From Bradyrhizobium sp. 141 (GTDB lineage: Bacteria > Pseudomonadota > Alphaproteobacteria > Rhizobiales > Xanthobacteraceae), in assembly GCF_023074055.1 (NCBI RefSeq), contig NZ_JADPKR010000108.1, positions 310,001-374,000 on the forward strand: a DNA stretch of 64,000 nucleotides. The letters are read 5' to 3'. This document shows positions 1 through 64,000 of this stretch, piece after piece. The notes below the pieces were generated by a model. That model was not told the DNA's origin. It saw only the letters and a list, made by a program, of their open reading frames with translations, and ran no database searches. Position 1 is the stretch's first letter; every line of letters begins with the position of its first letter. A program made the position numbers and the translations under genes.

Positions 1-395
1 GCGAACGAGTTCTCGCGGAACACCCAGAGTGTGAACAGCGTCGAGAGCAGGAACAGCGCGAGGCCGAACGCCTGCAACGCGACCGGCATGTCAGACCATT
101 GAATGCGCCGGTCGATGCCTATCAGCACCAGCCAGGCCAGCATCGCAATGACGAAGACGCTCATGAACACCTTGTCGGCGGCGGGCTGGTCCTGCTGCAG
201 GACCGGCCGCAGACGTTCGGCGAGCAGCGCCGGATCGATCCGGTAGAGCCACCAGCCGCAGAGCGGGCCGAGCAGGGTACATGTTGCGAGGAACACCCAG
301 GCCGAGGGCCAGCGCAAGGTCCCTGCAGACGCGAACAGCAGCGCGCCCATCGCGACGGTGGTGATCGTGTTCTGCAGCAGCAGTTTGGCGATCAT
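1..395 (-). CDS. Isoprenylcysteine carboxyl methyltransferase-like membrane protein (3' part outside window)
   Basis: The frame opens with ATG at 395 and stays open to the left edge, giving 131 codons without a stop; the C-terminal catalytic half is not in the window. The visible part begins MIAKLLLQNTITTVAMGALL and has three to four hydrophobic helices with the family-like motifs LRWPSAWVFL, DPALLAERL and FRENSF. These resemble the N-terminal half of the ICMT/PEMT-type membrane methyltransferases, which transfer a methyl group from SAM to small thiols, isoprenylated cysteines or lipids. The substrate cannot be told. It lies 85 bases downstream of the LuxR-like remnant on the same strand. Confidence 0.7.
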   Translation of the reverse strand, partial: MIAKLLLQNTITTVAMGALLFASAGTLRWPSAWVFLATCTLLGPLCGWWLYRIDPALLAERLRPVLQQDQPAADKVFMSVFVIAMLAWLVLIGIDRRIQWSDMPVALQAFGLALFLLSTLFTLWVFRENSF

Positions 396-480
396 TGTCG
401 ATCTTGTTCCATCCCACGCCGGTGCATTGATCGCACTTGTTTCCGGCAAACATGCGACCGCGACGCGACAGCGATTGTGG

Positions 481-846
481 TCAGACCTTGATCGGTGGCG
501 TAATGGCCGCCACGAGCCGAACCAGATCCGCCTGTCGTTTGGTTCCGGTCTTGGCGAAGATCCGGACGAGATGAGTCTTGATCGCCGTTTCGGCGATACC
601 CATGCTTCTGGCGACGTCAGGAACCCCGCCGATCTCGACAATGGACAGCAAGACGCGCAGCTCGGTCGACGTCAGCTTGAACAGCTTCCGGACGAGGTCG
701 GGCGCGACGATCGTATCGAGCGCGGCCTTGCTGACGAACAGCAGGGCGCAGGCGTCGTAGCTGGCTGCGAATCTTTGCCGCCGCCCGGCGGTCAGCGGCA
801 GGAGATGGGCGACATAATGCGAGCCGTCGCGGGCCGTCGGATGCAA
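481..846 (-). pseudogene. LuxR-type regulator, N-terminally truncated remnant
   Basis: The C-terminal part is a clear LuxR-type HTH (FKLTSTELRVLLSIVEIGGV, then VARSMGIAETAIKTHLVRIF and KTGTKRQADLVRLVA). It aligns along its length with the C-terminal half of the intact 225-residue regulator at 40742-41419. The N-terminal sensor half is missing: the same frame is open only up to 897 and is closed by the TGA that ends the small gene at 898-1071. The only starts are non-ATG (TTG at 846). I infer a deletion that removed the 5' half. It could still make a short DNA-binding protein, but no ribosome binding site is obvious. Confidence 0.6.
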
Positions 847-897
847 CGAGATGCTCCGGATCGACCGAATTGGGCGATCCGTCTTCGAGAGGATCGA

Positions 898-1071
898 TCA
901 GGCGAGCTGATCGATCCGCGTGCCCTGACCCGGCGGCAGCGGCGCGGGCGGCTGCGGCTTGTAGGTCGGGTCGGCGTCCTTGGTCTTGGTTTGATCGTCC
1001 TGCTGCTTGGTCGTGTCGTAGCTCGGAACCACGATCGCGATCGGCGGCGGTGCTACGGTAGAAACCTTCAT
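898..1071 (-). CDS. Small proline-rich hypothetical protein
   Basis: A 57-residue frame from ATG at 1071 with a GAGG element about nine bases upstream. The product starts MKVSTVAPPPIAIVVPSY, has a charged Gln/Asp/Lys middle and a Pro-rich end (KPQPPAPLPPGQG). There is no signal peptide or membrane segment. It resembles small uncharacterised proteins common in Bradyrhizobium genomes; I cannot assign a function. Its stop directly precedes, in the same frame, the truncated LuxR remnant, so this gene sits at the breakpoint of that deletion. Confidence 0.5.
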   Translation of the reverse strand: MKVSTVAPPPIAIVVPSYDTTKQQDDQTKTKDADPTYKPQPPAPLPPGQGTRIDQLA

Positions 1072-1417
1072 CCGCAAATCCTCACACATGGAAACAATTG
1101 ACCCTGCGCTGAGAGGACCGAAAATTCCTTCAAGCCAATCGTTAAAATGCGAGGGATCTGGTGCGGTGGAAGAGGCTGCTTTCGCGTCCGCCACGCGCCA
1201 ATTGCGTGAGACGACGAGACGTCTCCTCGTCATTGCGAGGAGCTCGTGCGACGAAGCAATCCAGACTGCCTCCGCGGAGAGGTTTCTCGATTGCTTCCGC
1301 CTTCGCCAAGGCTTCGGCGGACAAGTCGCTGCGCTTGCAATGACGGAATGTGTGGTGGGCGGCGTCGCGATGCGTTGCGACGCCGAGCGCGTAATAAGAG
1401 CGAAGGCAGTGCCCCGC
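1072..1417. other. Intergenic region with a dispersed palindrome
   Basis: No gene is supported here. Long frames exist on both strands but they run through the repeat at 1228-1345 and look like GC-rich artefacts. The part nearest 1071 should hold the promoter of the small gene; I see no convincing hexamers. Confidence 0.5.
1228..1345. repeat. Dispersed imperfect inverted repeat, CGTCATTGCGAGG type
   Basis: The left end reads CGTCATTGCGAGGAGC followed by GCGACGAAGCAATCCAG, and the right end is TTGCAATGACG, the complement of the left end. The inner segments (GCGACGAAGCAATCC and GATTGCTTCCGCC) are also partly complementary, so the whole can fold into a long hairpin. This is a palindrome type widespread in intergenic DNA of Bradyrhizobium-like genomes. 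Confidence 0.7.
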
Positions 1418-1891
1418 CTATTCGTCCTTGCCGCGCGTGATGGCGATCGACGCATCCTTCTTGGTGCGCGTGCATTCCATGTTGAGCCGCCGATAGCGCA
1501 TGCTGATCCTGTCGCCGCGCAGCAGCCCCATCCGCTTCAGGCAGCGTGTCGCGCCCGTCGTGGTGTCGTCCTTCGTCACGGTGAAGACGATCGCCGCCAT
1601 CGATCCCACCAGCGCATAAAACTCCGGCGTGGGCTTGCGATCACCCTTGGCATAAAGCTCGATGGAATATTTGTCGCCGCGGCAGCCGACGGACAACTCC
1701 TTGGCCGCCGGGTGCGTCAGGTAAACGACGTTGGCTGCCCGGAAATTCACCTTGAGGCGATCGACCTGGTTCGCCAGCTCCTTGGCGCTGTCGTCGCAGC
1801 GGTCGGCGCGCGCAGGCGAGGCGAGGGTCACAAGGCCGGTGATGGCGGCGGCGACCAGGATCGCGCCGCGGACGTTCAGTTTCAATGTCAT
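1418..1891 (-). CDS. Exported hypothetical protein
   Basis: 157 residues from ATG at 1891, which has an AAGGGG element upstream. It starts with a typical Sec signal peptide ([20 protein letters not shown], cleavage likely after SPARA). The mature part is about 128 residues with four cysteines (DRCDD, SVGCRG, ATRCLK, NMECT), so two disulfides are possible in the periplasm. I recognise no domain. It is divergent from the fumarase gene and followed by a repeat-bearing gap. Confidence 0.7.
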
Positions 1892-2099
1892 GATGAAAAG
1901 CCCCTTAGGGCGCGCATTCAACCGTCGTCGCGCCCGGAGTGCAAGGGCGGGCGCGAGCCTTTCCACGTGCTGTACCAGTGCCTTCCTGAGCCCGAGCCTA
2001 CCTCCCCCATGCGCGCCGTTCCCTTCCCTTTCCGCTCAAAATGGGCTTAGAACGCTTCTACGCCGAGGCCCCGAGAGGCCCAAACCCCGAGATTCGCCC

Positions 2100-3755
2100 A
2101 TGAACGCTCCCACCGCCTTTCCCGACCCGTCAAAACCCGTTCCGCCCTACAAGCACACCCCGCTGTTCCCGCTGGGCAAGGATGAGACGCCCTACAAGAA
2201 GATCACGGCCGAGGGCGTGCGGGTCGAGAAGGTCCTGGGCAAGGACATGCTGGTGGTGTCGCGCGAGGCGCTGCGGGCGTTGTCGGAAGCGGCTTTCGGC
2301 GACATCAACCATTACCTGCGGCCGGGCCATCTGAAGCAGCTCCGCGCCATCCTGGAGGACGGCGAGGCGAGCCCGAACGACAAGTTCGTCGCGCTGGACT
2401 TTTTGAAGAATGCCAACATCGCCGCCGGCGGCGTGCTGCCGATGTGCCAGGACACCGGCACTGCGATCATCATGGGCAAGAAGGGCTGCAACGTCATTAC
2501 CGACGGCGACGACGAGGCAGCGCTCTCGGAAGGCGCGCGCGATGCGTACCTGCGCCGCAATCTGCGCTACTCGCAGGTCGCGCCGCTCTCGATGTACGAG
2601 GAGAAGAACACCGCCAACAACATGCCGGCGCAGTGCGAGATCTACGCCGAGGGCGACGACGCCTACAAGTTCATGTTCATGGCGAAGGGCGGCGGCTCCG
2701 CCAACAAGAGCTTCCTGTTTCAGGCGACGCCCTCGGTGCTGACCAAGGACCGGCTGCTTGCCTTCCTGAAGGAGAAGATCCTCACATTGGGCACGGCGGC
2801 ATGCCCGCCCTATCACCTCGCCATTGTGATCGGCGGCACCTCGGCCGAGCTGTGCATGAAGACGGTGAAGTTGGCCTCCGCGCGCTATCTCGACGCGCTG
2901 CCGACCCATGGCTCGCCCGACGGCAACGCCTTCCGCGACGTCGAGATGGAGAAGGAAATCCACAAGATGACGCAGTCGCTGGGTGTCGGCGCCCAGTTCG
3001 GCGGCAAATATTTCTGCCACGATGTGCGTGTGATCCGCATGCCGCGTCACGGCGCCTCGCTGCCGATCGGGCTTGGGGTGTCCTGCTCGGCGGACCGCCA
3101 GGTGCTCGGCAAGATCACCAAGGACGGCGTCTATCTCGAGGAGCTCGAGCACAACCCGGCGCAATATCTGCCTGAGGTCGAAGAGGCGCTCGGCGGCGAG
3201 GTCGTCAAGATCGACCTCAATCAGCCGATGAAGGACATCCTGGCGACGTTCTCGAAGCATCAGATCAAGACGCGTGTCTCGATGACCGGCACCATGATCG
3301 TGGCGCGCGACTCCGCCCATGCCAAGCTGCGCGAGCGGCTGGAGAAGGGCGAGCCGCTGCCGGATTACTTCAAGAACCATCCGGTCTACTACGCCGGCCC
3401 CGCCAAGACGCCCGAGGGCTACGCCTCCGGTGCGTTCGGTCCGACCACGGCCGGCCGCATGGATTCCTTCGTCGACCAGTTCCAGGCCGCCGGCGGCTCG
3501 ATGGTGATGGTGGCCAAGGGCAATCGCGCCCCGGCCGTACGCGAGGCCTGCAAGAAATACGGCGGCTTCTATCTCGGCTCGATCGGCGGCGCCGCGGCGA
3601 ACCTCGCCGAGCACTGCATCAAGAAGGTCGAGGTGCTCGAATATCCCGAGCTCGGCATGGAAGCGATCTGGCGCATCGAAGTCGTCGACTTCCCCGCCTT
3701 CATCATCGTCGACGACAAGGGCAACGACTTCTTCAAGGAGTTGAATCTAGGCTAG
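2100..3755 (+). CDS. fumA: Fumarate hydratase class I (iron-sulfur)
   Basis: 551 residues. Catalyses reversible hydration of fumarate to L-malate in the TCA cycle in the cytoplasm. This is the oxygen-sensitive [4Fe-4S] class I type with fused alpha and beta domains, unlike the class II enzyme. Three cysteines, C116 (MCQDTG), C235 (AACPPYH) and C329 (GVSCSADR), have the same mutual spacing as the cluster ligands of E. coli FumA (105, 224, 318). The C-terminal beta domain has the [19 protein letters not shown] region and the GPTTAGRMD motif. The frame is open further upstream, but ATG at 2100 gives the usual N-terminus. It stands alone, followed by a palindromic repeat. Confidence 0.95.
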
Positions 3756-3808
3756 GTTACATCACCGCGCTGGCGCGCAGTGATGTTGCATGTATCTCCG
3801 CAGGAGAC

Positions 3809-3893
3809 CGTCATGCCCGGGCTTGTCCCGGGCATCCACGTTCTTCGTGCTGCGAGCAAGGCGTGGATGGCCGGGACAAGCCCGGCCATGACG
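3809..3893. repeat. Dispersed inverted repeat, CGTCATGCCCGGGC type
   Basis: CGTCATGCCCGGGC at the left is matched by the complementary GCCCGGCCATGACG at the right, and GGCATCCACGTTCTT pairs with GCGTGGATGGCC inside. A second copy is at 63587-63717. It lies between convergent genes and may also end transcription. Confidence 0.75.
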
Positions 3894-3912
3894 ATGCGGA
3901 AACTTCAGCGGC

Positions 3913-4833
3913 CTAACTGCAATTCGTGACCTGGTTGGAGCACAGCGAGCGCCACCAGCCGCGGACGCCGTCATGGCTCTCGACGAGGCCCCAATATCCG
4001 CTGCAGGCGAGAATGCGCTTCGGCCCGCCGTCGCCGTCGATCGGGCCGCCGAGTTCGCGCTGGGCGGGCATCCATTTGGCGTCGACGAAGGGCGCCTGGA
4101 AAAGTCCGCCGGCGCGCGTGTAGCCGTTGGCATAGCTGGCGCCGACCTTGTTGGCCGCGACCCAGCCGCGCCCGGCATAGGGTTTTGGCGCGCTACGTGG
4201 ATATTTCTTGTCGTCCTCGTAGTCCTTGCCGGGCGGCTTCGCGCCTTCGATCAGAAACCAGCCGCTCTTGAAGCCGATGATACGGAATTCGGTGAGCCAG
4301 CCGCCCTCGGGCGTGTTCTCGGCGCCGCCCAGTTTGAGCCGATAGGGCGGCGGCAGCGTGCCGAGCACGCGCGCTTTCACCGACGGCTCGGCGCGCACGT
4401 TGAGGCCGCTGGGATCCTTGTCGACGGACCGAGCGCCGAGACTGCAGGGCTCGGTGCCATCGGGCAGTGCCCCGCGTCTGGCGGCAAGATCGGCGTGCAG
4501 CTTGGCGAAATCGGTGTCGTCGTCGTCAGGGGCTGGCTCCGCGCGCGGCTTCAACTCGGCTGATATCGCGCGCGTCGCATCCGGTATCAGCCTGACGACG
4601 AGGCTCTCGCGCGCAGCGAACACGCTGGCCGGCGTTTTCGGATCGTTCGATGTCTCGGGATAGACGGCGAGGTAGCCGGTCGCACCTTCGGTGCGATAGG
4701 CGGTGCCGGCCACGTAACCCGCCGGCACCAGGGCGAGCGCGCTTGCGCGCCACGCCGGGTCGGTGTCATCCGCGCGCGCCGCTTGTGTCGCGACGCACAG
4801 GATCGTCGCCGCGATGAGACGGAGCACGCGCAC
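3913..4833 (-). CDS. Exported SH3b-domain-like protein
   Basis: 306 residues from GTG at 4833 with AAGG nine bases upstream. A signal peptide is clear (MRVLRLIAATILCVATQAARA). The central segment DPSGLNVRAEPSVKARVLGTLPP is a typical bacterial SH3-like (SH3b) start, and the following FKSGWFLIEGA and GRGWVAANKVG suit that fold. SH3b domains often bind cell-wall peptides. The last 60 residues carry a Cys/Trp-rich motif (LACSGYWGLVESHDGVRGWW) and end in two more cysteines. I infer a periplasmic protein of unknown partner. The gene follows 4843-5139 by nine bases on the same strand. Confidence 0.7.
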   Translation of the reverse strand: MRVLRLIAATILCVATQAARADDTDPAWRASALALVPAGYVAGTAYRTEGATGYLAVYPETSNDPKTPASVFAARESLVVRLIPDATRAISAELKPRAEPAPDDDDTDFAKLHADLAARRGALPDGTEPCSLGARSVDKDPSGLNVRAEPSVKARVLGTLPPPYRLKLGGAENTPEGGWLTEFRIIGFKSGWFLIEGAKPPGKDYEDDKKYPRSAPKPYAGRGWVAANKVGASYANGYTRAGGLFQAPFVDAKWMPAQRELGGPIDGDGGPKRILACSGYWGLVESHDGVRGWWRSLCSNQVTNCS

Positions 4834-4842
4834 TGTGCGGCC

Positions 4843-5139
4843 TTACGCGCGGGCGCCCGTGAAGGGGAAGCTGCCCATCGGACCGATGCCCATCTCGCCG
4901 CTGATGCTGTCGCCGGAGACCGTGCCGGCAAATTCGAGCGTGAGCGGCATCGGGTTGTCGATCGAGACCTTCCACGAGACGTTGTCGCCAGAGACGGTGC
5001 CGTCGAAGATCTCGGCGGTATTACCTTCCGCGCCTTGCGTGCCCGTGAGCGTGCCGCCGGCGGCCTTGAGGCTCAGCGTCGCCTGGCGCTCGCCCATCGG
5101 CGTCGTCATGGTCAGATTCCAGTTGCCGTCTACGGCCAT
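4843..5139 (-). CDS. Small beta-rich hypothetical protein
   Basis: 98 residues from ATG at 5139, with no signal peptide. The sequence repeats a pattern of short beta strands and Gly/Thr turns: GNWNLTMTTPMGERQATLSL, GGTLTGTQGAEG, DGTVSGDNVSWKV, AGTVSGDSISGEM. The duplicated GTVSGD-x-(I/V)S unit suggests a small beta-sandwich or barrel built from repeated hairpins. No function is known to me. It is nine bases upstream of the SH3b gene and probably cotranscribed with it. Confidence 0.65.
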   Translation of the reverse strand: MAVDGNWNLTMTTPMGERQATLSLKAAGGTLTGTQGAEGNTAEIFDGTVSGDNVSWKVSIDNPMPLTLEFAGTVSGDSISGEMGIGPMGSFPFTGARA

Positions 5140-5242
5140 TCCCGTCTCCCAAAATCCCGGCAGGCCACGACGATCCGCGGCCAGTCCTGAGCGAGCCTAT
5201 AGCCCAACTCGTCGCGCGTGCCTAACGCTGCATTGGAGGCAT

Positions 5243-5797
5243 TTAGGCGCGGGCGGCGGCGCGCCGGCGGCTGGTGACGATGAGCCGGAGCACAACATAC
5301 TGCACGGCGAAGGCGAGGATCTTGGCGCCGCCTGCGACCACCGTGAGGTAGAACGCCCACAGCTTCAGATCGCCTGTGGAGGCGACGGCGATCATGCCGA
5401 CGCCGATCACGAACATCAGCACCGCCCAGGCATAGCCCGCAGCCGTCACATATTCCGGGACGGTCTCGACGACGATCGGTGGCATATAGCGCAGCATCCA
5501 GCCGCGCTTGAGCATGATCGCGCCGATCGCGAAATGCGCGATCGAAGGCTTTGCCATCATGAAGCGGGGATCATGGGTCAGCAGTGTGATCGCGCCGAGT
5601 CCGACGACGAGCGCGAGGCTCGCATAGGTCATGTAGTTGAGTTGCTGCCCCTTGATACGCGCGTAGATCACCTGCGCGATCGCGCCGGCGATCGCCACCG
5701 ATGTCGCCAGGATGACGTTGTCGGTGACGAGATAGACGACCAGGAAGACGATGGCGGAGAAGAGATCGGAGGCGAGGCGGGCGAATACGTCCTTCAT
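5243..5797 (-). CDS. YciB/IspZ-type inner membrane protein (septation protein A family)
   Basis: 184 residues. ATG at 5797 is preferred over the in-frame TTG two codons upstream because AGGA lies six bases before it. Five or six hydrophobic helices and motifs such as VATSVAIAGAIAQV (close to AIAATIAQI in the family), ALVVGLGAITLL and THDPRFMMAKPSI identify the YciB/IspZ family, linked in enterics to envelope integrity and septation. It is 12 bases downstream of 5810-6385 and belongs to the operator-controlled cluster. Whether it is the housekeeping YciB or a paralog recruited to this cluster is not decidable here. Confidence 0.75.
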   Translation of the reverse strand: MKDVFARLASDLFSAIVFLVVYLVTDNVILATSVAIAGAIAQVIYARIKGQQLNYMTYASLALVVGLGAITLLTHDPRFMMAKPSIAHFAIGAIMLKRGWMLRYMPPIVVETVPEYVTAAGYAWAVLMFVIGVGMIAVASTGDLKLWAFYLTVVAGGAKILAFAVQYVVLRLIVTSRRRAAARA

Positions 5798-5809
5798 CTT
5801 CAATCCTGT

Positions 5810-6385
5810 TCAGCGAACGTTGGGCAATGTGCGGGCGGGCGTACCGTACTTGATCTGGCGATACTCGGGATACCACTTTGTGAAGTAAATCGCGCTGTTG
5901 CGCGCGGCGAAGGCGACCGCAAGGCTCGACCAGAGCGGCAGGCCCGGGACATAGAGCAGCACGACATTGGCGGCCGCCATCAAGAGTGTGGCCGCGGTCC
6001 AGGCGCCGGTGATGACGTAATTGGCGTGGAGAAAGCCCGGCATCGCCGCGGTCTCGGCCGGCACCGCTTCAAGCGCATATTGCAACGTGAAGGGACGGCG
6101 GACCAGCATCGAGCCGAGCGAGATGGCGAAGATGCCGAGATCGACCGACAGCTTGACGCCGAGCGCTCCCAGCGTCGGATCGAGCAGCGCGAGGTAGAGG
6201 CCGATCGCAGCGAACACGACAGCCGAGCCCGCGGCCAGGGTCTTCACCGAACGGCCGCAAGCCACATCGATCGCGACGGTGCCGAGGCAGATCGTGGAGG
6301 CCGCGAACATACTAACCGTGGCCGACGTCACCAGCATCAGGAAGGTGTAAGCGCCGTAGGGCGCGAGGATCAGGAAAATCGCCAT
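5810..6385 (-). CDS. Multi-spanning membrane protein, unknown function
   Basis: 191 residues with about five hydrophobic helices (FLILAPYGAYTFLMLVTSA, TLAAGSAVVFAAIGLYLALL and others). A conserved-looking soluble stretch LVRRPFTLQYALEAVP lies near residue 100 and the C-terminus is hydrophilic (FTKWYPEYRQIKYG). I do not recognise the family, though helix layout and its neighbour recall YciB-like proteins. It is the first gene behind the promoter/operator at 6405-6476 and runs into the YciB-like gene, so the two are likely translated from one mRNA under TetR-type control. Confidence 0.6.
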   Translation of the reverse strand: MAIFLILAPYGAYTFLMLVTSATVSMFAASTICLGTVAIDVACGRSVKTLAAGSAVVFAAIGLYLALLDPTLGALGVKLSVDLGIFAISLGSMLVRRPFTLQYALEAVPAETAAMPGFLHANYVITGAWTAATLLMAAANVVLLYVPGLPLWSSLAVAFAARNSAIYFTKWYPEYRQIKYGTPARTLPNVR

Positions 6386-6404
6386 TGCCCACCTCGGTCA
6401 GGCC

Positions 6405-6425
6405 GATCTTTACGATGTAAAGATC
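6405..6425. promoter_or_regulatory. TetR-type operator O1, perfect palindrome
   Basis: GATCTTTAC-GAT-GTAAAGATC: nine-base arms with a three-base spacer, perfectly complementary. It overlaps the downstream edge of the predicted -10 (6424-6429) of the promoter for 5810-6385, where repressor binding would block initiation. The same palindrome recurs at 8183-8201. The TetR gene at 8275 is the obvious candidate to bind both. Confidence 0.75.
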
Positions 6426-6452
6426 AATAATTCAGGAGAGATCCCGGGTCAA
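6424..6452 (-). promoter_or_regulatory. Promoter for the 6385-to-5243 membrane gene pair
   Basis: Read on the minus strand: TTGACC (6452-6447), 17 bases, TATTGA (6429-6424), then directly the operator palindrome. The same arrangement (TTGACC, 17 bases, TATCGA, operator) stands before the carotenoid oxygenase gene, which supports both predictions. Confidence 0.6.
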
Positions 6453-6457
6453 GCGAA

Positions 6458-6476
6458 ATCTTTACAGTGTCAAAAT
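6458..6476. promoter_or_regulatory. TetR-type operator O1b, imperfect copy
   Basis: ATCTTTAC-AGT-GTCAAAAT. The left arm is identical to the perfect operator; the right arm matches at six of eight positions. It lies upstream of the -35 of the membrane-gene promoter and overlaps the TAA stop of 6462-6725. The companion copy at 8236-8254 has the same imperfection. Confidence 0.55.
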
Positions 6477-6725
6477 AACGTAAGCGACCTCCAAAAAATG
6501 AAGCGCTGCAACGGCTTGGTCGGACGCCTCGCCGGCCAATTCCATCCAAGACAGACGCGACAGGATCGGCAGCGCGGCGGCGATGAGAAGGCCGGCGGCG
6601 AGCAGGATGCCGCCGTTGAAGATGACGTGGCTGCTTCGCCGACGCCGGATCATCTGGAGCGTGAGCGCGACGCAAGCCAGGGTGAGGACAGCGAGAAAAC
6701 TCGCAGTGATCGAGGGCATGTGCAT
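6462..6725 (-). CDS. Small two-helix membrane protein, unknown function
   Basis: 87 residues from ATG at 6725 (AAAGAG eight bases upstream); an internal ATG at 6719 is possible. There are two or three hydrophobic segments (ITASFLAVLTLACVALTL and GILLAAGLLIAAALPIL) separated by an Arg-rich loop (QMIRRRRSSH). No family recognised. It starts 45 bases after the carotenoid oxygenase stop and its own stop codon lies in operator O1b, so it probably shares the oxygenase transcript. Confidence 0.6.
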   Translation of the reverse strand: MHMPSITASFLAVLTLACVALTLQMIRRRRSSHVIFNGGILLAAGLLIAAALPILSRLSWMELAGEASDQAVAALHFLEVAYVILTL

Positions 6726-6770
6726 GAGACATCTCTTTGGTAACGCATCTGCGCTGTCATTCCGGGCGTG

Positions 6771-8168
6771 CTAAACCGCGCTCACCCAGTTGCCGTGAAA
6801 ACCATCGGGCACGCGGTGGCCGAGCTGCACCAGCGCGACGGGGCCCGCCTCGATATCGGTGGCGTTGAACACGGCGAGGTCGCTGCGGTTCTCCCGCGCG
6901 CGCCAGACCACCGCCAGCAGCCAGCCATCGCCCTCAGTCGCATCCTTCGATCGCTCGACGAACACCGGTTCGGAGATGGTGTCGCCGGCGGGCAGAAGAT
7001 AATGGCCGAGCCGGCGGCCGTTGCCGTCGACATGGACGACGCCGCAGAGCGCGCCGAACATCGGCAGCCGCGGATTCGCGCAGGCGTACCAGCCGTGACG
7101 GTTTTTCAGCCCGGCGCGGCGGTCGTCGATGCGCGGGAATTCGCCGGTGAGATCGTCCAGGTAAGTCTGCTGGAAGCGGTCGGTATTGCCTGAGAGGTCG
7201 AAGGTCCAGCGGCAATGCCGGGCGCGCGACTTCTCCGGATCGGTCGGCCGGCCGTCGGGATGCGGAAACAGCGGCGCTTCCTCGAACTGCATGACGTCGG
7301 CGACGATGCGGTTCTCGTCCTCCCACGCATTCATGACGTGGAAGACGTAGCAGGCCTCAGCTCGAAACCAGACGATCTCTTTGGCCGTGCCGCTCCGCTT
7401 CATCACGCCGACATAGGCGCCCTTGTCCGGCTCCCAGGCGTAGGGCGGCCGTCCGCTCATTGCACGCTCCATGCTGCCGGTGACCGGGAGGATCGGAAAC
7501 AGCACATGGTTCGCGGTGACGATGAAGTCGTGCACCATGCTGGCATAGGGCGCCTCGAACCGCTCGAATCGCGTCGTCTTGCCGGAGGCGTCGATCGAGC
7601 CGTAGGAGAGGGCGGGCGTCAGCGGACCTGCCGCGTTGTAGCCGAAGAACACCAGTTCGCCGGTCGCAGGGTCGATCTTCGGATGCGCGGTAAAACTGCC
7701 GGCGACGCGGCCCTGGTAGTTGTGATAGCCGCGCGTCGCCAGCGTGCCCGGCTCGATCTCGGTCGGCAGATGCGCCTCTTCCAGCGCCAGCAGCTTGCCG
7801 GCATGGAAAATGATGTTGGTGTTGGCGACGCCGCTATCGGTGAGATCGGCCGGCGCATCCGGCAGCTTGCGGCCGAAGCCGCCGAACAGGGCGCGGCCGG
7901 CATCGTGCTCGGCAAGCCATTTCGGAGTGCGGACCCAGCGGTTGCGGTAGCTGGCGCGCCCATTGTCGAGCTGGAACGCGTGCAGCATGCCGTCGCCGAC
8001 GAACCAATGCGCGCCGGGCGAAGCGAATTGCGGATTGGGGCCGTTGCGATAGAGCGTGCCGTTCAGCTCGCGCGGCAATTCGCCGATGATCTTCAGGAAT
8101 GGCGCGTCCGCTTCGAACGGGATCGGCGCGATATTGTTGCGGCGCTCAGTGATGGAGTCGTGCTGCAC
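6771..8168 (-). CDS. Carotenoid oxygenase (RPE65/CCD family)
   Basis: 465 residues, usual family length. These non-heme Fe(II) dioxygenases cleave a double bond in carotenoids, apocarotenoids or stilbenes. The four-histidine iron site is complete: H162 (TAHPKID), H213 (MVHDF), H277 (VFHVMNAWED) and H458 (FHGNW). The N-terminal GTLYRNGPNPQF and HWFVGDGMLHAF are also characteristic. Glutamates that normally hold the histidines appear present (FEEAPLFP, ISEPVFVER). It is divergent from the TetR gene and has its own promoter and operator at 8183-8254, implying induction by a ligand that may be the substrate or product. The substrate is not predictable. Confidence 0.9.
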   Translation of the reverse strand: MQHDSITERRNNIAPIPFEADAPFLKIIGELPRELNGTLYRNGPNPQFASPGAHWFVGDGMLHAFQLDNGRASYRNRWVRTPKWLAEHDAGRALFGGFGRKLPDAPADLTDSGVANTNIIFHAGKLLALEEAHLPTEIEPGTLATRGYHNYQGRVAGSFTAHPKIDPATGELVFFGYNAAGPLTPALSYGSIDASGKTTRFERFEAPYASMVHDFIVTANHVLFPILPVTGSMERAMSGRPPYAWEPDKGAYVGVMKRSGTAKEIVWFRAEACYVFHVMNAWEDENRIVADVMQFEEAPLFPHPDGRPTDPEKSRARHCRWTFDLSGNTDRFQQTYLDDLTGEFPRIDDRRAGLKNRHGWYACANPRLPMFGALCGVVHVDGNGRRLGHYLLPAGDTISEPVFVERSKDATEGDGWLLAVVWRARENRSDLAVFNATDIEAGPVALVQLGHRVPDGFHGNWVSAV

Positions 8169-8182
8169 GGCATATCCTCCTG

Positions 8183-8201
8183 ATCTTTACATCGTAAAGA
8201 T
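8183..8201. promoter_or_regulatory. TetR-type operator O2, perfect palindrome
   Basis: ATCTTTAC-ATC-GTAAAGAT, eight-base perfect arms, one base after the -10 of the oxygenase promoter and about 15 bases before its start codon. It is the same site as 6405-6425. Confidence 0.75.
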
Positions 8202-8230
8202 TCGATAGCGCCGATTGCCGCATTGGTCAA
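8202..8230 (-). promoter_or_regulatory. Promoter of the carotenoid oxygenase gene
   Basis: Minus-strand TTGACC (8230-8225), exactly 17 bases, TATCGA (8207-8202). The operator palindrome follows at once, in the transcription start region. Confidence 0.6.
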
Positions 8231-8235
8231 GCGAA

Positions 8236-8254
8236 ATCTTTACACTGTCAATAT
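8236..8254. promoter_or_regulatory. TetR-type operator O2b, imperfect copy
   Basis: ATCTTTAC-ACT-GTCAATAT: left arm perfect, right arm six of eight. It overlaps the -35 of the tetR promoter (TTTACA at 8239-8244), suggesting autorepression at lower affinity. Confidence 0.55.
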
Positions 8255-8267
8255 TGCGTCTTATAGC
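8239..8267 (+). promoter_or_regulatory. Promoter of the TetR gene
   Basis: TTTACA (8239-8244), 17 bases, TATAGC (8262-8267). The expected transcription start is around 8274, at or next to the ATG at 8275, so the mRNA may be leaderless. No ribosome binding site is visible before that ATG, which agrees. Confidence 0.5.
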
Positions 8268-8274
8268 TTGTCTC

Positions 8275-9012
8275 ATGAGCAAGAGTGAACCCAGGACCGA
8301 AACCGCGCGCGGCGCGCGTAGGCCGCGAAAGACATCATCGTCAGCGGGCGCGCCGACGCGGTCCGCGCGTCGTCCGCCGAGTGTCAAGACCGAGACGCCC
8401 TATCATCACGGTGCCCTGCGCGAGGCGCTGCTCGAGGCCGCCGAACGAGTGCTGGAACGCGATGGGCTCGCCGGTCTCACATTGCGCGCGGTGGCACGCG
8501 AGGCGGGCGTCTCGCATGCCGCGCCGACCCATCATTTCGGTGACCTCACCGGGCTTCTCAGCGAGCTCGCCGCCGTCGGCTTCCGCCAGTTCAACGCCGC
8601 GATGGCCTCGTCCTCGGACGCAGCCAGCACCCCGCTCGAATGCGCATTGGCGCGGCCGAAAGCCTATGTCGCCTACGCGCAGGCTCATCCCGGCATGTAC
8701 GGGATCATGTTCCGCACCGAGCGGCTCGATTATTCGAGACCCTCGCTGCACGAGGCCGCCGAAGCCTCCTTCGCCGGACTTGCGAATGCCATCGGCGCGA
8801 TGCGGCAGGAGCAGATCAGCGAAGATGCGCTGACGCTGAACCAGGGTGCGGCGATCGCGCGCGCCTGGTCGATGGTGCACGGCTTCACCATGCTGCTGCT
8901 GGACGGTCGGCTGAAGGACATTCTGGAGCGGCTGCCCGAGGGGACGACGGCCGAGCGACTGCTGGAGGCGATGCTGACCGCGCCCATCACGGCGAAGCTG
9001 CCAAGCCGCTGA
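8275..9012 (+). CDS. TetR-family repressor
   Basis: 245 residues from ATG at 8275. After a basic, low-complexity leader of about 35 residues comes the TetR HTH: ALREALLEAAERVLERDGLA, LTLRAVAREAGVSHAAPTHH, FGDLTGLLSELAAVGF. The C-terminal part (LARPKAYVAYAQAHPGMYGI, then AIARAWSMVHGFTMLLLDG) matches the WHG-type ligand-binding domain of this family. Divergence from the carotenoid oxygenase and shared palindromes at both cluster promoters make it the likely local repressor. The effector is unknown. Confidence 0.88.
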   Translation: MSKSEPRTETARGARRPRKTSSSAGAPTRSARRPPSVKTETPYHHGALREALLEAAERVLERDGLAGLTLRAVAREAGVSHAAPTHHFGDLTGLLSELAAVGFRQFNAAMASSSDAASTPLECALARPKAYVAYAQAHPGMYGIMFRTERLDYSRPSLHEAAEASFAGLANAIGAMRQEQISEDALTLNQGAAIARAWSMVHGFTMLLLDGRLKDILERLPEGTTAERLLEAMLTAPITAKLPSR

Positions 9013-9027
9013 TCGACCCGCGGCGCC

Positions 9028-9636
9028 CTAGCGCATCGTCGCCAGCTCGACGGCGCGGCCGCGCGCGCCGATGATCTTCACCTCGTCCTTGCCGCACGCG
9101 AAGCCGCGCGCGAAATCGTCGGCGGCCTTGCGGGCAAGCTCGTTGGCGGTGGGGTTGGCGACCGCATCGACATAGGCGACGTGGCAGACCGGGCCCGGCG
9201 GCAGCCGGGTCACGACCAGTATGGCCTTGGTGTTCGGCCGCCCCTGCTTGTCGGGATCGGTGCTGTCGGCGATGTGCCAGCGCTGGATGATCGCGAACGG
9301 CTTCGTGCCCGCGGCGCGCCATTCGATCGTGGTCTCGGATGAATTGAACGGGGCGAACCAGACCTTGGCCGCAGGTTCCTCGGCCGCTTCCTTGCGATTG
9401 CGGCCGACCGAGACGATTTCGCGAAGATCGTCCTCGGCAATCAGCAACATGAGGCCGTCCTTGCCCGGACAGATGCGCGTCGTGCTGCCGTCGAGCTCGC
9501 TGGGCTTGCCGATCTGGCGGCAGTTCTTTGGCGCCCTCGAGGTGTAGGTGCTGCCCACGGATTGGGCGTCGGCGCTGTTCGTGCCGATGCAACTCATCAA
9601 GGCAGCGAGGCCTATGCGGGTGACGTGGCTCATCAT
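9028..9636 (-). CDS. Exported hypothetical protein
   Basis: About 202 residues if ATG at 9636 (or the next one at 9633) is used; these starts give a clean signal peptide (MMSHVTRIGLAALMSCIGTN, cleavage near SADA). Six cysteines are seen, including KNCRQIG, TRICPGKDG, GPVCHVAY and FACGKDE. The frame also opens at 9669, but that adds a charged leader that spoils the signal. No domain recognised. It ends 15 bases from the convergent TetR gene. Confidence 0.6.
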   Translation of the reverse strand: MMSHVTRIGLAALMSCIGTNSADAQSVGSTYTSRAPKNCRQIGKPSELDGSTTRICPGKDGLMLLIAEDDLREIVSVGRNRKEAAEEPAAKVWFAPFNSSETTIEWRAAGTKPFAIIQRWHIADSTDPDKQGRPNTKAILVVTRLPPGPVCHVAYVDAVANPTANELARKAADDFARGFACGKDEVKIIGARGRAVELATMR

Positions 9637-9797
9637 GAGGGCTTTGATAGTACGGGAACTCCGTCCCATCAGACGTCTTCATTGTGGGCAAGGTTCAAAC
9701 AGGAGTGGGATATACCTGACAGCGGCGCGGAATCGTTCTAGAAGAGCGGCTTCGCTTGGGCTCTTCCAGCCTCGTTCGCGTCCTCGTTTACTTGATC

Positions 9798-10370
9798 ATG
9801 CCAGCCATCTCCTCGCAAAAACCCTATCGCGTCGGCCGCTCCAAGACCGGACTCGGCCTCTTCGCCACCAAGCCGATCAAGAAGGGCACCCGGATCGTCC
9901 GCTATTTCGGACCGATCCTGGATTCGCGGATCCCGGCACATGACGAGATCGAGAACAAATATCTGTTCGAGCTCAACGGCCGCTGGACCATCGACGGCTC
10001 GGTGCGCAAGAACCTCGCCCGCTACATCAACCATTCCTGCCGGCCCAACGCCGAGTCCGACGTCCGCCCGCGCGAGCGCAAGGTGTTCATTCGGGCCATC
10101 AGGAACATCGAGCCGGGCGACGAGATCAACTACGATTACGGCACCGACTATTTCAAAGCCTATCTGAAGCCGATCGGCTGCAAGTGCGACTCCTGCGAGA
10201 AGAAGCGCAAGAAGCTGCGCGCCGAGGCGCGGGCGGAACGTGCCAAGGTGAAGGCGGGCACCGAACGCAAGGCCAAGAAGGCGGGGGCCAAGAGTGCCAG
10301 CAAGGCCGCCAAAAAGAAGAAGCTCAACGGCCACGCCGTGGCCAAACCGAACGGCCGCGCGCGGGCGTAG
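9798..10370 (+). CDS. SET-domain protein-lysine methyltransferase with H1-like tail
   Basis: 190 residues from ATG at 9798. Residues 10-125 form a SET domain (RSKTGLGLFATKPIKKGTRI, RYINHSCRPNAE at 75-86, GDEINYDYGTDY at 107-118). The SAM/active-site NHSC and the catalytic Tyr region are intact. C81 with C128, C130 and C133 (GCKCDSC) could form a post-SET zinc site. Residues 134-190 are a Lys/Ala-rich tail (KAKKAGAKSASKAAKKKK) like histone H1 or bacterial H1-like proteins. SET enzymes methylate protein lysines using SAM; bacterial targets are mostly unknown. The tail may bind DNA or be the enzyme's own substrate (inference). Confidence 0.88.
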   Translation: MPAISSQKPYRVGRSKTGLGLFATKPIKKGTRIVRYFGPILDSRIPAHDEIENKYLFELNGRWTIDGSVRKNLARYINHSCRPNAESDVRPRERKVFIRAIRNIEPGDEINYDYGTDYFKAYLKPIGCKCDSCEKKRKKLRAEARAERAKVKAGTERKAKKAGAKSASKAAKKKKLNGHAVAKPNGRARA

Positions 10371-10376
10371 CCTCCG

Positions 10377-10518
10377 CTCTCGTGCCCCGGACGCGGCGCA
10401 GCGCCTCTTCGGCGGTGCGCTGCAGAGCCGGGGCCCATCCCAGCGCAATTCGTACAATCTGGGTCCCGGCTCTGCGCCGCAACGCCAAAAGCGTTGCAGC
10501 GCGTTCGGGACACGAGAG
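10377..10518. repeat. Long imperfect inverted repeat, CTCTCGTGCCCCGGA type
   Basis: Left end CTCTCGTGCCCCGGACGC and right end TTCGGGACACGAGAG are complementary; inside, AGAGCCGGGGCCCATC pairs with CTGGGTCCCGGCTCTG. It fills the gap between the convergent SET and 10522-10920 genes. Confidence 0.7.
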
Positions 10519-10521
10519 GCC

Positions 10522-10920
10522 TCACGCCGTCACCACACTCCCACTTCTGCGCAATCCCACATATTGCAGCTCGGCGAACACGCCGGTCGCGATGGCCTGC
10601 GCCACGACCATCAGCTCGCCCGCAAGGTTCGGCGACACTGCGCCAGACAGTAGCAGCGTGATGCTGCCCACCGTCCATGCGGCGTTGCCGATCACGACCA
10701 GCAGCACGAGCGCCCTGGAAACGTATGGGCGCGAAGCGAGCCAGCCGACCAGCGCGGTATAGGCGATCAGGAACAGGCCGGTCTCGCGCAGCAACGCCTC
10801 GGGCAGGTTGAACAGCTCAGCGAACGCGCTCGCGCCGAAGGTGAAACCGAGAGCGGCAACGCCGCTGAAGATTGCGTCGGCGAGCAGGGCGCGGCGCAGG
10901 AAAGTGGATGCTTCGATCAT
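10522..10920 (-). CDS. Four-helix membrane protein, unknown function
   Basis: 132 residues from ATG at 10920, with AGGAG nine bases before it. Four hydrophobic helices are evident (ALLADAIFSGVAALGFTFGA, ETGLFLIAYTALVGWLA, ALVLLVVIGNAAWTVGSITL, GELMVVAQAIATGVFAELQY). The size and helix pattern resemble small DoxX-like or DUF-type membrane proteins, but I cannot place it. The upstream gene 10958-11188 lies 37 bases away on the same strand. Confidence 0.7.
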   Translation of the reverse strand: MIEASTFLRRALLADAIFSGVAALGFTFGASAFAELFNLPEALLRETGLFLIAYTALVGWLASRPYVSRALVLLVVIGNAAWTVGSITLLLSGAVSPNLAGELMVVAQAIATGVFAELQYVGLRRSGSVVTA

Positions 10921-10957
10921 CGTAGGTCTCCTTGCTTGGGTTGGGCTCGGGTGGAAA

Positions 10958-11188
10958 TCAACGCAATCCGCGCCACCAGGCGCGGAGCAGGCGGGCGAGG
11001 CGGTACGGACAGAGGCTCCTGCCGACGCCATGCTCGAAGGCGATGACCTGCGCGACGACATAATCGCCGGTCGAATGCACGAGCGGCTCCGGCATGTTGA
11101 GGCTGCGCGCCAGGATGCGGGTCGCGAGCGTCATGGCCCACGGAACAACATGGTCTGCAACGGTCCGATAGAGCAGCAGCGCGATCAT
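10958..11188 (-). CDS. Small hypothetical protein
   Basis: 76 residues from ATG at 11188; the CAGGAG that ends six bases before it favours this start over the one at 11194. The product starts MIALLLYRTVADHVVPWAMT and ends in a basic, Trp-containing tail (RLARLLRAWWRGLR). No family recognised. It is divergent from the first XRE regulator (100-base gap), so it may be under that regulator's control together with the membrane gene behind it. Confidence 0.5.
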   Translation of the reverse strand: MIALLLYRTVADHVVPWAMTLATRILARSLNMPEPLVHSTGDYVVAQVIAFEHGVGRSLCPYRLARLLRAWWRGLR

Positions 11189-11289
11189 GATCATCTCCTG
11201 TTGCAGCCGAAGATGCGCCGGCCCGAGGGCCAATTCGATTACCTCGCGGGTAATGGAAGGGCCGAAATCCGCATGATAGGTTTCTGGTC

Positions 11290-12111
11290 ATGAACGCACA
11301 TGCATCCACGGCCCAGGCCGAACGCAGCCAGCCGATCCATATCGGCGACCATTTGCGCGAATGGCGGCAGCGCCGCCGCATGAGCCAACTCGATCTCGCC
11401 GGCGAGGCCGAGATCTCGGCGCGGCACCTGAGCTTCGTCGAGACCGGCCGCGCCGCGCCTTCACGCGACATGGTGCTGCGGCTCGCCGAGCGTCTCGACG
11501 TGCCCCTGCGCGAACGCAACGTGCTGCTGGTCGCCGCCGGCTATGCGCCGGCATTTCCGCAGCGCCAGCTGGAGGATCCGGCCTTGAAATCAGCTCGCCA
11601 GGCGATCGACCTCGTCCTTAGGGCGCACGAGCCCAATCCCGCGCTTGCGGTGGACAGGCACTGGAACCTTGTCTCCGCCAACCGCATGGTGGCGCCGCTG
11701 CTCGACGGCATCCCACAGCATCTGCTCGGCCAGCCCCTCAACGTGCTGCGGCTAGCGTTCCATCCCGAGGCGCTGGCGCCGCGCACGGTCAACCTTGCAG
11801 AATGGTGCGGGCATCTGTTGGAGCGGCTGCACCGGCAATGCGAGGCGACCGCCGATCCTGAGCTGATCAAGCTCTACAACGACCTGAAGAGCTATCCCAT
11901 TCCGGCGCGCGCGGCCCCGCTGTCGAGCGACAATGTCGCGATCCCGTTCAAGCTGCGACATGACGGCGAGATCCTCAGTTTCTTCTCCACCACCATGGTG
12001 TTCGGCACGCCCGTGGACATCACGCTGTCGGAGCTGGCGCTGGAGACCTTCTTTCCGGCGGACGAGCGCACCGCCGAACGGCTGAAGCAGATGGCAGCCG
12101 GTTTGCCATAG
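11290..12111 (+). CDS. XRE-family regulator with MmyB-like domain (copy 1)
   Basis: 273 residues. Residues 15-75 are an XRE/Cro-type HTH (LREWRQRRRMSQLDLAGEAE, ISARHLSFVETGRAAPSRDM). Residues 100-270 match the MmyB-like ligand-binding domain (ALAVDRHWNLVSANRMVAPL, LRLAFHPEALAPRTVNLAEW, FGTPVDITLSELALETFFPAD). The family usually represses or activates a neighbouring oxidoreductase or membrane gene and is thought to bind fatty-acid-like ligands. It is followed 40 bases later by a paralog with the same architecture and faces 10958-11188. Confidence 0.9.
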   Translation: MNAHASTAQAERSQPIHIGDHLREWRQRRRMSQLDLAGEAEISARHLSFVETGRAAPSRDMVLRLAERLDVPLRERNVLLVAAGYAPAFPQRQLEDPALKSARQAIDLVLRAHEPNPALAVDRHWNLVSANRMVAPLLDGIPQHLLGQPLNVLRLAFHPEALAPRTVNLAEWCGHLLERLHRQCEATADPELIKLYNDLKSYPIPARAAPLSSDNVAIPFKLRHDGEILSFFSTTMVFGTPVDITLSELALETFFPADERTAERLKQMAAGLP

Positions 12112-12151
12112 CGGCGTTTACAGGCAGGAGCGGCCCCCGCATAATCTGCGG

Positions 12152-12976
12152 ATGGACACACGCGCGTTCCGGCGATTGCGGCCGGCCAATCCCGTCGGTG
12201 ATCTCCTGCGCGGCTGGCGCATGCGCCGCGCCTCGAGCCAGGCGCAGCTGGCGTTCGAGGCCGGCATCTCGGTCAAGCATCTGAGCCATGTCGAGACCGG
12301 CAAGGCGGCAGCAAGCCGGGACATTTTGCTGCAACTCGCATCCGCTCTCGATTTGTCGCTGCGCGACCGCAACGCGCTGCTCGAGGCCGGCGGCTTCGCC
12401 CGGCAATATGGCGAGCGCGACCTTGCCGCGCCCGAACTTGCCGATGCGCGGCGCGCCATCGATCTTCTGCTGCGACGGCACGAGCCGTTCCCAGCGATCG
12501 TGACCGATCGAGGCTGGAATGTGAAGCAGGCCAATCGCGCCGCCTCGCGCCTGATGACCATGCTGCTCGGCTCTGAGCGCATGCAGCGGCCGCTCAATCA
12601 CATGCGCATGTTCCTGGCGCCGAATGAGCTCAAGCCGTTCGTCGAGAACTGGCCCGCCGTCGCTGCTGCTCTGCTGTCGCGGGCGCGCCATGAAGCGATG
12701 GCCGCGCCGCTCGATGAGGCCCTGCAATCGACCTGGCGCGAATTGATGCGGCTGCCGGAGCTTCCCGCACTTGGGATCGAGGACAGCGCCGTGCCGGGGC
12801 CGCTCTGCGAGGTGCGCCTGCGCAAGGGCGACGTCGGCATCGGCCTGATCGGTGCGGTGCTGACGCTCGGCACGCCGCAGGACGTGACGCTGCAGGAGCT
12901 TCGCGTCGAGATGTTCATGCCTGTTGATGCCGCATCCGAGGCCGCCCTGATCACGCTCGCGGCTCAGGACGCCTGA
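12152..12976 (+). CDS. XRE-family regulator with MmyB-like domain (copy 2)
   Basis: 274 residues, same layout as the gene before it: HTH at 18-78 (LLRGWRMRRASSQAQLAFEA, ISVKHLSHVETGKAAASRDI) and MmyB-like domain from about 100 (AIVTDRGWNVKQANRAASRL, MRMFLAPNELKPFVENW, LGTPQDVTLQELRVEMFMP). The two are clear tandem paralogs, but the sequences have diverged, so the duplication is old or they arrived as a pair. Its 3' end overlaps the convergent thioesterase frame by 13 bases. Confidence 0.9.
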   Translation: MDTRAFRRLRPANPVGDLLRGWRMRRASSQAQLAFEAGISVKHLSHVETGKAAASRDILLQLASALDLSLRDRNALLEAGGFARQYGERDLAAPELADARRAIDLLLRRHEPFPAIVTDRGWNVKQANRAASRLMTMLLGSERMQRPLNHMRMFLAPNELKPFVENWPAVAAALLSRARHEAMAAPLDEALQSTWRELMRLPELPALGIEDSAVPGPLCEVRLRKGDVGIGLIGAVLTLGTPQDVTLQELRVEMFMPVDAASEAALITLAAQDA

Positions 12977-13763
12977 GCCTGCACGGCGTCGCGGCGCTCG
13001 AAGCTCATGGCCTGCATCACCTCGGCGAACGCTCCGTTGCGGTCGCTCAGTGTCGCCGTGGTGAGACCCGCGCTATTGGCGCCAACACGCGTCGTGGCGC
13101 GGATCAGGATCCATTCGCCCTCCGGCGGACGAAAGAAATAGAGGCTGATCTCCGGATTGATGAAGGTCCAGTCGCGCATGTCGACGATCTGCGCGACGCC
13201 GCTGGAAAAGTCCGCGGCCTGCACTGCTTGCAAGAGCGGCGTGTTCGGCTCGCCCTCGACCAAGGCTGCGTCGAGCCGCATCCATGCCGCCGCCGGGCCC
13301 GGCTTCTCCAGTGCGCCCTCGATCAGCCGCACCGAGACGTTCTGGAAATAGCGGCTCCATTTCTGCGTGAAGGCCGGCGGCGGAGCGCCCGCCTCGGGCC
13401 CCTTGTCAACCGCCGCAGGCCTCGCAAAGGGATCGACGGGCGAGTCTGCGCTCGGCGCCGTCAGCAGTGCCGTGCAACGGCCGATTTCCGTCTCGCCGTC
13501 CATCAGGCGCACCTGCAAGGTCTTGGCCTTGCGGCCGTCGCGCAACAATTCGCTGACCGTCCTGAAGGTGCGCAGGCCCGCCGGCCGCCACAGATCGAAG
13601 GTCAGGCGCCGCACCGCGAAGCCGGATTCGGCGGCGAGACGCTCGACCTCGCGGGTCATCAGAGCGTGGTGGCGCTTCCCTGCAGCATGTCCGGCGACCA
13701 CGGGCCGCCGGCACGCTCCGTGGCCCGGAACTGATGGCCTTCCGGCTTGAAAATGGCGCTCAT
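12964..13763 (-). pseudogene. TesB-like acyl-CoA thioesterase, frameshifted
   Basis: ATG at 13763 with AAGGGGAG upstream starts MSAIFKPEGHQFRATERAGG, then GPWSPDMLQG, the usual N-terminal motif of a thioesterase-superfamily group. That frame stops at 13659. The rest of the protein (MTREVERLAAESGFAVRRLT through FINPEISLYFFRPPEGEWIL, then the TTRVG and GLTTATLSDRNGAFAEVMQ motifs) continues in another frame to 12964. The 800-base span is one base short of a whole reading frame; adding one G near 13664 would read SATTALMTREVERL. Either a recent frameshift or a sequencing error. Alternatively, ATG at 13659 could restart translation by stop-start overlap. Confidence 0.75.
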
Positions 13764-13942
13764 TGCGGTCTCCCCTTCTTGTCCCCGGGCTTGATCGTGG
13801 CCGCGAGTATCGGGGCGGGTGGGACCTGTCACAATAACCGCAGAGGTGAAGTCGTGAGCCATGCAGAGCCGGTGCCTTGCGCCGTCTTCGGTTCGGCTTA
13901 TCTTCCGGCGAACCCGCTACCCGCCCGAAGGAGGCGCCTGAC

Positions 13943-14608
13943 ATGAGCACGCTCAAACCGCTCCAGATCGACGTCGTCTCCGACGTGGTGTGCCCCTGGT
14001 GCTATATCGGCAAGCACCGGATCGAGAGCGCGCTGGCGCTCGTGCCGGACGTCCCGGTCAAGCTCAATTTCCGCCCGTTCTTCCTCAATCCCTGGGTGCC
14101 GCGCGAGGGCATCAGCCGCGAGGCCTATCTCACCCAAAAGTTCGGCTCGGTCGAGGCCTACAAGGGCATCGCGGGCCGCGTCGTCGCGGCCGCGAGCGAG
14201 GAGGGGCTCGTCTACAAGCCCGAGCTGGTCGCCCGTCAGCCTAACACGACCGACTGCCATCGCCTCATCCTGTGGGCGGAAGCGATCGGCAAGGCGCCCG
14301 AGATGAAACAACGCCTGATGGAGCTGTATTTCCGTGACGGCGGCGATCTCACTGATGTGAACGTGCTGGTGCAGGCGGCCGCCGATGTGGGCCTCGATGC
14401 CGACGACGTGCGCAAGCGCCTTGCCAGTGACGAGGACGTCGCGCGCGTCTCGGCGGACGCCCAGGAGGCCGCCGAGAAAGGCATCTCCGGCGTGCCGACC
14501 TATGTCTTCGCGCAGAAATACGCCGTCTCGGGCGCGCAGGATCCGAACCTGCTCGCCCGCGCCATCCGCCAGGTCTCGGAGGAGATCAACGCGCAGGCGG
14601 CGGAGTAG
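13943..14608 (+). CDS. DsbA-family oxidoreductase (FrnE-like)
   Basis: 221 residues from ATG at 13943, preceded by GAAGGAGG. A thioredoxin-fold DsbA-like protein with CPWC active site at C17-C20 (VVSDVVCPWCYIGKHRIESA), a helical insert, and the cis-Pro loop GISGVPTYVF near 190. No signal peptide, so it acts in the cytoplasm, as the FrnE/polyketide-isomerase-like branch does. It may work as a disulfide isomerase or a glutathione-dependent isomerase. It is divergent from the frameshifted thioesterase and convergent with 14616-15779. Confidence 0.88.
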   Translation: MSTLKPLQIDVVSDVVCPWCYIGKHRIESALALVPDVPVKLNFRPFFLNPWVPREGISREAYLTQKFGSVEAYKGIAGRVVAAASEEGLVYKPELVARQPNTTDCHRLILWAEAIGKAPEMKQRLMELYFRDGGDLTDVNVLVQAAADVGLDADDVRKRLASDEDVARVSADAQEAAEKGISGVPTYVFAQKYAVSGAQDPNLLARAIRQVSEEINAQAAE

Positions 14609-14615
14609 CTTTCGC

Positions 14616-15779
14616 TTATTTGCGGAGCCGGCGAACCATGCGTCGCGCAGTCTCATGCACGGCGTTAACGCCAACCAGCGCTCCATGAATGAGCGCCACC
14701 ACCGGATCGTGCCGCCGCAGCGGGACCAGCACGTCACCGATCGCAAAACGTCCCCGCCAGATCGGGTTGATCATGGGGTGGTCGGAGCCTGCGGTGGAAT
14801 CCGCGCTGGCGATGGCCGGATCGGCGCAGAGATGGCGGGTGAGGTCCAGCGTGAGCTGGACGCCCGGCGAATATCTCGCAAAGCGCTCGTCGATGCCGAG
14901 CTTGAAGAAGAAGGCGCGATCCTGATGGCGCAGCACGATGCCGGCGGCAATCGGCGTCGCGCCGGCGCGAAGCGTGATGATCTCGCACTGCGCGGTCTCC
15001 GCCAGCGCCGGGACGGCGCGGCGAACGAAGGTCGCATCACCCGCATGCTGGACCAGTGCGGTGCCGCGCTTGCCTTTCCAGCCGCTGGCTTCGAGCTGCA
15101 AGAATGCTTCGAGCGCAGGTCCGATCTCGTCAGGCCGGCGTGCGACGTCGAACGTAACAGGGCCGTGCTCTTCGAGCCGATGGCGCAGGCGGCGCAGCTC
15201 CTTGAGCTTTTTGGTGCCGAGCGCGTCGCGCAGCAGCGTTTCGCCATCCTGCGTCGCGTCGAGGCTGGCGCGGATGTAGGAGGAAAGCACGCGCGGCTTC
15301 AGGCCGTCGCGGCTCAGGACCTGCTTGAATGCATTCATCGCAGCACCGTCGAGCGCGACGTCGTTCAGCACGAGCGCATGCGCGCCGGCCTCACGCGCCC
15401 TCTGCAACAGAGACGCGGCCGCCTCGATCGGGGCGTCGCGGTCGATCAGCGGACTGCACAGCGTGCCGTAGGGATGCGCGCTCACCAGCGCGGGCAGGGG
15501 AATCTTCCAGGCCCGCCACAGCGAGATCACCGGCATCAGCCCGATCAGCCGCGTCGAAGAACTGTCGAATACGGGCAATGCCGAGGCTTTGGTGCGGCCG
15601 CGCGCGGTTGCGCTGACGGCGAGCTCCCAGGGGGGCAGGTAATATCCGTTCGGCTCGACCGCGCGCTGCGCGAGCGCGCGCCATTGGCCCGGGTCGATCG
15701 CCGTCAGCGGGACGCGCGCGCGCGCGGCTCCGGCATCCGTTGCCGGATTGATCGCCGCCTGCTGCGCGATGTCGACCAC
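14616..15779 (-). CDS. GNAT-like acetyltransferase (BioF2/CelD-like)
   Basis: 387 residues from GTG at 15779. The layout is that of the BioF2-like/CelD-type GNAT proteins: an N-terminal half with LPPWELAVS and LIGLMPVISLWRAWKIPLPA, and a C-terminal acetyltransferase domain with LEASGWKGKRGTALVQH, IAAGIVLRHQDRAFFFKLGI, FARYSPGVQLTLDL and DHPMINPIWRGR. Family members act in capsule, cellulose or lipid modification; the acceptor is unknown. No signal peptide, so cytoplasmic. Codon and base use fit the neighbours. Confidence 0.78.
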   Translation of the reverse strand: MVDIAQQAAINPATDAGAARARVPLTAIDPGQWRALAQRAVEPNGYYLPPWELAVSATARGRTKASALPVFDSSSTRLIGLMPVISLWRAWKIPLPALVSAHPYGTLCSPLIDRDAPIEAAASLLQRAREAGAHALVLNDVALDGAAMNAFKQVLSRDGLKPRVLSSYIRASLDATQDGETLLRDALGTKKLKELRRLRHRLEEHGPVTFDVARRPDEIGPALEAFLQLEASGWKGKRGTALVQHAGDATFVRRAVPALAETAQCEIITLRAGATPIAAGIVLRHQDRAFFFKLGIDERFARYSPGVQLTLDLTRHLCADPAIASADSTAGSDHPMINPIWRGRFAIGDVLVPLRRHDPVVALIHGALVGVNAVHETARRMVRRLRK

Positions 15780-15952
15780 GTCCCGTCGTCCCCAATCACG
15801 CGGGCTGAGCCCGTGTTACGCGGGTCATCCTTAGCGCAAAGGATGGAAAATACCGTTGGGACGTCGCTTCAATTCGATCGGTAATATTAACGTCTCGTTG
15901 AGCATGCGGGAGGGTGTAGAGTGCGAGGGGAGCGCGCGGTCCGGAGGGTCGA

Positions 15953-16381
15953 ATGGTTGCGACGTCTTTCACGCCAATGGCTTCGCTTGTAGGCGGCGCG
16001 CTGATCGGCCTCGCCGCCGTGCTGCTGATGTGGGCGACGGGACGGGTCGCCGGCGTCAGCGGGATCGCGGCGCGGCTGTTTCCGCCCTACGAGGACGGCG
16101 AATTCGCCGGCCGGCTGGCCTTCGTCGCGGGTCTTGTCGCCGCACCCTTGCTGGTACGGCTCGCCACGGGAAGCCTGCCGCCGCAGACGATCGAGGCGGG
16201 AACGGTCACCCTGATTGTCGGTGGCTTGCTCACCGGCTTTGGCTCGGTGTGGGGCAGCGGCTGCACCTCCGGGCACGGCGTCTGCGGCCTGTCGCGGCTC
16301 TCGCCGCGCTCATTGGTTGCGACCGTCATCTTCGTGGCTGCCGGCATGGCGACCGTCTTCGTCATGCGGCACTGGAGCTGA
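15953..16381 (+). CDS. YeeE/YedE-type sulfur transporter, first half
   Basis: 142 residues, four to five membrane helices, with the signature GSGCTSGHGVCGLSRLSPRS near residue 105. YeeE/YedE proteins import thiosulfate or related sulfur species; the cysteines relay the substrate. In this organism the two halves of the transporter are made as separate polypeptides, like the PmpA/PmpB and BigR-linked pairs. ATG at 15953 has CCGGAGGG just upstream. Its partner starts five bases after the stop. Confidence 0.88.
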   Translation: MVATSFTPMASLVGGALIGLAAVLLMWATGRVAGVSGIAARLFPPYEDGEFAGRLAFVAGLVAAPLLVRLATGSLPPQTIEAGTVTLIVGGLLTGFGSVWGSGCTSGHGVCGLSRLSPRSLVATVIFVAAGMATVFVMRHWS

Positions 16382-16386
16382 CGCCG

Positions 16387-16854
16387 ATGGCCATCCTCAT
16401 TCAATTCGTGATCGGCCTGATCTTCGGTCTCGGTCTCATCGTCTCCGGCATGTCCGACCCCGCGAAGGTTCTGAACTTCCTCGACGTTGGCGGCATTCCG
16501 GCGGGGACATGGGATGCGAGCCTTGCCTTCGTGATGGCCGGTGCGGTGGCTGTGACCTTCATCGGCTTTGGCTACGTCCTGAGGCGCGCGCGTCCGTTTT
16601 TCGCCGAACGATTCTATCTCCCCACGCGAAGAGACATCGATTCCAGAATCGTCGCAGGTCCGGCGATCTTCGGGATCGGCTGGGGAGTGGCGGGTTTCTG
16701 TCCGGGGCCGGCGCTGACCGCGCTCGGGTTCGGTTCTTCTTCCGCCTTCATCTTCGTCGCGGCGATGTGTGCCGGCATGGTGCTCGCGCGCTTTGTCGCC
16801 AACCTGCCGTCGCTGACGCGCTTCGTCGCGCCGGCCGATCCGCTCGAAACCTGA
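16387..16854 (+). CDS. YeeE/YedE-type sulfur transporter, second half
   Basis: 155 residues, four to five helices, with GLIVSGMSDPAKVLNFLDVG at the N-terminus and the second Cys signature GWGVAGFCPGPALTALGFG near residue 105. It is the partner of the preceding gene, five bases away. The pair ends in a perfect palindromic terminator at 16863-16896. No regulator such as BigR is adjacent, which is unusual for the sulfide-responsive versions. Confidence 0.88.
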   Translation: MAILIQFVIGLIFGLGLIVSGMSDPAKVLNFLDVGGIPAGTWDASLAFVMAGAVAVTFIGFGYVLRRARPFFAERFYLPTRRDIDSRIVAGPAIFGIGWGVAGFCPGPALTALGFGSSSAFIFVAAMCAGMVLARFVANLPSLTRFVAPADPLET

Positions 16855-16862
16855 CGACGCGA

Positions 16863-16896
16863 AAAGGACCGGACGACGATCGTCGTCCGGTCCTTT
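16863..16896. terminator. Bidirectional terminator, perfect 34-base palindrome
   Basis: AAAGGACCGGACGACGA followed by its exact complement, with A-rich and T-rich outer bases, between convergent genes. It should stop transcription from the YeeE/YedE pair and from 16915-17247. Confidence 0.8.
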
Positions 16897-16914
16897 CGCC
16901 TTACCTCGTGGTCA

Positions 16915-17247
16915 CTACCAGCGGTCGTCGCCGACACCCACGCCGACGCTGACGCCAGGCGCGCGAATGCCGACGCCGGCGCGCGGGCCGTCATCCCAGT
17001 CGCGATGATACGACCGGCGCTCATAATAGCGTTCGCGCGGCATGGAATTATAGGAATCGCGCACGATCACGCGCGAACCGCCGCGGGTTCGATAGCAGCG
17101 GCCGGCGTCGTCACAGACAAGCCGTACCTGCTGGACCAGATCCGGATTAGCGTACTCGCTGCTTGTGTAAATATCGGACGCCTTCGCACTCGACGCGGCT
17201 GCCAAAGCACCGACGCCCGCCAACAGCGCAATCGTGAATGTCTTCAT
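16915..17247 (-). CDS. Exported small hypothetical protein
   Basis: 110 residues from ATG at 17247. Signal peptide MKTFTIALLAGVGALAAASS with cleavage near AKA. The mature part has one CDDAGRCYRTRGGSRV segment (two cysteines), a Tyr/Arg-rich stretch (RERYYERRSYHRDW) and a Gly/Val repeat end (AGVGIRAPGVSVGVGVGDD). Such tails occur in many rhizobial periplasmic proteins without known function. Confidence 0.65.
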   Translation of the reverse strand: MKTFTIALLAGVGALAAASSAKASDIYTSSEYANPDLVQQVRLVCDDAGRCYRTRGGSRVIVRDSYNSMPRERYYERRSYHRDWDDGPRAGVGIRAPGVSVGVGVGDDRW

Positions 17248-17355
17248 CCTGTCCTCCTCCGAAACTGCCCTCGGCGGTAACAAGAAGGGGAGGCGGTGAT
17301 CGTTCCCCGCTACGATGCTGGTTTTTCCCGGAACTGCCCGTCTTTTGGGCGGTTC

Positions 17356-17760
17356 CTAGATGGGCTCGTAAGTCTCGGTCCCGCAGATGTCGTCGGCTTC
17401 CGCACGTCGTCGGTCGACAACCTTTCCGCCCGTTATCGTCACGATGTAGGTCTGGGCACCGAGCGAAGTGCCAGTCGCGGAGGTGAGCTGCGCGCGGACG
17501 CAGGAGGTCCAGCCCGGTCCGCGCACCTCACGATGGGGCGGGGCGACCTGCACCTCGCGCGGATAGGAGGTGGTCAGGAAGACGACATCCATCTGCTCGC
17601 GTACCAGGCGCTTGACGTCGGGAGGCGCTTCGGGCGGCGGCTGCTCGGCCTCCCTCATGCGCATGAACTCAGGCACCGGCGCGCGGCTGTCGGCAAAGCC
17701 GCAGGCACCCAGCGCGAGCGCGCCGGCGAGCAGCGCCGCATGAGCAATAGTCCGCAACAT
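17356..17760 (-). CDS. Lipoprotein, unknown function
   Basis: 134 residues from ATG at 17760. The N-terminus MLRTIAHAALLAGALALGAC has a lipobox (LGAC) with the lipidated Cys at residue 20. The mature part is hydrophilic with two further cysteines (WTSCVRAQL, DDICGTET) that may form a disulfide. No domain recognised. Probably anchored in the outer membrane facing the periplasm. Confidence 0.68.
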   Translation of the reverse strand: MLRTIAHAALLAGALALGACGFADSRAPVPEFMRMREAEQPPPEAPPDVKRLVREQMDVVFLTTSYPREVQVAPPHREVRGPGWTSCVRAQLTSATGTSLGAQTYIVTITGGKVVDRRRAEADDICGTETYEPI

Positions 17761-17911
17761 CCGTGAAGGTCCCCTGGGACAACAGATAGGCAGCAATGCG
17801 ATCCGGCGAAGTCCCTGGCGATCAAGATTTGCTGAAGTGCTGGAACTCGCGGCATTTCATATTCCGGAATTGCAGGCTAGGTTTGTACCCCAGACGAAGG
17901 GGATTGCACCG

Positions 17912-18136
17912 ATGAGGATTTTGGTCATAGCGGCCGCTGTGCTGGCACTGACGGCCGGCTCGGCGCAGGCGCAGGGCCGGCGGCCAGCAGCTGACCCGGC
18001 CAAGCCGGCCGACAACAAGCCCAAGGTCGACGAGAAGGCCTACAAGGCCGCGCTCGAGCGCATTCCCGAGCCCAAGGACAAGTACGACCCGTGGGGCGGA
18101 GCCCGCCCGAGCGAACCCGCCAAAAAGCCGAAATAG
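17912..18136 (+). CDS. Small exported protein with DPWGG motif (copy 1)
   Basis: 74 residues from ATG at 17912. Signal peptide MRILVIAAAVLALTAGSAQA, then a Pro/Lys-rich mature peptide with the core EKAYKAALERIPEPKDKYDP followed by WGGARP. The same core, KAYKxxLxxIPxxKxxxDPWGGxR, is found in the protein at 19785-20078, so the two are paralogs 1.7 kb apart. Function unknown. Only about 50 residues remain after cleavage. Confidence 0.7.
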   Translation: MRILVIAAAVLALTAGSAQAQGRRPAADPAKPADNKPKVDEKAYKAALERIPEPKDKYDPWGGARPSEPAKKPK

Positions 18137-18539
18137 GGTAGACGGCCTCTGGCGCTTCAACGGGGGTTGCGCGATCCCCGCACGGGCGCGCAGAGCTACC
18201 ACCCGAGGGCCGTGATCAATCAGCCTTCCGCCGATCGTTGAGTCTGAGGCGGCGTCACTCACGGGATCGACGACTAGGTGCCCGCGAGCGCGCGCTTGCA
18301 GGGCAGCGCCGCCGTCGCCGCACGCAATCATAACCGTGCTGTGGATGCGATGCGAACGCTCGTTCACATCGTGCGCATTATTGCACGAAGGCGAGGCCGA
18401 CGCGCTTGTCACTCCTCAATACTGGCGCTACTTGCACAGCGCTTCAGACTTCGATTGCGACGCTGGAGCGGACAGTCAGTTCCGCCGACTTTGCTCACAA
18501 GCCTTTCTTTTATGGCGTTACGCGCCGATGGAGATTCCG
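18137..18539. other. Intergenic region, no gene seen
   Basis: Frames on both strands are open but show no homology-like motifs and depend on unlikely starts. The 3' part should hold the promoter for the HdeA-like gene; no clear hexamers. Confidence 0.5.
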
Positions 18540-18833
18540 ATGAAGACCACGCTTTCGCTTCTGCTCGCCGCCGCGTTCTCGCTGTCGTCGATGCCCGCCC
18601 ACGCCGTCAAGTGGGACCTCTCGACCATGAGCTGCAAGCAGTTCCTCGAGAGCGGCGAAGACAACATCCAGGTCGTGCTGACCTGGATGGACGGCTGGTA
18701 CAAGGGCGACGAGGACAACGCGATCATCGACACCGACGTGTTCATCGAGAACGCCAAGAAATTCGGTGCCTATTGCGGAAAGAATCCGACCGCCAGCATC
18801 GTCACCGCAGCAGACGAGGTGCTCGGCAAGTGA
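18540..18833 (+). CDS. HdeA-family periplasmic protein
   Basis: 97 residues from ATG at 18540, with GGAG eight bases upstream. Signal peptide MKTTLSLLLAAAFSLSSMPA (cleavage near AHA). The mature part, TMSCKQFLESGEDNIQVVLT, WMDGWYKGD, NAKKFGAYCGKNP, has the two cysteines and helical pattern of the HdeA/HdeB acid-stress chaperone family, which bind unfolded periplasmic proteins at low pH. Being a single gene with no hdeB or hdeD next to it, its role in acid protection is inferred. Confidence 0.82.
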   Translation: MKTTLSLLLAAAFSLSSMPAHAVKWDLSTMSCKQFLESGEDNIQVVLTWMDGWYKGDEDNAIIDTDVFIENAKKFGAYCGKNPTASIVTAADEVLGK

Positions 18834-18955
18834 TTTGAGGCGTGCGGACCGAAGCGCGACTGCAATCGCGCTTTGGTCCCTTGCTTCGACACGATCGTGA
18901 TGGGGAGCCGCGGTGCGCTGTGCGCTCACGCGGCTCTCTTCTTTCGTGCTGATGC

Positions 18956-19420
18956 TCAGCCCGGCAGCATAGCGAACGCGCTCGACACCATCGCCACCGG
19001 CTTGTTGTCCGCAGCCGAGAGCAGCGTGACGCGGCCAAAGCTCATGGTACGCCCGAGCCGCACCACGCGCGCGTCCGCCAGCACGTCCATTGAGGAGACC
19101 GCGCGCATGAAATGCGTGGTCTGGTCGACCGTGGTCATGGGGCGATAGCCGCGATTGGCAGCGAGGATCGCGATGACCATCGCAGTGTCGGCGAGCGCCA
19201 TCAGGGCCTGGCCGCAAACCACGCCGCCGTTCCGGCACAGTCGCTCCGAAAACGGCATGCGCAGGAGCGCGCCCGGCTGCCAGTCCGGCACATCCGCCGG
19301 CTGCGCGTGCTCGATGCGCTCGACCGCGAGGTTGAGATCCTGGACCCAGGGCGCAAAAACCTCGCCGAGGATGCGTCTGGCGTCGGGGAGGCCGAATTCG
19401 GCGTCTGGCTGCATTTGCAT
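18956..19420 (-). CDS. PaaI-like hotdog thioesterase
   Basis: 154 residues from ATG at 19420 (AGGAG 11 bases upstream; ATG at 19414 is possible). The hotdog core is visible: RNGGVVCGQALMALADTAMV, PMTTVDQTTHFMRAVSSMDV, ARVVRLGRTMSFGRVTLLSA. These enzymes hydrolyse acyl-CoA thioesters. The usual HGG is GGVVCG here and the typical Asp is in LADTAM. The exact substrate is unknown. Confidence 0.78.
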   Translation of the reverse strand: MQMQPDAEFGLPDARRILGEVFAPWVQDLNLAVERIEHAQPADVPDWQPGALLRMPFSERLCRNGGVVCGQALMALADTAMVIAILAANRGYRPMTTVDQTTHFMRAVSSMDVLADARVVRLGRTMSFGRVTLLSAADNKPVAMVSSAFAMLPG

Positions 19421-19564
19421 TGCTGTCGCGCTCTCCTGTATTGCCTGATGTTTCGGGCATTGTGCGCGCATCGGCGCGGCAAAGTCACCCGGTCTCGCGC
19501 CGGTCCCGTCGGCTTGAAAATGCCTGACTTGGGCCGATATGATGCCTGGCTTGGGTAGGGGTGG

Positions 19565-19699
19565 ATGATGTTGCGTCGGTATGTCCTCGTCTTCTCTATG
19601 GTCGCGCTCGGCCTCGCGCTGAGCGGGTGCACCAAATGCGGTCCGATCTGGGACGATTGGCTGCATGGGCCCAAATCGTGCCGATCGGATCGGCTCTAG
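19565..19699 (+). CDS. Small lipoprotein
   Basis: 44 residues from ATG at 19565, with AGGGG just upstream. MMLRRYVLVFSMVALGLALS is followed by GC, giving the lipobox ALSGC, then the short mature part CTKCGPIWDDWLHGPKSC and SDRL. Three cysteines remain (CTKC, KSC), one of them lipidated. Short, but the signal, lipobox and ribosome site agree. Function unknown; it lies 85 bases before the second DPWGG gene. Confidence 0.6.
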   Translation: MMLRRYVLVFSMVALGLALSGCTKCGPIWDDWLHGPKSCRSDRL

Positions 19700-19784
19700 C
19701 CGGCCTCGAACGGCCTCGGCGACCGCGACAAGGATGACGAGGTACGGGCGATCCGTGCCTCATGGGATGATCAAGGAGTAGACG

Positions 19785-20078
19785 ATGAAGCTTTTCCGTT
19801 TGGCCGCGGTGCTGGCCGTGGTGGCGGGACCTGCCTATGCGCAAATGCCCAATCTCAATTTGCTGCAGGACGCCCCGAGCAAGACCCCGGAGGAGAAGGC
19901 GGCCGAAGCCGAGCGTGACAAGGCCTATAAGGAAACGCTGAAGAAGATTCCGGATTCCAAGACGTCCAACGATCCCTGGGGCGGCATGCGCTCCGATCCG
20001 CCGAAACAGACCGCGGCGCCGAAGGCATCGGCCGCAACCAGCGCGCCGAAGAAGAAGTCCGGCACGGCTGCCAACTGA
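19785..20078 (+). CDS. Small exported protein with DPWGG motif (copy 2)
   Basis: 97 residues. Signal peptide MKLFRLAAVLAVVAGPAYAQ, then DKAYKETLKKIPDSKTSNDP followed by WGGMR, the same core as in 17912-18136. It has an extra N-terminal segment with charged residues (KTPEEKAAEAERDK) and a Lys/Ala/Pro tail (KASAATSAPKKKSG). No known function. Confidence 0.72.
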   Translation: MKLFRLAAVLAVVAGPAYAQMPNLNLLQDAPSKTPEEKAAEAERDKAYKETLKKIPDSKTSNDPWGGMRSDPPKQTAAPKASAATSAPKKKSGTAAN

Positions 20079-20186
20079 CGCAGCCCCGTTCCGGGGGCAG
20101 CAAGGACGCCCTTCGAACAGGACTCCTCTTCATGCGGCCCGCGCCCTACATTGGTTGCAAGCGTAGCGCGTAGAGGAGGGCAGGGC

Positions 20187-20441
20187 ATGGCCGATCGTCC
20201 GCGGGATCTTGCCGAGCGGATGGCGCGCCGGCGCAAGCTGGCCGGCAAGCCCGGCCAAACGGTCGGCGACGGCTATCTGCGCGAGACCTTCACGCTGCCG
20301 CGCGCGGCGGCGCGGGAACGGGCGCAGGCCTTCTTCGCTCGCTACCCCAAGGCCGGCTATATGAGCGCGGTCGAGACCTGGCGCGAACTGCCTGGCGGCG
20401 ACATCGAATTCACCATGCGGCGGCTGCCCAGCGCGGACTAA
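20187..20441 (+). CDS. Small basic hypothetical protein
   Basis: 84 residues from ATG at 20187 with GAGGAGGG six bases before it. The N-terminal half is Arg-rich (ADRPRDLAERMARRRKLAGK) and the C-terminal half is more regular (ARERAQAFFARYPKAGYMSA, ETWRELPGGDIEFTMRRLPS). No signal or membrane segment. No family recognised. Confidence 0.65.
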   Translation: MADRPRDLAERMARRRKLAGKPGQTVGDGYLRETFTLPRAAARERAQAFFARYPKAGYMSAVETWRELPGGDIEFTMRRLPSAD

Positions 20442-20465
20442 AGCGGGCTTGATCCGCAGGCCTTG

Positions 20466-20699
20466 CTAGTCGAGGGTTTCGGCAACGATGCGGATCCGGA
20501 ACACGGGCTCCTTGGCCTCGTCCAGCAGCTCCATGTGCCATTCGGAATTTTCCTGGAGCTTGCGGGCAAGGCCGGCGGTCATGTCGGCGCAGACACTGGT
20601 CATCTCTTTCCAGGCCGAATTGCGATCGGCAAATTCCGTCGCCTGGTCGGCGCAGCCGGAATAGAGGCCGTTCCGGATTCGAAAGAAATAGAGCGGCAT
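20466..20699 (-). CDS. DUF6894-like small protein
   Basis: 77 residues from ATG at 20699. The N-terminal MPLYFFRIRNGLYSGCADQA followed by TEFADRNSAWKEM fits the small DUF6894-type proteins frequent in Bradyrhizobium (MPxYFFxxRxG). The C-terminal part, WHMELLDEAKEPVFRIRIVA, ends in a beta strand like a small sandwich. Function unknown. Confidence 0.7.
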   Translation of the reverse strand: MPLYFFRIRNGLYSGCADQATEFADRNSAWKEMTSVCADMTAGLARKLQENSEWHMELLDEAKEPVFRIRIVAETLD

Positions 20700-20815
20700 G
20701 GCTGGCACCGAATCGCGCACGTGATGGCCTCGTCCCGAAGGCCATGGGCGCGCGCACTCCAATCCCAAACCCGCGTCAGATCAATTCCGGGCGGCTACGG
20801 ATGATGCCGCCGATT

Positions 20816-21016
20816 TCATCCGGCCGGTTCAGGCGGCCTTTCGGCCGATCGCTTCAGCTCCCGATCGATGCGCAGCTGCACGCGCCGGATCGCCAGCAGG
20901 TCGATTTTGGTCTCGGTCCTGCCGGACTTGATCTGCTCGCCGATGCGGAACTGCCACTGCCAGATTCCGGGAATCGCTGTCTTGGCGACGGTGAACTCGA
21001 TGCCCCTGTGATTCAT
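20816..21016 (-). CDS. Small hypothetical protein
   Basis: 66 residues from ATG at 21016, chosen over 21028 because GGAGG lies at ideal spacing before it. MNHRGIEFTVAKTAIPGIWQ, WQFRIGEQIKSGRTETKIDL, then a charged helix AIRRVQLRIDRELKRSAERP. It looks like a small beta-plus-helix protein seen in rhizobia; no function known. Confidence 0.65.
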   Translation of the reverse strand: MNHRGIEFTVAKTAIPGIWQWQFRIGEQIKSGRTETKIDLLAIRRVQLRIDRELKRSAERPPEPAG

Positions 21017-21349
21017 GGTGACCTCCACGATTCACGTCCATGATTGCAAACATGCTGGTCGTCTTGATATTCCCGAGACAAGCAAAATCTGTCGGTAAGC
21101 CCTGGATAGTTCAGGGATCTCTCGAACGCGCGCGCGCCCCGAAACAAGCGAAGCCGTGTTTCGGGAGACTCCGGTCCGTCAGCAAGACTGTCGGACCCCC
21201 GTGGTTCTCCGACCATGAACAGAGTTCCTGAGCTTGCGTCCCGGTGCGTTCACGTACCGAGACCCGCCCGTGGGGCCCGCCAGGGACCGACTCCATGCTG
21301 CGGCATGTGCTTTGCTTGGTGTGATGACGGCAAGCAACATGGGCCCGTC
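21017..21349. other. Intergenic region, no gene seen
   Basis: Between a minus-strand gene and a plus-strand gene, so promoters for both should lie here. Short open frames lack ribosome sites or recognisable motifs. Confidence 0.45.
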
Positions 21350-21607
21350 ATGCTCGGCATTCCCCGCCGCTACAGTCACTTCGTCTTCGGAATCATCCAG
21401 TCCGGACTGACCTCGCTGATCGCGGCGGGGATCGCCAGCCTTCCCGCAGGCAGTGCGATGATCTTCGTTGGGCATTGGATGGTGTCGTGGCTGATCGCCT
21501 GGGCCGCGATGCTGCCGATCGTGCTGTTGGCGGCGCCCGCGATCCGCGCCTTCGCACTGCTCCTGACCCAGGAGGAGAGGGAACCGCGCGCCGGCAGCCA
21601 GGCATGA
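21350..21607 (+). CDS. DUF2798 membrane protein
   Basis: 85 residues from ATG at 21350. Two hydrophobic helices with the DUF2798 pattern MLGIPRRYSHFVFGIIQSGL, TSLIAAGIASLPAG, FVGHWMVSWLIAWAAMLPIV, LLAAPAIRAFALLLT. Small inner-membrane proteins of unknown function. The frame stays open upstream but the extra residues are not hydrophobic and contain no family signature. Confidence 0.78.
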   Translation: MLGIPRRYSHFVFGIIQSGLTSLIAAGIASLPAGSAMIFVGHWMVSWLIAWAAMLPIVLLAAPAIRAFALLLTQEEREPRAGSQA

Positions 21608-21700
21608 AAAAGCCCCGCCTGGGGAGAGCCAAGCGGGGCAGAGAGTTATTGGAGGCTGAGGTGCTGGGCTGCAACACCATAGCCCCGTCATCCTAGCGGG
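21606..21700 (-). ncRNA. Candidate small RNA, minus strand
   Basis: On the minus strand GCCCCGC and GCGGGGC flank a 14-base loop (21612-21639) and are followed by TTTTT, a textbook Rho-independent terminator. No coding gene on that strand precedes it for more than 500 bases. The preceding stretch has CU-rich segments (CCTCAGCCTCC, TAACTCTCTGCCCC) of the kind that pair with ribosome binding sites. The 5' end is a guess; no good promoter is seen. Confidence 0.3.
21612..21639 (-). terminator. Rho-independent terminator
   Basis: Seven-base GC stem and 14-base loop; U-run on the minus strand only. On the plus strand it could also weakly end the DUF2798 transcript. Confidence 0.6.
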
Positions 21701-21885
21701 CTCCGCTTACGACAGCCTGACAGGCGGCCAATTTCCGGGCTCGATGCTGAGGCCGCAGACAGGCCCCGCACCCGTCCCAATTTCGACATTTGTTCGCACA
21801 ACTGCGGACACACCCGTCGGCAAGATTCCAAACCGTTCGGCGCAGCCATGGGGGAAACGTGGCACGCCGGCAACGGGGTGGCATC

Positions 21886-21975
21886 ATGGATAACGTAGAG
21901 CGGTCTTTCGCCGCCGCGACAGCGGCTGGCTTCGTGGTGCTGGTGATCGGCCTCGTGCTGCTGGCGCTGCTGTAG
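21886..21975 (+). CDS. Small single-helix membrane peptide
   Basis: 29 residues from ATG at 21886 with GGGGTGG upstream. MDNVERSFAAATAAGFVVLV followed by IGLVLLALL: a charged N-terminus and one hydrophobic helix. Peptides of this form exist in bacteria as regulators of membrane complexes, but at this length the call rests only on hydrophobicity and the ribosome site. Confidence 0.35.
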   Translation: MDNVERSFAAATAAGFVVLVIGLVLLALL

Positions 21976-22277
21976 GACAGGCGCGCGGGCGGCAGCCGTG
22001 CCCTGCGATGATCGAGGGTACGAGCGTGCCGCCATTCGCAAAACTGGAAAACAACCCCATGCACAGTAGGCTGCATGGGAATTTCGTTGTTCTTTCAGTG
22101 GCTTGAAAGTAGTGTTTAGATACCGTTGAGTGCGGAGCGCGGGTGATGCGCGTCATCCCAACGATGCCGTCCCTTGCGGGGACCGGGCGATCGCTAGCGG
22201 CCATCTCCGCGCGCGGTCGGCGTGAGAGCGCCGTCCGCCGGACCGGCGTCATCGATCGAAGCCGGCCTGGCGGGCCT
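21976..22277. other. Intergenic region with a short hairpin
   Basis: CCCATGCA and TGCATGGG (22056-22079) form a perfect eight-base stem. No coding gene is supported. Confidence 0.4.
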
Positions 22278-22445
22278 TTAGTGGATCTTGATGTCGTTCA
22301 GGGGAAGATGGAGCTCGCTGGCGCGCTCTTCGCGGTCCCTCTTGCGGAACTCGTTTTCCTTGCGCTCGAACTTGATCATCTCCTCATGCGCCGCCTCGAG
22401 CAACGGATTGCGCCGGATCGTTTCGCGGTGCTTGTCTTCGGTCAT
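22278..22445 (-). CDS. Small charged hypothetical protein
   Basis: 55 residues from ATG at 22445. MTEDKHRETIRRNPLLEAAH, EEMIKFERKENEFRKRDREE, RASELHLPLNDIKIH. Almost wholly helical and very rich in Glu, Arg and Lys, so a coiled coil or intrinsically helical protein is likely. A GGGGA element lies nine bases before the start. No family recognised. Confidence 0.5.
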   Translation of the reverse strand: MTEDKHRETIRRNPLLEAAHEEMIKFERKENEFRKRDREERASELHLPLNDIKIH

Positions 22446-22600
22446 GACTGAGGTCCCCAGAGTTGCGGTCTCATCCTGAAGAAGGCCCCAGACCGCGAAA
22501 AGGTTCGGTGCCGTACGATTGCGGAATTATGACGGCGACGCGCGGCCGCGTCTTTGACGGGCGTCAGCTTTAGTCGGGCAAGGACGTCGCGGCTGCTCTG

Positions 22601-22801
22601 CTATTTCGGCGGTTGCAGGCCGGGGGATTTGACCCAGTCGTGCAGATGATTGGCCAGCTCGGCCTGGCGGGCCTTCTTGAGCAGGGCGTCCCTTTCGGGA
22701 CCAGGTGGAAGCCTGGAGGCGTCTTCCTTGACCTGCTTCACCCATGCGGAGAGCCGGTCTTGAAGGGTCAGTTGTTGCCTGAAACGTCGTCGCTTGAGCA
22801 T
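22601..22801 (-). CDS. Small basic hypothetical protein
   Basis: 66 residues from ATG at 22801, preceded by AGGAG. MLKRRRFRQQLTLQDRLSAW, VKQVKEDASRLPPGPERDAL, LKKARQAELANHLHDWVKSP. Resembles short helical rhizobial proteins of unknown role; the LPPGPERDALLKKARQAE segment is typical of them. Confidence 0.7.
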   Translation of the reverse strand: MLKRRRFRQQLTLQDRLSAWVKQVKEDASRLPPGPERDALLKKARQAELANHLHDWVKSPGLQPPK

Positions 22802-22970
22802 GGCGCGCTCCTGTCCGTGTGAGGAAGGCGGGAGCGCAATCAGCGTTCTCAACCCCGATAGCAGCCACGGCCGGGGCGGTGACGATTGATTAGGGTCCAT
22901 AAACGGAACGGCGTCTGTTCAGTTGTGCGCATAACGCGCCCAGGGGGTGGAAAGGCCGCAGATCCAAAAA

Positions 22971-22985
22971 GAACATATTGCGAAC
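22971..22985 (+). promoter_or_regulatory. LexA (SOS) box of recA
   Basis: GAAC-ATATTGC-GAAC, the alphaproteobacterial LexA site (GTTC-N7-GTTC on the other strand), about 93 bases upstream of recA. A second, imperfect site GAAC-AAATGGG-GTAC follows at 22989-23003. Confidence 0.75.
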
Positions 22986-23077
22986 CTGGAACAAATGGGG
23001 TACATTGCTTTTATCGCGGAGCCGCCTCGCAACCGTTTGTCCCTCACGCGAATCCTCGCCATAAGGAGCACGACCCA

Positions 23078-24166
<1,089 letters not shown>

Positions 24167-24290
24167 GACTTAACAGTCAAGTTTTTCGCGAGGAGCGGGC
24201 GCTGAAGACGTTGAGTTGCCGACGTCGTCAGTGCCCGTTTCGTTTGATGATACAAGGGATACCGGATCAGTTCTTGAGACCGGGATTGCC

Positions 24291-24641
24291 ATGAGTTGGA
24301 ATCAATCCGAGACCATTGCGGCTCGCCAGATCATTATTGAGGCGGCGAAAGGCATACTGTCCGGAAGCGTGTCCCCGGTGGAAGGTGCCAGGACAATTGC
24401 AAGGCACAGCTTCAAGGCACGCCTCGAAGATGATTCCGATATCTTGCCTTTTGTCGGAGTTGCTTCGGAGACCGAATCCTTGCCGCTCGGATACGAAAGG
24501 GCGCACTGGCAGGCGCGTGCGCTTGCTGATCTCCAGGGCAAGATCGATGAATCCCAAGCCTGGGCGCTCACAGTCGCGAGCCCCCATTGCCAGAGCCTCG
24601 TGGCCCGATCTGGAAGCCTGATGCGTTGGCCTGACGGCTAG
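24291..24641 (+). CDS. Hypothetical protein, perhaps DUF2489-like
   Basis: 116 residues from ATG at 24291. Its pattern AARQIIIEAAKGILSGSVSP, VEGARTIARHSFKARL, ASETESLPLG and a final SPHCQSLVARS resembles DUF2489-type proteins (helical; IL(S/A)G..., EGxR..., H...). The match is from memory and tentative. It is 125 bases after recA on the same strand with no obvious terminator between. Confidence 0.5.
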   Translation: MSWNQSETIAARQIIIEAAKGILSGSVSPVEGARTIARHSFKARLEDDSDILPFVGVASETESLPLGYERAHWQARALADLQGKIDESQAWALTVASPHCQSLVARSGSLMRWPDG

Positions 24642-24644
24642 GAC

Positions 24645-24760
24645 CGTAGGGTGGATAAGCCGAAGGCGTAATCCACCATTGTTCGTCTCCGCGGAAGCTG
24701 AAGTGGTGGGTTACGCGAGCGGACTGCGCTGTGCGCAGCCGCCCGCTAACCCACCCTACG
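24645..24760. repeat. Dispersed inverted repeat, CGTAGGGTGG type (copy 1)
   Basis: CGTAGGGTGGAT at the left and CTAACCCACCCTACG at the right are complementary. Related copies are at 36945-37063 and 43893-43986. It fills the space between a plus-strand gene and gcvP. Confidence 0.75.
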
Positions 24761-24766
24761 AAGCCG

Positions 24767-27634
24767 CTACTCCGCGGCTTCCGCGTAATCGCTCACCGGC
24801 GGGCAGGAGCACACCAGATTGCGGTCGCCATAGACGTTGTCGACGCGCCCGACAGGGCTCCAATATTTGTCGGTGCGCGAGCTTCCCGCGGGGAAGCAGC
24901 CTTCGGCGCGGGTGTAGGCGCGCTTCCAGTCGTCGTCCGCGATGTCGTGCACGGTGTGCGGGGCATTGCGCAAGGGCGATGCCTCGATCTTGAATCGGCC
25001 GGCCTCGACCTCGGCGATCTCCTTCCGGATCGCGATCATGGCGTCGCAGAAGCGGTCGAGCTCGGCCTTGGATTCCGACTCGGTCGGCTCGATCATCAGC
25101 GTGCCCGGCACCGGGAAGCTCATGGTCGGCGCATGGAAGCCGTAATCGATCAGGCGTTTTGCGATGTCGTCGACGGTGACGCCTGAGGTCGTCTTCAGCG
25201 GACGCGGATCGACGATGCATTCGTGCGCGACGCGACCCTTGGCGTTCTTGTAGAGCACCGGGAAGTGCGGATCGAGGCGCGCAGCAATGTAATTGGCGTT
25301 GAGGATCGCGATCTCGGTGGCGCGCTTCAGGCCGTCACCGCCCATCATCAGGATGTAGATGTAGGAGATGGTGAGGATCGAGGCCGAGCCGAACGGCGCG
25401 GCCGAGACCGGGCCGACCGGGGCATCCGCCTGCGCCGCCGGATGACCGGGAAGGAACGGGGCGAGATGCGCTCTTACGCCGATCGGACCCATGCCGGGGC
25501 CGCCGCCGCCGTGCGGGATGCAGAACGTCTTGTGCAGGTTGAGATGGCTGACATCGGCGCCGTAATCGCCGGGCCGGCTCAGACCGACCTGCGCGTTGAG
25601 GTTGGCGCCGTCCAGATAAACCTGGCCGCCATGGTCGTGGACGATGTCGCAGATCTCGCGGATGTGCTCCTCGAACACGCCGTGGGTCGAGGGATAGGTG
25701 ATCATGATCGCGGCAAGATCGTTCGAATGCTTCTCGGCCTTGGCGCGAAGATCATTGACGTCGACGTCGCCGTTCTTCTCGCAGGCGACTACCACTACGT
25801 CCATGCCGACCATCGCGGCGGAGGCCGGGTTGGTGCCGTGGGCGGAGGAGGGGATCAGGCAGATCTTGCGGTGCGTCTCGCCGCGCGAGGCATGGTACCC
25901 ACGGATAGCCAAAAGCCCGGCATATTCGCCCTGCGCGCCCGAGTTCGGCTGCAGCGAGATCGCGTCATAGCCGGTGATGTCGCACAGCCACTTCTCCAGC
26001 CGCGCGAACAGCGCGTGGTAGCCCGTGGCCTGCTCGCGCGGAACGAACGGGTGCAGCGAGCCGAACTCCGGCCAGGTCAGCGGCATCATCTCGGTGGTCG
26101 CGTTCAGCTTCATGGTGCAGGATCCCAGCGGGATCATCGCGCGGTCGAGCGCGAGGTCGCGGTCTGAGAGCTTGCGCATGTAGCGCAGCATCTCGGTCTC
26201 CGAGCGATGCGCGTGGAACACGGGATGGGTGAGGAACGAGGTCGCGCGCTTCAGGCCGTCCGGCAGCGCCTCGCGCGTCTCCGCGTCGATCTCGGCATAG
26301 GCAAGCTTGCCGCCGAAGGCGCGCCAGACCGCCTCGACCGTCGCGGGCGTCGTGGTCTCGTCGAGCGCGATGCGCAAGCTGGTCTCGCTGATGCCGAGAT
26401 TGATCTTCTCGGCCGCCGCGCGCGCGACGATCTCGGCGCGCTTGGCGCCCGCATCGACGCTGAGCGTGTCGAAGAAACTGCCCGACTGCGGCACAAAGCC
26501 GAGCTTGCGCAGGCCAGCCGCGAGCACGGCGGTGCGGCGATGGACGTTGCGCGCGATCTGCGTCAGGCCTTCGGGACCGTGATAGACCGCATACATCGAG
26601 GCGATCACGGCGAGCAGCACCTGCGCGGTGCAGATGTTGGAGGTCGCCTTCTCGCGGCGGATGTGCTGTTCGCGGGTCTGCAGCGCGAGGCGATAGGCCG
26701 GCATCCCGCGCGAGTCCACGGAGAGACCGACGATGCGGCCCGGCAGCGAGCGCTTCAGCGCATCGCGCACCGCCATATAGGCCGCGTGCGGTCCGCCATA
26801 GCCCATCGGCACGCCGAAACGCTGCGCCGAGCCGATCGCGATGTCCGCCCCGAGTTCGCCGGGCGAGGCGAGCAGCGTCAGTGCCAGGAGATCGGCGGCC
26901 ATGATCGCGAGCGCGCCCTTGGCCTTCAATGCTGATATCGCGGGCCGGAGGTCGCGCACCGCGCCCGAGGTTCCAGGATATTGCAGCAGCGCACCGAGTA
27001 CGTCGGCCTTGTCGAGATCGGTGAGGGGATCGCCGACGATCAGGGTCCAGCCGAGCGGCTCGGCGCGGGTGCGCATCACGGCCAGCGTCTGCGGATGCAC
27101 GTCCTTGTCGACGAAGAACGCCTTTGCCTTCACCTGCGAGTGCCGCTCGGCGAGCGCCATGGCTTCGGCCGCGGCGGTGGCTTCATCGAGCAGCGAGGCG
27201 TTGGCGACGTCGAGCCCGGTGAGGTCGCAGATCATGGTCTGGAAGTTGAGCAGCGCCTCCAGCCGGCCCTGGCTGATCTCGGGCTGATAGGGCGTGTAAG
27301 CGGTGTACCAGGCCGGGTTCTCCAGGATGTTGCGCTGGATCACCGCGGGCAGGATGGTGCCGGAATAGCCCTGGCCGATCAGTGAGGTGAAGACCTGGTT
27401 CTGGCTTGCGAGCTCGCTCATATGCGCGATCGCCTCGGGCTCGCTGAGCGCCTTGCCGAGGTCGAGCGGGGCGGCCTGCCGGATCGAGGCCGGCAGCGTC
27501 TCTGCCATCAAGGCATCGACGCTTTTTGCGCTCACAGTTTCGAGCATTGCGGTGACGTCGCGCGCCGACGGGCCGATATGGCGGCGAACGAAACTGGCGG
27601 CGGTGTCGCCGTTGGTCTTGCGGTGCGCGGTCAT
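24767..27634 (-). CDS. gcvP: Glycine dehydrogenase (decarboxylating), P protein
   Basis: 955 residues. The PLP enzyme of the glycine cleavage system: it decarboxylates glycine and passes the aminomethyl group to the lipoyl arm of GcvH. The single long chain is the homodimeric type. The PLP lysine is in [20 protein letters not shown] around residue 705; the N-terminal FVRRHIGPS and the [20 protein letters not shown] motif are standard. ATG at 27634 is chosen because GGAG stands six bases before it. Last gene of the gcvT-gcvH-gcvP operon; gcvH ends 17 bases upstream. Confidence 0.96.
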
Positions 27635-27651
27635 CGCTTGCTCCATCGTCC

Positions 27652-28020
27652 TTAAGCCGTATGTGCCTTGTAGGCGGCTTCATCCATGAGGCCGCCGAGC
27701 TCGCTCTTGTCGGCAATCTTGATCTTGAAGAACCACGCCTTGCCTTGCGCGTCCGAGTTCACCAGCGCCGGCTCGGCGGCGAGCTCGGCATTGGTCTCGA
27801 GCACCTCGCCGGTGACGGGGGCATAGACGTCGGAGGCGGCCTTCACCGATTCCACGACCGCGGCGGCTTCCGCCTTCTTCATCGTGCGGCCGACCTTCGG
27901 CAGTTCGACGAACACGACGTCGCCGAGCTGCTGCTGGGCGTAGTCGGTGATGCCGACGGTGGCGACGTCACCCTCGATGGCCAGCCATTCATGGTCGGAG
28001 GTGTACAGCGTCGTGGTCAT
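27652..28020 (-). CDS. gcvH: Glycine cleavage system H protein
   Basis: 122 residues from ATG at 28020. Small lipoyl carrier shuttling the aminomethyl group between P, T and L proteins. The lipoylated lysine is K60 in [19 protein letters not shown]. Start and size are typical ([20 protein letters not shown]). Ten bases from gcvT and 17 from gcvP in one operon. Confidence 0.97.
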
Positions 28021-28030
28021 TGTCTCGTCC

Positions 28031-29179
28031 TCAGCGTTTGTAGGTGTTTTTAACGAAGGGCATGGCGGCGACTGCGAGCGGCAGTCGCTGGCCGCGCACC
28101 TCGGCGAAGAGTTTGGTGCCGAGCGCGGCGAGGGCCAAAGGCACGTAGCCCATGGCAACCGGCGCATTCAGGCTCGGGCCGAAGCCGCCCGATGTGACCT
28201 GTCCGATCGGCTCCGCTGCCGGCTCGTCCGCAAACAGCAGCGCGCCCTCGCGCACCGGTGCGCGGCCCTCGGCGCGCAGACCGACGCGGCGGCGAGAGGC
28301 CCCATTATTGAAATGAGCGAGGATTTTTTCCGCGCCGGGGAAGCCGCCGGCACGCGCGCCGCCGCTGCGGCGGCTCTTCTGCACCGACCATTCCAGCGCG
28401 GCCTCGACCGGCGTGGTGGCGGTGTCGATGTCGTGGCCGTAGAGGCAGAGCCCGGCTTCCAGGCGCAGGCTGTCGCGCGCGCCCAAGCCGATCGGCAGCA
28501 CATCGGTGTTTTCAAGCAGCGTTTTGGCGAGACGTTCGGCATCGCCTGCGGGAACCGAAATTTCAAAACCGTCCTCGCCGGTGTAGCCGGAGCGCGAGAC
28601 GAAGCAGTCGATGCCGGCAACCTTGCGCGGGCCGGCATCCATGAATGTCATGGACGGTGCCTCTGCACATAATTTCGCCAGCACCGCTTCCGCCTTCGGA
28701 CCCTGCAGCGCGATCAGCGCGCGGTTGCCAAGGGACTCGATGATGCAATCGTCCGAGAGATTCGCGCGCAGATGCGCCTCGTCTTCGGCCTTGCAGGCGG
28801 CGTTGACGACCAGGAACAGGTGGTCGCCGAAATTGGCGACCATCAAATCGTCGAGGATGCCGCCATCCGCATTGGTGAATTGGGCGTAGCGCTGCCGTCC
28901 CGGCGCAATCGCCACGATGTCCTGCGGCACCAGCTGTTCCAGCGCGCGGGCCGCGTCTTCGACCTTGCCGGACTTCGGCCGGAGCGCGAGCTGGCCCATG
29001 TGTGAGACGTCGAACAGGCCGGCGGAGGCTCGGGTATGGAGGTGCTCCTTCAACACGCCCGCCGGGTATTGCACGGGCATGTCATAGCCCGCGAACGGCA
29101 CCATCTTGCCGCCCAGGGACACATGAAGCCCGTGAAGGGGCGTACGTTTCAGGGAGTCTTGGTCGTCGCGTGCTGGCAT
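28031..29179 (-). CDS. gcvT: Aminomethyltransferase, T protein
   Basis: 382 residues from ATG at 29179. Transfers the methylene group from aminomethyl-lipoyl GcvH to tetrahydrofolate, releasing ammonia. Motifs [45 protein letters not shown] and [20 protein letters not shown] are all present. First gene of the operon; the leader carries the glycine riboswitch. Confidence 0.96.
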
Positions 29180-29235
29180 CACAGGGGCCCTCGGCGGTTC
29201 CCCAGGGACGATTCCCTGAGCCAACCAGTCGAAGC

Positions 29236-29412
29236 CCCATCTGTCGCTGTGCCTGAGAGTATTATCCCGTCGGCGGGTGCCATCCGGGTCTAGACCCGTC
29301 GGCGCCTCTTTCCAGATGCTGTCAAAGCCACGCGGTCCTTTTGCCTGAGAGTTTCCGGGGCGGTTGCTCCTTCGGCGCCGGCTGCCTAAAGCCGGTCTCT
29401 CCCGACGTGGCC
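29236..29412 (-). promoter_or_regulatory. Tandem glycine riboswitch upstream of gcvT
   Basis: Read on the minus strand the leader has two aptamer units. Unit one: GGGAGAGACCG, then CCGAAGGAGCAACCGCCCC, then GGAAACTCTCAGGCAAAAGG. Unit two: CTGGAAAGAGGCGCCGACGG, then CACCCGCCGACGGGATAATA and CTCTCAGGCACAGCGACAGA. These conserved blocks are diagnostic of the tandem glycine aptamer, which turns on gcv expression when glycine is abundant. Confidence 0.92.
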
Positions 29413-29647
29413 GTACGATACAGATGGGTACAGACCACAGGCTAGCCAAGCCTGTCAACGCGTCCGCTTGCCCTATCAACGGGATTGCAAAGGGGTTGCG
29501 CTGATACGGCAACCCTCTGATCTCTCTGCACAGTTTCTGGACAGCGAAGCTGGCCTTGTCTAAAAGCGCTTTGGCCCGCAGATATCAGCCTTAACGTTAC
29601 GGTTTGGATGGCGAGAAGCGGGTCCAAGCACACCCGATTGGATGAAC

Positions 29648-32329
<2,682 letters not shown>

Positions 32330-32333
32330 GCCT

Positions 32334-33566
32334 GTGCGCCCCGTTCCGCGAGGACGTGGCTTGCGCGATCCCAACCTAAGGGATCGCCTCTACGAATTGC
32401 TGGAGCACGATCCGCTGGCCTACTCAGTCGGGTCGCGCTTCATCCAGATCATCATCGGCGTCATCGTGCTCAATGTGGCCGCGATGATCCTCGCCTCGGT
32501 GCCGGAGCTGGACGCGCAGTTCGGCACGCTGTTCGCGGCCATTACCATCCTGTCGGTGGTCGTGTTCGCGCTGGAATATCTGGCGCGGCTGTGGACCGTG
32601 GCGGGCCACACCCAGCGCAAGGCGTCCGCGCTGTCCGACCGGCTCGGCTATGCCTTCTCGGCGCTCGGCATCATCGACCTCATGGCGTTCCTGCCCGCTT
32701 CCATCGTGCTCGCCGCCGGCCGGCACGCGACGCTGGCGGCCCTAGGTGTGCTGCCGTTCTTCAAGCTGATACGGTACTCGCCGGCGATGCGCTCGCTGCT
32801 CGCCGCCGTGCATGCCGAGCGGCGGGCTCTGATCGGCTGCATCGTCATCCTGATCGGCGCGGTGCTGACCTTCGCCTCGCTGCTCTACGCCATCGAGCGC
32901 GACGTGCAGCCGGACAAGCTCGGCACCATCCCGCAGGCGATGTGGTGGGCCATCGTGACGCTCGGCACCGTCGGCTATGGCGACGTCGTGCCGGTGACGC
33001 CGCTCGGCAAGCTGATCTCCACATTCGCGATCATCAGCGGCTTCGCCATGATCGCGCTGCCGGTCGCGATCATCTCCACGGCCTTTGCCGAAGAGGTGAA
33101 GCGGCGTGATTTCGTCGTCACCTGGGGCATGCTGGCGCGGGTGCCGCTGTTCTCGCATCTGGCGGCCGCGGAGATCGCCGACATCATGCGGCTGCTCAGG
33201 GCGCGCACCATCGAGCAGGGCGAGATTCTGGTGCGGCGGGGCGATGTGGCGTCCTCGATGTATTTCATCACCGCCGGCGAGGTCGAGATCGCGCTGCCGA
33301 GCCAGCATGTGCGGCTCACCGACGGTACCTTCTTCGGCGAGATCGCGCTGCTGCACAAAACAAAGCGCAGCGGCACGGTGACGGCGACGCGCAAAACGCG
33401 CCTCTTGGTGCTCGACGCCCAGGATTTTCACGCCCTGATCGAGCGCATGCCGACGCTCGCCGACCACGTCCACACCACCGCCAAGGCACGGCTCGCCGAT
33501 ACCGGCGATCTCGCGCTGGCGGAACTGGCGCAGGCGGAGAAGGAAGGCGGGGGCAAGGCGAGCTGA
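32334..33566 (+). CDS. Cyclic-nucleotide-gated K+ channel (MloK1-like)
   Basis: 410 residues if GTG at 32334 is used; TTG at 32361 with GAGGA upstream is the alternative. Six transmembrane segments, K+ selectivity filter TLGTVGYGD (209-217), then a C-terminal cyclic nucleotide-binding domain (about 270-390) with FFGEIALL and KRSGTVTA holding the phosphate-binding Arg at about 345. IERDVQPDKLGTIPQAMWWA matches IERDIQPEKFGSIPQAMWWA of the Mesorhizobium loti channel MloK1 almost residue for residue. The S4 segment is poor in arginine, as there. Regulated by cAMP; likely cotranscribed with alaS. Confidence 0.9.
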   Translation: MRPVPRGRGLRDPNLRDRLYELLEHDPLAYSVGSRFIQIIIGVIVLNVAAMILASVPELDAQFGTLFAAITILSVVVFALEYLARLWTVAGHTQRKASALSDRLGYAFSALGIIDLMAFLPASIVLAAGRHATLAALGVLPFFKLIRYSPAMRSLLAAVHAERRALIGCIVILIGAVLTFASLLYAIERDVQPDKLGTIPQAMWWAIVTLGTVGYGDVVPVTPLGKLISTFAIISGFAMIALPVAIISTAFAEEVKRRDFVVTWGMLARVPLFSHLAAAEIADIMRLLRARTIEQGEILVRRGDVASSMYFITAGEVEIALPSQHVRLTDGTFFGEIALLHKTKRSGTVTATRKTRLLVLDAQDFHALIERMPTLADHVHTTAKARLADTGDLALAELAQAEKEGGGKAS

Positions 33567-33582
33567 TCAGGCGTGCTTCGTC

Positions 33583-34077
33583 TCAGCCCTTTTTCAGGAA
33601 AACGTAATCGGCCGCGTACGGGGCGCTCCTGAACTCGCCGGCCTTCTCGCAGGCACCGTCGAGCTTGCCGCCATGGGTGTTGATGCGCTGGACCGTGGTG
33701 ACGGGCGTGAGCACGCCGTTGCCGCGGCGGGCGGTGACTTCCAGCTTCAGCCAGGGAATATCGGCGGCCGTCGCGCCCGGCGCGTTGCCGATGGCCTTGC
33801 CGACCACGGCGCTGCCGTCGCTGTGCTCCCAGTTCGGGCCGGCATAGTGGCGGCCGATCGTCTTGCCGTCCGAGAGCAGCGTCGCGATCGGCTCGCGGAA
33901 AGCCCAGGCGAGCTTGCCGTCGGCGGCGGCCTTGCACTCATAGACCTGCGCGCCCTCGGCGTGGACGCTGAGCACGACGCTTTCGCCCGGTGCAGTGATG
34001 GCGTCGGGGAGCGGGTCGGCGGCCGCAGCCGGTCCAGCGAGCAGCAACAGGCAGGGGACGGCAAGCTTGATCGACAT
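33583..34077 (-). CDS. DUF3455 exported protein
   Basis: 164 residues from ATG at 34077, with GGAG about seven bases before. Signal peptide MSIKLAVPCLLLLAGPAAAA. The mature part begins DPLPDAITAPGESVVLSVHA, then EGAQVYECKAAADGKLAWAF, REPIATLLSDGKTIGRHYAG, GPNWEHSDGSAV: the DUF3455 pattern. Function is unknown. It is separated from icd by a terminator at 34098-34136. Confidence 0.85.
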   Translation of the reverse strand: MSIKLAVPCLLLLAGPAAAADPLPDAITAPGESVVLSVHAEGAQVYECKAAADGKLAWAFREPIATLLSDGKTIGRHYAGPNWEHSDGSAVVGKAIGNAPGATAADIPWLKLEVTARRGNGVLTPVTTVQRINTHGGKLDGACEKAGEFRSAPYAADYVFLKKG

Positions 34078-34097
34078 GGTCATCTCCGCGAAAGCTC

Positions 34098-34136
34098 TCA
34101 AAAAAGAAACGGGCCGCGCTTCAAAGCGCGGCCCGT
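34098..34136 (-). terminator. Rho-independent terminator of icd
   Basis: ACGGGCCGCGCTT and AAGCGCGGCCCGT make a perfect stem (34109-34136) followed on the minus strand by TTCTTTTTTGAGA. It ends the icd transcript 38 bases after the stop. Confidence 0.88.
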
Positions 34137-34174
34137 GATGATGTCCGGCCCAGTCGGGCGAAATTGCGGACGGC

Positions 34175-35389
34175 TTAGGCCGCCAGCTCCTTGGTCAGGT
34201 TCTCGGCGACCTTGTCCAGGAAGCCGGTGGTCGAGAGCCAGCGCTGGTCGGCGCCGACCAGCAGCGCGAGGTCCTTCGTCATGTAGCCGGCCTCGACGGT
34301 GTCGACGCAGACCTTCTCCAGCGTGTTCGCGAACTTGGCGAGCTCGGCATTGTTGTCGAGCTTGGCGCGGTGGGCGAGGCCACGCGTCCAGGCGAAGATC
34401 GAGGCGATCGAGTTGGTCGAGGTCTCCTTGCCCTTCTGGTGCTCGCGGTAGTGGCGGGTCACCGTGCCGTGGGCAGCCTCGGCTTCCACGGTCTTGCCGT
34501 CGGGGGTGAGGAGGACCGAGGTCATCAGGCCGAGCGAGCCGTAGCCCTGCGCGACCGTGTCGGACTGCACGTCGCCGTCGTAGTTCTTGCAGGCCCAGAC
34601 ATAGCCGCCGGACCATTTCAGCGCCGAGGCCACCATGTCGTCGATCAGGCGGTGCTCGTAGGTCAGGCCCTTGGCCTCGAATTCCTTCTTGAACTCGCGG
34701 TCGTAGATGTCCTGGAAGATGTCCTTGAAGCGGCCGTCATAGACCTTCAGAATCGTGTTCTTGGTCGAGAGATAGACCGGGTAGTTGCGCAGCAGGCCAT
34801 AGTTCAGCGAGGCGCGCGCGAAGTCGATGATGGAGTCGTCGAGATTGTACATCTCCATGGCGACGCCGGCACCCGGAGCCTTGAACACTTCCTTCTCGAT
34901 CACGGTGCCGTCCTCGCCGACGAACTTCATCGACAGGGTGCCCTTGCCGGGGAACTTGAAATCGGTGGCGCGGTACTGGTCGCCATAGGCGTGGCGGCCG
35001 ATGATGATCGGCTTGGTCCAGCCGGGAACCAGGCGCGGCACGTTCTTGCAGATGATCGGCTCGCGGAAGATCACGCCGCCGAGGATGTTGCGGATGGTGC
35101 CATTCGGCGACTTCCACATCTGCTTGAGGTTGAACTCCTTCACCCGGGCTTCATCAGGGGTGATGGTGGCGCACTTGACCCCGACGCCGACCTTCTTGAT
35201 GGCTTCGGCGGCGTCGATGGTGACCTGATCGTTGGTGTGGTCGCGGTATTCCATGCCCAGGTCGAAATAGAGCAGCTCGACATCGAGGTACGGGTTGATC
35301 AGCTTGTCCTTGATGTACTGCCAGATGATCCGGGTCATCTCGTCGCCATCGAGTTCGACGACGGGATTGGATACCTTGATTTTTGCCAT
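34175..35389 (-). CDS. icd: Isocitrate dehydrogenase, NADP-dependent
   Basis: 404 residues. Oxidatively decarboxylates isocitrate to 2-oxoglutarate in the TCA cycle. This is the eukaryote-like, homodimeric type II branch (about 400 residues), not the E. coli Icd type. Substrate-binding Ser is S94 in [15 protein letters not shown]; other motifs are [11 protein letters not shown] at the start and [20 protein letters not shown] for NADP binding. Start at ATG 35389 gives the standard [20 protein letters not shown]. Confidence 0.96.
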
Positions 35390-35727
35390 GATCGGGGAAG
35401 CCTCTTGGAACGGCGCTTTGGGCGCGCCACGGGAATATCCGGCGCCTCTTAGCACCCAGACGCGGCGGGCGAAAGCCAAGGGATTATGCACTTTTAGCTC
35501 ATCCAGCTTGCCCAGATGGGGGGCGGGCGGCGGCCCTCGCCCGGTCGCGGGGTCACGTTCCCGGCGAGATTCAAAAGTCGAATCCAACCCGTTATTTCCC
35601 TTGAGAATTTTGTCAGGACAGGCAAACGACAGGCGAGCGGGACGAGGCCGTCCGGAAGGGGCGGCTTGGATCAATTCCTAAGGCGACCTCTGCAAGGCCT
35701 TGAGAACCAGTGTGAAAGCGAAATCAG
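35390..35727. other. Divergent intergenic region, icd and TrmJ-type gene
   Basis: No gene seen. It should contain the promoters of both genes; the plus strand has TTGAGAATTTTGTCAGG, an AT-richer patch around 35600-35615, but no firm -35/-10 pair. Confidence 0.45.
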
Positions 35728-36924
35728 ATGTCGGGGACTGACAAGAGCAAGGCGGGTTTGTCCCTCGACGGTCCCATCGTCATCCTGGTCGAGCCGCAGC
35801 TCGGTGAAAACATCGGCATGGCCGCGCGCGCCATGGGCAATTTTGCGCTTGGCGCCCTGCGCATCGTCAACCCCAGGGACGGCTGGCCCAACATCGCCGC
35901 CCAGCGCGCCGCGGCCGGCGCCGACCACATTCTGGAAAAGGTCGAACTGTTCGACACCGTGGAGCAGGCCGTCGCCGACCTCGATCTGCTGTTCGCCACC
36001 ACGGCTCGCCCCCACGATCAGGCCAAGCCCGTGGTCGGGCCGGAGGCCGCGGCCAGCGAGATCGCCGGCCACGTCGCGACCGGCGGCAAGGCCGGTATCC
36101 TGTTCGGCCGCGAGCGCTGGGGGTTGACCAACGAGGAGGTCGGGCTCTCCAACCGCATCATCACCTTCCCGGTCAATCCGGGCTTCGCCTCGCTCAATCT
36201 CGCCCAGGCCGTGCTGCTGATCGGTTATGAATGGTTCAAACGGGCCACGTCGGGCGAGTTGCCGCACGCCATGCCGGAGCGCTCCGAGCGCGCCTCGCAG
36301 CACCAGATGCAGGCCTTCTTCGACAATCTCATCCGCGAGCTCGACAAGGTGGAATTCCTGCGCCCGGCCGAGAAGCGCGACACCATGCTGGTGAACCTGC
36401 GCAACATCTTCAGCCGGATGGAGCCGACCAAGCAGGACATGCACACCCTGCACGGCGTGGTGATGGCGATCGCCGAGGGGCGCAAGGGCCCGGCCAAGGG
36501 CGGCGTGCTCGACGGCGAGCAGGCGACGCGCCTGCGCGCGCTGCTGGCCGAGCACGGGCAGGGCGGCGTGCCCGACAGCGGCTCGACGGTGCGCGGGCTC
36601 GCCCGCCTGCTCCGCCGCAACCCGACCGACGCCGAGCGCCTGCTCTGGCAGGCCCTGACCCGCGACCGCCGCTTCGCAGGTGGGTTCAAGCGCCAGACCC
36701 CGGTGGGGCGCCACATCCCGGACTTCGTCTCGTTCTCGCACCGGATCGCGATCGAGCTGGTCAACGCGGGCGAAGGCGAGGCGATCGCGGCCGACCGTGC
36801 GTCAAGGCGGGCGTGGCTGGAGGCGCGGGACTATCGCGTGCTGGAGATTCGCGCGGCGGATGTGGAGCGCGATCTGGAGGCGGAGTTGGTGCGGCTCGCG
36901 GAGATGATGGAGCAGAGCGCGTAG
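35728..36924 (+). CDS. TrmJ/SpoU-type RNA methyltransferase fused to a DUF559 domain
   Basis: 398 residues. Residues 14-250 are an SPOUT methyltransferase with motif 1 QLGENIGMAARAMGNF (24-39), motif 2 ILFGRERWGLTNEEVGL (124-140) and motif 3 ASLNLAQAV, as in TrmJ, which 2'-O-methylates position 32 of tRNA. After a linker, residues 288-395 match DUF559 (RLLRRNPTDAERLLWQAL, HIPDFVSFSHRIAIELVNAG, AWLEARDYRVLEI), a Vsr-like PD-(D/E)xK nuclease fold. The usual ELDGGQH reads ELVNAGEG here: E343 remains but the catalytic Asp is V345. So the nuclease is probably inactive and may serve RNA binding (inference). Confidence 0.85.
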   Translation: MSGTDKSKAGLSLDGPIVILVEPQLGENIGMAARAMGNFALGALRIVNPRDGWPNIAAQRAAAGADHILEKVELFDTVEQAVADLDLLFATTARPHDQAKPVVGPEAAASEIAGHVATGGKAGILFGRERWGLTNEEVGLSNRIITFPVNPGFASLNLAQAVLLIGYEWFKRATSGELPHAMPERSERASQHQMQAFFDNLIRELDKVEFLRPAEKRDTMLVNLRNIFSRMEPTKQDMHTLHGVVMAIAEGRKGPAKGGVLDGEQATRLRALLAEHGQGGVPDSGSTVRGLARLLRRNPTDAERLLWQALTRDRRFAGGFKRQTPVGRHIPDFVSFSHRIAIELVNAGEGEAIAADRASRRAWLEARDYRVLEIRAADVERDLEAELVRLAEMMEQSA

Positions 36925-36944
36925 GTCTCGGGGCGTGACGGTTT

Positions 36945-37063
36945 CGTAGGGTGGGCAAAGCTTCCGCCGTAGCTCGAAGAGCGAAGGCGTGCCCACCATC
37001 TCGACCAACGAGGCCGGGACTGAAGTCGTGGGCACGGCGCTGCGCGCCTTTGCCCACCCTACG
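36945..37063. repeat. Dispersed inverted repeat, CGTAGGGTGGGCAAAG type (copy 2)
   Basis: CGTAGGGTGGGCAAAG at the left and CCTTTGCCCACCCTACG at the right. Inner parts (AAGGCGTGCCCACC and CGTGGGCACGGC) pair too. Confidence 0.8.
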
Positions 37064-37113
37064 AGACTCATGCCGGATTTGGGCCAACCGCACCCTGGCC
37101 GATCAGCGCCCGT

Positions 37114-38817
37114 TCAGCGCTGAAAGACAACTTTGCCGCCGACCAGGGTCAGGTCCGCCTTGATGTCCTTGATCTGGTCCTCCGGCACGGCCGTGTAATC
37201 CGCGGAGAGCACCACGATGTCCGCAAGCTTTCCGGGCTCAATGGTCCCTTTATGTGCTTCATCGAACGTGTAGCGCGAAGCCGCGCTGCTGTAGAGCCGT
37301 AGGGCCTGCTCGCGCGTAATGGCTTCTGCCGCGCCATAGACGTTTCCGTTGGGGTCCTTCCTGGTCACCATGATGTACATGTTGAGGAAGGGATTGATCG
37401 GGTTGACGGGAAAGTCCGTTCCGGCGCCGAGGCTATTGAGCCCCATTTTTTCGATCAACGTCCTGGTTGGTACGGCGCGATCAGCGGTCGCTTTCCCGAG
37501 AAACCGTTCGACGGTGGCTGCTTTATCCCACATGAAAGCGTTCTGGAAATCGACACGGGCTCCCAGCCTTTGCGCACGCTCCATCTGTTCTGGCCGGATC
37601 AGGCTGGCGTGAATGAGGACGAAGCGGCGGTCTCGGATCGATTTCTCCTTATCCGCTGCCTCGAACGCATCGAGCACCTGGTCAATACCAAGGTCACCCA
37701 CCGCGTGGACACCGACCCGCCAGTCATATCGGTTGCAGATGGAGATGAGTTGCTTCAGCCGCTCAGGCGTTTGCTGCGCAACACCATGATAGTTGTCATG
37801 TGAATCGGGATACACCTCGCGCATGAGCGCTGTCTTCAGCGTCATGCCGCCGTCGTAGAAGATCTTGATGCCAGCGAACTTGAGCCAATCGTCACCAAAG
37901 CCCGAAGAGGCCCCATTGCCTGCCATGATCGCTTCCCATGCGGTCAGATCGGCCGGGGGCTCCGGTCGAAACATCACGCCGGTGCGCAACGTGGCTTTCC
38001 CGGATGCGACAAGCTTCTGGAGCATGCGGATATCGCGTGCCTCTGTCGCGCCTTCGACCACGCTCGTGATACCGAAGCTGTTCAGCACGCCTTCGGCAAT
38101 TGTGAATTGCCGCATCTCGTCGTCTTCCGTCCAGGGCGGTACGGCCTTCTCGACCCGATCGATCGCCGTCTCCACGAGCACGCCAGTCAATTCACCGGCG
38201 GCGTCGCGCTCAAACTTTCCCCCACTCGGGTCCTCGGTGGTCTTGTCGACTCCGACCCGCTTTAGAGCCATGGTGTTCGCCATCGAGAAATGCCCGACGG
38301 TGCGAAGATAGACCGGATTGTCTGGAGCAACGCTATCGATCTCCTGCCTCGTCAGATAGCGCTTCTCCGCCAATTGTGACGGCGGATGCCACGCGCCACC
38401 TACGATCCACTCGCCGGGCTTCTTCTTCGCAGCGAATACCTTGATGGCCTCGAGCGCTTCCGCGACCGTCTTGGCTCGGCCCATGATGACAACATAGTCG
38501 CCAAGACCAGCGGCCTTGAAGTGGGCGTGCGTATCGATCAATCCGGGGATGACGGTCTTGCCAGCTACATCGAGCACGCGAGTCCGAGCGCCGGCAAGCG
38601 ACCTCATCGAAGCACTGGTTCCGGTTGCGAGGATCCTTCCATCCGCGACGGCCACTGCCTCCGTGACCGTCGATCGCTCATCCAGCGTCAGAACCTTTCC
38701 GTTGATGAGGACCAGGTCAGGCGCGTTGAGCTCCGGCTGCTGCGCCTCAACATTTGCGACGCCAGCGATACACATGCCCGCGGCAACGATTGCAAATGCC
38801 GTTATCTTGCGAACCAT
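37114..38817 (-). CDS. Exported amidohydrolase (YtcJ-like, amidohydrolase family 3)
   Basis: 567 residues from ATG at 38817, preceded by AGGGGGA. Signal peptide MVRKITAFAIVAAGMCIAGV (cleavage near VEA), then a metal-dependent TIM-barrel amidohydrolase: IPGLIDTHAHFKAAG (first metal motif), KIFYDGGMTLKTALM, WRVGVHAVGDLGI, RFVLIHASLI, LGAGTDFPVNPINPFLNMYI, and the C-terminal GTIEPGKLADIVVLSADY. YtcJ-type enzymes hydrolyse amides or lactams; here the protein is secreted to the periplasm and no transporter or regulator is adjacent. Substrate unknown. Confidence 0.88.
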   Translation of the reverse strand: MVRKITAFAIVAAGMCIAGVANVEAQQPELNAPDLVLINGKVLTLDERSTVTEAVAVADGRILATGTSASMRSLAGARTRVLDVAGKTVIPGLIDTHAHFKAAGLGDYVVIMGRAKTVAEALEAIKVFAAKKKPGEWIVGGAWHPPSQLAEKRYLTRQEIDSVAPDNPVYLRTVGHFSMANTMALKRVGVDKTTEDPSGGKFERDAAGELTGVLVETAIDRVEKAVPPWTEDDEMRQFTIAEGVLNSFGITSVVEGATEARDIRMLQKLVASGKATLRTGVMFRPEPPADLTAWEAIMAGNGASSGFGDDWLKFAGIKIFYDGGMTLKTALMREVYPDSHDNYHGVAQQTPERLKQLISICNRYDWRVGVHAVGDLGIDQVLDAFEAADKEKSIRDRRFVLIHASLIRPEQMERAQRLGARVDFQNAFMWDKAATVERFLGKATADRAVPTRTLIEKMGLNSLGAGTDFPVNPINPFLNMYIMVTRKDPNGNVYGAAEAITREQALRLYSSAASRYTFDEAHKGTIEPGKLADIVVLSADYTAVPEDQIKDIKADLTLVGGKVVFQR

Positions 38818-38984
38818 CACGTCCCCCTAGATCTTGTTTTTGCTGGACGAAGATTTTCAAGGGTATCTTTGATCAAACATGGGTTCAACGCTTCTCGATG
38901 CCTGGCAGCGTCCACATGGTGGGCAAAGTGGATCGCGCCCCGAGCCAGCGAAAACCTGCCCGGCGCGAGCCGCCCGTCTCGTCT

Positions 38985-39740
38985 CTACGAAAAACGCCCG
39001 AGCTGCACCTCGCGCTCCACCGCAATCCACGTCGTCCGTGCGACCGCCAGCAATTTCCCGGCCTCGTCATGCAGCGCGGCCTCGGCGCTGCGCTTGCGGC
39101 CGTCGCGGCCGGTTGGCCAGGCGGTGATGATGCAGGGGTTGCCGGGTCGCGGCCGGGACTCGATCCGCGCTGACATGCGGCCCAGCAGCAGCGGCGTCTT
39201 GTCGAAGCTGCCGCTCCGTGAATCGTAATTGCAGGCAAAGCCGGTGGGGCAATCGAGCGCGGACCAGAGAAACTCGGACGCGACGAGGCCATCCTCGCCG
39301 GCGAGATTCGGATCGGGTGCCCAGCTTGCGGCGAGAACGGGCGCCCGTGCTTGACGGCTGAGCGGGCCGGCGAAGATGCGCAGGCCGTCGCCTAGCGTCC
39401 TTGCGGGGCCGCAGACGAAACAGTGCGGCAGCGGATGCTCGTGCGGCCTGAACAGCGCCAGCAATTCGGCCGCGCGGGCTTCCGGCAAGGTCGCCGTCTC
39501 GACTTGCGCGAGCTCGACGCTCGCGGCGCGGGCGGCGGCAACGGCCTTGGCGCCGTCGCGAAGCTCCCATGTGCCGTCGTCCGTCGCGATGGCATCGAGC
39601 GGTGTGTCCAGCGGCGGCGGTGCGCGTAGCGTCACTTCCGCAGGCCCGGGAATATGACGGGCAAGCCGGCCGCAGACATAGCCGCCGTTACCGGAGTTCG
39701 GAGGACCGCAATAGCGCTTGTCGATGATGATCGGTGTCAT
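38985..39740 (-). CDS. Thioesterase-like hotdog protein
   Basis: 251 residues. CGPPNSGNGGYVCGRLARHI at the start and the later HPLPHCFVCGPARTLGDGLR, SEFLWSALDCPTGFACN look like a duplicated hotdog or thioesterase-superfamily protein, but I cannot fit it to a named family. Five or more cysteines, including a CxxC (CFVCG). It follows the quinone oxidoreductase by 27 bases on the same strand and is probably the last gene of that operon. Confidence 0.6.
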   Translation of the reverse strand: MTPIIIDKRYCGPPNSGNGGYVCGRLARHIPGPAEVTLRAPPPLDTPLDAIATDDGTWELRDGAKAVAAARAASVELAQVETATLPEARAAELLALFRPHEHPLPHCFVCGPARTLGDGLRIFAGPLSRQARAPVLAASWAPDPNLAGEDGLVASEFLWSALDCPTGFACNYDSRSGSFDKTPLLLGRMSARIESRPRPGNPCIITAWPTGRDGRKRSAEAALHDEAGKLLAVARTTWIAVEREVQLGRFS

Positions 39741-39767
39741 CGGTTCTCTCTTCGTCGTTGGCGCACT

Positions 39768-40745
39768 CTACCTGATCTTGAGCACAATTCGCCCCTGAAC
39801 CGTCCGGTTGGCCACGGCGCGCATCGCGTCGCCGACCTCCTCCAAAGGGAGGATACGATCGATATGCGGGCGAATTTGTCCGTCGGCCAGCAATTGCATC
39901 AGCGTGTCATTCATGCGCGCGCCCTCGTGCGGGAATTTCTCCGCCCAGGCACCGGCGAAGACGCCGACGATCGAATAGTTCTTCAGCAGCGGCAGGTTCA
40001 TCGGCAGGGACGGAATCTCGCCGCCGGTGAAGCCGATCGGCATCAGCCGTCCGCCCCATGCCATCAGCCGGGCCATCTGCTCGAAGGTCGCGCCGCCTAC
40101 ATTGTCGAAGCCGATATCGATGCCGTCGCCGCCGGTAATCGCCTTGATCCGGTCGCGCAGATCGTCCCTGCGGTAATTGACGACGTCGCTGGCGCCGTAA
40201 CTCTGCACGAGGGCGGCCTTGGCGTCGGAGCCGACGCCGGCGACGACGCGCAGGCCCAGATGGCGGCCTAAATCGACGGCGGCAAGTCCAACCCCGCCGG
40301 CCGCACCCGTGACAAATAGCGTTTCGCCGCGCTCCGCTCGTGCCCGCTCGGCCAGCGCGTACCAGGCCGTGCCGTAATTGTGCAGCACCGTCGCCGCGGC
40401 CTCGAACGCGACGCCGTCGGGTAGCCGCACGCTCTTCGATTCCTTTGCAATCATCCGTTCGGCGTAGCCGCCGGTCCATGCGCTGCACGCCACGCGATCG
40501 CCGGGCGCGAATCTTGTGACCTTGTCGCCGACCGCGACGACGACACCGGATGCTTCCGTACCAGGCACGAAGGGCGTCGGCAGCCGCATCTGGTAGAGAC
40601 CCGAGACCAGCAACTGGTCCATGAAGCTCACGGACGCTGCGTGGACGTCGATCACAATTTCGTCGCGGGCGTGCTTGGGCTCATCGATCTCACTGAGGCG
40701 TAAATCGCCCGGTCCGGTGAAGGAATGGCACAGAACCGCTTTCAT
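39768..40745 (-). CDS. NADPH:quinone oxidoreductase (zeta-crystallin type)
   Basis: 325 residues. Medium-chain dehydrogenase fold without the catalytic zinc ligands: MKAVLCHSFTGPGDLRLSEI, PFVPGTEASGVVVAVGDKVT, FAPGDRVACSAWTGGYAERM, NYGTAWYALAERA, TGAAGGVGLAAVDLGRHLGL (NADPH-binding), FDNVGGATFEQMARL. These reduce quinones or enones using NADPH. Its ATG overlaps the stop of the LuxR gene (ATGA), so the two are translationally coupled. Confidence 0.9.
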   Translation of the reverse strand: MKAVLCHSFTGPGDLRLSEIDEPKHARDEIVIDVHAASVSFMDQLLVSGLYQMRLPTPFVPGTEASGVVVAVGDKVTRFAPGDRVACSAWTGGYAERMIAKESKSVRLPDGVAFEAAATVLHNYGTAWYALAERARAERGETLFVTGAAGGVGLAAVDLGRHLGLRVVAGVGSDAKAALVQSYGASDVVNYRRDDLRDRIKAITGGDGIDIGFDNVGGATFEQMARLMAWGGRLMPIGFTGGEIPSLPMNLPLLKNYSIVGVFAGAWAEKFPHEGARMNDTLMQLLADGQIRPHIDRILPLEEVGDAMRAVANRTVQGRIVLKIR

Positions 40746-41419
40746 CGTGTCGCTCCAACGGATTGTCTAGATTCGGCAGGTTCTCTCAATGGCGTCGCAT
40801 AGCCCGCGACGAGCTTGACGAAATCGGCCTGTCGCGCCGCACCGGTCTTTTCGAACAGGCGACGGACATGCGTTTTGACCGTTGTGCTGGCAACGCCGAG
40901 CGCCGCCGCCACTTCGGGAACGCCGCCGAGCTCGACGATCGCGAGCATCACACGCAACTCGGCCGGCGTCAGTCTGAAGGCCTTGCCGATCACTTCGGAA
41001 CGAGGCGGTATCGTCAGCGCCGCCCTGCGAACAAACAATGCTGCCACGGCGCTGTAGGCCACGCCCGCACGCCGGCGCATGCCGGAGATCAACGGCATGG
41101 CATGGGCGACGTGGCGCTGCCCATTCCGGCCGATCATCGGCACTGCGATTCCGTTGGCGCCGAGGATCGCGTTTTCCCGCCCGGCCGCAGCGAAAAAATG
41201 CTGCAATGTCCGGTTAACCGTTACATCGCAAGCCGCGAGGTGCCCGCGGATTTCGAGCAGGATATCGCGCGCATCGACAATGGCTTGGCCGGCAGTATTG
41301 GCGTGAAGGAGACGCGCGTTCGCGTCAACGAGATACAGGCCGACGTCAAGCCCATCGAGCGTATCGGCGAATGTGGCGGCGTCCGCGGACATTCGGGGGA
41401 TAGGGGACATGACGTTCAT
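40742..41419 (-). CDS. LuxR-family regulator with N-terminal PAS-like domain
   Basis: 225 residues. Residues 15-130 resemble a small PAS-like sensor (LDGLDVGLYLVDANARLLHA, NTAGQAIVDAR), and 145-210 is a LuxR HTH (FRLTPAELRVMLAIVELGGV, PEVAAALGVASTTVKTHVRR, LFEKTGAARQADFVKLVAGY). Its start (ATG 41419) overlaps the stop of the methyltransferase gene (ATGA), and its stop overlaps the next start. The truncated homolog at 481-846 is also next to a membrane methyltransferase gene. Effector unknown. Confidence 0.85.
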   Translation of the reverse strand: MNVMSPIPRMSADAATFADTLDGLDVGLYLVDANARLLHANTAGQAIVDARDILLEIRGHLAACDVTVNRTLQHFFAAAGRENAILGANGIAVPMIGRNGQRHVAHAMPLISGMRRRAGVAYSAVAALFVRRAALTIPPRSEVIGKAFRLTPAELRVMLAIVELGGVPEVAAALGVASTTVKTHVRRLFEKTGAARQADFVKLVAGYATPLREPAESRQSVGATR

Positions 41420-42207
41420 CGAGGCGCTCCAACAGGCCGAGGCGGCTGGCGATCTTCGGTCCGGCGGGATCCGAAAATCCTGGGCATCAGCATGGGAACG
41501 CGCCGGCGATACTGCTGGTAGGTCGCGCCGAACTCCGCGATCAGATCCCTCTCCTCGAACTGCAGCCCGACCAGTATGTAGGCTGTGTTCGCGATCGCGA
41601 ACAGCAAGTGGCCGGCGGTCATCTCAGGCGTAGCCCAGAACGCGAGCAAAAAGCCCAGCATAATCGGATGCCGCACGATCCTGTAGAGCAGCGGCGCCTT
41701 GAAGGATTGACCGGGCAGCTCGGTCCCGCGCAGCGCCGAGAAGGCTTGGCGCAGGCCGAACAGGTCGAAATGATCGATCATGTGGGTCGAGGCGAAGGCG
41801 ATCAGCCAGCCGAGCCAATGGACGCCGGTCAGCAACCAGGCCACGATTCCGCTGGTCTGCCAAATCGGTATCGGGATCGGACGCCACTGCCAGAACAGCA
41901 GCAGCAGGATCAGGCTGGAGAGCAGCACGTAGGTGCTGCGCTCGCAGGCCACGGGAAGAACCTCGGTCCACCAGCGTTTGAAGCCCGGGCGCGCCATGAC
42001 GCTGTGCTGGATGGCAAACAGGCTCATCAGCAGCAAGTTGACGACGATGGCCTCGGTCAAAGTCGAAGGGCTGCCGACTTGGAGAGAGCGATCGATTGAC
42101 TTGGGTACGACATAATTGCCGACGAAACCGAGCGCATAGAGAAATGACACCGTGAATACGGCATAGCTCACGATTGCGTAGAGCAGGATTGCGAGGCGCG
42201 AAAACAT
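41416..42207 (-). CDS. NnrU/MddA-type membrane methyltransferase
   Basis: 263 residues from ATG at 42207. Six to seven helices with the family motifs LLLMSLFAIQHSVMARPGFK, RWWTEVLPVACERSTYVLLS, LFWQWRPIPIPIWQ, FDLFGLRQAF, YRIVRHPIMLGFLLAFWATP, FEERDLIAEFGATYQQYRRR. This is the group that includes the methanethiol S-methyltransferase MddA; from memory, a characterised MddA homolog of B. diazoefficiens lies in the recA region, so MddA (methanethiol plus SAM to dimethyl sulfide) is the leading hypothesis. NnrU-like proteins are the alternative. First gene of the operon. Confidence 0.8.
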   Translation of the reverse strand: MFSRLAILLYAIVSYAVFTVSFLYALGFVGNYVVPKSIDRSLQVGSPSTLTEAIVVNLLLMSLFAIQHSVMARPGFKRWWTEVLPVACERSTYVLLSSLILLLLFWQWRPIPIPIWQTSGIVAWLLTGVHWLGWLIAFASTHMIDHFDLFGLRQAFSALRGTELPGQSFKAPLLYRIVRHPIMLGFLLAFWATPEMTAGHLLFAIANTAYILVGLQFEERDLIAEFGATYQQYRRRVPMLMPRIFGSRRTEDRQPPRPVGAPR

Positions 42208-42354
42208 GGTTTTTCCTGTTGTGCCTGATCCGGCGGTGCCGCATGCAGAGCTTGAGGCGGTCGCCGGCGAGCGAGTTCGATCTGGGCCGATGGCTACCGC
42301 GGCGCCGTCCCCTGTGCGTCCCCTGAGGACGTCCCAAGGCGAGAGAGGATTTCG

Positions 42355-43896
42355 ATGACGGCTTTCTCGCTGGAGACATTCGGGTTCCCGGAGGTCCATG
42401 CCGACGGCCGCCCGATCAAGTTGAACCTACGCAAGGGTCTTGCGCTGCTCGTCTATCTCGCGGAGGCCAAGGCTGCGGTCGCGCGCGACGTCATCGCCAC
42501 GCTGCTTTGGGCCGAGACCGATCGCGAGACGGGCCTTGCGCGGTTGCGGCGCCTGCTTCATCGCGTGGAGCTCACGCTCGGGCAGTCGGTTTTCGAGACT
42601 GACCGCACGACCGTGCGATGGTCTCCGGCGGTCGAGCTGAAGATCGATACGCATCTGTTCGAGAGCGCCTGCGATCGCGGCGCCTTTGAAGAGGCCTGCT
42701 TGATCTATCGGGGCGACTTCCTTGCGGGCTTCGCTCTGGGCGACTGTCCCGAATTCGACGAGTGGGCCTTCTTTCGCCGGGAGGCGCTGCGGGGACGGCT
42801 CATGCATGCGCTGGAGCGTCTGGTGCAGGACAACAACGCCGCCGGCGATCATTTCGCCGCGACAGCTCATGCGGGACGCCTGGTTGAGCTCGATTCATTG
42901 AGCGAAGTGTATGGCCGGCATCTGATCCGCAGCCTTCTGCTCGCCGGCGACCGAAGCGCGGCAGAGCGTCATCACGCAGCCCTGACGCAGCGGCTGCGCG
43001 ACGAGCTTGGGGTTGCGCCGGAGGCCGAGACCGAGGCGCTGATGAGTCCCGCGGCGGCGCCGCATGCCGCCCCGCTGACGCGCTACGTGAAAGGCGCCGG
43101 GGTTCATCTGGCCTATCAGACCCACGGAAGCGGTCCGCTCGATATTCTGGTGATGCCCGGCTTCGTGTCGCATGTGGAGCGTGCCTGGGAGAACCCTGCG
43201 AGCCGGACGTTCCTGGCGTCATTGATGCGGCTCGGACGCCTCATCGTGTTCGATCGTCGCGGGATCGGGCTGTCCGACCGGGTCGGATCAGCCCCTGGCA
43301 TCGATGTCACCGCGGAGGATATCGGCACCGTCCTGCGGGCGGTGAACTCGCGCCGAATCGTGCTGTTCGGCGCGTCCGAATGCGGGCCGGCCTGCATCAA
43401 GTTCGCGGTCGACGAGCCGCGGCGGGTGGCCGGGCTGATCCTGTTCGGCGCGCTGGCCAAGGGCTGCTGGTCGCAGGACTATCCGCACGCGCTGCGCGCC
43501 AGCCAGTATGATGCCTGGAGCAAGCATCTGATCGCGCAATGGGGCGGGCCAGTTGGAATCGAAACCTTCGCACCGAGCCTTGCTGGCGATCCCCAGGCGC
43601 GCGCCTGGTGGGCGGGGCTGTTGCGTGCAGCGTCCAGTCCCGGCGGTATCTCGGCCGTGCTCGAAGCGTTTCGCGACGCCGACGTGCGGCATCTCTTGCC
43701 TGAAATCACTATGCCGACGCTGGTGCTGCACCGGCGCGGCGACCAGGCCGTGCGCATCGCGGCCGGTCGCGATATGGCGAGCCGGATCAAGGGCTCAGAG
43801 TTCGTCGAGCTCGACGGTAACGATCACTGGTTCTTTGCCGGGGATCAGCGGCCGGTGCTGGTGGCGATCGGGGAATTCATGAAACGGATCTTGTAG
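42355..43896 (+). CDS. BTAD-type regulator fused to an alpha/beta hydrolase
   Basis: 513 residues. Residues 1-90 look like a winged-helix start of SARP/BTAD proteins (LETFGFPEVHADGRPIKLNL, RKGLALLVYLAEAKAAVARD, WAETDRETGLARLRRLLHRV), and 95-225 is the helical BTAD (YRGDFLAGFALGDCPEFDEW, LRDELGVAPEAETEAL). Residues 245-513 are an alpha/beta hydrolase: MPGFVSHVERAWENP, FDRRGIGLSDRV, nucleophile elbow FGASECGPA (S341), Asp around 463 (LHRRGDQAV) and H491 (GNDHWFF). The elbow is GxSxC rather than GxSxG. It may bind a ligand with the hydrolase fold, or be an enzyme. Divergent from the MddA-like operon. Confidence 0.85.
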   Translation: MTAFSLETFGFPEVHADGRPIKLNLRKGLALLVYLAEAKAAVARDVIATLLWAETDRETGLARLRRLLHRVELTLGQSVFETDRTTVRWSPAVELKIDTHLFESACDRGAFEEACLIYRGDFLAGFALGDCPEFDEWAFFRREALRGRLMHALERLVQDNNAAGDHFAATAHAGRLVELDSLSEVYGRHLIRSLLLAGDRSAAERHHAALTQRLRDELGVAPEAETEALMSPAAAPHAAPLTRYVKGAGVHLAYQTHGSGPLDILVMPGFVSHVERAWENPASRTFLASLMRLGRLIVFDRRGIGLSDRVGSAPGIDVTAEDIGTVLRAVNSRRIVLFGASECGPACIKFAVDEPRRVAGLILFGALAKGCWSQDYPHALRASQYDAWSKHLIAQWGGPVGIETFAPSLAGDPQARAWWAGLLRAASSPGGISAVLEAFRDADVRHLLPEITMPTLVLHRRGDQAVRIAAGRDMASRIKGSEFVELDGNDHWFFAGDQRPVLVAIGEFMKRIL

Positions 43897-43986
43897 GGTG
43901 GGCAAAGCGAAGCGTGCCCACGATGTCGTTCGAGTAAGACGGAGGCAGGTCGTGGGCACGGCGCATTGCGCCTTTGCCCACCCTAC
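43893..43986. repeat. Dispersed inverted repeat, GTAGGGTGGGCAAAG type (copy 3)
   Basis: GTAGGGTGGGCAAAGCG and CGCCTTTGCCCACCCTAC, 94 bases. The TAG stop codon of the BTAD-hydrolase gene (43894-43896) lies in its first bases. Confidence 0.8.
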
Positions 43987-44001
43987 GAGATCTGCGCAAG
44001 C

Positions 44002-44640
44002 TCACACCGCCTCTAGCTCACGCTTCTTCTTCGCTTTCGTTTGTCCGAGCAGGGGGCCCGCGGTCAGTGCCGCGGTGTCCGCCACGCCCGGATCGCGCGA
44101 GATCATTGCGGCGACGATGGCACCGTCGATCAACAACCCGAGCTGATGCGCGAGCACCGCGGGCTCGCTCGAGCCGAGCTCGCCGGCGAGCTTCTCGATG
44201 TGGCCGAGCACGATCTTCTTGTGCTTCAGCGCGATATTGCGGAACTGCTTGGCGTCCTTGTCGTGCTCGCCGACCGCGTTGATGAAGGGGCAGCCGTAGA
44301 AGCGCTCCTCGGCAAACCAGCTCTTCAGGGCCGGGAAGATGCGCGTGAGCTTCGCCTGCGCGTCGCCGCCGCCTTCCTCCATGGCGGCGATAAACCATTC
44401 ACGCCACTGCTTGCCTTCGCTTTCCAGCACCGCGTTGACGAGATTGGTCTTCGAGCCGAACAATTTGTAGAGCGTGGTCTTCGCGGTGCCGGCCTCCTCG
44501 ATGATCGCATCGATGCCGGTGGCGTTGATTCCGTTCTTGCAGAACAGATGCGAGGCGGCGCTGAGCAGGCGCCCGCGCGCGGATTCGTCGTCGCCAGTGG
44601 CGGCGTGCGGCGAGGTCTTCTTCGATGACGTCTTTGCCAT
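44002..44640 (-). CDS. TetR-family regulator
   Basis: 212 residues. A Lys/Ser-rich leader, then the HTH RLLSAASHLFCKNGINATGI, DAIIEEAGTAKTTLYKLFGS, and the rest as a C-terminal TetR_C domain (WFAEERFYGCPFINAVGEHD). It is divergent from the osmC gene of the cyanate island across a 245-base gap that also holds the sigma-54 promoter, so it may control that island; no palindrome stands out. Confidence 0.88.
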   Translation of the reverse strand: MAKTSSKKTSPHAATGDDESARGRLLSAASHLFCKNGINATGIDAIIEEAGTAKTTLYKLFGSKTNLVNAVLESEGKQWREWFIAAMEEGGGDAQAKLTRIFPALKSWFAEERFYGCPFINAVGEHDKDAKQFRNIALKHKKIVLGHIEKLAGELGSSEPAVLAHQLGLLIDGAIVAAMISRDPGVADTAALTAGPLLGQTKAKKKRELEAV

Positions 44641-44815
44641 GGCGACGAACTTAATCGCAGCCGCGCGGTATCATCAAGCCGCATCTGCTTCGCGCCGAAA
44701 AGATTCGCATTCGCTCATGCATCTGCATCCCCTTTGAGCAGAGCGCGGCTGATCAATCCGCAGGCAGCGACCTTAAGCGGCTCCAATGCCTCGCATTTCG
44801 TTTTCGGCCGTCTTT

Positions 44816-44829
44816 GGCACGCCCTATGC
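44816..44829 (+). promoter_or_regulatory. Sigma-54 (-24/-12) promoter before osmC
   Basis: TTGGCACG-CCCT-ATGCAA against the consensus YTGGCACG-N4-TTGCW: the GG at 44816-44817 and GC at 44828-44829 are ten bases apart and only one core position (A for T) differs. The predicted start is about 44840, 45 bases before osmC. Sigma-54 promoters are typical of nitrogen-controlled genes. Confidence 0.6.
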
Positions 44830-44885
44830 AAGGAAACAGACCGTTCGGTATCCTGCCGTTTTTCACGGCTGCCAGGGAGAAGATG

Positions 44886-45428
44886 ATGACTGCCGTCGTT
44901 CAAAAGACCGTGCTGACGGGGTGCCTTGCGCCCATCGACAAGAATGGCCTCGAGCAACTGATTGCGAGCGGCAAGGCCAATCCGAAGGTCGTCAAGACCT
45001 TGAAATGCAAGACGGTCGCCGAAGGAAAATTCCGCCACGCCAACTACATCCGCAATCTGCCGCCCTACATCGTCGACGAGCCGCCGGGACTCTTGGGCGA
45101 CGACACCGCGCCCAATCCGTCGGAAGCCTCGCTCGCCGCGCTCGGCTCGTGTCTTGCCGTCGGCCTGCATGCCAATGCGGTGCATCGCGGCTGGATCGTC
45201 AACAAGCTCGAGCTCGAGCTCGAAGGCGACCTCAACATCACCGCGGTCTGGGGTACTGGCGATACCTCGGACAAGCCGGTCGGCTTCACCGACGTCCGCG
45301 TCAAGGTCGATATGGAATGCGAGGGCATCGCGCAGGACGAGATCAATGCGCTGGTGGCTCATGTGAAGACATGGTCGCCGGTCGCCAACACCTTCACCCG
45401 CCCGGTTAATCTCGAGGTCGGCATCTAG
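44886..45428 (+). CDS. OsmC-family protein
   Basis: 180 residues from ATG at 44886 (ATG at 44883 is adjacent; GGGAG favours this one). The OsmC/Ohr fold has the motif NPSEASLAALGSCLAVGLHA with the first reactive Cys in GSC, and the second Cys in KVDMECEGIAQDEINAL. OsmC proteins reduce organic hydroperoxides or bind small thiols. It is the first gene of the presumed cyanate-island operon, behind the sigma-54 promoter. Confidence 0.85.
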   Translation: MTAVVQKTVLTGCLAPIDKNGLEQLIASGKANPKVVKTLKCKTVAEGKFRHANYIRNLPPYIVDEPPGLLGDDTAPNPSEASLAALGSCLAVGLHANAVHRGWIVNKLELELEGDLNITAVWGTGDTSDKPVGFTDVRVKVDMECEGIAQDEINALVAHVKTWSPVANTFTRPVNLEVGI

Positions 45429-45463
45429 CCGATAGCAATCAGGACAAGGTGCGGGAGACGATC

Positions 45464-46597
45464 ATGAGTTCACTGGCTTTATCGCGGGTCGAAGTTTTGG
45501 ATCAGCCCGCACCGTCCATTGCAGGCGAGGTGGCGCGGATCGCGCGGGAGCAGCTCGCGCCGCTCGCGGTCGGCATCGACGACGGCTCGGTCTATCCGGC
45601 CGAGGTGCTGCGCAAGTTCGGCGAGATCGGCGCCTGGGGCAGTCACGTGCCGCACGAAGGTCCCGCCGATCTGCGCTGCGCGATCCAGGCGATGGCGGCG
45701 ATCGGTGAAGTCTGCGGCGCCACGGCCTTCATGGCTTGGTGCCAGAACACGCTGGTCTGGTACGCGGCAAACTCGACGAACATCAAGCTGGCAAAACGCT
45801 TCGGCGATGCCTTCTCGACCGGCCGCGTGCTCGGCGGCACCGGGCTCTCCAATCCGATGAAGAGCTTTTTCGGCATCGAGAAATTGAAGCTGAAGGGACG
45901 CAAGGTCGAGGGCGGCTACATCGTGCGCGGCGCGCTGCCCTGGGTCTCCAATCTCGGTCCCGACCATTATTTCGGGACCATCTTCGAGCGCGAGGACGAG
46001 CCGGGCATCGCAAGCGGCGAGCCGGGCACCGTCATGTTTCTGGCGGATTGCGCCGATCCCGCCATCACGCTGACGCCGTGCAAGCCGTTCATGGCGATGG
46101 ACGGCACCGGCACCTATGGCGTGCAGTTCCGCGACGCGTTTGTGCCGGACGAGCTGATCCTCGCCGATCCCGCCGGGCCCTTCGTCAAGAAGATCCGCGC
46201 CGGCTTCATTCTCCTGCAGGCCGGCATGGCGCTGGGCGTGATCAAAGACTGCATCAACATCATGGACGAGGTGGATAGCCCGCTCGGCCATATCAACCGC
46301 TATCTGCCGCAGCAGCCGGTGCACTTTCGCGATCTCGCCGCCGAGCTCGAGGCCGAGACCATGGCGCTGGCACGCGATCCCTACAACGAGGAGGAAACCT
46401 ACTGGCGCAAGGTAATCGCGCTTAGGCTTCGCGCCGGCGAGGCCAGCGTCGCGGCAGCGCATGCGGCGATGCTGCATTGTGGCGCCCGTGGCTACCTGAA
46501 GAGCCACCGCGCGCAGCGGCGCCTGCGCGAGGCCTATTTCGTCGCGATCGTCACGCCGGCCACCAAGCAGCTGCGCAAGATGCTCGCTGATTTCTGA
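45464..46597 (+). CDS. Acyl-CoA dehydrogenase-like flavoprotein
   Basis: 377 residues from ATG at 45464 with GGGAG upstream. Acyl-CoA dehydrogenase fold: helical N-terminus, MAWCQNTLVWYAANSTNIKL, TGLSNPMKSFFGIEKLKLKG, beta domain with GGYIVRGALPWVSNLGPDHY, and FAFVPDELILADPAG-like region, then a four-helix C-terminus (LRAGEASVAAAHAAMLHCGA). The usual catalytic Glu region is not clear, so it may be one of the flavin monooxygenase-like members (DszC/SfnC type) rather than a beta-oxidation enzyme. It lies between osmC and the rhodanese gene. Confidence 0.75.
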   Translation: MSSLALSRVEVLDQPAPSIAGEVARIAREQLAPLAVGIDDGSVYPAEVLRKFGEIGAWGSHVPHEGPADLRCAIQAMAAIGEVCGATAFMAWCQNTLVWYAANSTNIKLAKRFGDAFSTGRVLGGTGLSNPMKSFFGIEKLKLKGRKVEGGYIVRGALPWVSNLGPDHYFGTIFEREDEPGIASGEPGTVMFLADCADPAITLTPCKPFMAMDGTGTYGVQFRDAFVPDELILADPAGPFVKKIRAGFILLQAGMALGVIKDCINIMDEVDSPLGHINRYLPQQPVHFRDLAAELEAETMALARDPYNEEETYWRKVIALRLRAGEASVAAAHAAMLHCGARGYLKSHRAQRRLREAYFVAIVTPATKQLRKMLADF

Positions 46598-46649
46598 GCT
46601 TCACGAGTCCACCCCAGAAGACCACTTAACCTCAACGGAGAGGCTGCCA

Positions 46650-47528
46650 ATGACGGACGTTCTGATCTCTGCCAGCGAACTTGCCGATCTCTTGAAGACG
46701 GCGCCGTGTGTCGTGATCGACACCCGCAATCCCGACGCCTATGGCGCCGGGCACCTGCCGGGCGCCGTGAACGTGCATGAAATCTTCACGTTCCTCGCAA
46801 CCTCGACGCCGGAGGGCATCAGCGAGCTGAAGACCAAATTCGCCGACGCCTTCGGCGCCGCCGGCCTCTCCGGCAAGGAGACGGCCGTGATCTACGAGCA
46901 GTCGATGAATTCCGGCTTCGGCCAGTCCTGCCGCGGCTACTACCTGCTCACCATGCTCGGCTATCCCAAGGTGAAGGTGCTGCATGGCGGCTTCGACGCG
47001 TGGGCCGCCGCGGGTCTTCCGGTGACGAAGGACGTCCCGGCGCCGGCCAAGGCCTCGTTCGCAATCGTGCCGGAAGCGGGCGAGATTCTGATCGACGCCA
47101 AGACCATGCTCGCCGCGGTCGGCAAGCCCGGCGTCGCCATCCTCGACGTGCGCGACGTCGACGAGTGGATCGGCGACAGCTCGTCCCCGTACGGCAAAGA
47201 CTTTTGCCCGCGCAAGGGCCGCATCCCCGGCGCGGTCTGGCTGGAATGGTACCGCATGATGAAGCCGACCGCCGAAGGCCCGCGCTTCAAGTCCAAGGAC
47301 GAGATCCTGGCGGAATGCGCCACCGTCGGCATCACGCCCGCTACGCCGGTTTACCTCTACTGCTTCAAGGGCGCGCGGGCCTCGAACACCTTCCTGGCGC
47401 TCAAGAATGCCGGCGTGAAGGACGTGCGGATGTATTTCGGCTCCTGGAACGAATGGTCGCGCGATCCCTCGCTGCCGATCGAGCAGGGGCTGCCTGTGGC
47501 TGCCCAGGTAACAGGCAAGGCGGCATAG
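46650..47528 (+). CDS. Sulfurtransferase (two-domain rhodanese)
   Basis: 292 residues. Two rhodanese domains. N-terminal domain VVIDTRNPDAYGAGHLPGAV; C-terminal domain AILDVRDVDEWIGDSSSPYG, then the catalytic loop YCFKGARASN with C238. Transfers sulfane sulfur to thiophilic acceptors such as cyanide, making thiocyanate, or thiols. In a cyanase locus it may link cyanide/thiocyanate chemistry to cyanate use (inference). A GC-rich hairpin lies downstream (47546-47577). Confidence 0.9.
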   Translation: MTDVLISASELADLLKTAPCVVIDTRNPDAYGAGHLPGAVNVHEIFTFLATSTPEGISELKTKFADAFGAAGLSGKETAVIYEQSMNSGFGQSCRGYYLLTMLGYPKVKVLHGGFDAWAAAGLPVTKDVPAPAKASFAIVPEAGEILIDAKTMLAAVGKPGVAILDVRDVDEWIGDSSSPYGKDFCPRKGRIPGAVWLEWYRMMKPTAEGPRFKSKDEILAECATVGITPATPVYLYCFKGARASNTFLALKNAGVKDVRMYFGSWNEWSRDPSLPIEQGLPVAAQVTGKAA

Positions 47529-47646
47529 AACCTGCATGTTTCCAATGGCCCGGCTGCACAAGGCGCGGCCGGGCCATGACGGAATTCTGACCTGACGCGG
47601 CGGACAACGGCGTCCCTCGCGCAGTGTGACAAAGGGGCGCAGCAGC

Positions 47647-49029
47647 ATGTCCACGTTCGACGATCCGTTTGATGCCGTCCGCAGTCTCCAGGCGGGCTGC
47701 GTGTGCGGCCAGCACCGTTCGGCGGCAGAGCACGAGCAGGCGCCGCTGGCTTTGCGCTGCGAGCCCGTCGAGAGCGAGGAGAAGCGCTACGAGGGTGTTG
47801 TCGCCTCCGCCGTGATGCGCGCGATGTTTCCGCAGGACCTGGCGCGGCGTGCGTTCCTGAAATCGGTCGGGGCCTCCACGGCGCTGGCCGCGCTGTCGCA
47901 GTTCTTCCCGCTCAAGACCGCGACGGAGCTGTTCGCGCAAACGGGTGCGCCCGAGAAGAAGGACCTCAAGGTCGGCTTCATTCCGATCACCTGCGCCACG
48001 CCCATCATCATGGCGGCGCCGATGGGCTTTTACGCCAAGCACGGTCTCAACGTCGAGGTGGTCAAGACCGCCGGCTGGGCCGTGATCCGCGACAAGACCA
48101 TCAACAAGGAATACGACGCGGCGCACATGCTGGCGCCGATGCCGATCGCGATCTCGCTCGGGCTTGGTGCCAACGCCATTCCGTTTGCGGTGCCTGCGAT
48201 CGAGAACATCAACGGGCAGGGCATCGTGCTGGCGGCCAAGCACAAGGAGAAGCGCGATCCCAAGGATTGGAAGGGCATGAAGTTCGCCATCCCCTTCGAC
48301 TATTCCATGCACAATTACCTGCTGCGCTATTATCTCGCCGAGCATGGTCTCGACCCCGATACCGACGTGCAGCTGCGCTCGGTGCCGCCACCGGAGATGG
48401 TCGCGAATTTGCGTGCCGACAACATCGACGGCTTCCTCGCCCCTGATAACATCTGCCAGCGCGCGATCTATGACGGCGTCGGCTTCATGCATCTGCTCTC
48501 CAAGGAGATCTGGGATGGTCATCCCTGCTGCAGCTTTGCCGCCAGCCGCGAGTTCATCACGACCGCGCCGAACAGCTTTGCGGCGCTGACGCGGGCGATC
48601 GTCGATGCCACCGCCTATGCATCGAAGGCGGAGAACCGCAAGCAGATCGCGGAAGCCATCGCGCCCGCCAATTACATCAACGCGCCGGTCACGGTGTTGG
48701 AGCAGGTGCTGACCGGCACCTATGCGGACGGTCTCGGCGGCGTGAAGACCGATGCCAAGCGCGTCGATTTCGATCCGTTCCCGTGGCAGTCCTTCGCGGT
48801 GTGGATGCTGACCCAGATGAAGCGTTGGGGGCAGATCAAGGGCGATGTCGACTACAAGGCCGTCGCCGAGCAGGTGTATCTTGCCACCGACACCAAGAAG
48901 CTGATGACCGAGATGGGCCTGTCGCCGCCTGCGAGTGCCTACAAGTCGTTCGCGGTGATGGGCAAGACTTTCGATCCGGCCAAGCCGGAGGACTATGTCG
49001 CGAGCTTCAAGATCAGGAAGTCGTCGTGA
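47647..49029 (+). CDS. NrtA/CmpA-type ABC substrate-binding protein with Tat signal
   Basis: 460 residues. Residues 95-450 are a CmpA/NrtA-family binding protein (DLKVGFIPITCATPIIMAAP, GWAVIRDKTINKEYDAAHML). The Tat motif RRAFLKSVGAS starts at R67-R68, unusually far in. Before it is a 65-residue leader with C18, C20, H23, H29 and C38 (AGCVCGQHRSAAEH), a Cys/His array that may bind metal. Family members bind nitrate, bicarbonate, sulfonates or cyanate; with cyanase next door, cyanate is the best guess. It is followed by permease and ATPase. Confidence 0.85.
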   Translation: MSTFDDPFDAVRSLQAGCVCGQHRSAAEHEQAPLALRCEPVESEEKRYEGVVASAVMRAMFPQDLARRAFLKSVGASTALAALSQFFPLKTATELFAQTGAPEKKDLKVGFIPITCATPIIMAAPMGFYAKHGLNVEVVKTAGWAVIRDKTINKEYDAAHMLAPMPIAISLGLGANAIPFAVPAIENINGQGIVLAAKHKEKRDPKDWKGMKFAIPFDYSMHNYLLRYYLAEHGLDPDTDVQLRSVPPPEMVANLRADNIDGFLAPDNICQRAIYDGVGFMHLLSKEIWDGHPCCSFAASREFITTAPNSFAALTRAIVDATAYASKAENRKQIAEAIAPANYINAPVTVLEQVLTGTYADGLGGVKTDAKRVDFDPFPWQSFAVWMLTQMKRWGQIKGDVDYKAVAEQVYLATDTKKLMTEMGLSPPASAYKSFAVMGKTFDPAKPEDYVASFKIRKSS

Positions 49030-49047
49030 GGCGACCTCTCTCAGCAT

Positions 49048-49177
49048 CGTCGTCCCGGCGAACGCCGGGACCCATACCGCGGAATCCATCGATTGTGATC
49101 AGTAGAAGTACCGGACAACGAGTCTTCGCCAAACGTCTCCCTGGGGTTATGGGTCCCGGCGTTCGCCGGGACGACGG
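49048..49177. repeat. Dispersed inverted repeat, CGTCGTCCCGGCGAACGCC type
   Basis: Arms of about 26 bases: CGTCGTCCCGGCGAACGCC at the left is the complement of GGCGTTCGCCGGGACGACG at the right, and GGGACCCAT pairs with ATGGGTCCC. Sits between the binding-protein and permease genes within one operon. Confidence 0.8.
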
Positions 49178-49195
49178 GTGGAGAGGTCTTGCGCG

Positions 49196-50035
49196 ATGAC
49201 ATCGTCTCTCCGTCTCCGCGCCGGCCTTGTCTCCATTGTGCTGCTCGCCGCGTTCCTCGGTATCTGGCATCTCGCCACGCGCTCGACGGCGCCCGTGACT
49301 ACGATGAGCCCGGAATATGCCAGGCTGATGGGGTTGACGGCAACGCAAGGCAAGTCCGCCATGCCGGGGCCGCTCGATGTCGGTGCCAAGCTGTGGGAGC
49401 ATTTGAGGCGGCCGTTCTACGACAACGGTCCGAACGACAAGGGCCTCGGCATCCAGCTCGCTTATTCCATCGCGCGCGTCGGCACAGGCTATTTGCTGGC
49501 CGTGCTGGTCGCGATTCCGCTGGGGTTCCTGATCGGCATGTCGCCGCTGCTGAGCAAGGCGCTCGATCCCTTCATCCAGGTGCTGAAGCCGATCTCGCCG
49601 CTGGCCTGGATGCCGCTGGCGCTCTACACTATCAAGGATTCCTCGATCTCGGCGATCTTCGTCATCTTCATCTGCTCGATCTGGCCGATGCTGCTCAACA
49701 CCGTGTTCGGCGTCGCCAGCGTGCGCAAGGAATGGATCAACGTCGCGCGCACGCTGGAGGTCGGCACGCTCAGGCGCGCCTTCACCGTGATCCTCCCCGC
49801 TGCGGCGCCGACGATCCTGACCGGCATGCGCATCTCGATCGGCATCGCCTGGCTCGTGATCGTCGCCGCGGAAATGCTCGTCGGCGGCACCGGGATTGGC
49901 TATTTCGTCTGGAACGAGTGGAATAATTTGTCGATCACCAACGTCATCATCGCGATCCTCCTGATCGGGATCGTCGGCATGCTGCTCGACCAGATCCTGG
50001 CGCGCTTCACGCGCATGGTCACCTTTCCGGAGTAG
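49196..50035 (+). CDS. ABC transporter permease (NrtB/CmpB/CynB-like)
   Basis: 279 residues from ATG at 49196 with GAGAGG upstream. Six or so transmembrane helices; the EAA-like loop and [20 protein letters not shown] signature are typical of nitrate/cyanate/taurine permeases (also [40 protein letters not shown]). It forms the channel with 47647-49029 and 50041-50964, most likely for cyanate. Confidence 0.92.
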
Positions 50036-50040
50036 GGGCG

Positions 50041-50964
50041 ATGACCGACAAATTCATCTCCATCGAAGGCATCGGCAAGCGCTATTCCGGCGCGGGCGGC
50101 GCCGCGACCACCGTGTTCGAGAATCTCTGGCTGTCGATGGCGCGCGGCGAGTTTGCCTGCGTGATCGGCCATTCCGGCTGCGGCAAGACCACGGTGCTCA
50201 ACATCCTCGCCGGCCTCGACGCGCCGAGCGAGGGCGCGGTCATCGTCGACGGACAGGCGATCTCCGGCACCAGCCTCGACCGTGCCGTGATCTTCCAGAG
50301 CCATGCGCTGCTACCCTGGCGCACCGTGCTCGGCAATGTCGCCTATGCCGTGAGCTCGAAATGGCGAAGCTGGGATCGCGCCAAGGTGAGGGCGCATGCG
50401 CAAGAATTCATCGATCTCGTTGGTCTCACCGGCTCCGAGCACAAGCGGCCGTCAGAACTGTCGGGCGGCATGAAGCAGCGCGTCGGCATCGCGCGGGCGC
50501 TGTCGATCACGCCGAAGATGATGCTGATGGACGAGCCGTTCTCGGCGCTGGACGCGCTGACGCGCGGCACGCTGCAGGACGAGGTCCGGCGCATTTGCCT
50601 GGAGACCGGGCAGACCGCGTTCATGATCACCCATGACGTCGACGAGGCGATCTATCTCGCCGACAAGATCTTTCTGATGACCAACGGGCCCGGCGCGGTG
50701 CTCGCTGAGGTGGTCGAGAACCCGCTGCCGCGGGATCGCGGCCGGATCGATCTGCACCGCCATCCGCTCTACTACGCGCTGCGTAACCACATCGTCGATT
50801 TCCTGGTGACGCGCAGCAAGACGTTTACCACCGAGACACCCGGTCACGATCCGCGTAATGTGCCGGTGGTGCAGATCGGCAAGCCGGGACTGACGGTCGC
50901 GGCTGCCAGCGATGAGCCACGGCAAACGTGGATGCCCGGGAGCAGCCCCGGATTAAGTGCCTAA
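50041..50964 (+). CDS. ABC transporter ATPase (NrtD/CmpD/CynD-like)
   Basis: 307 residues. Walker A GHSGCGKT near 43-50, Q loop [16 protein letters not shown] signature [16 protein letters not shown], Walker [15 protein letters not shown] loop [14 protein letters not shown]. NrtD-type with a short C-terminal extension that ends in a tail without known motif. Starts five bases after the permease stop, and cynS begins 16 bases after its own stop, so all are one operon. Confidence 0.95.
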
Positions 50965-50980
50965 CCAAGGAGACCTCCAA

Positions 50981-51469
50981 ATGAAACGCGAAGACCTCAC
51001 CGAAAAGCTGCTCGACATCAAGCGCGAGAAGGGATGGAGCTGGAAGCACATCTGCGACAAGATCGGCGGCTATTCCGAGGTGCTCATCGTCGGCGCGATC
51101 CTCGGCCAGATGAAGCTGACGAAGCCGCAGGCCGCCAATGCCGGCGAGCTGTTCGGCCTGTCGAAGGCGGAAGTTGCGATGCTCAACGAGGTGCCGATGC
51201 GCGGCACCGGCACGCCGATGCCGCCGACAGATCCTCTGATCTACCGCTTTTACGAGATGGTGATGGTGAACGGTCCGGCCTGGAAGGCGCTGATCGAGGA
51301 GGAGTTCGGCGACGGCATCATGTCGGCGATCGACTTCGACATGGCAATGGAGCGCGTCGCCAACCCGAAGGGCGACCGCGTCAAGATCACGATGAGCGGC
51401 AAATTCCTGCCGTACAAATATTACGGCGCCAGCGGCAACGTGCCGGAATACGGCTTCAGGGAGGACTGA
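50981..51469 (+). CDS. cynS: Cyanate hydratase (cyanase)
   Basis: 162 residues from ATG at 50981, with AAGGAGACCTCCAA before it. Catalyses bicarbonate-dependent decomposition of cyanate to ammonia and carbon dioxide; works as a decamer in the cytoplasm. The active-site trio of E. coli cyanase (R96, E99, S122) is present as R89, E92 (YRFYE) and S115 (GIMSAIDFD). The N-terminal helix-turn-helix-like region (MKREDLTEKLLDIKREKGWS) is normal. It closes the transporter operon and its end overlaps the convergent gene by 14 bases. Confidence 0.97.
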   Translation: MKREDLTEKLLDIKREKGWSWKHICDKIGGYSEVLIVGAILGQMKLTKPQAANAGELFGLSKAEVAMLNEVPMRGTGTPMPPTDPLIYRFYEMVMVNGPAWKALIEEEFGDGIMSAIDFDMAMERVANPKGDRVKITMSGKFLPYKYYGASGNVPEYGFRED

Positions 51470-52283
51470 CCGACGCGAAGGCCTCGCGCAGCTCGCCGAC
51501 CGGAGCCATCTCGCGAACGTAGGTGAAGGATCCCTTGTCCTTCATCTCGCGCGCGCAGTTCAGGAACGCGGCGAGCGCGTAGCGCGACATGGCGCCGCCG
51601 ACGCTGATGCGCTTGACGCCGGCGGTGGACAATTGCCCGACTGTCAGCGTCGGGTCGGCGAAGCCCATCACGTGGTTGAACGGCTTGCCGAGCGAGGAGA
51701 CGACGGTCCGGATCGTGGCGAGGTCGTACAGGCCGGGCGCATACAGGACGTCGGCGCCCGCAGCCTCGAAGGCCTGCAGTCGGCGAATCGTGTCGTCGAT
51801 GTCCTTGCGGCCGTGCAGGAAGTTCTCGGCCCGCGCAGTCAGCGTGAACGGAATTGGCAGCGCGCGCGCCACTTCGACGGCGGCCTGGACGCGCTCGACG
51901 GCGTGGGAAAAGTCATAGATGGGACGATCGCGGTCGCCGCTGTAATCCTCGATCGAGCCGCCGACGGCGCCAGCCTCGGCGGCACGCCGTATGGCTTCGG
52001 CCGCACGTTGCGGCTCATCGGCGCCGCAATTTTCGAGATCGACGCTGACCGGAAGGTCGGTGGCATCGACGATCGCGCGCGCATTGGCGAGGATGACATC
52101 GAGACTGACGCCGCCGCTGCCGAGCATGTTGGCGACCCCGAGGCTCGTGGTTGCCAGGGCCTCGAAGCCCATCGCCGCGAGCAGCTTGGCCGTGCCGGCA
52201 TCCCATGGATTGGGAATGATGAAGGCGCCAGGCCGCTCGTGCAGCGCGCGAAACGCTGTCGCCTTGTCCAGTTGGCTCGTCAT
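51456..52283 (-). CDS. Isocitrate lyase/PEP mutase family protein
   Basis: 275 residues from ATG at 52283. PEP-mutase-like fold: PGAFIIPNPWDAGTAKLLAA, MGFEALATTSLGVANMLGSG, LPVSVDLENCG (Asp/Glu Mg2+ region), VGGSIEDYSGDRDRPIYDF, FTLTARAENFLHGRKDIDDT, DVLYAPGLYDLATI, GVKRISVGGAMSRYALAAFL. These enzymes cleave or rearrange C-C or C-P bonds in 2-oxoacids; members of this subgroup are mostly uncharacterised oxaloacetate/2-methylisocitrate-like lyases. Divergent from the LysR gene, which may regulate it. Confidence 0.85.
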   Translation of the reverse strand: MTSQLDKATAFRALHERPGAFIIPNPWDAGTAKLLAAMGFEALATTSLGVANMLGSGGVSLDVILANARAIVDATDLPVSVDLENCGADEPQRAAEAIRRAAEAGAVGGSIEDYSGDRDRPIYDFSHAVERVQAAVEVARALPIPFTLTARAENFLHGRKDIDDTIRRLQAFEAAGADVLYAPGLYDLATIRTVVSSLGKPFNHVMGFADPTLTVGQLSTAGVKRISVGGAMSRYALAAFLNCAREMKDKGSFTYVREMAPVGELREAFASVSPP

Positions 52284-52387
52284 GGCTCGTCTCCGCGTTG
52301 TCCGTCGATGCAGCCTTAGGAGCATTTTCGCCATCCGCCAAATTTGTTATTCTTGCAGCGAACATCAGTTTTTTGCATGAGGTCGCG

Positions 52388-53362
52388 ATGGACAGTGACG
52401 CCCTCGACACCTTCCTGGCGGTTCATCGCAGGGGCGGGATCTCCAATGCCGCGAAATTCCTGCACCGTTCGCAGCCGGCGATTTCGCGCCGTATCGCGCT
52501 GCTGGAGCAGGAGCTCGGCGTGCCCCTGTTCGAGCGGGTGGCGGGCCGCACCCGGCTCAGCGATGCCGGGCGCGTGCTGATCCCCTATGCCGAGCGGGCG
52601 GTCGCTGCGGCGCAGGACGCCGAACAGGCGATACGTGCGTTGACCAAGCAGAATGCGGGGCCGGTGTCGCTGGCCGTGACCGGCACGCTCGCCGATGGCC
52701 GCCTGTCGACCATCATGAAGCGGTTTGCCAGGGAAAATCCCGCCGTCACGCTGACCTTGCGGACGGCGACCAGCGCGGAGGTCAGCGATCTCATCCGGCG
52801 CGGCGAGGCCACAATCGGCCTGCGCTACAACGTCGACCGCGCCGGCGATCTCGCCTGCGAGCCGGTGCTGACCGAGGCGTTGCAGGTCGTTTGTGCGCCC
52901 GAACATCCGCTGGCCGGCAAGCGCGTGAAGCGGCTTGCCGAGCTTCGCAGTGAACGCTGGATCGCATTTCCGGAAACGCGCGGACGCCGCGAGATCGCCG
53001 CGGCCCATGTGTTCGCGCTGTTTCTCACGCTAGGGCTCGGAGAGATCGAATGGACGGCAGTCGACAGCCTCACCGCGCAGAAGCGCCTGGTGGAGGCAGG
53101 CTTCGGTCTCGCGCTGCTGGCGAGGAGTCACTTGGCTGAGGAGCTGCGCGCGGCCTCGATCGCGACGATCGCCGTCGGCGATCTTGCCGCGGATCAGGAC
53201 ACCGTCCTCGTGACGCGTCGCGACGGCTTTCTGAGCGCTGCCGCCGAGCGCCTGCTCGACACCATCCGCCGTAACTTTGCCGGGCGGGATGGTTCGGCCC
53301 CAGAGGACGTCAGAAAGAGAACGCCGGCGCGCAAGGTTGTTGCGCGCCGGCGGCTCGCCTGA
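52388..53362 (+). CDS. LysR-family regulator
   Basis: 324 residues from ATG at 52388. LysR HTH (LDTFLAVHRRGGISNAAKFL, HRSQPAISRRIALLEQELGV, PLFERVAGRTRLSDAG), then the LysR substrate-binding domain (VSLAVTGTLADGRLSTIMKR, GEATIGLRYNVDRAGDLACE, VCAPEHPLAGKRVKRLAELR). The basic C-terminal tail KRTPARKVVARRRLA is extra. Divergent to 51456-52283 across 104 bases, as LysR genes usually are to their targets. Confidence 0.92.
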   Translation: MDSDALDTFLAVHRRGGISNAAKFLHRSQPAISRRIALLEQELGVPLFERVAGRTRLSDAGRVLIPYAERAVAAAQDAEQAIRALTKQNAGPVSLAVTGTLADGRLSTIMKRFARENPAVTLTLRTATSAEVSDLIRRGEATIGLRYNVDRAGDLACEPVLTEALQVVCAPEHPLAGKRVKRLAELRSERWIAFPETRGRREIAAAHVFALFLTLGLGEIEWTAVDSLTAQKRLVEAGFGLALLARSHLAEELRAASIATIAVGDLAADQDTVLVTRRDGFLSAAAERLLDTIRRNFAGRDGSAPEDVRKRTPARKVVARRRLA

Positions 53363-53367
53363 ATGGA

Positions 53368-53691
53368 TTATTTCCCCGCCTTCACCTCGGCGGCTGCCAC
53401 CGCGAGCAGTTCGCTCATCTTGGCGCGAATCGCCTGTTCGGTGACAGCGACGTTCTTGGCGGTAAAATCGGCGGTGAGCTTGCGCAGGACGTCGGCATCG
53501 CCGGCCTCCTCGAAATCGGCCGCGACCACTTCCTTGGCATAGGCGGTGGCGGCATCGCCTGACATGCCGAGCTTTTCGGCCGCCCACAGCCCGAGCAGCC
53601 GGTTGCGGCGGGCCTCCGCCTTGAATTTCTGCTCCTCGTCGAGGGCGTATTTCTTCTCGAAACCTTCCTGGCGCTTGTCGAACTCGCTCAT
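53368..53691 (-). CDS. DUF1476, F1-ATPase zeta-type inhibitor
   Basis: 107 residues from ATG at 53691. MSEFDKRQEGFEKKYALDEE, QKFKAEARRNRLLGLWAAEK, LGMSGDAATAYAKEVVAADF: the DUF1476 signature. In Paracoccus this family is the zeta subunit that inhibits the F1FO-ATPase. Its usual place is next to purine genes, and here it is beside purC, divergently oriented. Confidence 0.9.
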   Translation of the reverse strand: MSEFDKRQEGFEKKYALDEEQKFKAEARRNRLLGLWAAEKLGMSGDAATAYAKEVVAADFEEAGDADVLRKLTADFTAKNVAVTEQAIRAKMSELLAVAAAEVKAGK

Positions 53692-54011
53692 GCCTTGTTC
53701 CAAATCCCTCTGAATGGAGCGGGGGCCTTCCGTTGCGACCGCCCGGCTGCGTGCCTACATAGATAGCACATATCGGCAAAACAACGGGCCGTTAAGCCGC
53801 AGGCGAGACGGTATAAGTTGGCGCCGGGACGGCCGGATCGATTGTGCTCGGTCAGCCAATCGGATAGGTTGCCTAAGGCTTGGTTCCCGCTCTGTTTCCA
53901 AGGGTTCGAGACGGGTTCCTGGCCGTTCACGGCAGCTCCGCTGTGGGTCGTAAATCCTAGTAACCGGAGCACACCAAATTCATGGATTTCAACAAAACAC
54001 GGTACATCCCA
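53692..54011. other. Divergent intergenic region before purC
   Basis: No gene seen. A possible plus-strand promoter is TTGTGC, 17 bases, TAGGTT at about 53843-53871; low confidence. Confidence 0.35.
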
Positions 54012-54779
54012 ATGAGCCGTCGGCGTCGCATTTATGAAGGCAAGGCAAAGGTTCTCTATGAAGGCCCGGAGCCCGGTACCCTGATCCAGCACTTCAAGGA
54101 TGACGCCACCGCGTTCAATGCGAAAAAGCATCAGGTGATCGAGGGCAAGGGTGTCCTCAACAACCGGATCTCGGAGTACCTGTTTCAGCACCTCAACGAC
54201 ATCGGGGTGCCGACCCATTTCATCCGTCGCCTCAACATGCGCGAGCAGTTGATTCGCGAAGTCGAGATCGTGCCGCTCGAAGTGGTGGTGCGGAACGTCG
54301 CCGCCGGCTCGCTGTCGCAGCGCCTCGGCATCGAGGAGGGCACGCAGCTGCCCCGTTCGATCATCGAATTTTACTACAAGAACGACCAGCTCAACGACCC
54401 CATGGTGTCGGAAGAGCACATCACCGCCTTTGGCTGGGCGACGCCGCAGGAGATCGACGACATCATGGCACTCGCCATCCGTGTCAACGACTTCCTCACC
54501 GGCCTCTTCCTCGGCATCGGCATCCGCCTCGTCGACTTCAAGATGGAGTGCGGGCGCCTGTTCGAGAACGAGATGATGCGCATCATCGTCGCCGACGAGA
54601 TCTCACCGGATAGCTGCCGTCTGTGGGACATCAAGTCGAACGAGAAGCTCGACAAGGATCGCTTCCGCAGGGATCTCGGCGGTCTGCTCGAGGCCTATAC
54701 CGAAGTTGCAAAACGCCTCGGCATCCTCATGGAGAACGAGCGTCCGCAGGGCTCCGGCCCGGTGCTGGTGAAGAGCTGA
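54012..54779 (+). CDS. purC: SAICAR synthase
   Basis: 255 residues with start at ATG 54012, giving the standard [20 protein letters not shown]; an in-frame ATG at 53982 exists and has a distant GGAG. Joins aspartate to CAIR in de novo purine synthesis. Motifs [40 protein letters not shown] and [20 protein letters not shown] are intact. Followed after 11 bases by purS. Confidence 0.96.
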
Positions 54780-54790
54780 GGGGATTTGAC

Positions 54791-55030
54791 GTGAAGGCAC
54801 GTGTTACCGTTACCTTGAAGACGGGCATCCTCGATCCACAAGGCAAGGCCATCGAAGGCGCGCTGAAGTCGCTCGGCGTCGACGGCGTCGCCAGCGTCCG
54901 CCAGGGCAAGGTGTTCGACATCGAGCTCGCCGGCGCCGACAAGACCAAGGCGGAAGCCGCGCTGAAGGAGGCGGCCGACAAGCTGCTGGCGAATACCGTG
55001 ATCGAGAATTATCGGGTCGAGATCGTCTAG
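54791..55030 (+). CDS. purS: FGAM synthase subunit PurS
   Basis: 79 residues from GTG at 54791. Small subunit of the PurS-PurQ-PurL form of formylglycinamidine ribonucleotide synthase. VKARVTVTLKTGILDPQGKA, IEGALKSLGVDGVASVRQGK, DIELAG, ENYRVEIV are typical. The partner purQ lies 1.35 kb further on, past corA. Confidence 0.95.
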   Translation: MKARVTVTLKTGILDPQGKAIEGALKSLGVDGVASVRQGKVFDIELAGADKTKAEAALKEAADKLLANTVIENYRVEIV

Positions 55031-55044
55031 GTCTGCCTGCCCTC

Positions 55045-55165
55045 GTAGCCCGCGGACGGAGCGAAGCGAAATCCGGGGCCTGTCCGCGGCGGCGCTGTCC
55101 CGGATTGCGCGGAGCCTGTCATCGGGCGGCGCTTCGCGCCGGCCCGTTGGCTCCATCCGGGCTAC
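55045..55165. repeat. Dispersed inverted repeat, GTAGCCCGCGGACGGAGCG type
   Basis: GTAGCCCGCGGACGG and CCATCCGGGCTAC at the ends, GAAATCCGGGG and CCCGGATTGCGCGG inside. Known type of palindrome in these genomes; lies between purS and the convergent corA. Confidence 0.7.
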
Positions 55166-55183
55166 AAAGCTGGAGTAACTCCC

Positions 55184-56200
55184 TCACAGCCACCCGGCGC
55201 GGCGAAAACGCCAGTACAGCGCGGTGCACGCCGTCAGCATCACGCCGAGCAGCATGTAATAGCCGTAGTCCCACTCCAGCTCCGGCATGTGCTTGAAGTT
55301 CATGCCGTAGATGCCGGCGAGCGCGGTCGGGATCGCGATGATCGCAAGCCAGGAGGCGAGCTTCTTCGACACCGCCGTCTCCTGTGCCTGGCCGACCAAT
55401 AGGCTCGCCTCGAAGGCGAAGGCCAGCACCTCGCGCATGGAATCGATGCGCTCCTGGATGTTGCGGACGTGGTCGGTGACGTCCCGGAACAGCGGCTGCA
55501 TGGCCTGTCGCACCATCGACAGCTCGTCATGCTCCAGCCGGCGGCAGACTTCCACCAGCGGCCCGATCGCGTTGCGCAGCCGCAACAGGTCGCGGCGCAG
55601 CATGTAAAGTCGTTCGATCTGCGCCTTGGTGATCGCGTGCGCGAGCACGTCATCCTCGATCGCCTCGATCTCCACGTGAATGCTCTCGAGCACGGGCGAG
55701 TAGTTGTCGACGATGAAATCGAGGATGGCGTAGAGGATGTAATCCTCGCCGCGTGCGAGCGCCCGCGGACAGCTTTCGCAGCGTTCACGGACTGGCTTGT
55801 AAGACGTCGAAGCGCCGTGGCGCACCGAAACCAGATAGCCTTCGCCGACGAAGATGTGGGTCTCGCCAAAGGCGATGCGGCCCTCGATCAATTGCGCGGT
55901 GCGGGCCACGATGAAAAGGGCCTCGCCATATTGCTCGATCTTCGGCCGCTGATGGGCGTGGTTGGCGTCCTCGATCGCGAGCTCGTGCAGGTCGAACTGC
56001 TTCTGCACCGCGCCGAGCAGCGCCATGTCGGGCTCGTGCAGGCCGATCCAGACGACGTGGCCAGGTTTGGACCGCCAGCTCGAGGCCTCGCTGATGGCGA
56101 TATTGGCGATGCGCCGGCCATCGACATAGGCGCCGGCCGCGACGACGCCCTCGGTTGATACCGGCTCGGAGGGGGAGGTGGGCAGCGACGGGACATTCAT
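55184..56200 (-). CDS. corA: CorA-family Mg2+/divalent cation transporter
   Basis: 338 residues with ATG at 56200 (a TTG at 56218 is the only earlier start). Large cytoplasmic domain with long helices (YLVSVRHGAST, ILYAILDFIVDNYSPVLESI, LRRDLLRLRNAIGPLVEVCR) and two C-terminal membrane segments, with the gating motif YGMNF near 305. Forms a homopentameric Mg2+ channel. Interrupts the pur genes in opposite orientation. Confidence 0.93.
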   Translation of the reverse strand: MNVPSLPTSPSEPVSTEGVVAAGAYVDGRRIANIAISEASSWRSKPGHVVWIGLHEPDMALLGAVQKQFDLHELAIEDANHAHQRPKIEQYGEALFIVARTAQLIEGRIAFGETHIFVGEGYLVSVRHGASTSYKPVRERCESCPRALARGEDYILYAILDFIVDNYSPVLESIHVEIEAIEDDVLAHAITKAQIERLYMLRRDLLRLRNAIGPLVEVCRRLEHDELSMVRQAMQPLFRDVTDHVRNIQERIDSMREVLAFAFEASLLVGQAQETAVSKKLASWLAIIAIPTALAGIYGMNFKHMPELEWDYGYYMLLGVMLTACTALYWRFRRAGWL

Positions 56201-56380
56201 GGCTTCAATCCCAGGCAAATCGACCGACCGAACGGGTGCGGCCGCAGCTTATGTGCATGGCCTGTGCACAAGGCCCTCTGCCGAGGCTAGCACTGGTAAA
56301 ATCCCCGTCAAATGGTTATGTCTCTTCACGAATTGGCCCGTTGGCCAGCCCCGATTCCAGCCACTGTCGGAACCTCTGCC

Positions 56381-57082
56381 ATGAAAGCCGCCATCCTCGT
56401 CTTTCCCGGAATCAACCGCGAGCGCGACATGGCGCGTGCGCTGAGGATGATCTCCGGCAGCGAGCCGGCAATGGTCTGGCATGCCGAGACGTCACTGCCT
56501 GTGGGCACGGATCTCGTGGTGGTGCCGGGCGGTTTCTCCTACGGCGACTATCTGCGCTGCGGTGCCATCGCGGCGCGCGCGCCGGTGATGGACGCGGTGC
56601 GCGACTATGCGGCCAAGGGCGGCCTCGTGCTTGGCGTCTGCAACGGTTTTCAGATCCTCTGCGAGTCCGGCCTCCTGCCGGGCGTCTTGATGCGCAACGC
56701 GCGGCTGAAATTCATCTGCCACGACGTGCATCTGCGCGTCGAGCGTTCCGACACGCCGTTCACCCGCGGCTACAATGCCGGACAGGTGATCCGCGTGCCG
56801 GTTGCCCATGGCGAGGGAAATTACGAGGCGGATGAAGAGACCATCAAGCGGCTCGAAGGCGAGGGACGGGTGCTCTATCGCTACTGCTCCGCCGACGGCG
56901 TGGTCGACGAGGCGCACAATATCAACGGCGCGGCGCATTCGATCGCCGGCATCGTCAACGACAAGGGCAACGTGCTCGGCATGATGCCGCATCCGGAAAA
57001 CCACGTCGAAGACATCATGGGCTGCACCGACGGCCGCGGCCTGTTCGCCGGCCTCGTCCAGCATCTGGAAAAGGCCGCGTGA
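56381..57082 (+). CDS. purQ: FGAM synthase glutaminase subunit PurQ
   Basis: 233 residues from ATG at 56381. Class I glutamine amidotransferase that feeds ammonia to PurL. Nucleophile Cys is in [20 protein letters not shown]; the N-terminal [18 protein letters not shown] and the catalytic His/Glu in [14 protein letters not shown] are present. The stop TGA overlaps the GTG of the next gene. Confidence 0.96.
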
Positions 57083-58050
57083 TCCGGTTCGTGGTGAAGC
57101 GGGCGCTCGCCGCGATCGCGGCGCTGACGCTTGCGAACGCGGCGTTCGCGCAGGATTTCCCCAAGCGTCCGATCACCATGATCGTGCCGTTCGCGGCCGG
57201 CGGCACCTCGGACGTGATCGCGCGCACGGTCGCCGAGCAGATGGGCATCGCGCTCGGCCAGACCATCGTGATCGAGAACGTTGCGGGTGCCGGCGGCTCG
57301 ACCGCGCTGGCGCGCGCCTCCCGCGCCGAGTCTGACGGCTACACCATCGCGATCGGCAATGCCGGCACCAACGCCGCGACCTACACGATCTATCCGAAAC
57401 TTCCGTTCACGCCGGACTCCTTCGTGCCGATCGCCATGGTGGCAAAGACATTCGGCATCGTCGCGCTGCGCAAGGATTTTCCGGCCAAGGACCTGAAAGA
57501 GTTCATCGCCTACGCCAAGGCAAATCCCGGCAAGATCAATCTCGGCCATGCCGGAGTCGGCTCCTCGAACTATCTGATCTGCAAGAGCTTCGTGACCGCC
57601 GCCGGCATCGACGCGACGCTGGTCGGCTATCGCGGTGCCGCGCCCGCGCTGACCGATGCGGTCGGCAGCCAGATCGACGGCGTCTGCGACGCGGCCGCCT
57701 CGGTCTCGCAGTCGATCAACGAGAAGCTGGTGAAGGGGCTCGTGGTCGGCTCGACCGTGCGCCTCGCCACGCTGCCCGACCTGCCGACGTCGGCGGAAGC
57801 CGGCCTGCCGGAATTCGAGGCGCAGGGCTGGAATGGCCTGTTCGCGCCCAAGGGCACGCCGCCGGCGGTCATCGCCAAGCTCAACGCCGCCGCGCGTACC
57901 GCCGTTGAGACCGACGCGGTGAAGAAGCGCTTTGCCGACCTTTCGACCGTCGCTCCCGATGCCAACGAGCATGCGCCGGAGCTGCTGCAGCAGCTCGTGA
58001 CGCGCGACGTCGAGAAGTACCGGAAGATGCTGGCGGACGACGCCAAGTAG
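57079..58050 (+). CDS. TctC/Bug-family solute-binding protein
   Basis: 323 residues from GTG at 57079. Signal peptide ending NAAFAQ, then the Bug fold: [91 protein letters not shown]. Binds a carboxylate or other small solute in the periplasm for a tripartite tricarboxylate transporter. No TctA/TctB is adjacent: an orphan receptor. GTGA overlap with purQ means translational coupling. Confidence 0.92.
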
Positions 58051-58053
58051 TAG

Positions 58054-59013
58054 CTAGCGCAGCTTCAGCCGTTCAACCGGCACCGTCATCGCGGCGACGC
58101 CGGCCATGACCAGCAGCAGGCCCAGCGCGAGGTTTGACGGCACGCTCTCGCCGAGCAGCAGCACGGAGAGGCCGACGCCGATCGGGATGCGCAGATACCC
58201 TTGCGCATTCGTGGTCAGCGTGCCGAGCCGGCCGAGGCAGACGTAGAACAGCATCAAACCCAGCGCGCTTGAGACGATGCCCATGACGATGGTGGCGACG
58301 ATCGCCGTCGGCGTTGGGTGTAGTGTCCAGGGCTGGTCAATGATCAGCGATGGCGGCAGCAGGATGATGCCGCCGAACAGCAGCGAGCCGGCCGCCACCA
58401 CCATCGGGTCGTATTCCGACAGGCGAAGACCGAAGATCGTCGCGCAGGCAAAGGAGATCGTGGCGAGCAGGGTCGCGATCTCCGCGACGATCTCGCTACC
58501 GAAGCCGCGCAGCGCGTCGAGCCCAACGATGGCGACAGTGCCGGCGAGCCCCAAAATCGCGCCGGCGAGCTTGAGCAGTGTTGCCGGCTCGTGCCGGGTG
58601 ATCAGCGAGGTGATCAGGAAAGCGAAGATCGGCGTCGTCGAGGCCAGCACCACCGTGTTCGACGCCGGCACATATTGCTGCGACCAGGTGATGATCAGGA
58701 ATGGTAAGGTCGAGTTGATCAATTGCTGGGTTGCGAACAGCTTCCAGGCCTTGGCGTCGGTCGGGATCCTGATGCCGCGGATCCACAGGATCGCGAACAG
58801 GAAGGCGGCCGCAATCAGCGAGCGCGCCGAGATGAAGGTGATGGGCGGGATCGTGGGAAGCGCGAGCTTGGCCAGCGGATAGGTCGAGCTCCAGCAGCAG
58901 GCGAGCGCGAGCAGCAGGGCATAGTCGCGCCAGTTGCGTGCGCCGGTTGTGGCAATGGGCGACAGTGGTGCGGCGGCCGTCGCGCGATCCGTCGGCGATG
59001 TGCTCTGCGGCAC
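58054..59013 (-). CDS. DMT-superfamily exporter (EamA)
   Basis: 319 residues from GTG at 59013 (GGGGAG upstream). Ten transmembrane helices with two EamA repeats: LALACCWSSTYPLAKLALPT, AIVATIVMGIVSSALGLMLF, ILLPPSLIIDQPWTLHP. Transports small metabolites across the inner membrane; substrate unknown. It is convergent with the Bug protein with a four-base gap. Confidence 0.88.
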   Translation of the reverse strand: MPQSTSPTDRATAAAPLSPIATTGARNWRDYALLLALACCWSSTYPLAKLALPTIPPITFISARSLIAAAFLFAILWIRGIRIPTDAKAWKLFATQQLINSTLPFLIITWSQQYVPASNTVVLASTTPIFAFLITSLITRHEPATLLKLAGAILGLAGTVAIVGLDALRGFGSEIVAEIATLLATISFACATIFGLRLSEYDPMVVAAGSLLFGGIILLPPSLIIDQPWTLHPTPTAIVATIVMGIVSSALGLMLFYVCLGRLGTLTTNAQGYLRIPIGVGLSVLLLGESVPSNLALGLLLVMAGVAAMTVPVERLKLR

Positions 59014-59089
59014 CTTGTTCTTGCTCCCCGGCGCAATAGCGCTTGCCGGGAAGTCTGGGCGAGGGCGCGCGAAAAGGGAAGGCGTCGAG

Positions 59090-59569
59090 CTATGCGTTTG
59101 GCTGGGGCTGCGGCTTCCGCTTCATCCGCTTGATCGTGCCGGAAAAGGTGAGCAGCAGCCGCTCGCCGGACATCATCTGGCCGCGCAGGAAGATCAGCGA
59201 GCCGCCGGCCCGGCTCACGTCTCCGGTGCATTCGATCAGCTCGCCCTCCCGTGCCGCGTCGAGGAATTCGCAGGAAAAATTGGTGGTCACGGCCCGGCTG
59301 TCCAGGACATGGGTGGCGATCGCAAACAGGGAATAGTCGGCAAAGGCCATGTAGCAGCCGCCATGGACGTTTCCGGAGCCGTTGAGGTGCTTCTTCTCGA
59401 CCCGGAAGGCGCTGCGGACGCTGCCGTCCGCCTCGATCCGGTGCCAGAAGGGGCCGACATGGGACTCAAAACTGTCGCGAATCCAGGTCCGCCAGCCCTC
59501 AAATTCGCCCTCAGTGGCGACGTGGAGGTCAGGGCGGCGGGGCGGGGGTGCTTTGGTCAATTCGTGCAA
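59090..59569 (-). CDS. PaaI-like hotdog thioesterase
   Basis: 159 residues from TTG at 59569 (the only start before the upstream TGA; AAGG ten bases before). Hotdog fold with NGSGNVHGGCYMAFADYSLF (HGG motif), ATHVLDSRAVTTNFSCEFLD and LIECTGDVSRAGGSLIFLRG. Hydrolyses acyl-CoA; substrate unknown. The lysine-rich, proline-rich end (KRMKRKPQPQPNA) is unusual but harmless. Confidence 0.85.
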   Translation of the reverse strand: MHELTKAPPPRRPDLHVATEGEFEGWRTWIRDSFESHVGPFWHRIEADGSVRSAFRVEKKHLNGSGNVHGGCYMAFADYSLFAIATHVLDSRAVTTNFSCEFLDAAREGELIECTGDVSRAGGSLIFLRGQMMSGERLLLTFSGTIKRMKRKPQPQPNA

Positions 59570-59754
59570 GGAAATAGGCCTTCAATTGCGGGTCTTCAGC
59601 CCTTAAATCCGATCCGTCCGCGCCGTGCAATTCCTGTTCCCGCAGGCGGCCTGCCGCAAAATGTGGGACAGCGGGAAAATGCGCCATAAAGGGCTTTTCG
59701 CGAGCCCCGGATGTTCCTAAGAACGGCCAAACCGCCGCCGAAAGCCTGGAATCC

Positions 59755-61965
59755 ATGAAGAACGAACCCAAGATCACCCCCGAACTGGTTGCCGCCCACG
59801 GGCTCAAGCCCGACGAGTACGAGCGCATCCTGAAGCTGATCGGGCGGGAGCCGAGCTTCACCGAGCTCGGCATCTTCTCGGCGATGTGGAACGAGCACTG
59901 CTCGTACAAATCCTCGCGCATCCATCTCAAGGGGCTGCCGACCAAGGCGCCCTGGGTGATCCAGGGCCCCGGCGAGAATGCCGGCGTGATCGACATCGGC
60001 GACGGCCAGGCCGTGGTCTTCAAGATGGAGAGCCACAATCACCCGAGCTATATCGAGCCCTACCAGGGCGCGACCACCGGCGTCGGTGGCATTTTGCGCG
60101 ATGTCTTCACCATGGGCGCGCGCCCGATCGCCTGCCTGAATGCGCTGAGCTTCGGTGCGCCCGAGCATGCCAAGACACGGCACCTCGTCTCCGGCGTGGT
60201 CGCCGGCGTCGGCGGCTACGGCAATTCCTTCGGCGTGCCGACGGTAGGCGGCCAAGTGCGCTTCCACACCCGCTACGACGGCAACATCCTCGTCAACGCG
60301 ATGGCGGTGGGCCTCGCCGATGCCGACAAGATCTTCTATGCGGCCGCCTCCGGCGTGAACATGCCGATCGTGTATCTCGGTTCCAAAACGGGGCGCGACG
60401 GTATCCACGGCGCTTCGATGGCCTCGGCCGAGTTCGACGACAAGTCCGAGGAGAAGCGTCCGACCGTGCAGGTCGGCGATCCCTTCGCCGAAAAACTGCT
60501 GCTCGAGGCCTGCCTCGAGATCATGGAGAAGGGCTGCGTCATCGCGATCCAGGACATGGGCGCGGCCGGCCTGACCTGCTCGGCGGTGGAGATGGGCGCC
60601 AAGGGCGACCTCGGCGTCGACCTCGATCTCGACGCGGTGCCGACCCGCGAGACCGGCATGAGCGCCTACGAGATGATGCTCTCGGAAAGCCAGGAGCGCA
60701 TGCTCATGGTGCTCAAGCCCGAGAAGGAAAAGGAAGCCGAGGCGATCTTCAAGAAGTGGGGCCTCGACTTCGCCGTCGTCGGCTACACCACGCCGAGCAA
60801 GCGTTTCGTGGTCAAGCATGGCGGCGACGTCATGGCCGATCTGCCCATCAAGGAGCTCGGCGACGAGGCGCCGCTCTATGACCGCCCGCACGTTCCCTCG
60901 GCCGCGTTGCCGGTCGTGCACGCCCGCGACGTGCCGGCGCCGATGAGCCTCGGCGCCGCGCTGGAGAAGCTGATCGGCACGCCCGACATGTGCTCTAAGC
61001 GCTGGGTCTGGGAGCAGTACGACCACGTCATTCTCGGCAACACGATGCAGCGCCCCGGCGGCGATGCCGCCGTCGTGCGCGTTGAGGACGGGCCGAAGGG
61101 ACTTGCGCTGACCGTCGATGTCACGCCGCGCTATTGCGAGGCCGATCCGTTCGAGGGCGGCAAGCAGGCGGTGGCGGAGGCCTGGCGCAACATCACCGCG
61201 GTCGGCGGCAAGCCGCTCGCGATCACCGACAATCTCAATTTCGGCAACCCTGAGCGGCCCGAGATCATGGGCCAGTTCGTCGGCTGCCTGAAGGGTATCT
61301 CGGAGGCCTGCCGCACGCTGGACTTCCCGGTCGTGTCCGGCAATGTCTCGCTCTACAACGAGACCAACGGCCGCGCGATCCTGCCGACGCCCTCGATCGG
61401 CGGTGTCGGCCTGCTCGACGACTTCACCAAATCCGCCTCGCTCGCCTTCAAGGCGGAGGGCGAGGCGATCCTCTTGATCGGCGAGACCCATGGCTGGATC
61501 GGCCAGTCCGTTTACCTGCGCGATATCTGCGGTCGCGAGGAGGGCGCGCCACCGCCGGTCGATCTCGCCGCCGAGAAGCGCAATGGCGATTGCGTGCGCG
61601 GCATGATCCATGGCGGTACCGCGACCGCCGTGCATGATCTCTCCGATGGCGGCCTCCTGATCGCGCTCGCCGAAATGGCGATGGCGAGCGGCATCGGCGC
61701 AAAACTGCTGGCGGCGCCGACCGCGCTGGTGCCGCAGGCCTATTGGTTTGGCGAGGATCAGGCGCGCTATCTCGTCACCGTGCCGGAAACGGAAGCCGGC
61801 CGCGTGCTCGCCAAGATGCGCGGCTGCGAGGTGCCCTGCGTGCGGATTGGCACCACCGGCGGCGATGCGATCGCGATCGCGGGCGAGGCGCCGGTTGCGA
61901 TCGACGTGCTGCGGAAATCGTTCGAGCGCTGGCTGCCGGAATATATGGGCGGGAAGGCGGCGTAA
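59755..61965 (+). CDS. purL: FGAM synthase PurL (small type)
   Basis: 736 residues, the size of the PurSQL-type PurL. ATP-dependent amidation of [80 protein letters not shown]-like region, and a duplicated AIR-synthase half ([40 protein letters not shown]). ATG at 59755 begins [20 protein letters not shown]. Last gene of the purine set here. Confidence 0.97.
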
Positions 61966-62017
61966 GGCGCTGCCGCTCGCAATTGTGCATGTTCGGCAAT
62001 GACGGAGACCGCCGGGG

Positions 62018-63208
62018 TCACAGCACCTTGGTCGCCCCGGGGATCTGGCGCAAGGCGCGCGTTAGCGCCCAACTGAACGCGACCGTCAGCACGAAGCCGA
62101 TCGTCGCCTTGACGATCGCTGGCAGGTCATAGTCGAACAGCCAGTATTGCAGCCAAAGCGCGATCGGGTAGTGCACCAAAAAGATACCGTAGGCGTCCGC
62201 CTGCATCGGATCGAGTAGCTTGGCCGAGCCTGATTGTCTGAACCTCTGGAAAAAGGCCAGGATCAGAAGCATGATGGCCACGCTGAAGACAGCGAAGCAG
62301 ATGGCATAAAGCCCCTCATACCAGTTCGGCAGGGGCGACGGATTTCCCAGTATTTCGCGCTTGATGAAGATCAGCACCCAGAGCAGGCAATATGGAACGA
62401 TCGCCAAGACCATCCAGTCCCAGCTGACCCTCGCCATCCGGCCGTCTGCCGCGAGCAGGCCGCGATCCATATTCGCGACGCCAATGCCGGCACCGAAAAA
62501 GAAGTAGCTCGCATAGAGCATCACACGCCCGTGCTGCACCGAGAACGGCCCGAATTCGAACCAGTTGCTTGGTCCATAATACATCAGCCCGGGAACATAG
62601 AACGCTGCGGTGACGGCGAGCATGACCGCGAAGAACAACTCGGGCCGACGGCGACCCTGCAGCGAGAGGCGGTTGATCGGATCGAGCAGGTTGGGTGACA
62701 GCCGATGTAGTATGCAGGCCACCACGTCGAAGCCGAGCAGGACCCAAAGAAACCAGATCGGCCCGCTCGGCCACGGGCCCTTCGTGACCATATTCCACCA
62801 ATATTCCGAAAAGCCGATCTCGGGATGGTGCCGGAGCGAGATGGCGTAATAGGCGAGCGGAATGATCGTGAATGCGCAGATCACGAACGGCAGGCCAAGC
62901 CGAAGCAGGCGATCTGCCAGATAGCTCAGCGCGCCCTTGCGGGCGATGCCCGACCACGCAAACAAGCCCGACAGGAAGAAGAACATCGCCATGAAGAAGC
63001 TGTCGGTGGCCAGCACGATCATGTCGAAGCCGAAGAAGAATTTCGGGTCGGTATGGCCGAAGTAGGTATAGGGGATGACGGCATGATGCAGCAGCACCAC
63101 CAGCGTCAGGAAGGTGCGGGCGCGATCGAGCGACAGATTGCGCGCCTTGCTCTTCGGCGCGACGTGCGCTTCCGCGCCGATCGTCGCTGAATGTGACATC
63201 GTGGTCAT
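62018..63208 (-). CDS. Acyltransferase-3 family membrane protein
   Basis: 396 residues from ATG at 63208. Ten or so helices with the acyltransferase-3 pattern: RNLSLDRARTFLTLVVLLHH, the conserved Arg/His pair in the first helix, FFMAMFFFLSGLFAWSGIAR, KGALSYLADRLLRLGLPFVI, and the C-terminal DAYGIFLVHYPIALWLQYWL. These acylate sugars or peptidoglycan (OafA/OpgC-like). The acceptor is not known. It stands convergent with purL. Confidence 0.88.
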   Translation of the reverse strand: MTTMSHSATIGAEAHVAPKSKARNLSLDRARTFLTLVVLLHHAVIPYTYFGHTDPKFFFGFDMIVLATDSFFMAMFFFLSGLFAWSGIARKGALSYLADRLLRLGLPFVICAFTIIPLAYYAISLRHHPEIGFSEYWWNMVTKGPWPSGPIWFLWVLLGFDVVACILHRLSPNLLDPINRLSLQGRRRPELFFAVMLAVTAAFYVPGLMYYGPSNWFEFGPFSVQHGRVMLYASYFFFGAGIGVANMDRGLLAADGRMARVSWDWMVLAIVPYCLLWVLIFIKREILGNPSPLPNWYEGLYAICFAVFSVAIMLLILAFFQRFRQSGSAKLLDPMQADAYGIFLVHYPIALWLQYWLFDYDLPAIVKATIGFVLTVAFSWALTRALRQIPGATKVL

Positions 63209-63388
63209 GGCTGCCCCGCGCTCCTGATCCCCGGCGGACTGTGCCGTCGGGAACCGGATTCAGCAAGCCTCGTTTGAGCAGGTCTTCGGGCCCGACAGGA
63301 TTAGGAACCAGTTCCGAGCAGCAAGGTTAGCGTTCGCCAAAAGGGCGTGAGGCCGCGGGCAAGCGGCGGCACCAATTCGGAGCTGGCT

Positions 63389-63562
63389 ATGACGATCCTG
63401 AAATGGGCGCTGATTTTCCTGCTGATCTCGATCGTGGCCGGCGTGCTCGGCTTCACCGGCATCTCGGCCGCCTCCGCCGATGTCGCCCGTTTCCTGTTTT
63501 ACGTCTTCGTCGTGATCTTCCTGGTGCTGCTGATTCTGGGGCTCACGATCTTCAGGGCGTAG
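63389..63562 (+). CDS. DUF1328 (YtjA-type) membrane peptide
   Basis: 57 residues from ATG at 63389. [57 protein letters not shown]: two helices with the DUF1328 signature. Function unknown; often stress-induced. Confidence 0.88.
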
Positions 63563-63586
63563 CCTGGCTGTGCCAGCACTCTCAGT

Positions 63587-63717
63587 CGTCATGCCCGGGC
63601 TGTCCCGCCTGCGCGGCCGAAGCCGCTTCGGCGAGGCGAAGGCCCAGGCATCTACGTTCTTCTGTAGCCGCGATTGGCCAAGAACGTAGATGGCCAGGAC
63701 GAGGCCCGGCCATGACG
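63587..63717. repeat. Dispersed inverted repeat, CGTCATGCCCGGGC type (copy 2)
   Basis: CGTCATGCCCGGGC and GGCCCGGCCATGACG at the ends, with AGGCATCTACGTTCTT and AGAACGTAGATGGCC inside. Second copy of the repeat at 3809-3893, but about 45 bases longer. Confidence 0.8.
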
Positions 63718-63725
63718 GCGGTGGC

Positions 63726-64000
63726 CTACCCCACTTCCTCGATCTTCACCTTGTCCGGGTAGAATGCGAGATGGCCGGAAATCTCCGTCATCGCGGGGAA
63801 GGGTGTCTCATAGGTCCAAATCGCGTTGTCCAGCGTCTTGCCGTCAGCCTTGACGCTGTAATAGCTCGCGTCCCCCTTGTAAGGGCAATGGGTGACGCGG
63901 TCGGTGCGCTCGAGCAGGGCCATCTTGGTGTCCTCCCGCGGCACATATTGCACTGCCGGATATTTGGCCTCCTTCAAGGTCAGCGCCTTGTTGGTCTCGG
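63726..64000 (-). CDS. DUF427 protein, 5' end outside window
   Basis: The frame is open to the right edge (ETNKALTLKEAKYPAVQYVP reads upstream of any start), so the N-terminus is cut off by the window. Visible 91 residues include ERTDRVTHCPYKGDASYYSV, NAIWTYETPFPAMTEISGHL, AFYPDKVKIEEVG, the DUF427 pattern. Small beta-rich protein of unknown role, often next to oxidoreductases. Confidence 0.85.
   Translation of the reverse strand, partial: ETNKALTLKEAKYPAVQYVPREDTKMALLERTDRVTHCPYKGDASYYSVKADGKTLDNAIWTYETPFPAMTEISGHLAFYPDKVKIEEVG

Follow-up and report, generated by a model that had tools for sequence, protein, structure and literature searches.

A locus of Bradyrhizobium sp. 141 joins a cyanate-type transporter and cyanase to genes for an OsmC-family protein, an acyl-CoA-dehydrogenase-like (ACAD-like) flavoprotein and a two-domain rhodanese, which raises the question of what such a row might do. 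We examined it within a window of 64,000 nucleotides (Table 1). An earlier note had described eight successive plus-strand features with named families, and open reading frame positions together with Pfam and NCBIfam matches bear this out for seven genes and a -24/-12 element. The extent proposed there, 44816-51469, holds for these features and omits the divergent tetR gene and a palindrome that are part of the unit. Sigma-70 promoters and terminators were not more numerous in the region than in shuffles. The transporter and cyanase genes follow the order A-B-D-S of a cynFABDS-type cyanate operon, and the pairing of CynS with an NrtABC-like transporter supports, at the level of sequence, the proposal that cyanate is used. 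The cynS gene was found in 36/36 genus genomes searched, including that of the window.

Table 1. Features of the locus, in window coordinates
Feature	Position	Strand	Remarks
TetR-family regulator	44002..44640	-	divergent from osmC; Pfam TetR_N E 8e-13
TGC-N11-GCA dyad, NtrC-type enhancer candidate	44724..44740	+	91 nt upstream of the -24 element
Predicted -24/-12 (sigma-54) promoter before osmC	44815-44830 as TGGCACGCCCTATGCA; 44815..44829 as TGGCACGCCCTATGC	+	motif search and conservation
Palindrome ACAGACCGTTCGGT, likely TetR operator	44836..44849	+	covers predicted transcription start
OsmC-family protein	44883..45428	+	Pfam E 1e-18; single fully conserved Cys (GSC/GGC)
ACAD-like flavoprotein	45464..46597	+	Acyl-CoA_dh_N 5e-8; usual catalytic glutamates absent
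Two-domain rhodanese	46650..47528	+	two rhodanese stretches, 7e-36; active-site loop CFKGAR
NrtA/CmpA-family binding protein	47647..49029	+	NMT1_2, 1e-81; type found behind the trio in two-binding-protein loci
REP-like element	49048..49176		perfect inverted arms of 29 nt; lies between the genes for binding protein and permease
NrtB-type permease	49196..50035	+	NCBIfam ntrB 230 bits, cut-off 209
NrtC/D-like ATPase	50041..50964	+	288.2 bits, slightly under NCBIfam cut-off 291.8
Cyanase CynS	50981..51469	+	NCBIfam and Pfam, both above cut-offs

With at most one mismatch allowed, TGGCACG-N4-WTGCA matches the window at a single place, the element before osmC; 0.86 matches are expected at this tolerance, and 57/100 shuffles gave at least one. 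A looser search found 17 matches, fewer than the 29.6 in shuffles. Taken alone, a motif match in the window is weak support for a promoter. Nevertheless, we accept the element as a sigma-54 promoter because it is conserved across relatives, with TGGCAY-N6-TGC present in 129/141 distinct osmC upstream regions against a background of 0.004 per 200 nt in the rest of those loci. These regions remained from 155 loci after removal of 14 duplicates, with loci left out when the osmC match began beyond residue 40 or less than 150 nt of upstream sequence was available. The element occurs in 128/128 distinct regions with an adjoining tetR or sigma-54 activator gene and is missing from 12/13 without an identified one. 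Within this comparison, Acetobacter and locus L248 had no match directly before osmC, and in L248 the element stands before the rhodanese gene, which comes first there. The window element has GG and GC at the right spacing, and the genome encodes an activator, NtrC (745 bits, cut-off 559). Sigma-54 promotion of the row, as earlier claimed, is thus borne out at the sequence level.

The palindrome over the predicted start is likely a TetR operator. A palindrome of this type was present in 120/120 distinct regions with tetR next to osmC (94 from Bradyrhizobium and 26 from elsewhere), as well as in one Bradyrhizobium region whose neighbour gene was not identified, and was absent from 8/8 regions with a GAF activator in place of tetR and from 12/12 with neither. 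Farther upstream is a TGC-N11-GCA dyad, which we take to be an NtrC signature. It lies 88-96 nt upstream of the -24 element in 94/95 distinct Bradyrhizobium regions, which suggests NtrC as the activator of the row; against this earlier proposal, only 2/34 distinct regions outside the genus have the dyad at the corresponding place, and the composite site, sought across the genome, turned up at 3 places versus 1 in a reversed control, which gives NtrC no support.

The row had also been treated as one continuous operon. Among the best 80 of 538 relatives, nearly all Bradyrhizobium, a scan of genome contigs placed a cynF-like activator behind the rhodanese gene in 44 of the 80 loci, with TGGCAY-N6-TGC at most 120 nt before the binding-protein gene in 43/43 where the next gene was visible; the window-like order, in which the binding protein follows rhodanese and no activator is present, occurred in 24/80, with no -24/-12 before the binding-protein gene (0/24), and was complete through cynS in 17, the remaining 7 ending at contig ends. 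The same activator-free order appeared in 11/35 other genus loci, which indicates that it is not unique to this strain. Continuity therefore holds for the window and some other lineages and fails for most genus loci seen; as a general operon the row is not borne out, since many relatives have the activator in the middle, with the trio and the cyn genes as separate sigma-54 units on either side. That the first three genes have an independent transcript, which the earlier note named as its refutation, fits the trio's own promoter in relatives; the window shows no good second -24/-12 before the transporter genes. Directly before the binding-protein gene, the best match scored 18.5 of 23; it shares bases with the rhodanese stop codon and begins with CGG for TGG, and a hidden promoter at this place was ruled out for want of a match of quality.

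No cynF-like ortholog was found in the window genome (best match 44% over part of the length), nor at E 1e-150 in any of the 11 other genomes with the fused row. Control by such an activator was rejected on this ground and on the lack of ACGA...TCGT repeats before osmC in the alignment; a Caballeronia-like GAF-type activator was also rejected, the best match in the genome being 38% and, as read from its sequence, resembling NifA. The fused row represents two joined sigma-54 units that lost the dedicated activator and the second promoter, and the row must therefore be driven by some other activator.

The cyanate half of the row is a known system. In the passages of PMC6627978 that describe cynFABDS of Pseudomonas pseudoalcaligenes CECT5344, an NrtA-like binding protein, permease, ATPase and cyanase occur in the same order as here, a sigma-54 promoter is likewise present, and a divergent sigma-54 activator precedes the binding-protein gene, as in many relatives of the window. 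In contrast, the window has neither this activator nor its promoter, and places osmC-ACAD-rhodanese ahead, behind another sigma-54 promoter, one that carries a TetR-type palindrome. That this half is already known (same passages), together with the separation of the two halves in many Bradyrhizobium loci, would suit a cyanate-only CynABDS-type operon whose trio protects or repairs carbamoylated thiols, or was brought in when the operons fused, with no pathway in common. We consider this improbable: in Alpha-, Beta- and Gammaproteobacteria, osmC-ACAD is linked to both a transporter gene and cynS, and the trio has its own binding protein behind it in several loci.

Five loci hold two binding proteins, and in three of these, from Bradyrhizobium, one protein lies behind the trio and falls into the same group as that of the window, while the other lies behind the activator. 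Something other than cyanate is therefore the more probable ligand on the trio side. Support for the deep division of these proteins into two types is modest (53-80). In single-copy loci, a protein of the window type can also stand behind the activator, and type and unit do not correspond neatly there.

The trio is a widely conserved, uncharacterised sulfur-handling flavoprotein module. OsmC/Ohr peroxidases have two catalytic cysteines. The OsmC protein here has one fully conserved Cys in an alignment of 22 rows, and SP in 22/22 at what is presumably the place of the second. The ACAD model shares the fold of the acyl-CoA dehydrogenase superfamily (among the 50 matches shown, Z 33.5-36.8 over 328-356 residues) and differs from it in sequence, with 12-20% identity to those matches and, in two alignments with isovaleryl-CoA and short-chain enzymes, no Glu at the places that we take to be catalytic; at one of these, all 12 sequences compared read AIVTPA. 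Fold searches with the model reached the superfamily alone, with true acyl-CoA dehydrogenases best, and gave no hint of a substrate or of a monooxygenase. The active-site Cys loop of rhodanese, CFKGARAS, is kept in 17 sequences, and a charged loop of this kind is typical of thiosulfate-using enzymes.

Outside Bradyrhizobium, we compared 46 loci chosen for their ACAD gene. One family contributes many of them, some of the contigs are short, and among the 29 genus labels those from genomes and those from named records may coincide. The osmC gene adjoins ACAD in 41/46, an NrtA/SsuA-like binding protein is present in 32/46, rhodanese in 26/46, a reductase in 22/46 (two matching the rubredoxin part alone), and a persulfide dioxygenase-like gene in 5/46. 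The cynS gene occurs in 14/46, under 9 genus labels and in unlike arrangements, as in Marinobacter, Acetobacter and Caballeronia; in the other 32 it was not within the fetched flanks. Caballeronia has one row behind a -24/-12 element, osmC-ACAD-rubredoxin/FAD reductase-transporter-cynS-persulfide dioxygenase, and its dioxygenase is similar to structurally solved enzymes of the ETHE1 type (E 3e-56 to ETHE1). A related osmC-ACAD pair was seen in an actinobacterium. Across 248 family genomes, cynS was present in 57/62 with ACAD versus 111/186 without it (Fisher p 7e-7, descent ignored), and eight genus genomes whose fetched stretch had cynS by itself lacked ACAD. That osmC-ACAD keeps company with cynS, rhodanese and persulfide dioxygenase-like genes supports the earlier suggestion of a broader C-N-S pathway with cyanate at its end.

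These data bear on cyanide assimilation, in which rhodanese would make thiocyanate from cyanide and the flavoprotein would convert it to cyanate, giving the sulfur back. In its favour are the tandem rhodanese and the charge of its CFKGAR loop, typical of thiosulfate-using enzymes. However, the five loci with dioxygenase-like genes and the forms without rhodanese beside ACAD (L131-L134 and Caballeronia) fit net sulfur release rather than sulfur recycling, and we regard the cycle as very unlikely.

At close to even chances, we favour one sigma-54 row that combines cyanate assimilation with a module desulfurising a small C-N-S substrate to cyanate, most likely thiocyanate as a nitrogen source. 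Transcription of osmC-ACAD-rhodanese-cynABD-like-cynS would begin at a single sigma-54 promoter whose start site is overlaid by a TetR operator, and the transporter would bring in a small linear anion. The flavoprotein may strip sulfur from this anion, with electrons supplied through a rubredoxin/FAD reductase, which adjoins the module in many relatives and has no gene in the window cluster. Sulfane sulfur would be accepted and passed on by rhodanese and the one-Cys OsmC protein, and carbon and nitrogen would leave as cyanate for cyanase to convert to ammonia and CO2. Release of sulfane sulfur together with cyanate would point to thiocyanate as their source. Counted against thiocyanate are the occurrence of cynS near ACAD in only 14/46 loci, genomes g41 and g50, in which the module stands without a nearby binding protein or cynS, the lack of a reductase gene from the window cluster, and fold searches that gave no sign of a monooxygenase. 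The same architecture could act on an isothiocyanate, a thioamide, or a thiourea-like or sulfonate-like C-N-S or organosulfur compound, with cyanate as one product or a mere frequent neighbour. This is a less probable reading, to which three observations lend weight: the binding protein of a second transporter type in ACAD loci resembles SsuA, a possible sign of an organosulfur substrate; ACAD is weakly similar to 3-sulfinopropanoyl-CoA desulfinase (E 9e-8, far under that family's cut-off); and 32/46 loci have no cynS nearby. Set against it are the nitrate and bicarbonate binders that make up the structurally solved relatives of the window's binding protein, and the recurrence of cynS in unlike arrangements.

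Desulfurisation to cyanate has a precedent in the copper thiocyanate dehydrogenase of Thioalkalivibrio and Afipia, which, in the relevant passages of PMC5744179, PMC5328954 and PMC8061750, has the net reaction proposed here, thiocyanate to cyanate and zero-valent sulfur, and in T. thiocyanoxidans an operon that includes a sigma-54 activator. That enzyme is a periplasmic copper protein, whereas the window has a flavoprotein set under what may be nitrogen-type control; the assignment of a copper desulfurase to an Afipia strain reported to degrade thiocyanate (PMC8061750, same passages) counts against the flavoprotein reading. Thiocyanate hydrolase clusters, in excerpts of PMC5328954, resemble the row in a nearby NitT/TauT-family transporter and sulfur-transfer proteins and, in Thiobacillus thioparus, a cyanase beside the hydrolase. 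However, the hydrolase yields carbonyl sulfide, and no nitrile-hydratase-like gene is among the seven proteins of the window cluster. In the open-licence PMC literature, we found no paper treating OsmC, cyanase, rhodanese and acyl-CoA dehydrogenase together, nor OsmC, thiocyanate and cyanate; the excerpts pairing OsmC with cyanase do not describe the cluster, and those of PMC11804256, relevant to RpoN and cyanate in Bradyrhizobium, mention cyanate lyase only.

Growth on thiocyanate as a nitrogen source is reported for heterotrophs of several genera, with thiocyanate hydrolase and thiocyanate dehydrogenase named for the first step (PMC5328954, in excerpt). We propose, tentatively and with somewhat less than even confidence, that thiocyanate is turned into cyanate for nitrogen by a third route, one based on a flavoprotein. 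The module would be spread, partly on plasmids, across Alpha-, Beta- and Gammaproteobacteria and be composed of an activator or TetR, its own binding protein, an OsmC or AhpD-like thiol protein, an ACAD-like desulfurase, a rubredoxin/FAD reductase, rhodanese or persulfide dioxygenase, and cyanase. The module thus offers a precise gene set for a possible additional first-step route beside the hydrolase and the dehydrogenase, and the row is a case of two sigma-54 units merged into one after the loss of a dedicated activator.

The row studied here, from a Bradyrhizobium genome, consists of a divergent tetR gene and, on the plus strand, osmC, an acyl-CoA-dehydrogenase-like flavoprotein gene (ACAD), a tandem rhodanese gene, the genes for an NrtA-type binding protein, a permease and an ATPase, and cynS. 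Spacing between the plus-strand genes is 5 to 118 nt, with the one exception of a 166-nt gap between the binding-protein and permease genes, which contains a REP-like element that could produce different levels of binding protein and permease. Among 35 other Bradyrhizobium genomes with cynS, 11 have the order of the window, 10 have a divergent gene for a cynF-like sigma-54 activator between the rhodanese and binding-protein genes, 5 have the activator and transporter with the trio (osmC, ACAD and rhodanese) absent from the fetched stretch, 8 show only cynS there, and 1 lies on a contig too short to judge. We also compared named loci identified by a scan for ACAD, taking the best 80 of 538 relatives, nearly all of them Bradyrhizobium. 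The activator follows rhodanese in 44 of these, with the binding-protein gene visible beyond it in 43; the binding-protein gene directly follows rhodanese, with no activator, in 24 (17 complete to cynS and 7 ending at contig edges). Three have the binding-protein gene and then the activator, five have the trio and cynS with no transporter match of at least 60%, and in four the trio only is visible.

In all 43 named loci with the activator, a separate -24/-12 element (TGGCAY-N6-TGC) precedes the binding-protein gene; none of the 24 loci without the activator has one. Upstream of that element, roughly 80-150 nt ahead of the binding-protein gene, L038 and similar aligned loci carry three ACGA-N4/5-TCGT repeats, which are probably bound by the cynF-like activator. 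This protein combines PAS and sigma-54 AAA+ domains, with a Fis-type end below cut-off, and occupies the same gene place as CynF in the cyn cluster. CynF has been shown to be indispensable for expression of cynABDS in P. pseudoalcaligenes (PMC6627978). The cynF-like activator is absent from the window genome, all 11 other fused genomes and all 8 cynS-only genomes. Fused rows must therefore rely on the osmC promoter and an activator other than the cynF-like one. L244, a locus from a genome of the same order, contains both units next to each other, and each unit has a sigma-54 activator and a -24/-12 element of its own. Six of the eight cynS-only loci (L033, L035, L047, L056, L060 and L061) share TGGCACGTTTCGTGC before cynS; L062 has a variant and L058 none of quality.

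The -24/-12 element that the earlier note had placed before osmC is kept in all 32 distinct Bradyrhizobium upstream regions aligned, where AACAGACCGTTCGGTATCC or a similar sequence comes after it at a constant spacing. Across genera, this second block aligns as a clean palindrome (e.g., GACAGACCGGTCTGTC). In 141 distinct osmC upstream regions from the fetched loci, element and palindrome are both present in 120 with tetR beside osmC and in one without an identified osmC neighbor; in 8 regions where the gene next to osmC encodes a GAF-domain sigma-54 activator, the element occurs without the palindrome, and neither is present in 12 regions in which osmC is preceded by a permease gene or other neighbor. 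Since the palindrome occurs with tetR, it is most simply read as a putative TetR operator, positioned on the predicted start site. A TGC-N11-GCA dyad, a candidate NtrC mark, precedes the -24 element by 88-96 nt in 94 of 95 Bradyrhizobium regions and is found at that distance in only 2 of 34 regions outside the genus. The window genome encodes a clear NtrC. The CTGATCAAT block between dyad and promoter is highly conserved within the genus and may be a DNA-bending site.

Outside Bradyrhizobium, 46 loci selected for ACAD span 29 genus labels. In 41 of them osmC neighbors ACAD; 32 have an NrtA- or SsuA-type binding protein, 26 a rhodanese, 22 a FAD reductase match (two of them the rubredoxin part only), 14 cynS and 5 a persulfide dioxygenase-like gene. 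The Caballeronia dioxygenase matches solved ETHE1-type enzymes (E 3e-56 to ETHE1). Another fetched locus, L131, encodes a dioxygenase-like protein that scores 400 bits against the Blh family, short of the cut-off of 625; among solved structures it matches metallo-beta-lactamase-fold proteins of this type. Moraxella and Neisseria have a CMD-family gene at the OsmC position; we read the CxxC of the Neisseria protein as AhpD-like, with one thiol protein substituting for another.

Features of the window and gene content of loci in other genomes
Feature or locus	Positions	Content
Window, gene row	44002-51469	tetR to cynS
Window, -24/-12 element	44815-44829	before osmC
Window, CTGATCAAT block	44749-44757	between dyad and promoter
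Window, REP-like element	49048-49176	between binding-protein and permease genes; 29-nt perfect inverted arms
Window, PEP-mutase-family gene	51456-52334 (minus)	convergent; overlaps cynS 3' end by 14 nt (51456-51469)
Window, upstream of tetR	42355-43896	BTAD-domain regulator fused to alpha/beta hydrolase
Locus L036	920-2095	tetR retained, trio gone; short remnant resembling osmC leader and start
Neisseria gonorrhoeae L235	6419-8368	CMD-family gene, ACAD homologue and rubredoxin-sized match, consecutive
Rhizobium sp. AB2/73 plasmid, L238	1878-6534	40% identical OsmC near three-gene nitrile-hydratase/thiocyanate-hydrolase-like set and CbtAB genes
Marinobacter shengliensis plasmid		transporter, sigma-54 activator, OsmC, ACAD, rubredoxin/reductase, cynS
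Acetobacter ascendens plasmid		OsmC, ACAD, rubredoxin/reductase, NrtA-NrtB-ATPase, cynS, porin, activator
Caballeronia		activator, -24/-12, OsmC, ACAD, rubredoxin/reductase, transporter, cynS, dioxygenase
Roseobacters		module with sulfurtransferase
Methylocystis		module example
Corynebacterium occultum		ACAD-like neighbor, 24%

The ACAD model has the superfamily fold (mean pLDDT 80), and two alignments with solved isovaleryl- and short-chain enzymes revealed no glutamate at the places we presume to be catalytic. The rhodanese retains its CFKGAR loop. Of the residues assumed to be the nitrate contacts of NrtA, the aligned window binding protein keeps Trp, Gln and His and has Cys in place of Lys. 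Its HPCC stretch is also present in trio-free loci such as L036 and is therefore uninformative on ligand. Five loci (L112, L137, L221, L225 and L242) encode two binding proteins. In L112, L221 and L225, the post-rhodanese protein clusters with that of the window and the post-activator protein falls in a separate set, with support of 94-100 for the two groups and 53-80 at deeper nodes. Conserved positions that differ between the sets (13 versus 11 chosen sequences) include A/G265 and N/P268. We infer that one permease serves two related ligands.

The rhodanese and persulfide dioxygenase partners suggest that the module, osmC-ACAD with its partner genes, may yield sulfane sulfur, and the cyanase partner suggests that it may yield cyanate. 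Thiocyanate would be the simplest molecule to fit both products and the import of a small anion by a transporter of the nitrate/cyanate kind. The flavoprotein, rubredoxin and reductase would carry out an oxidation, and OsmC would perform a thiol step. The literature searches turned up no description of the osmC-ACAD module, which has a fair chance of being a new pathway. The cyanate half of the window is of the same kind as the cynABDS system but lacks the activator and the separate promoter before the binding-protein gene.
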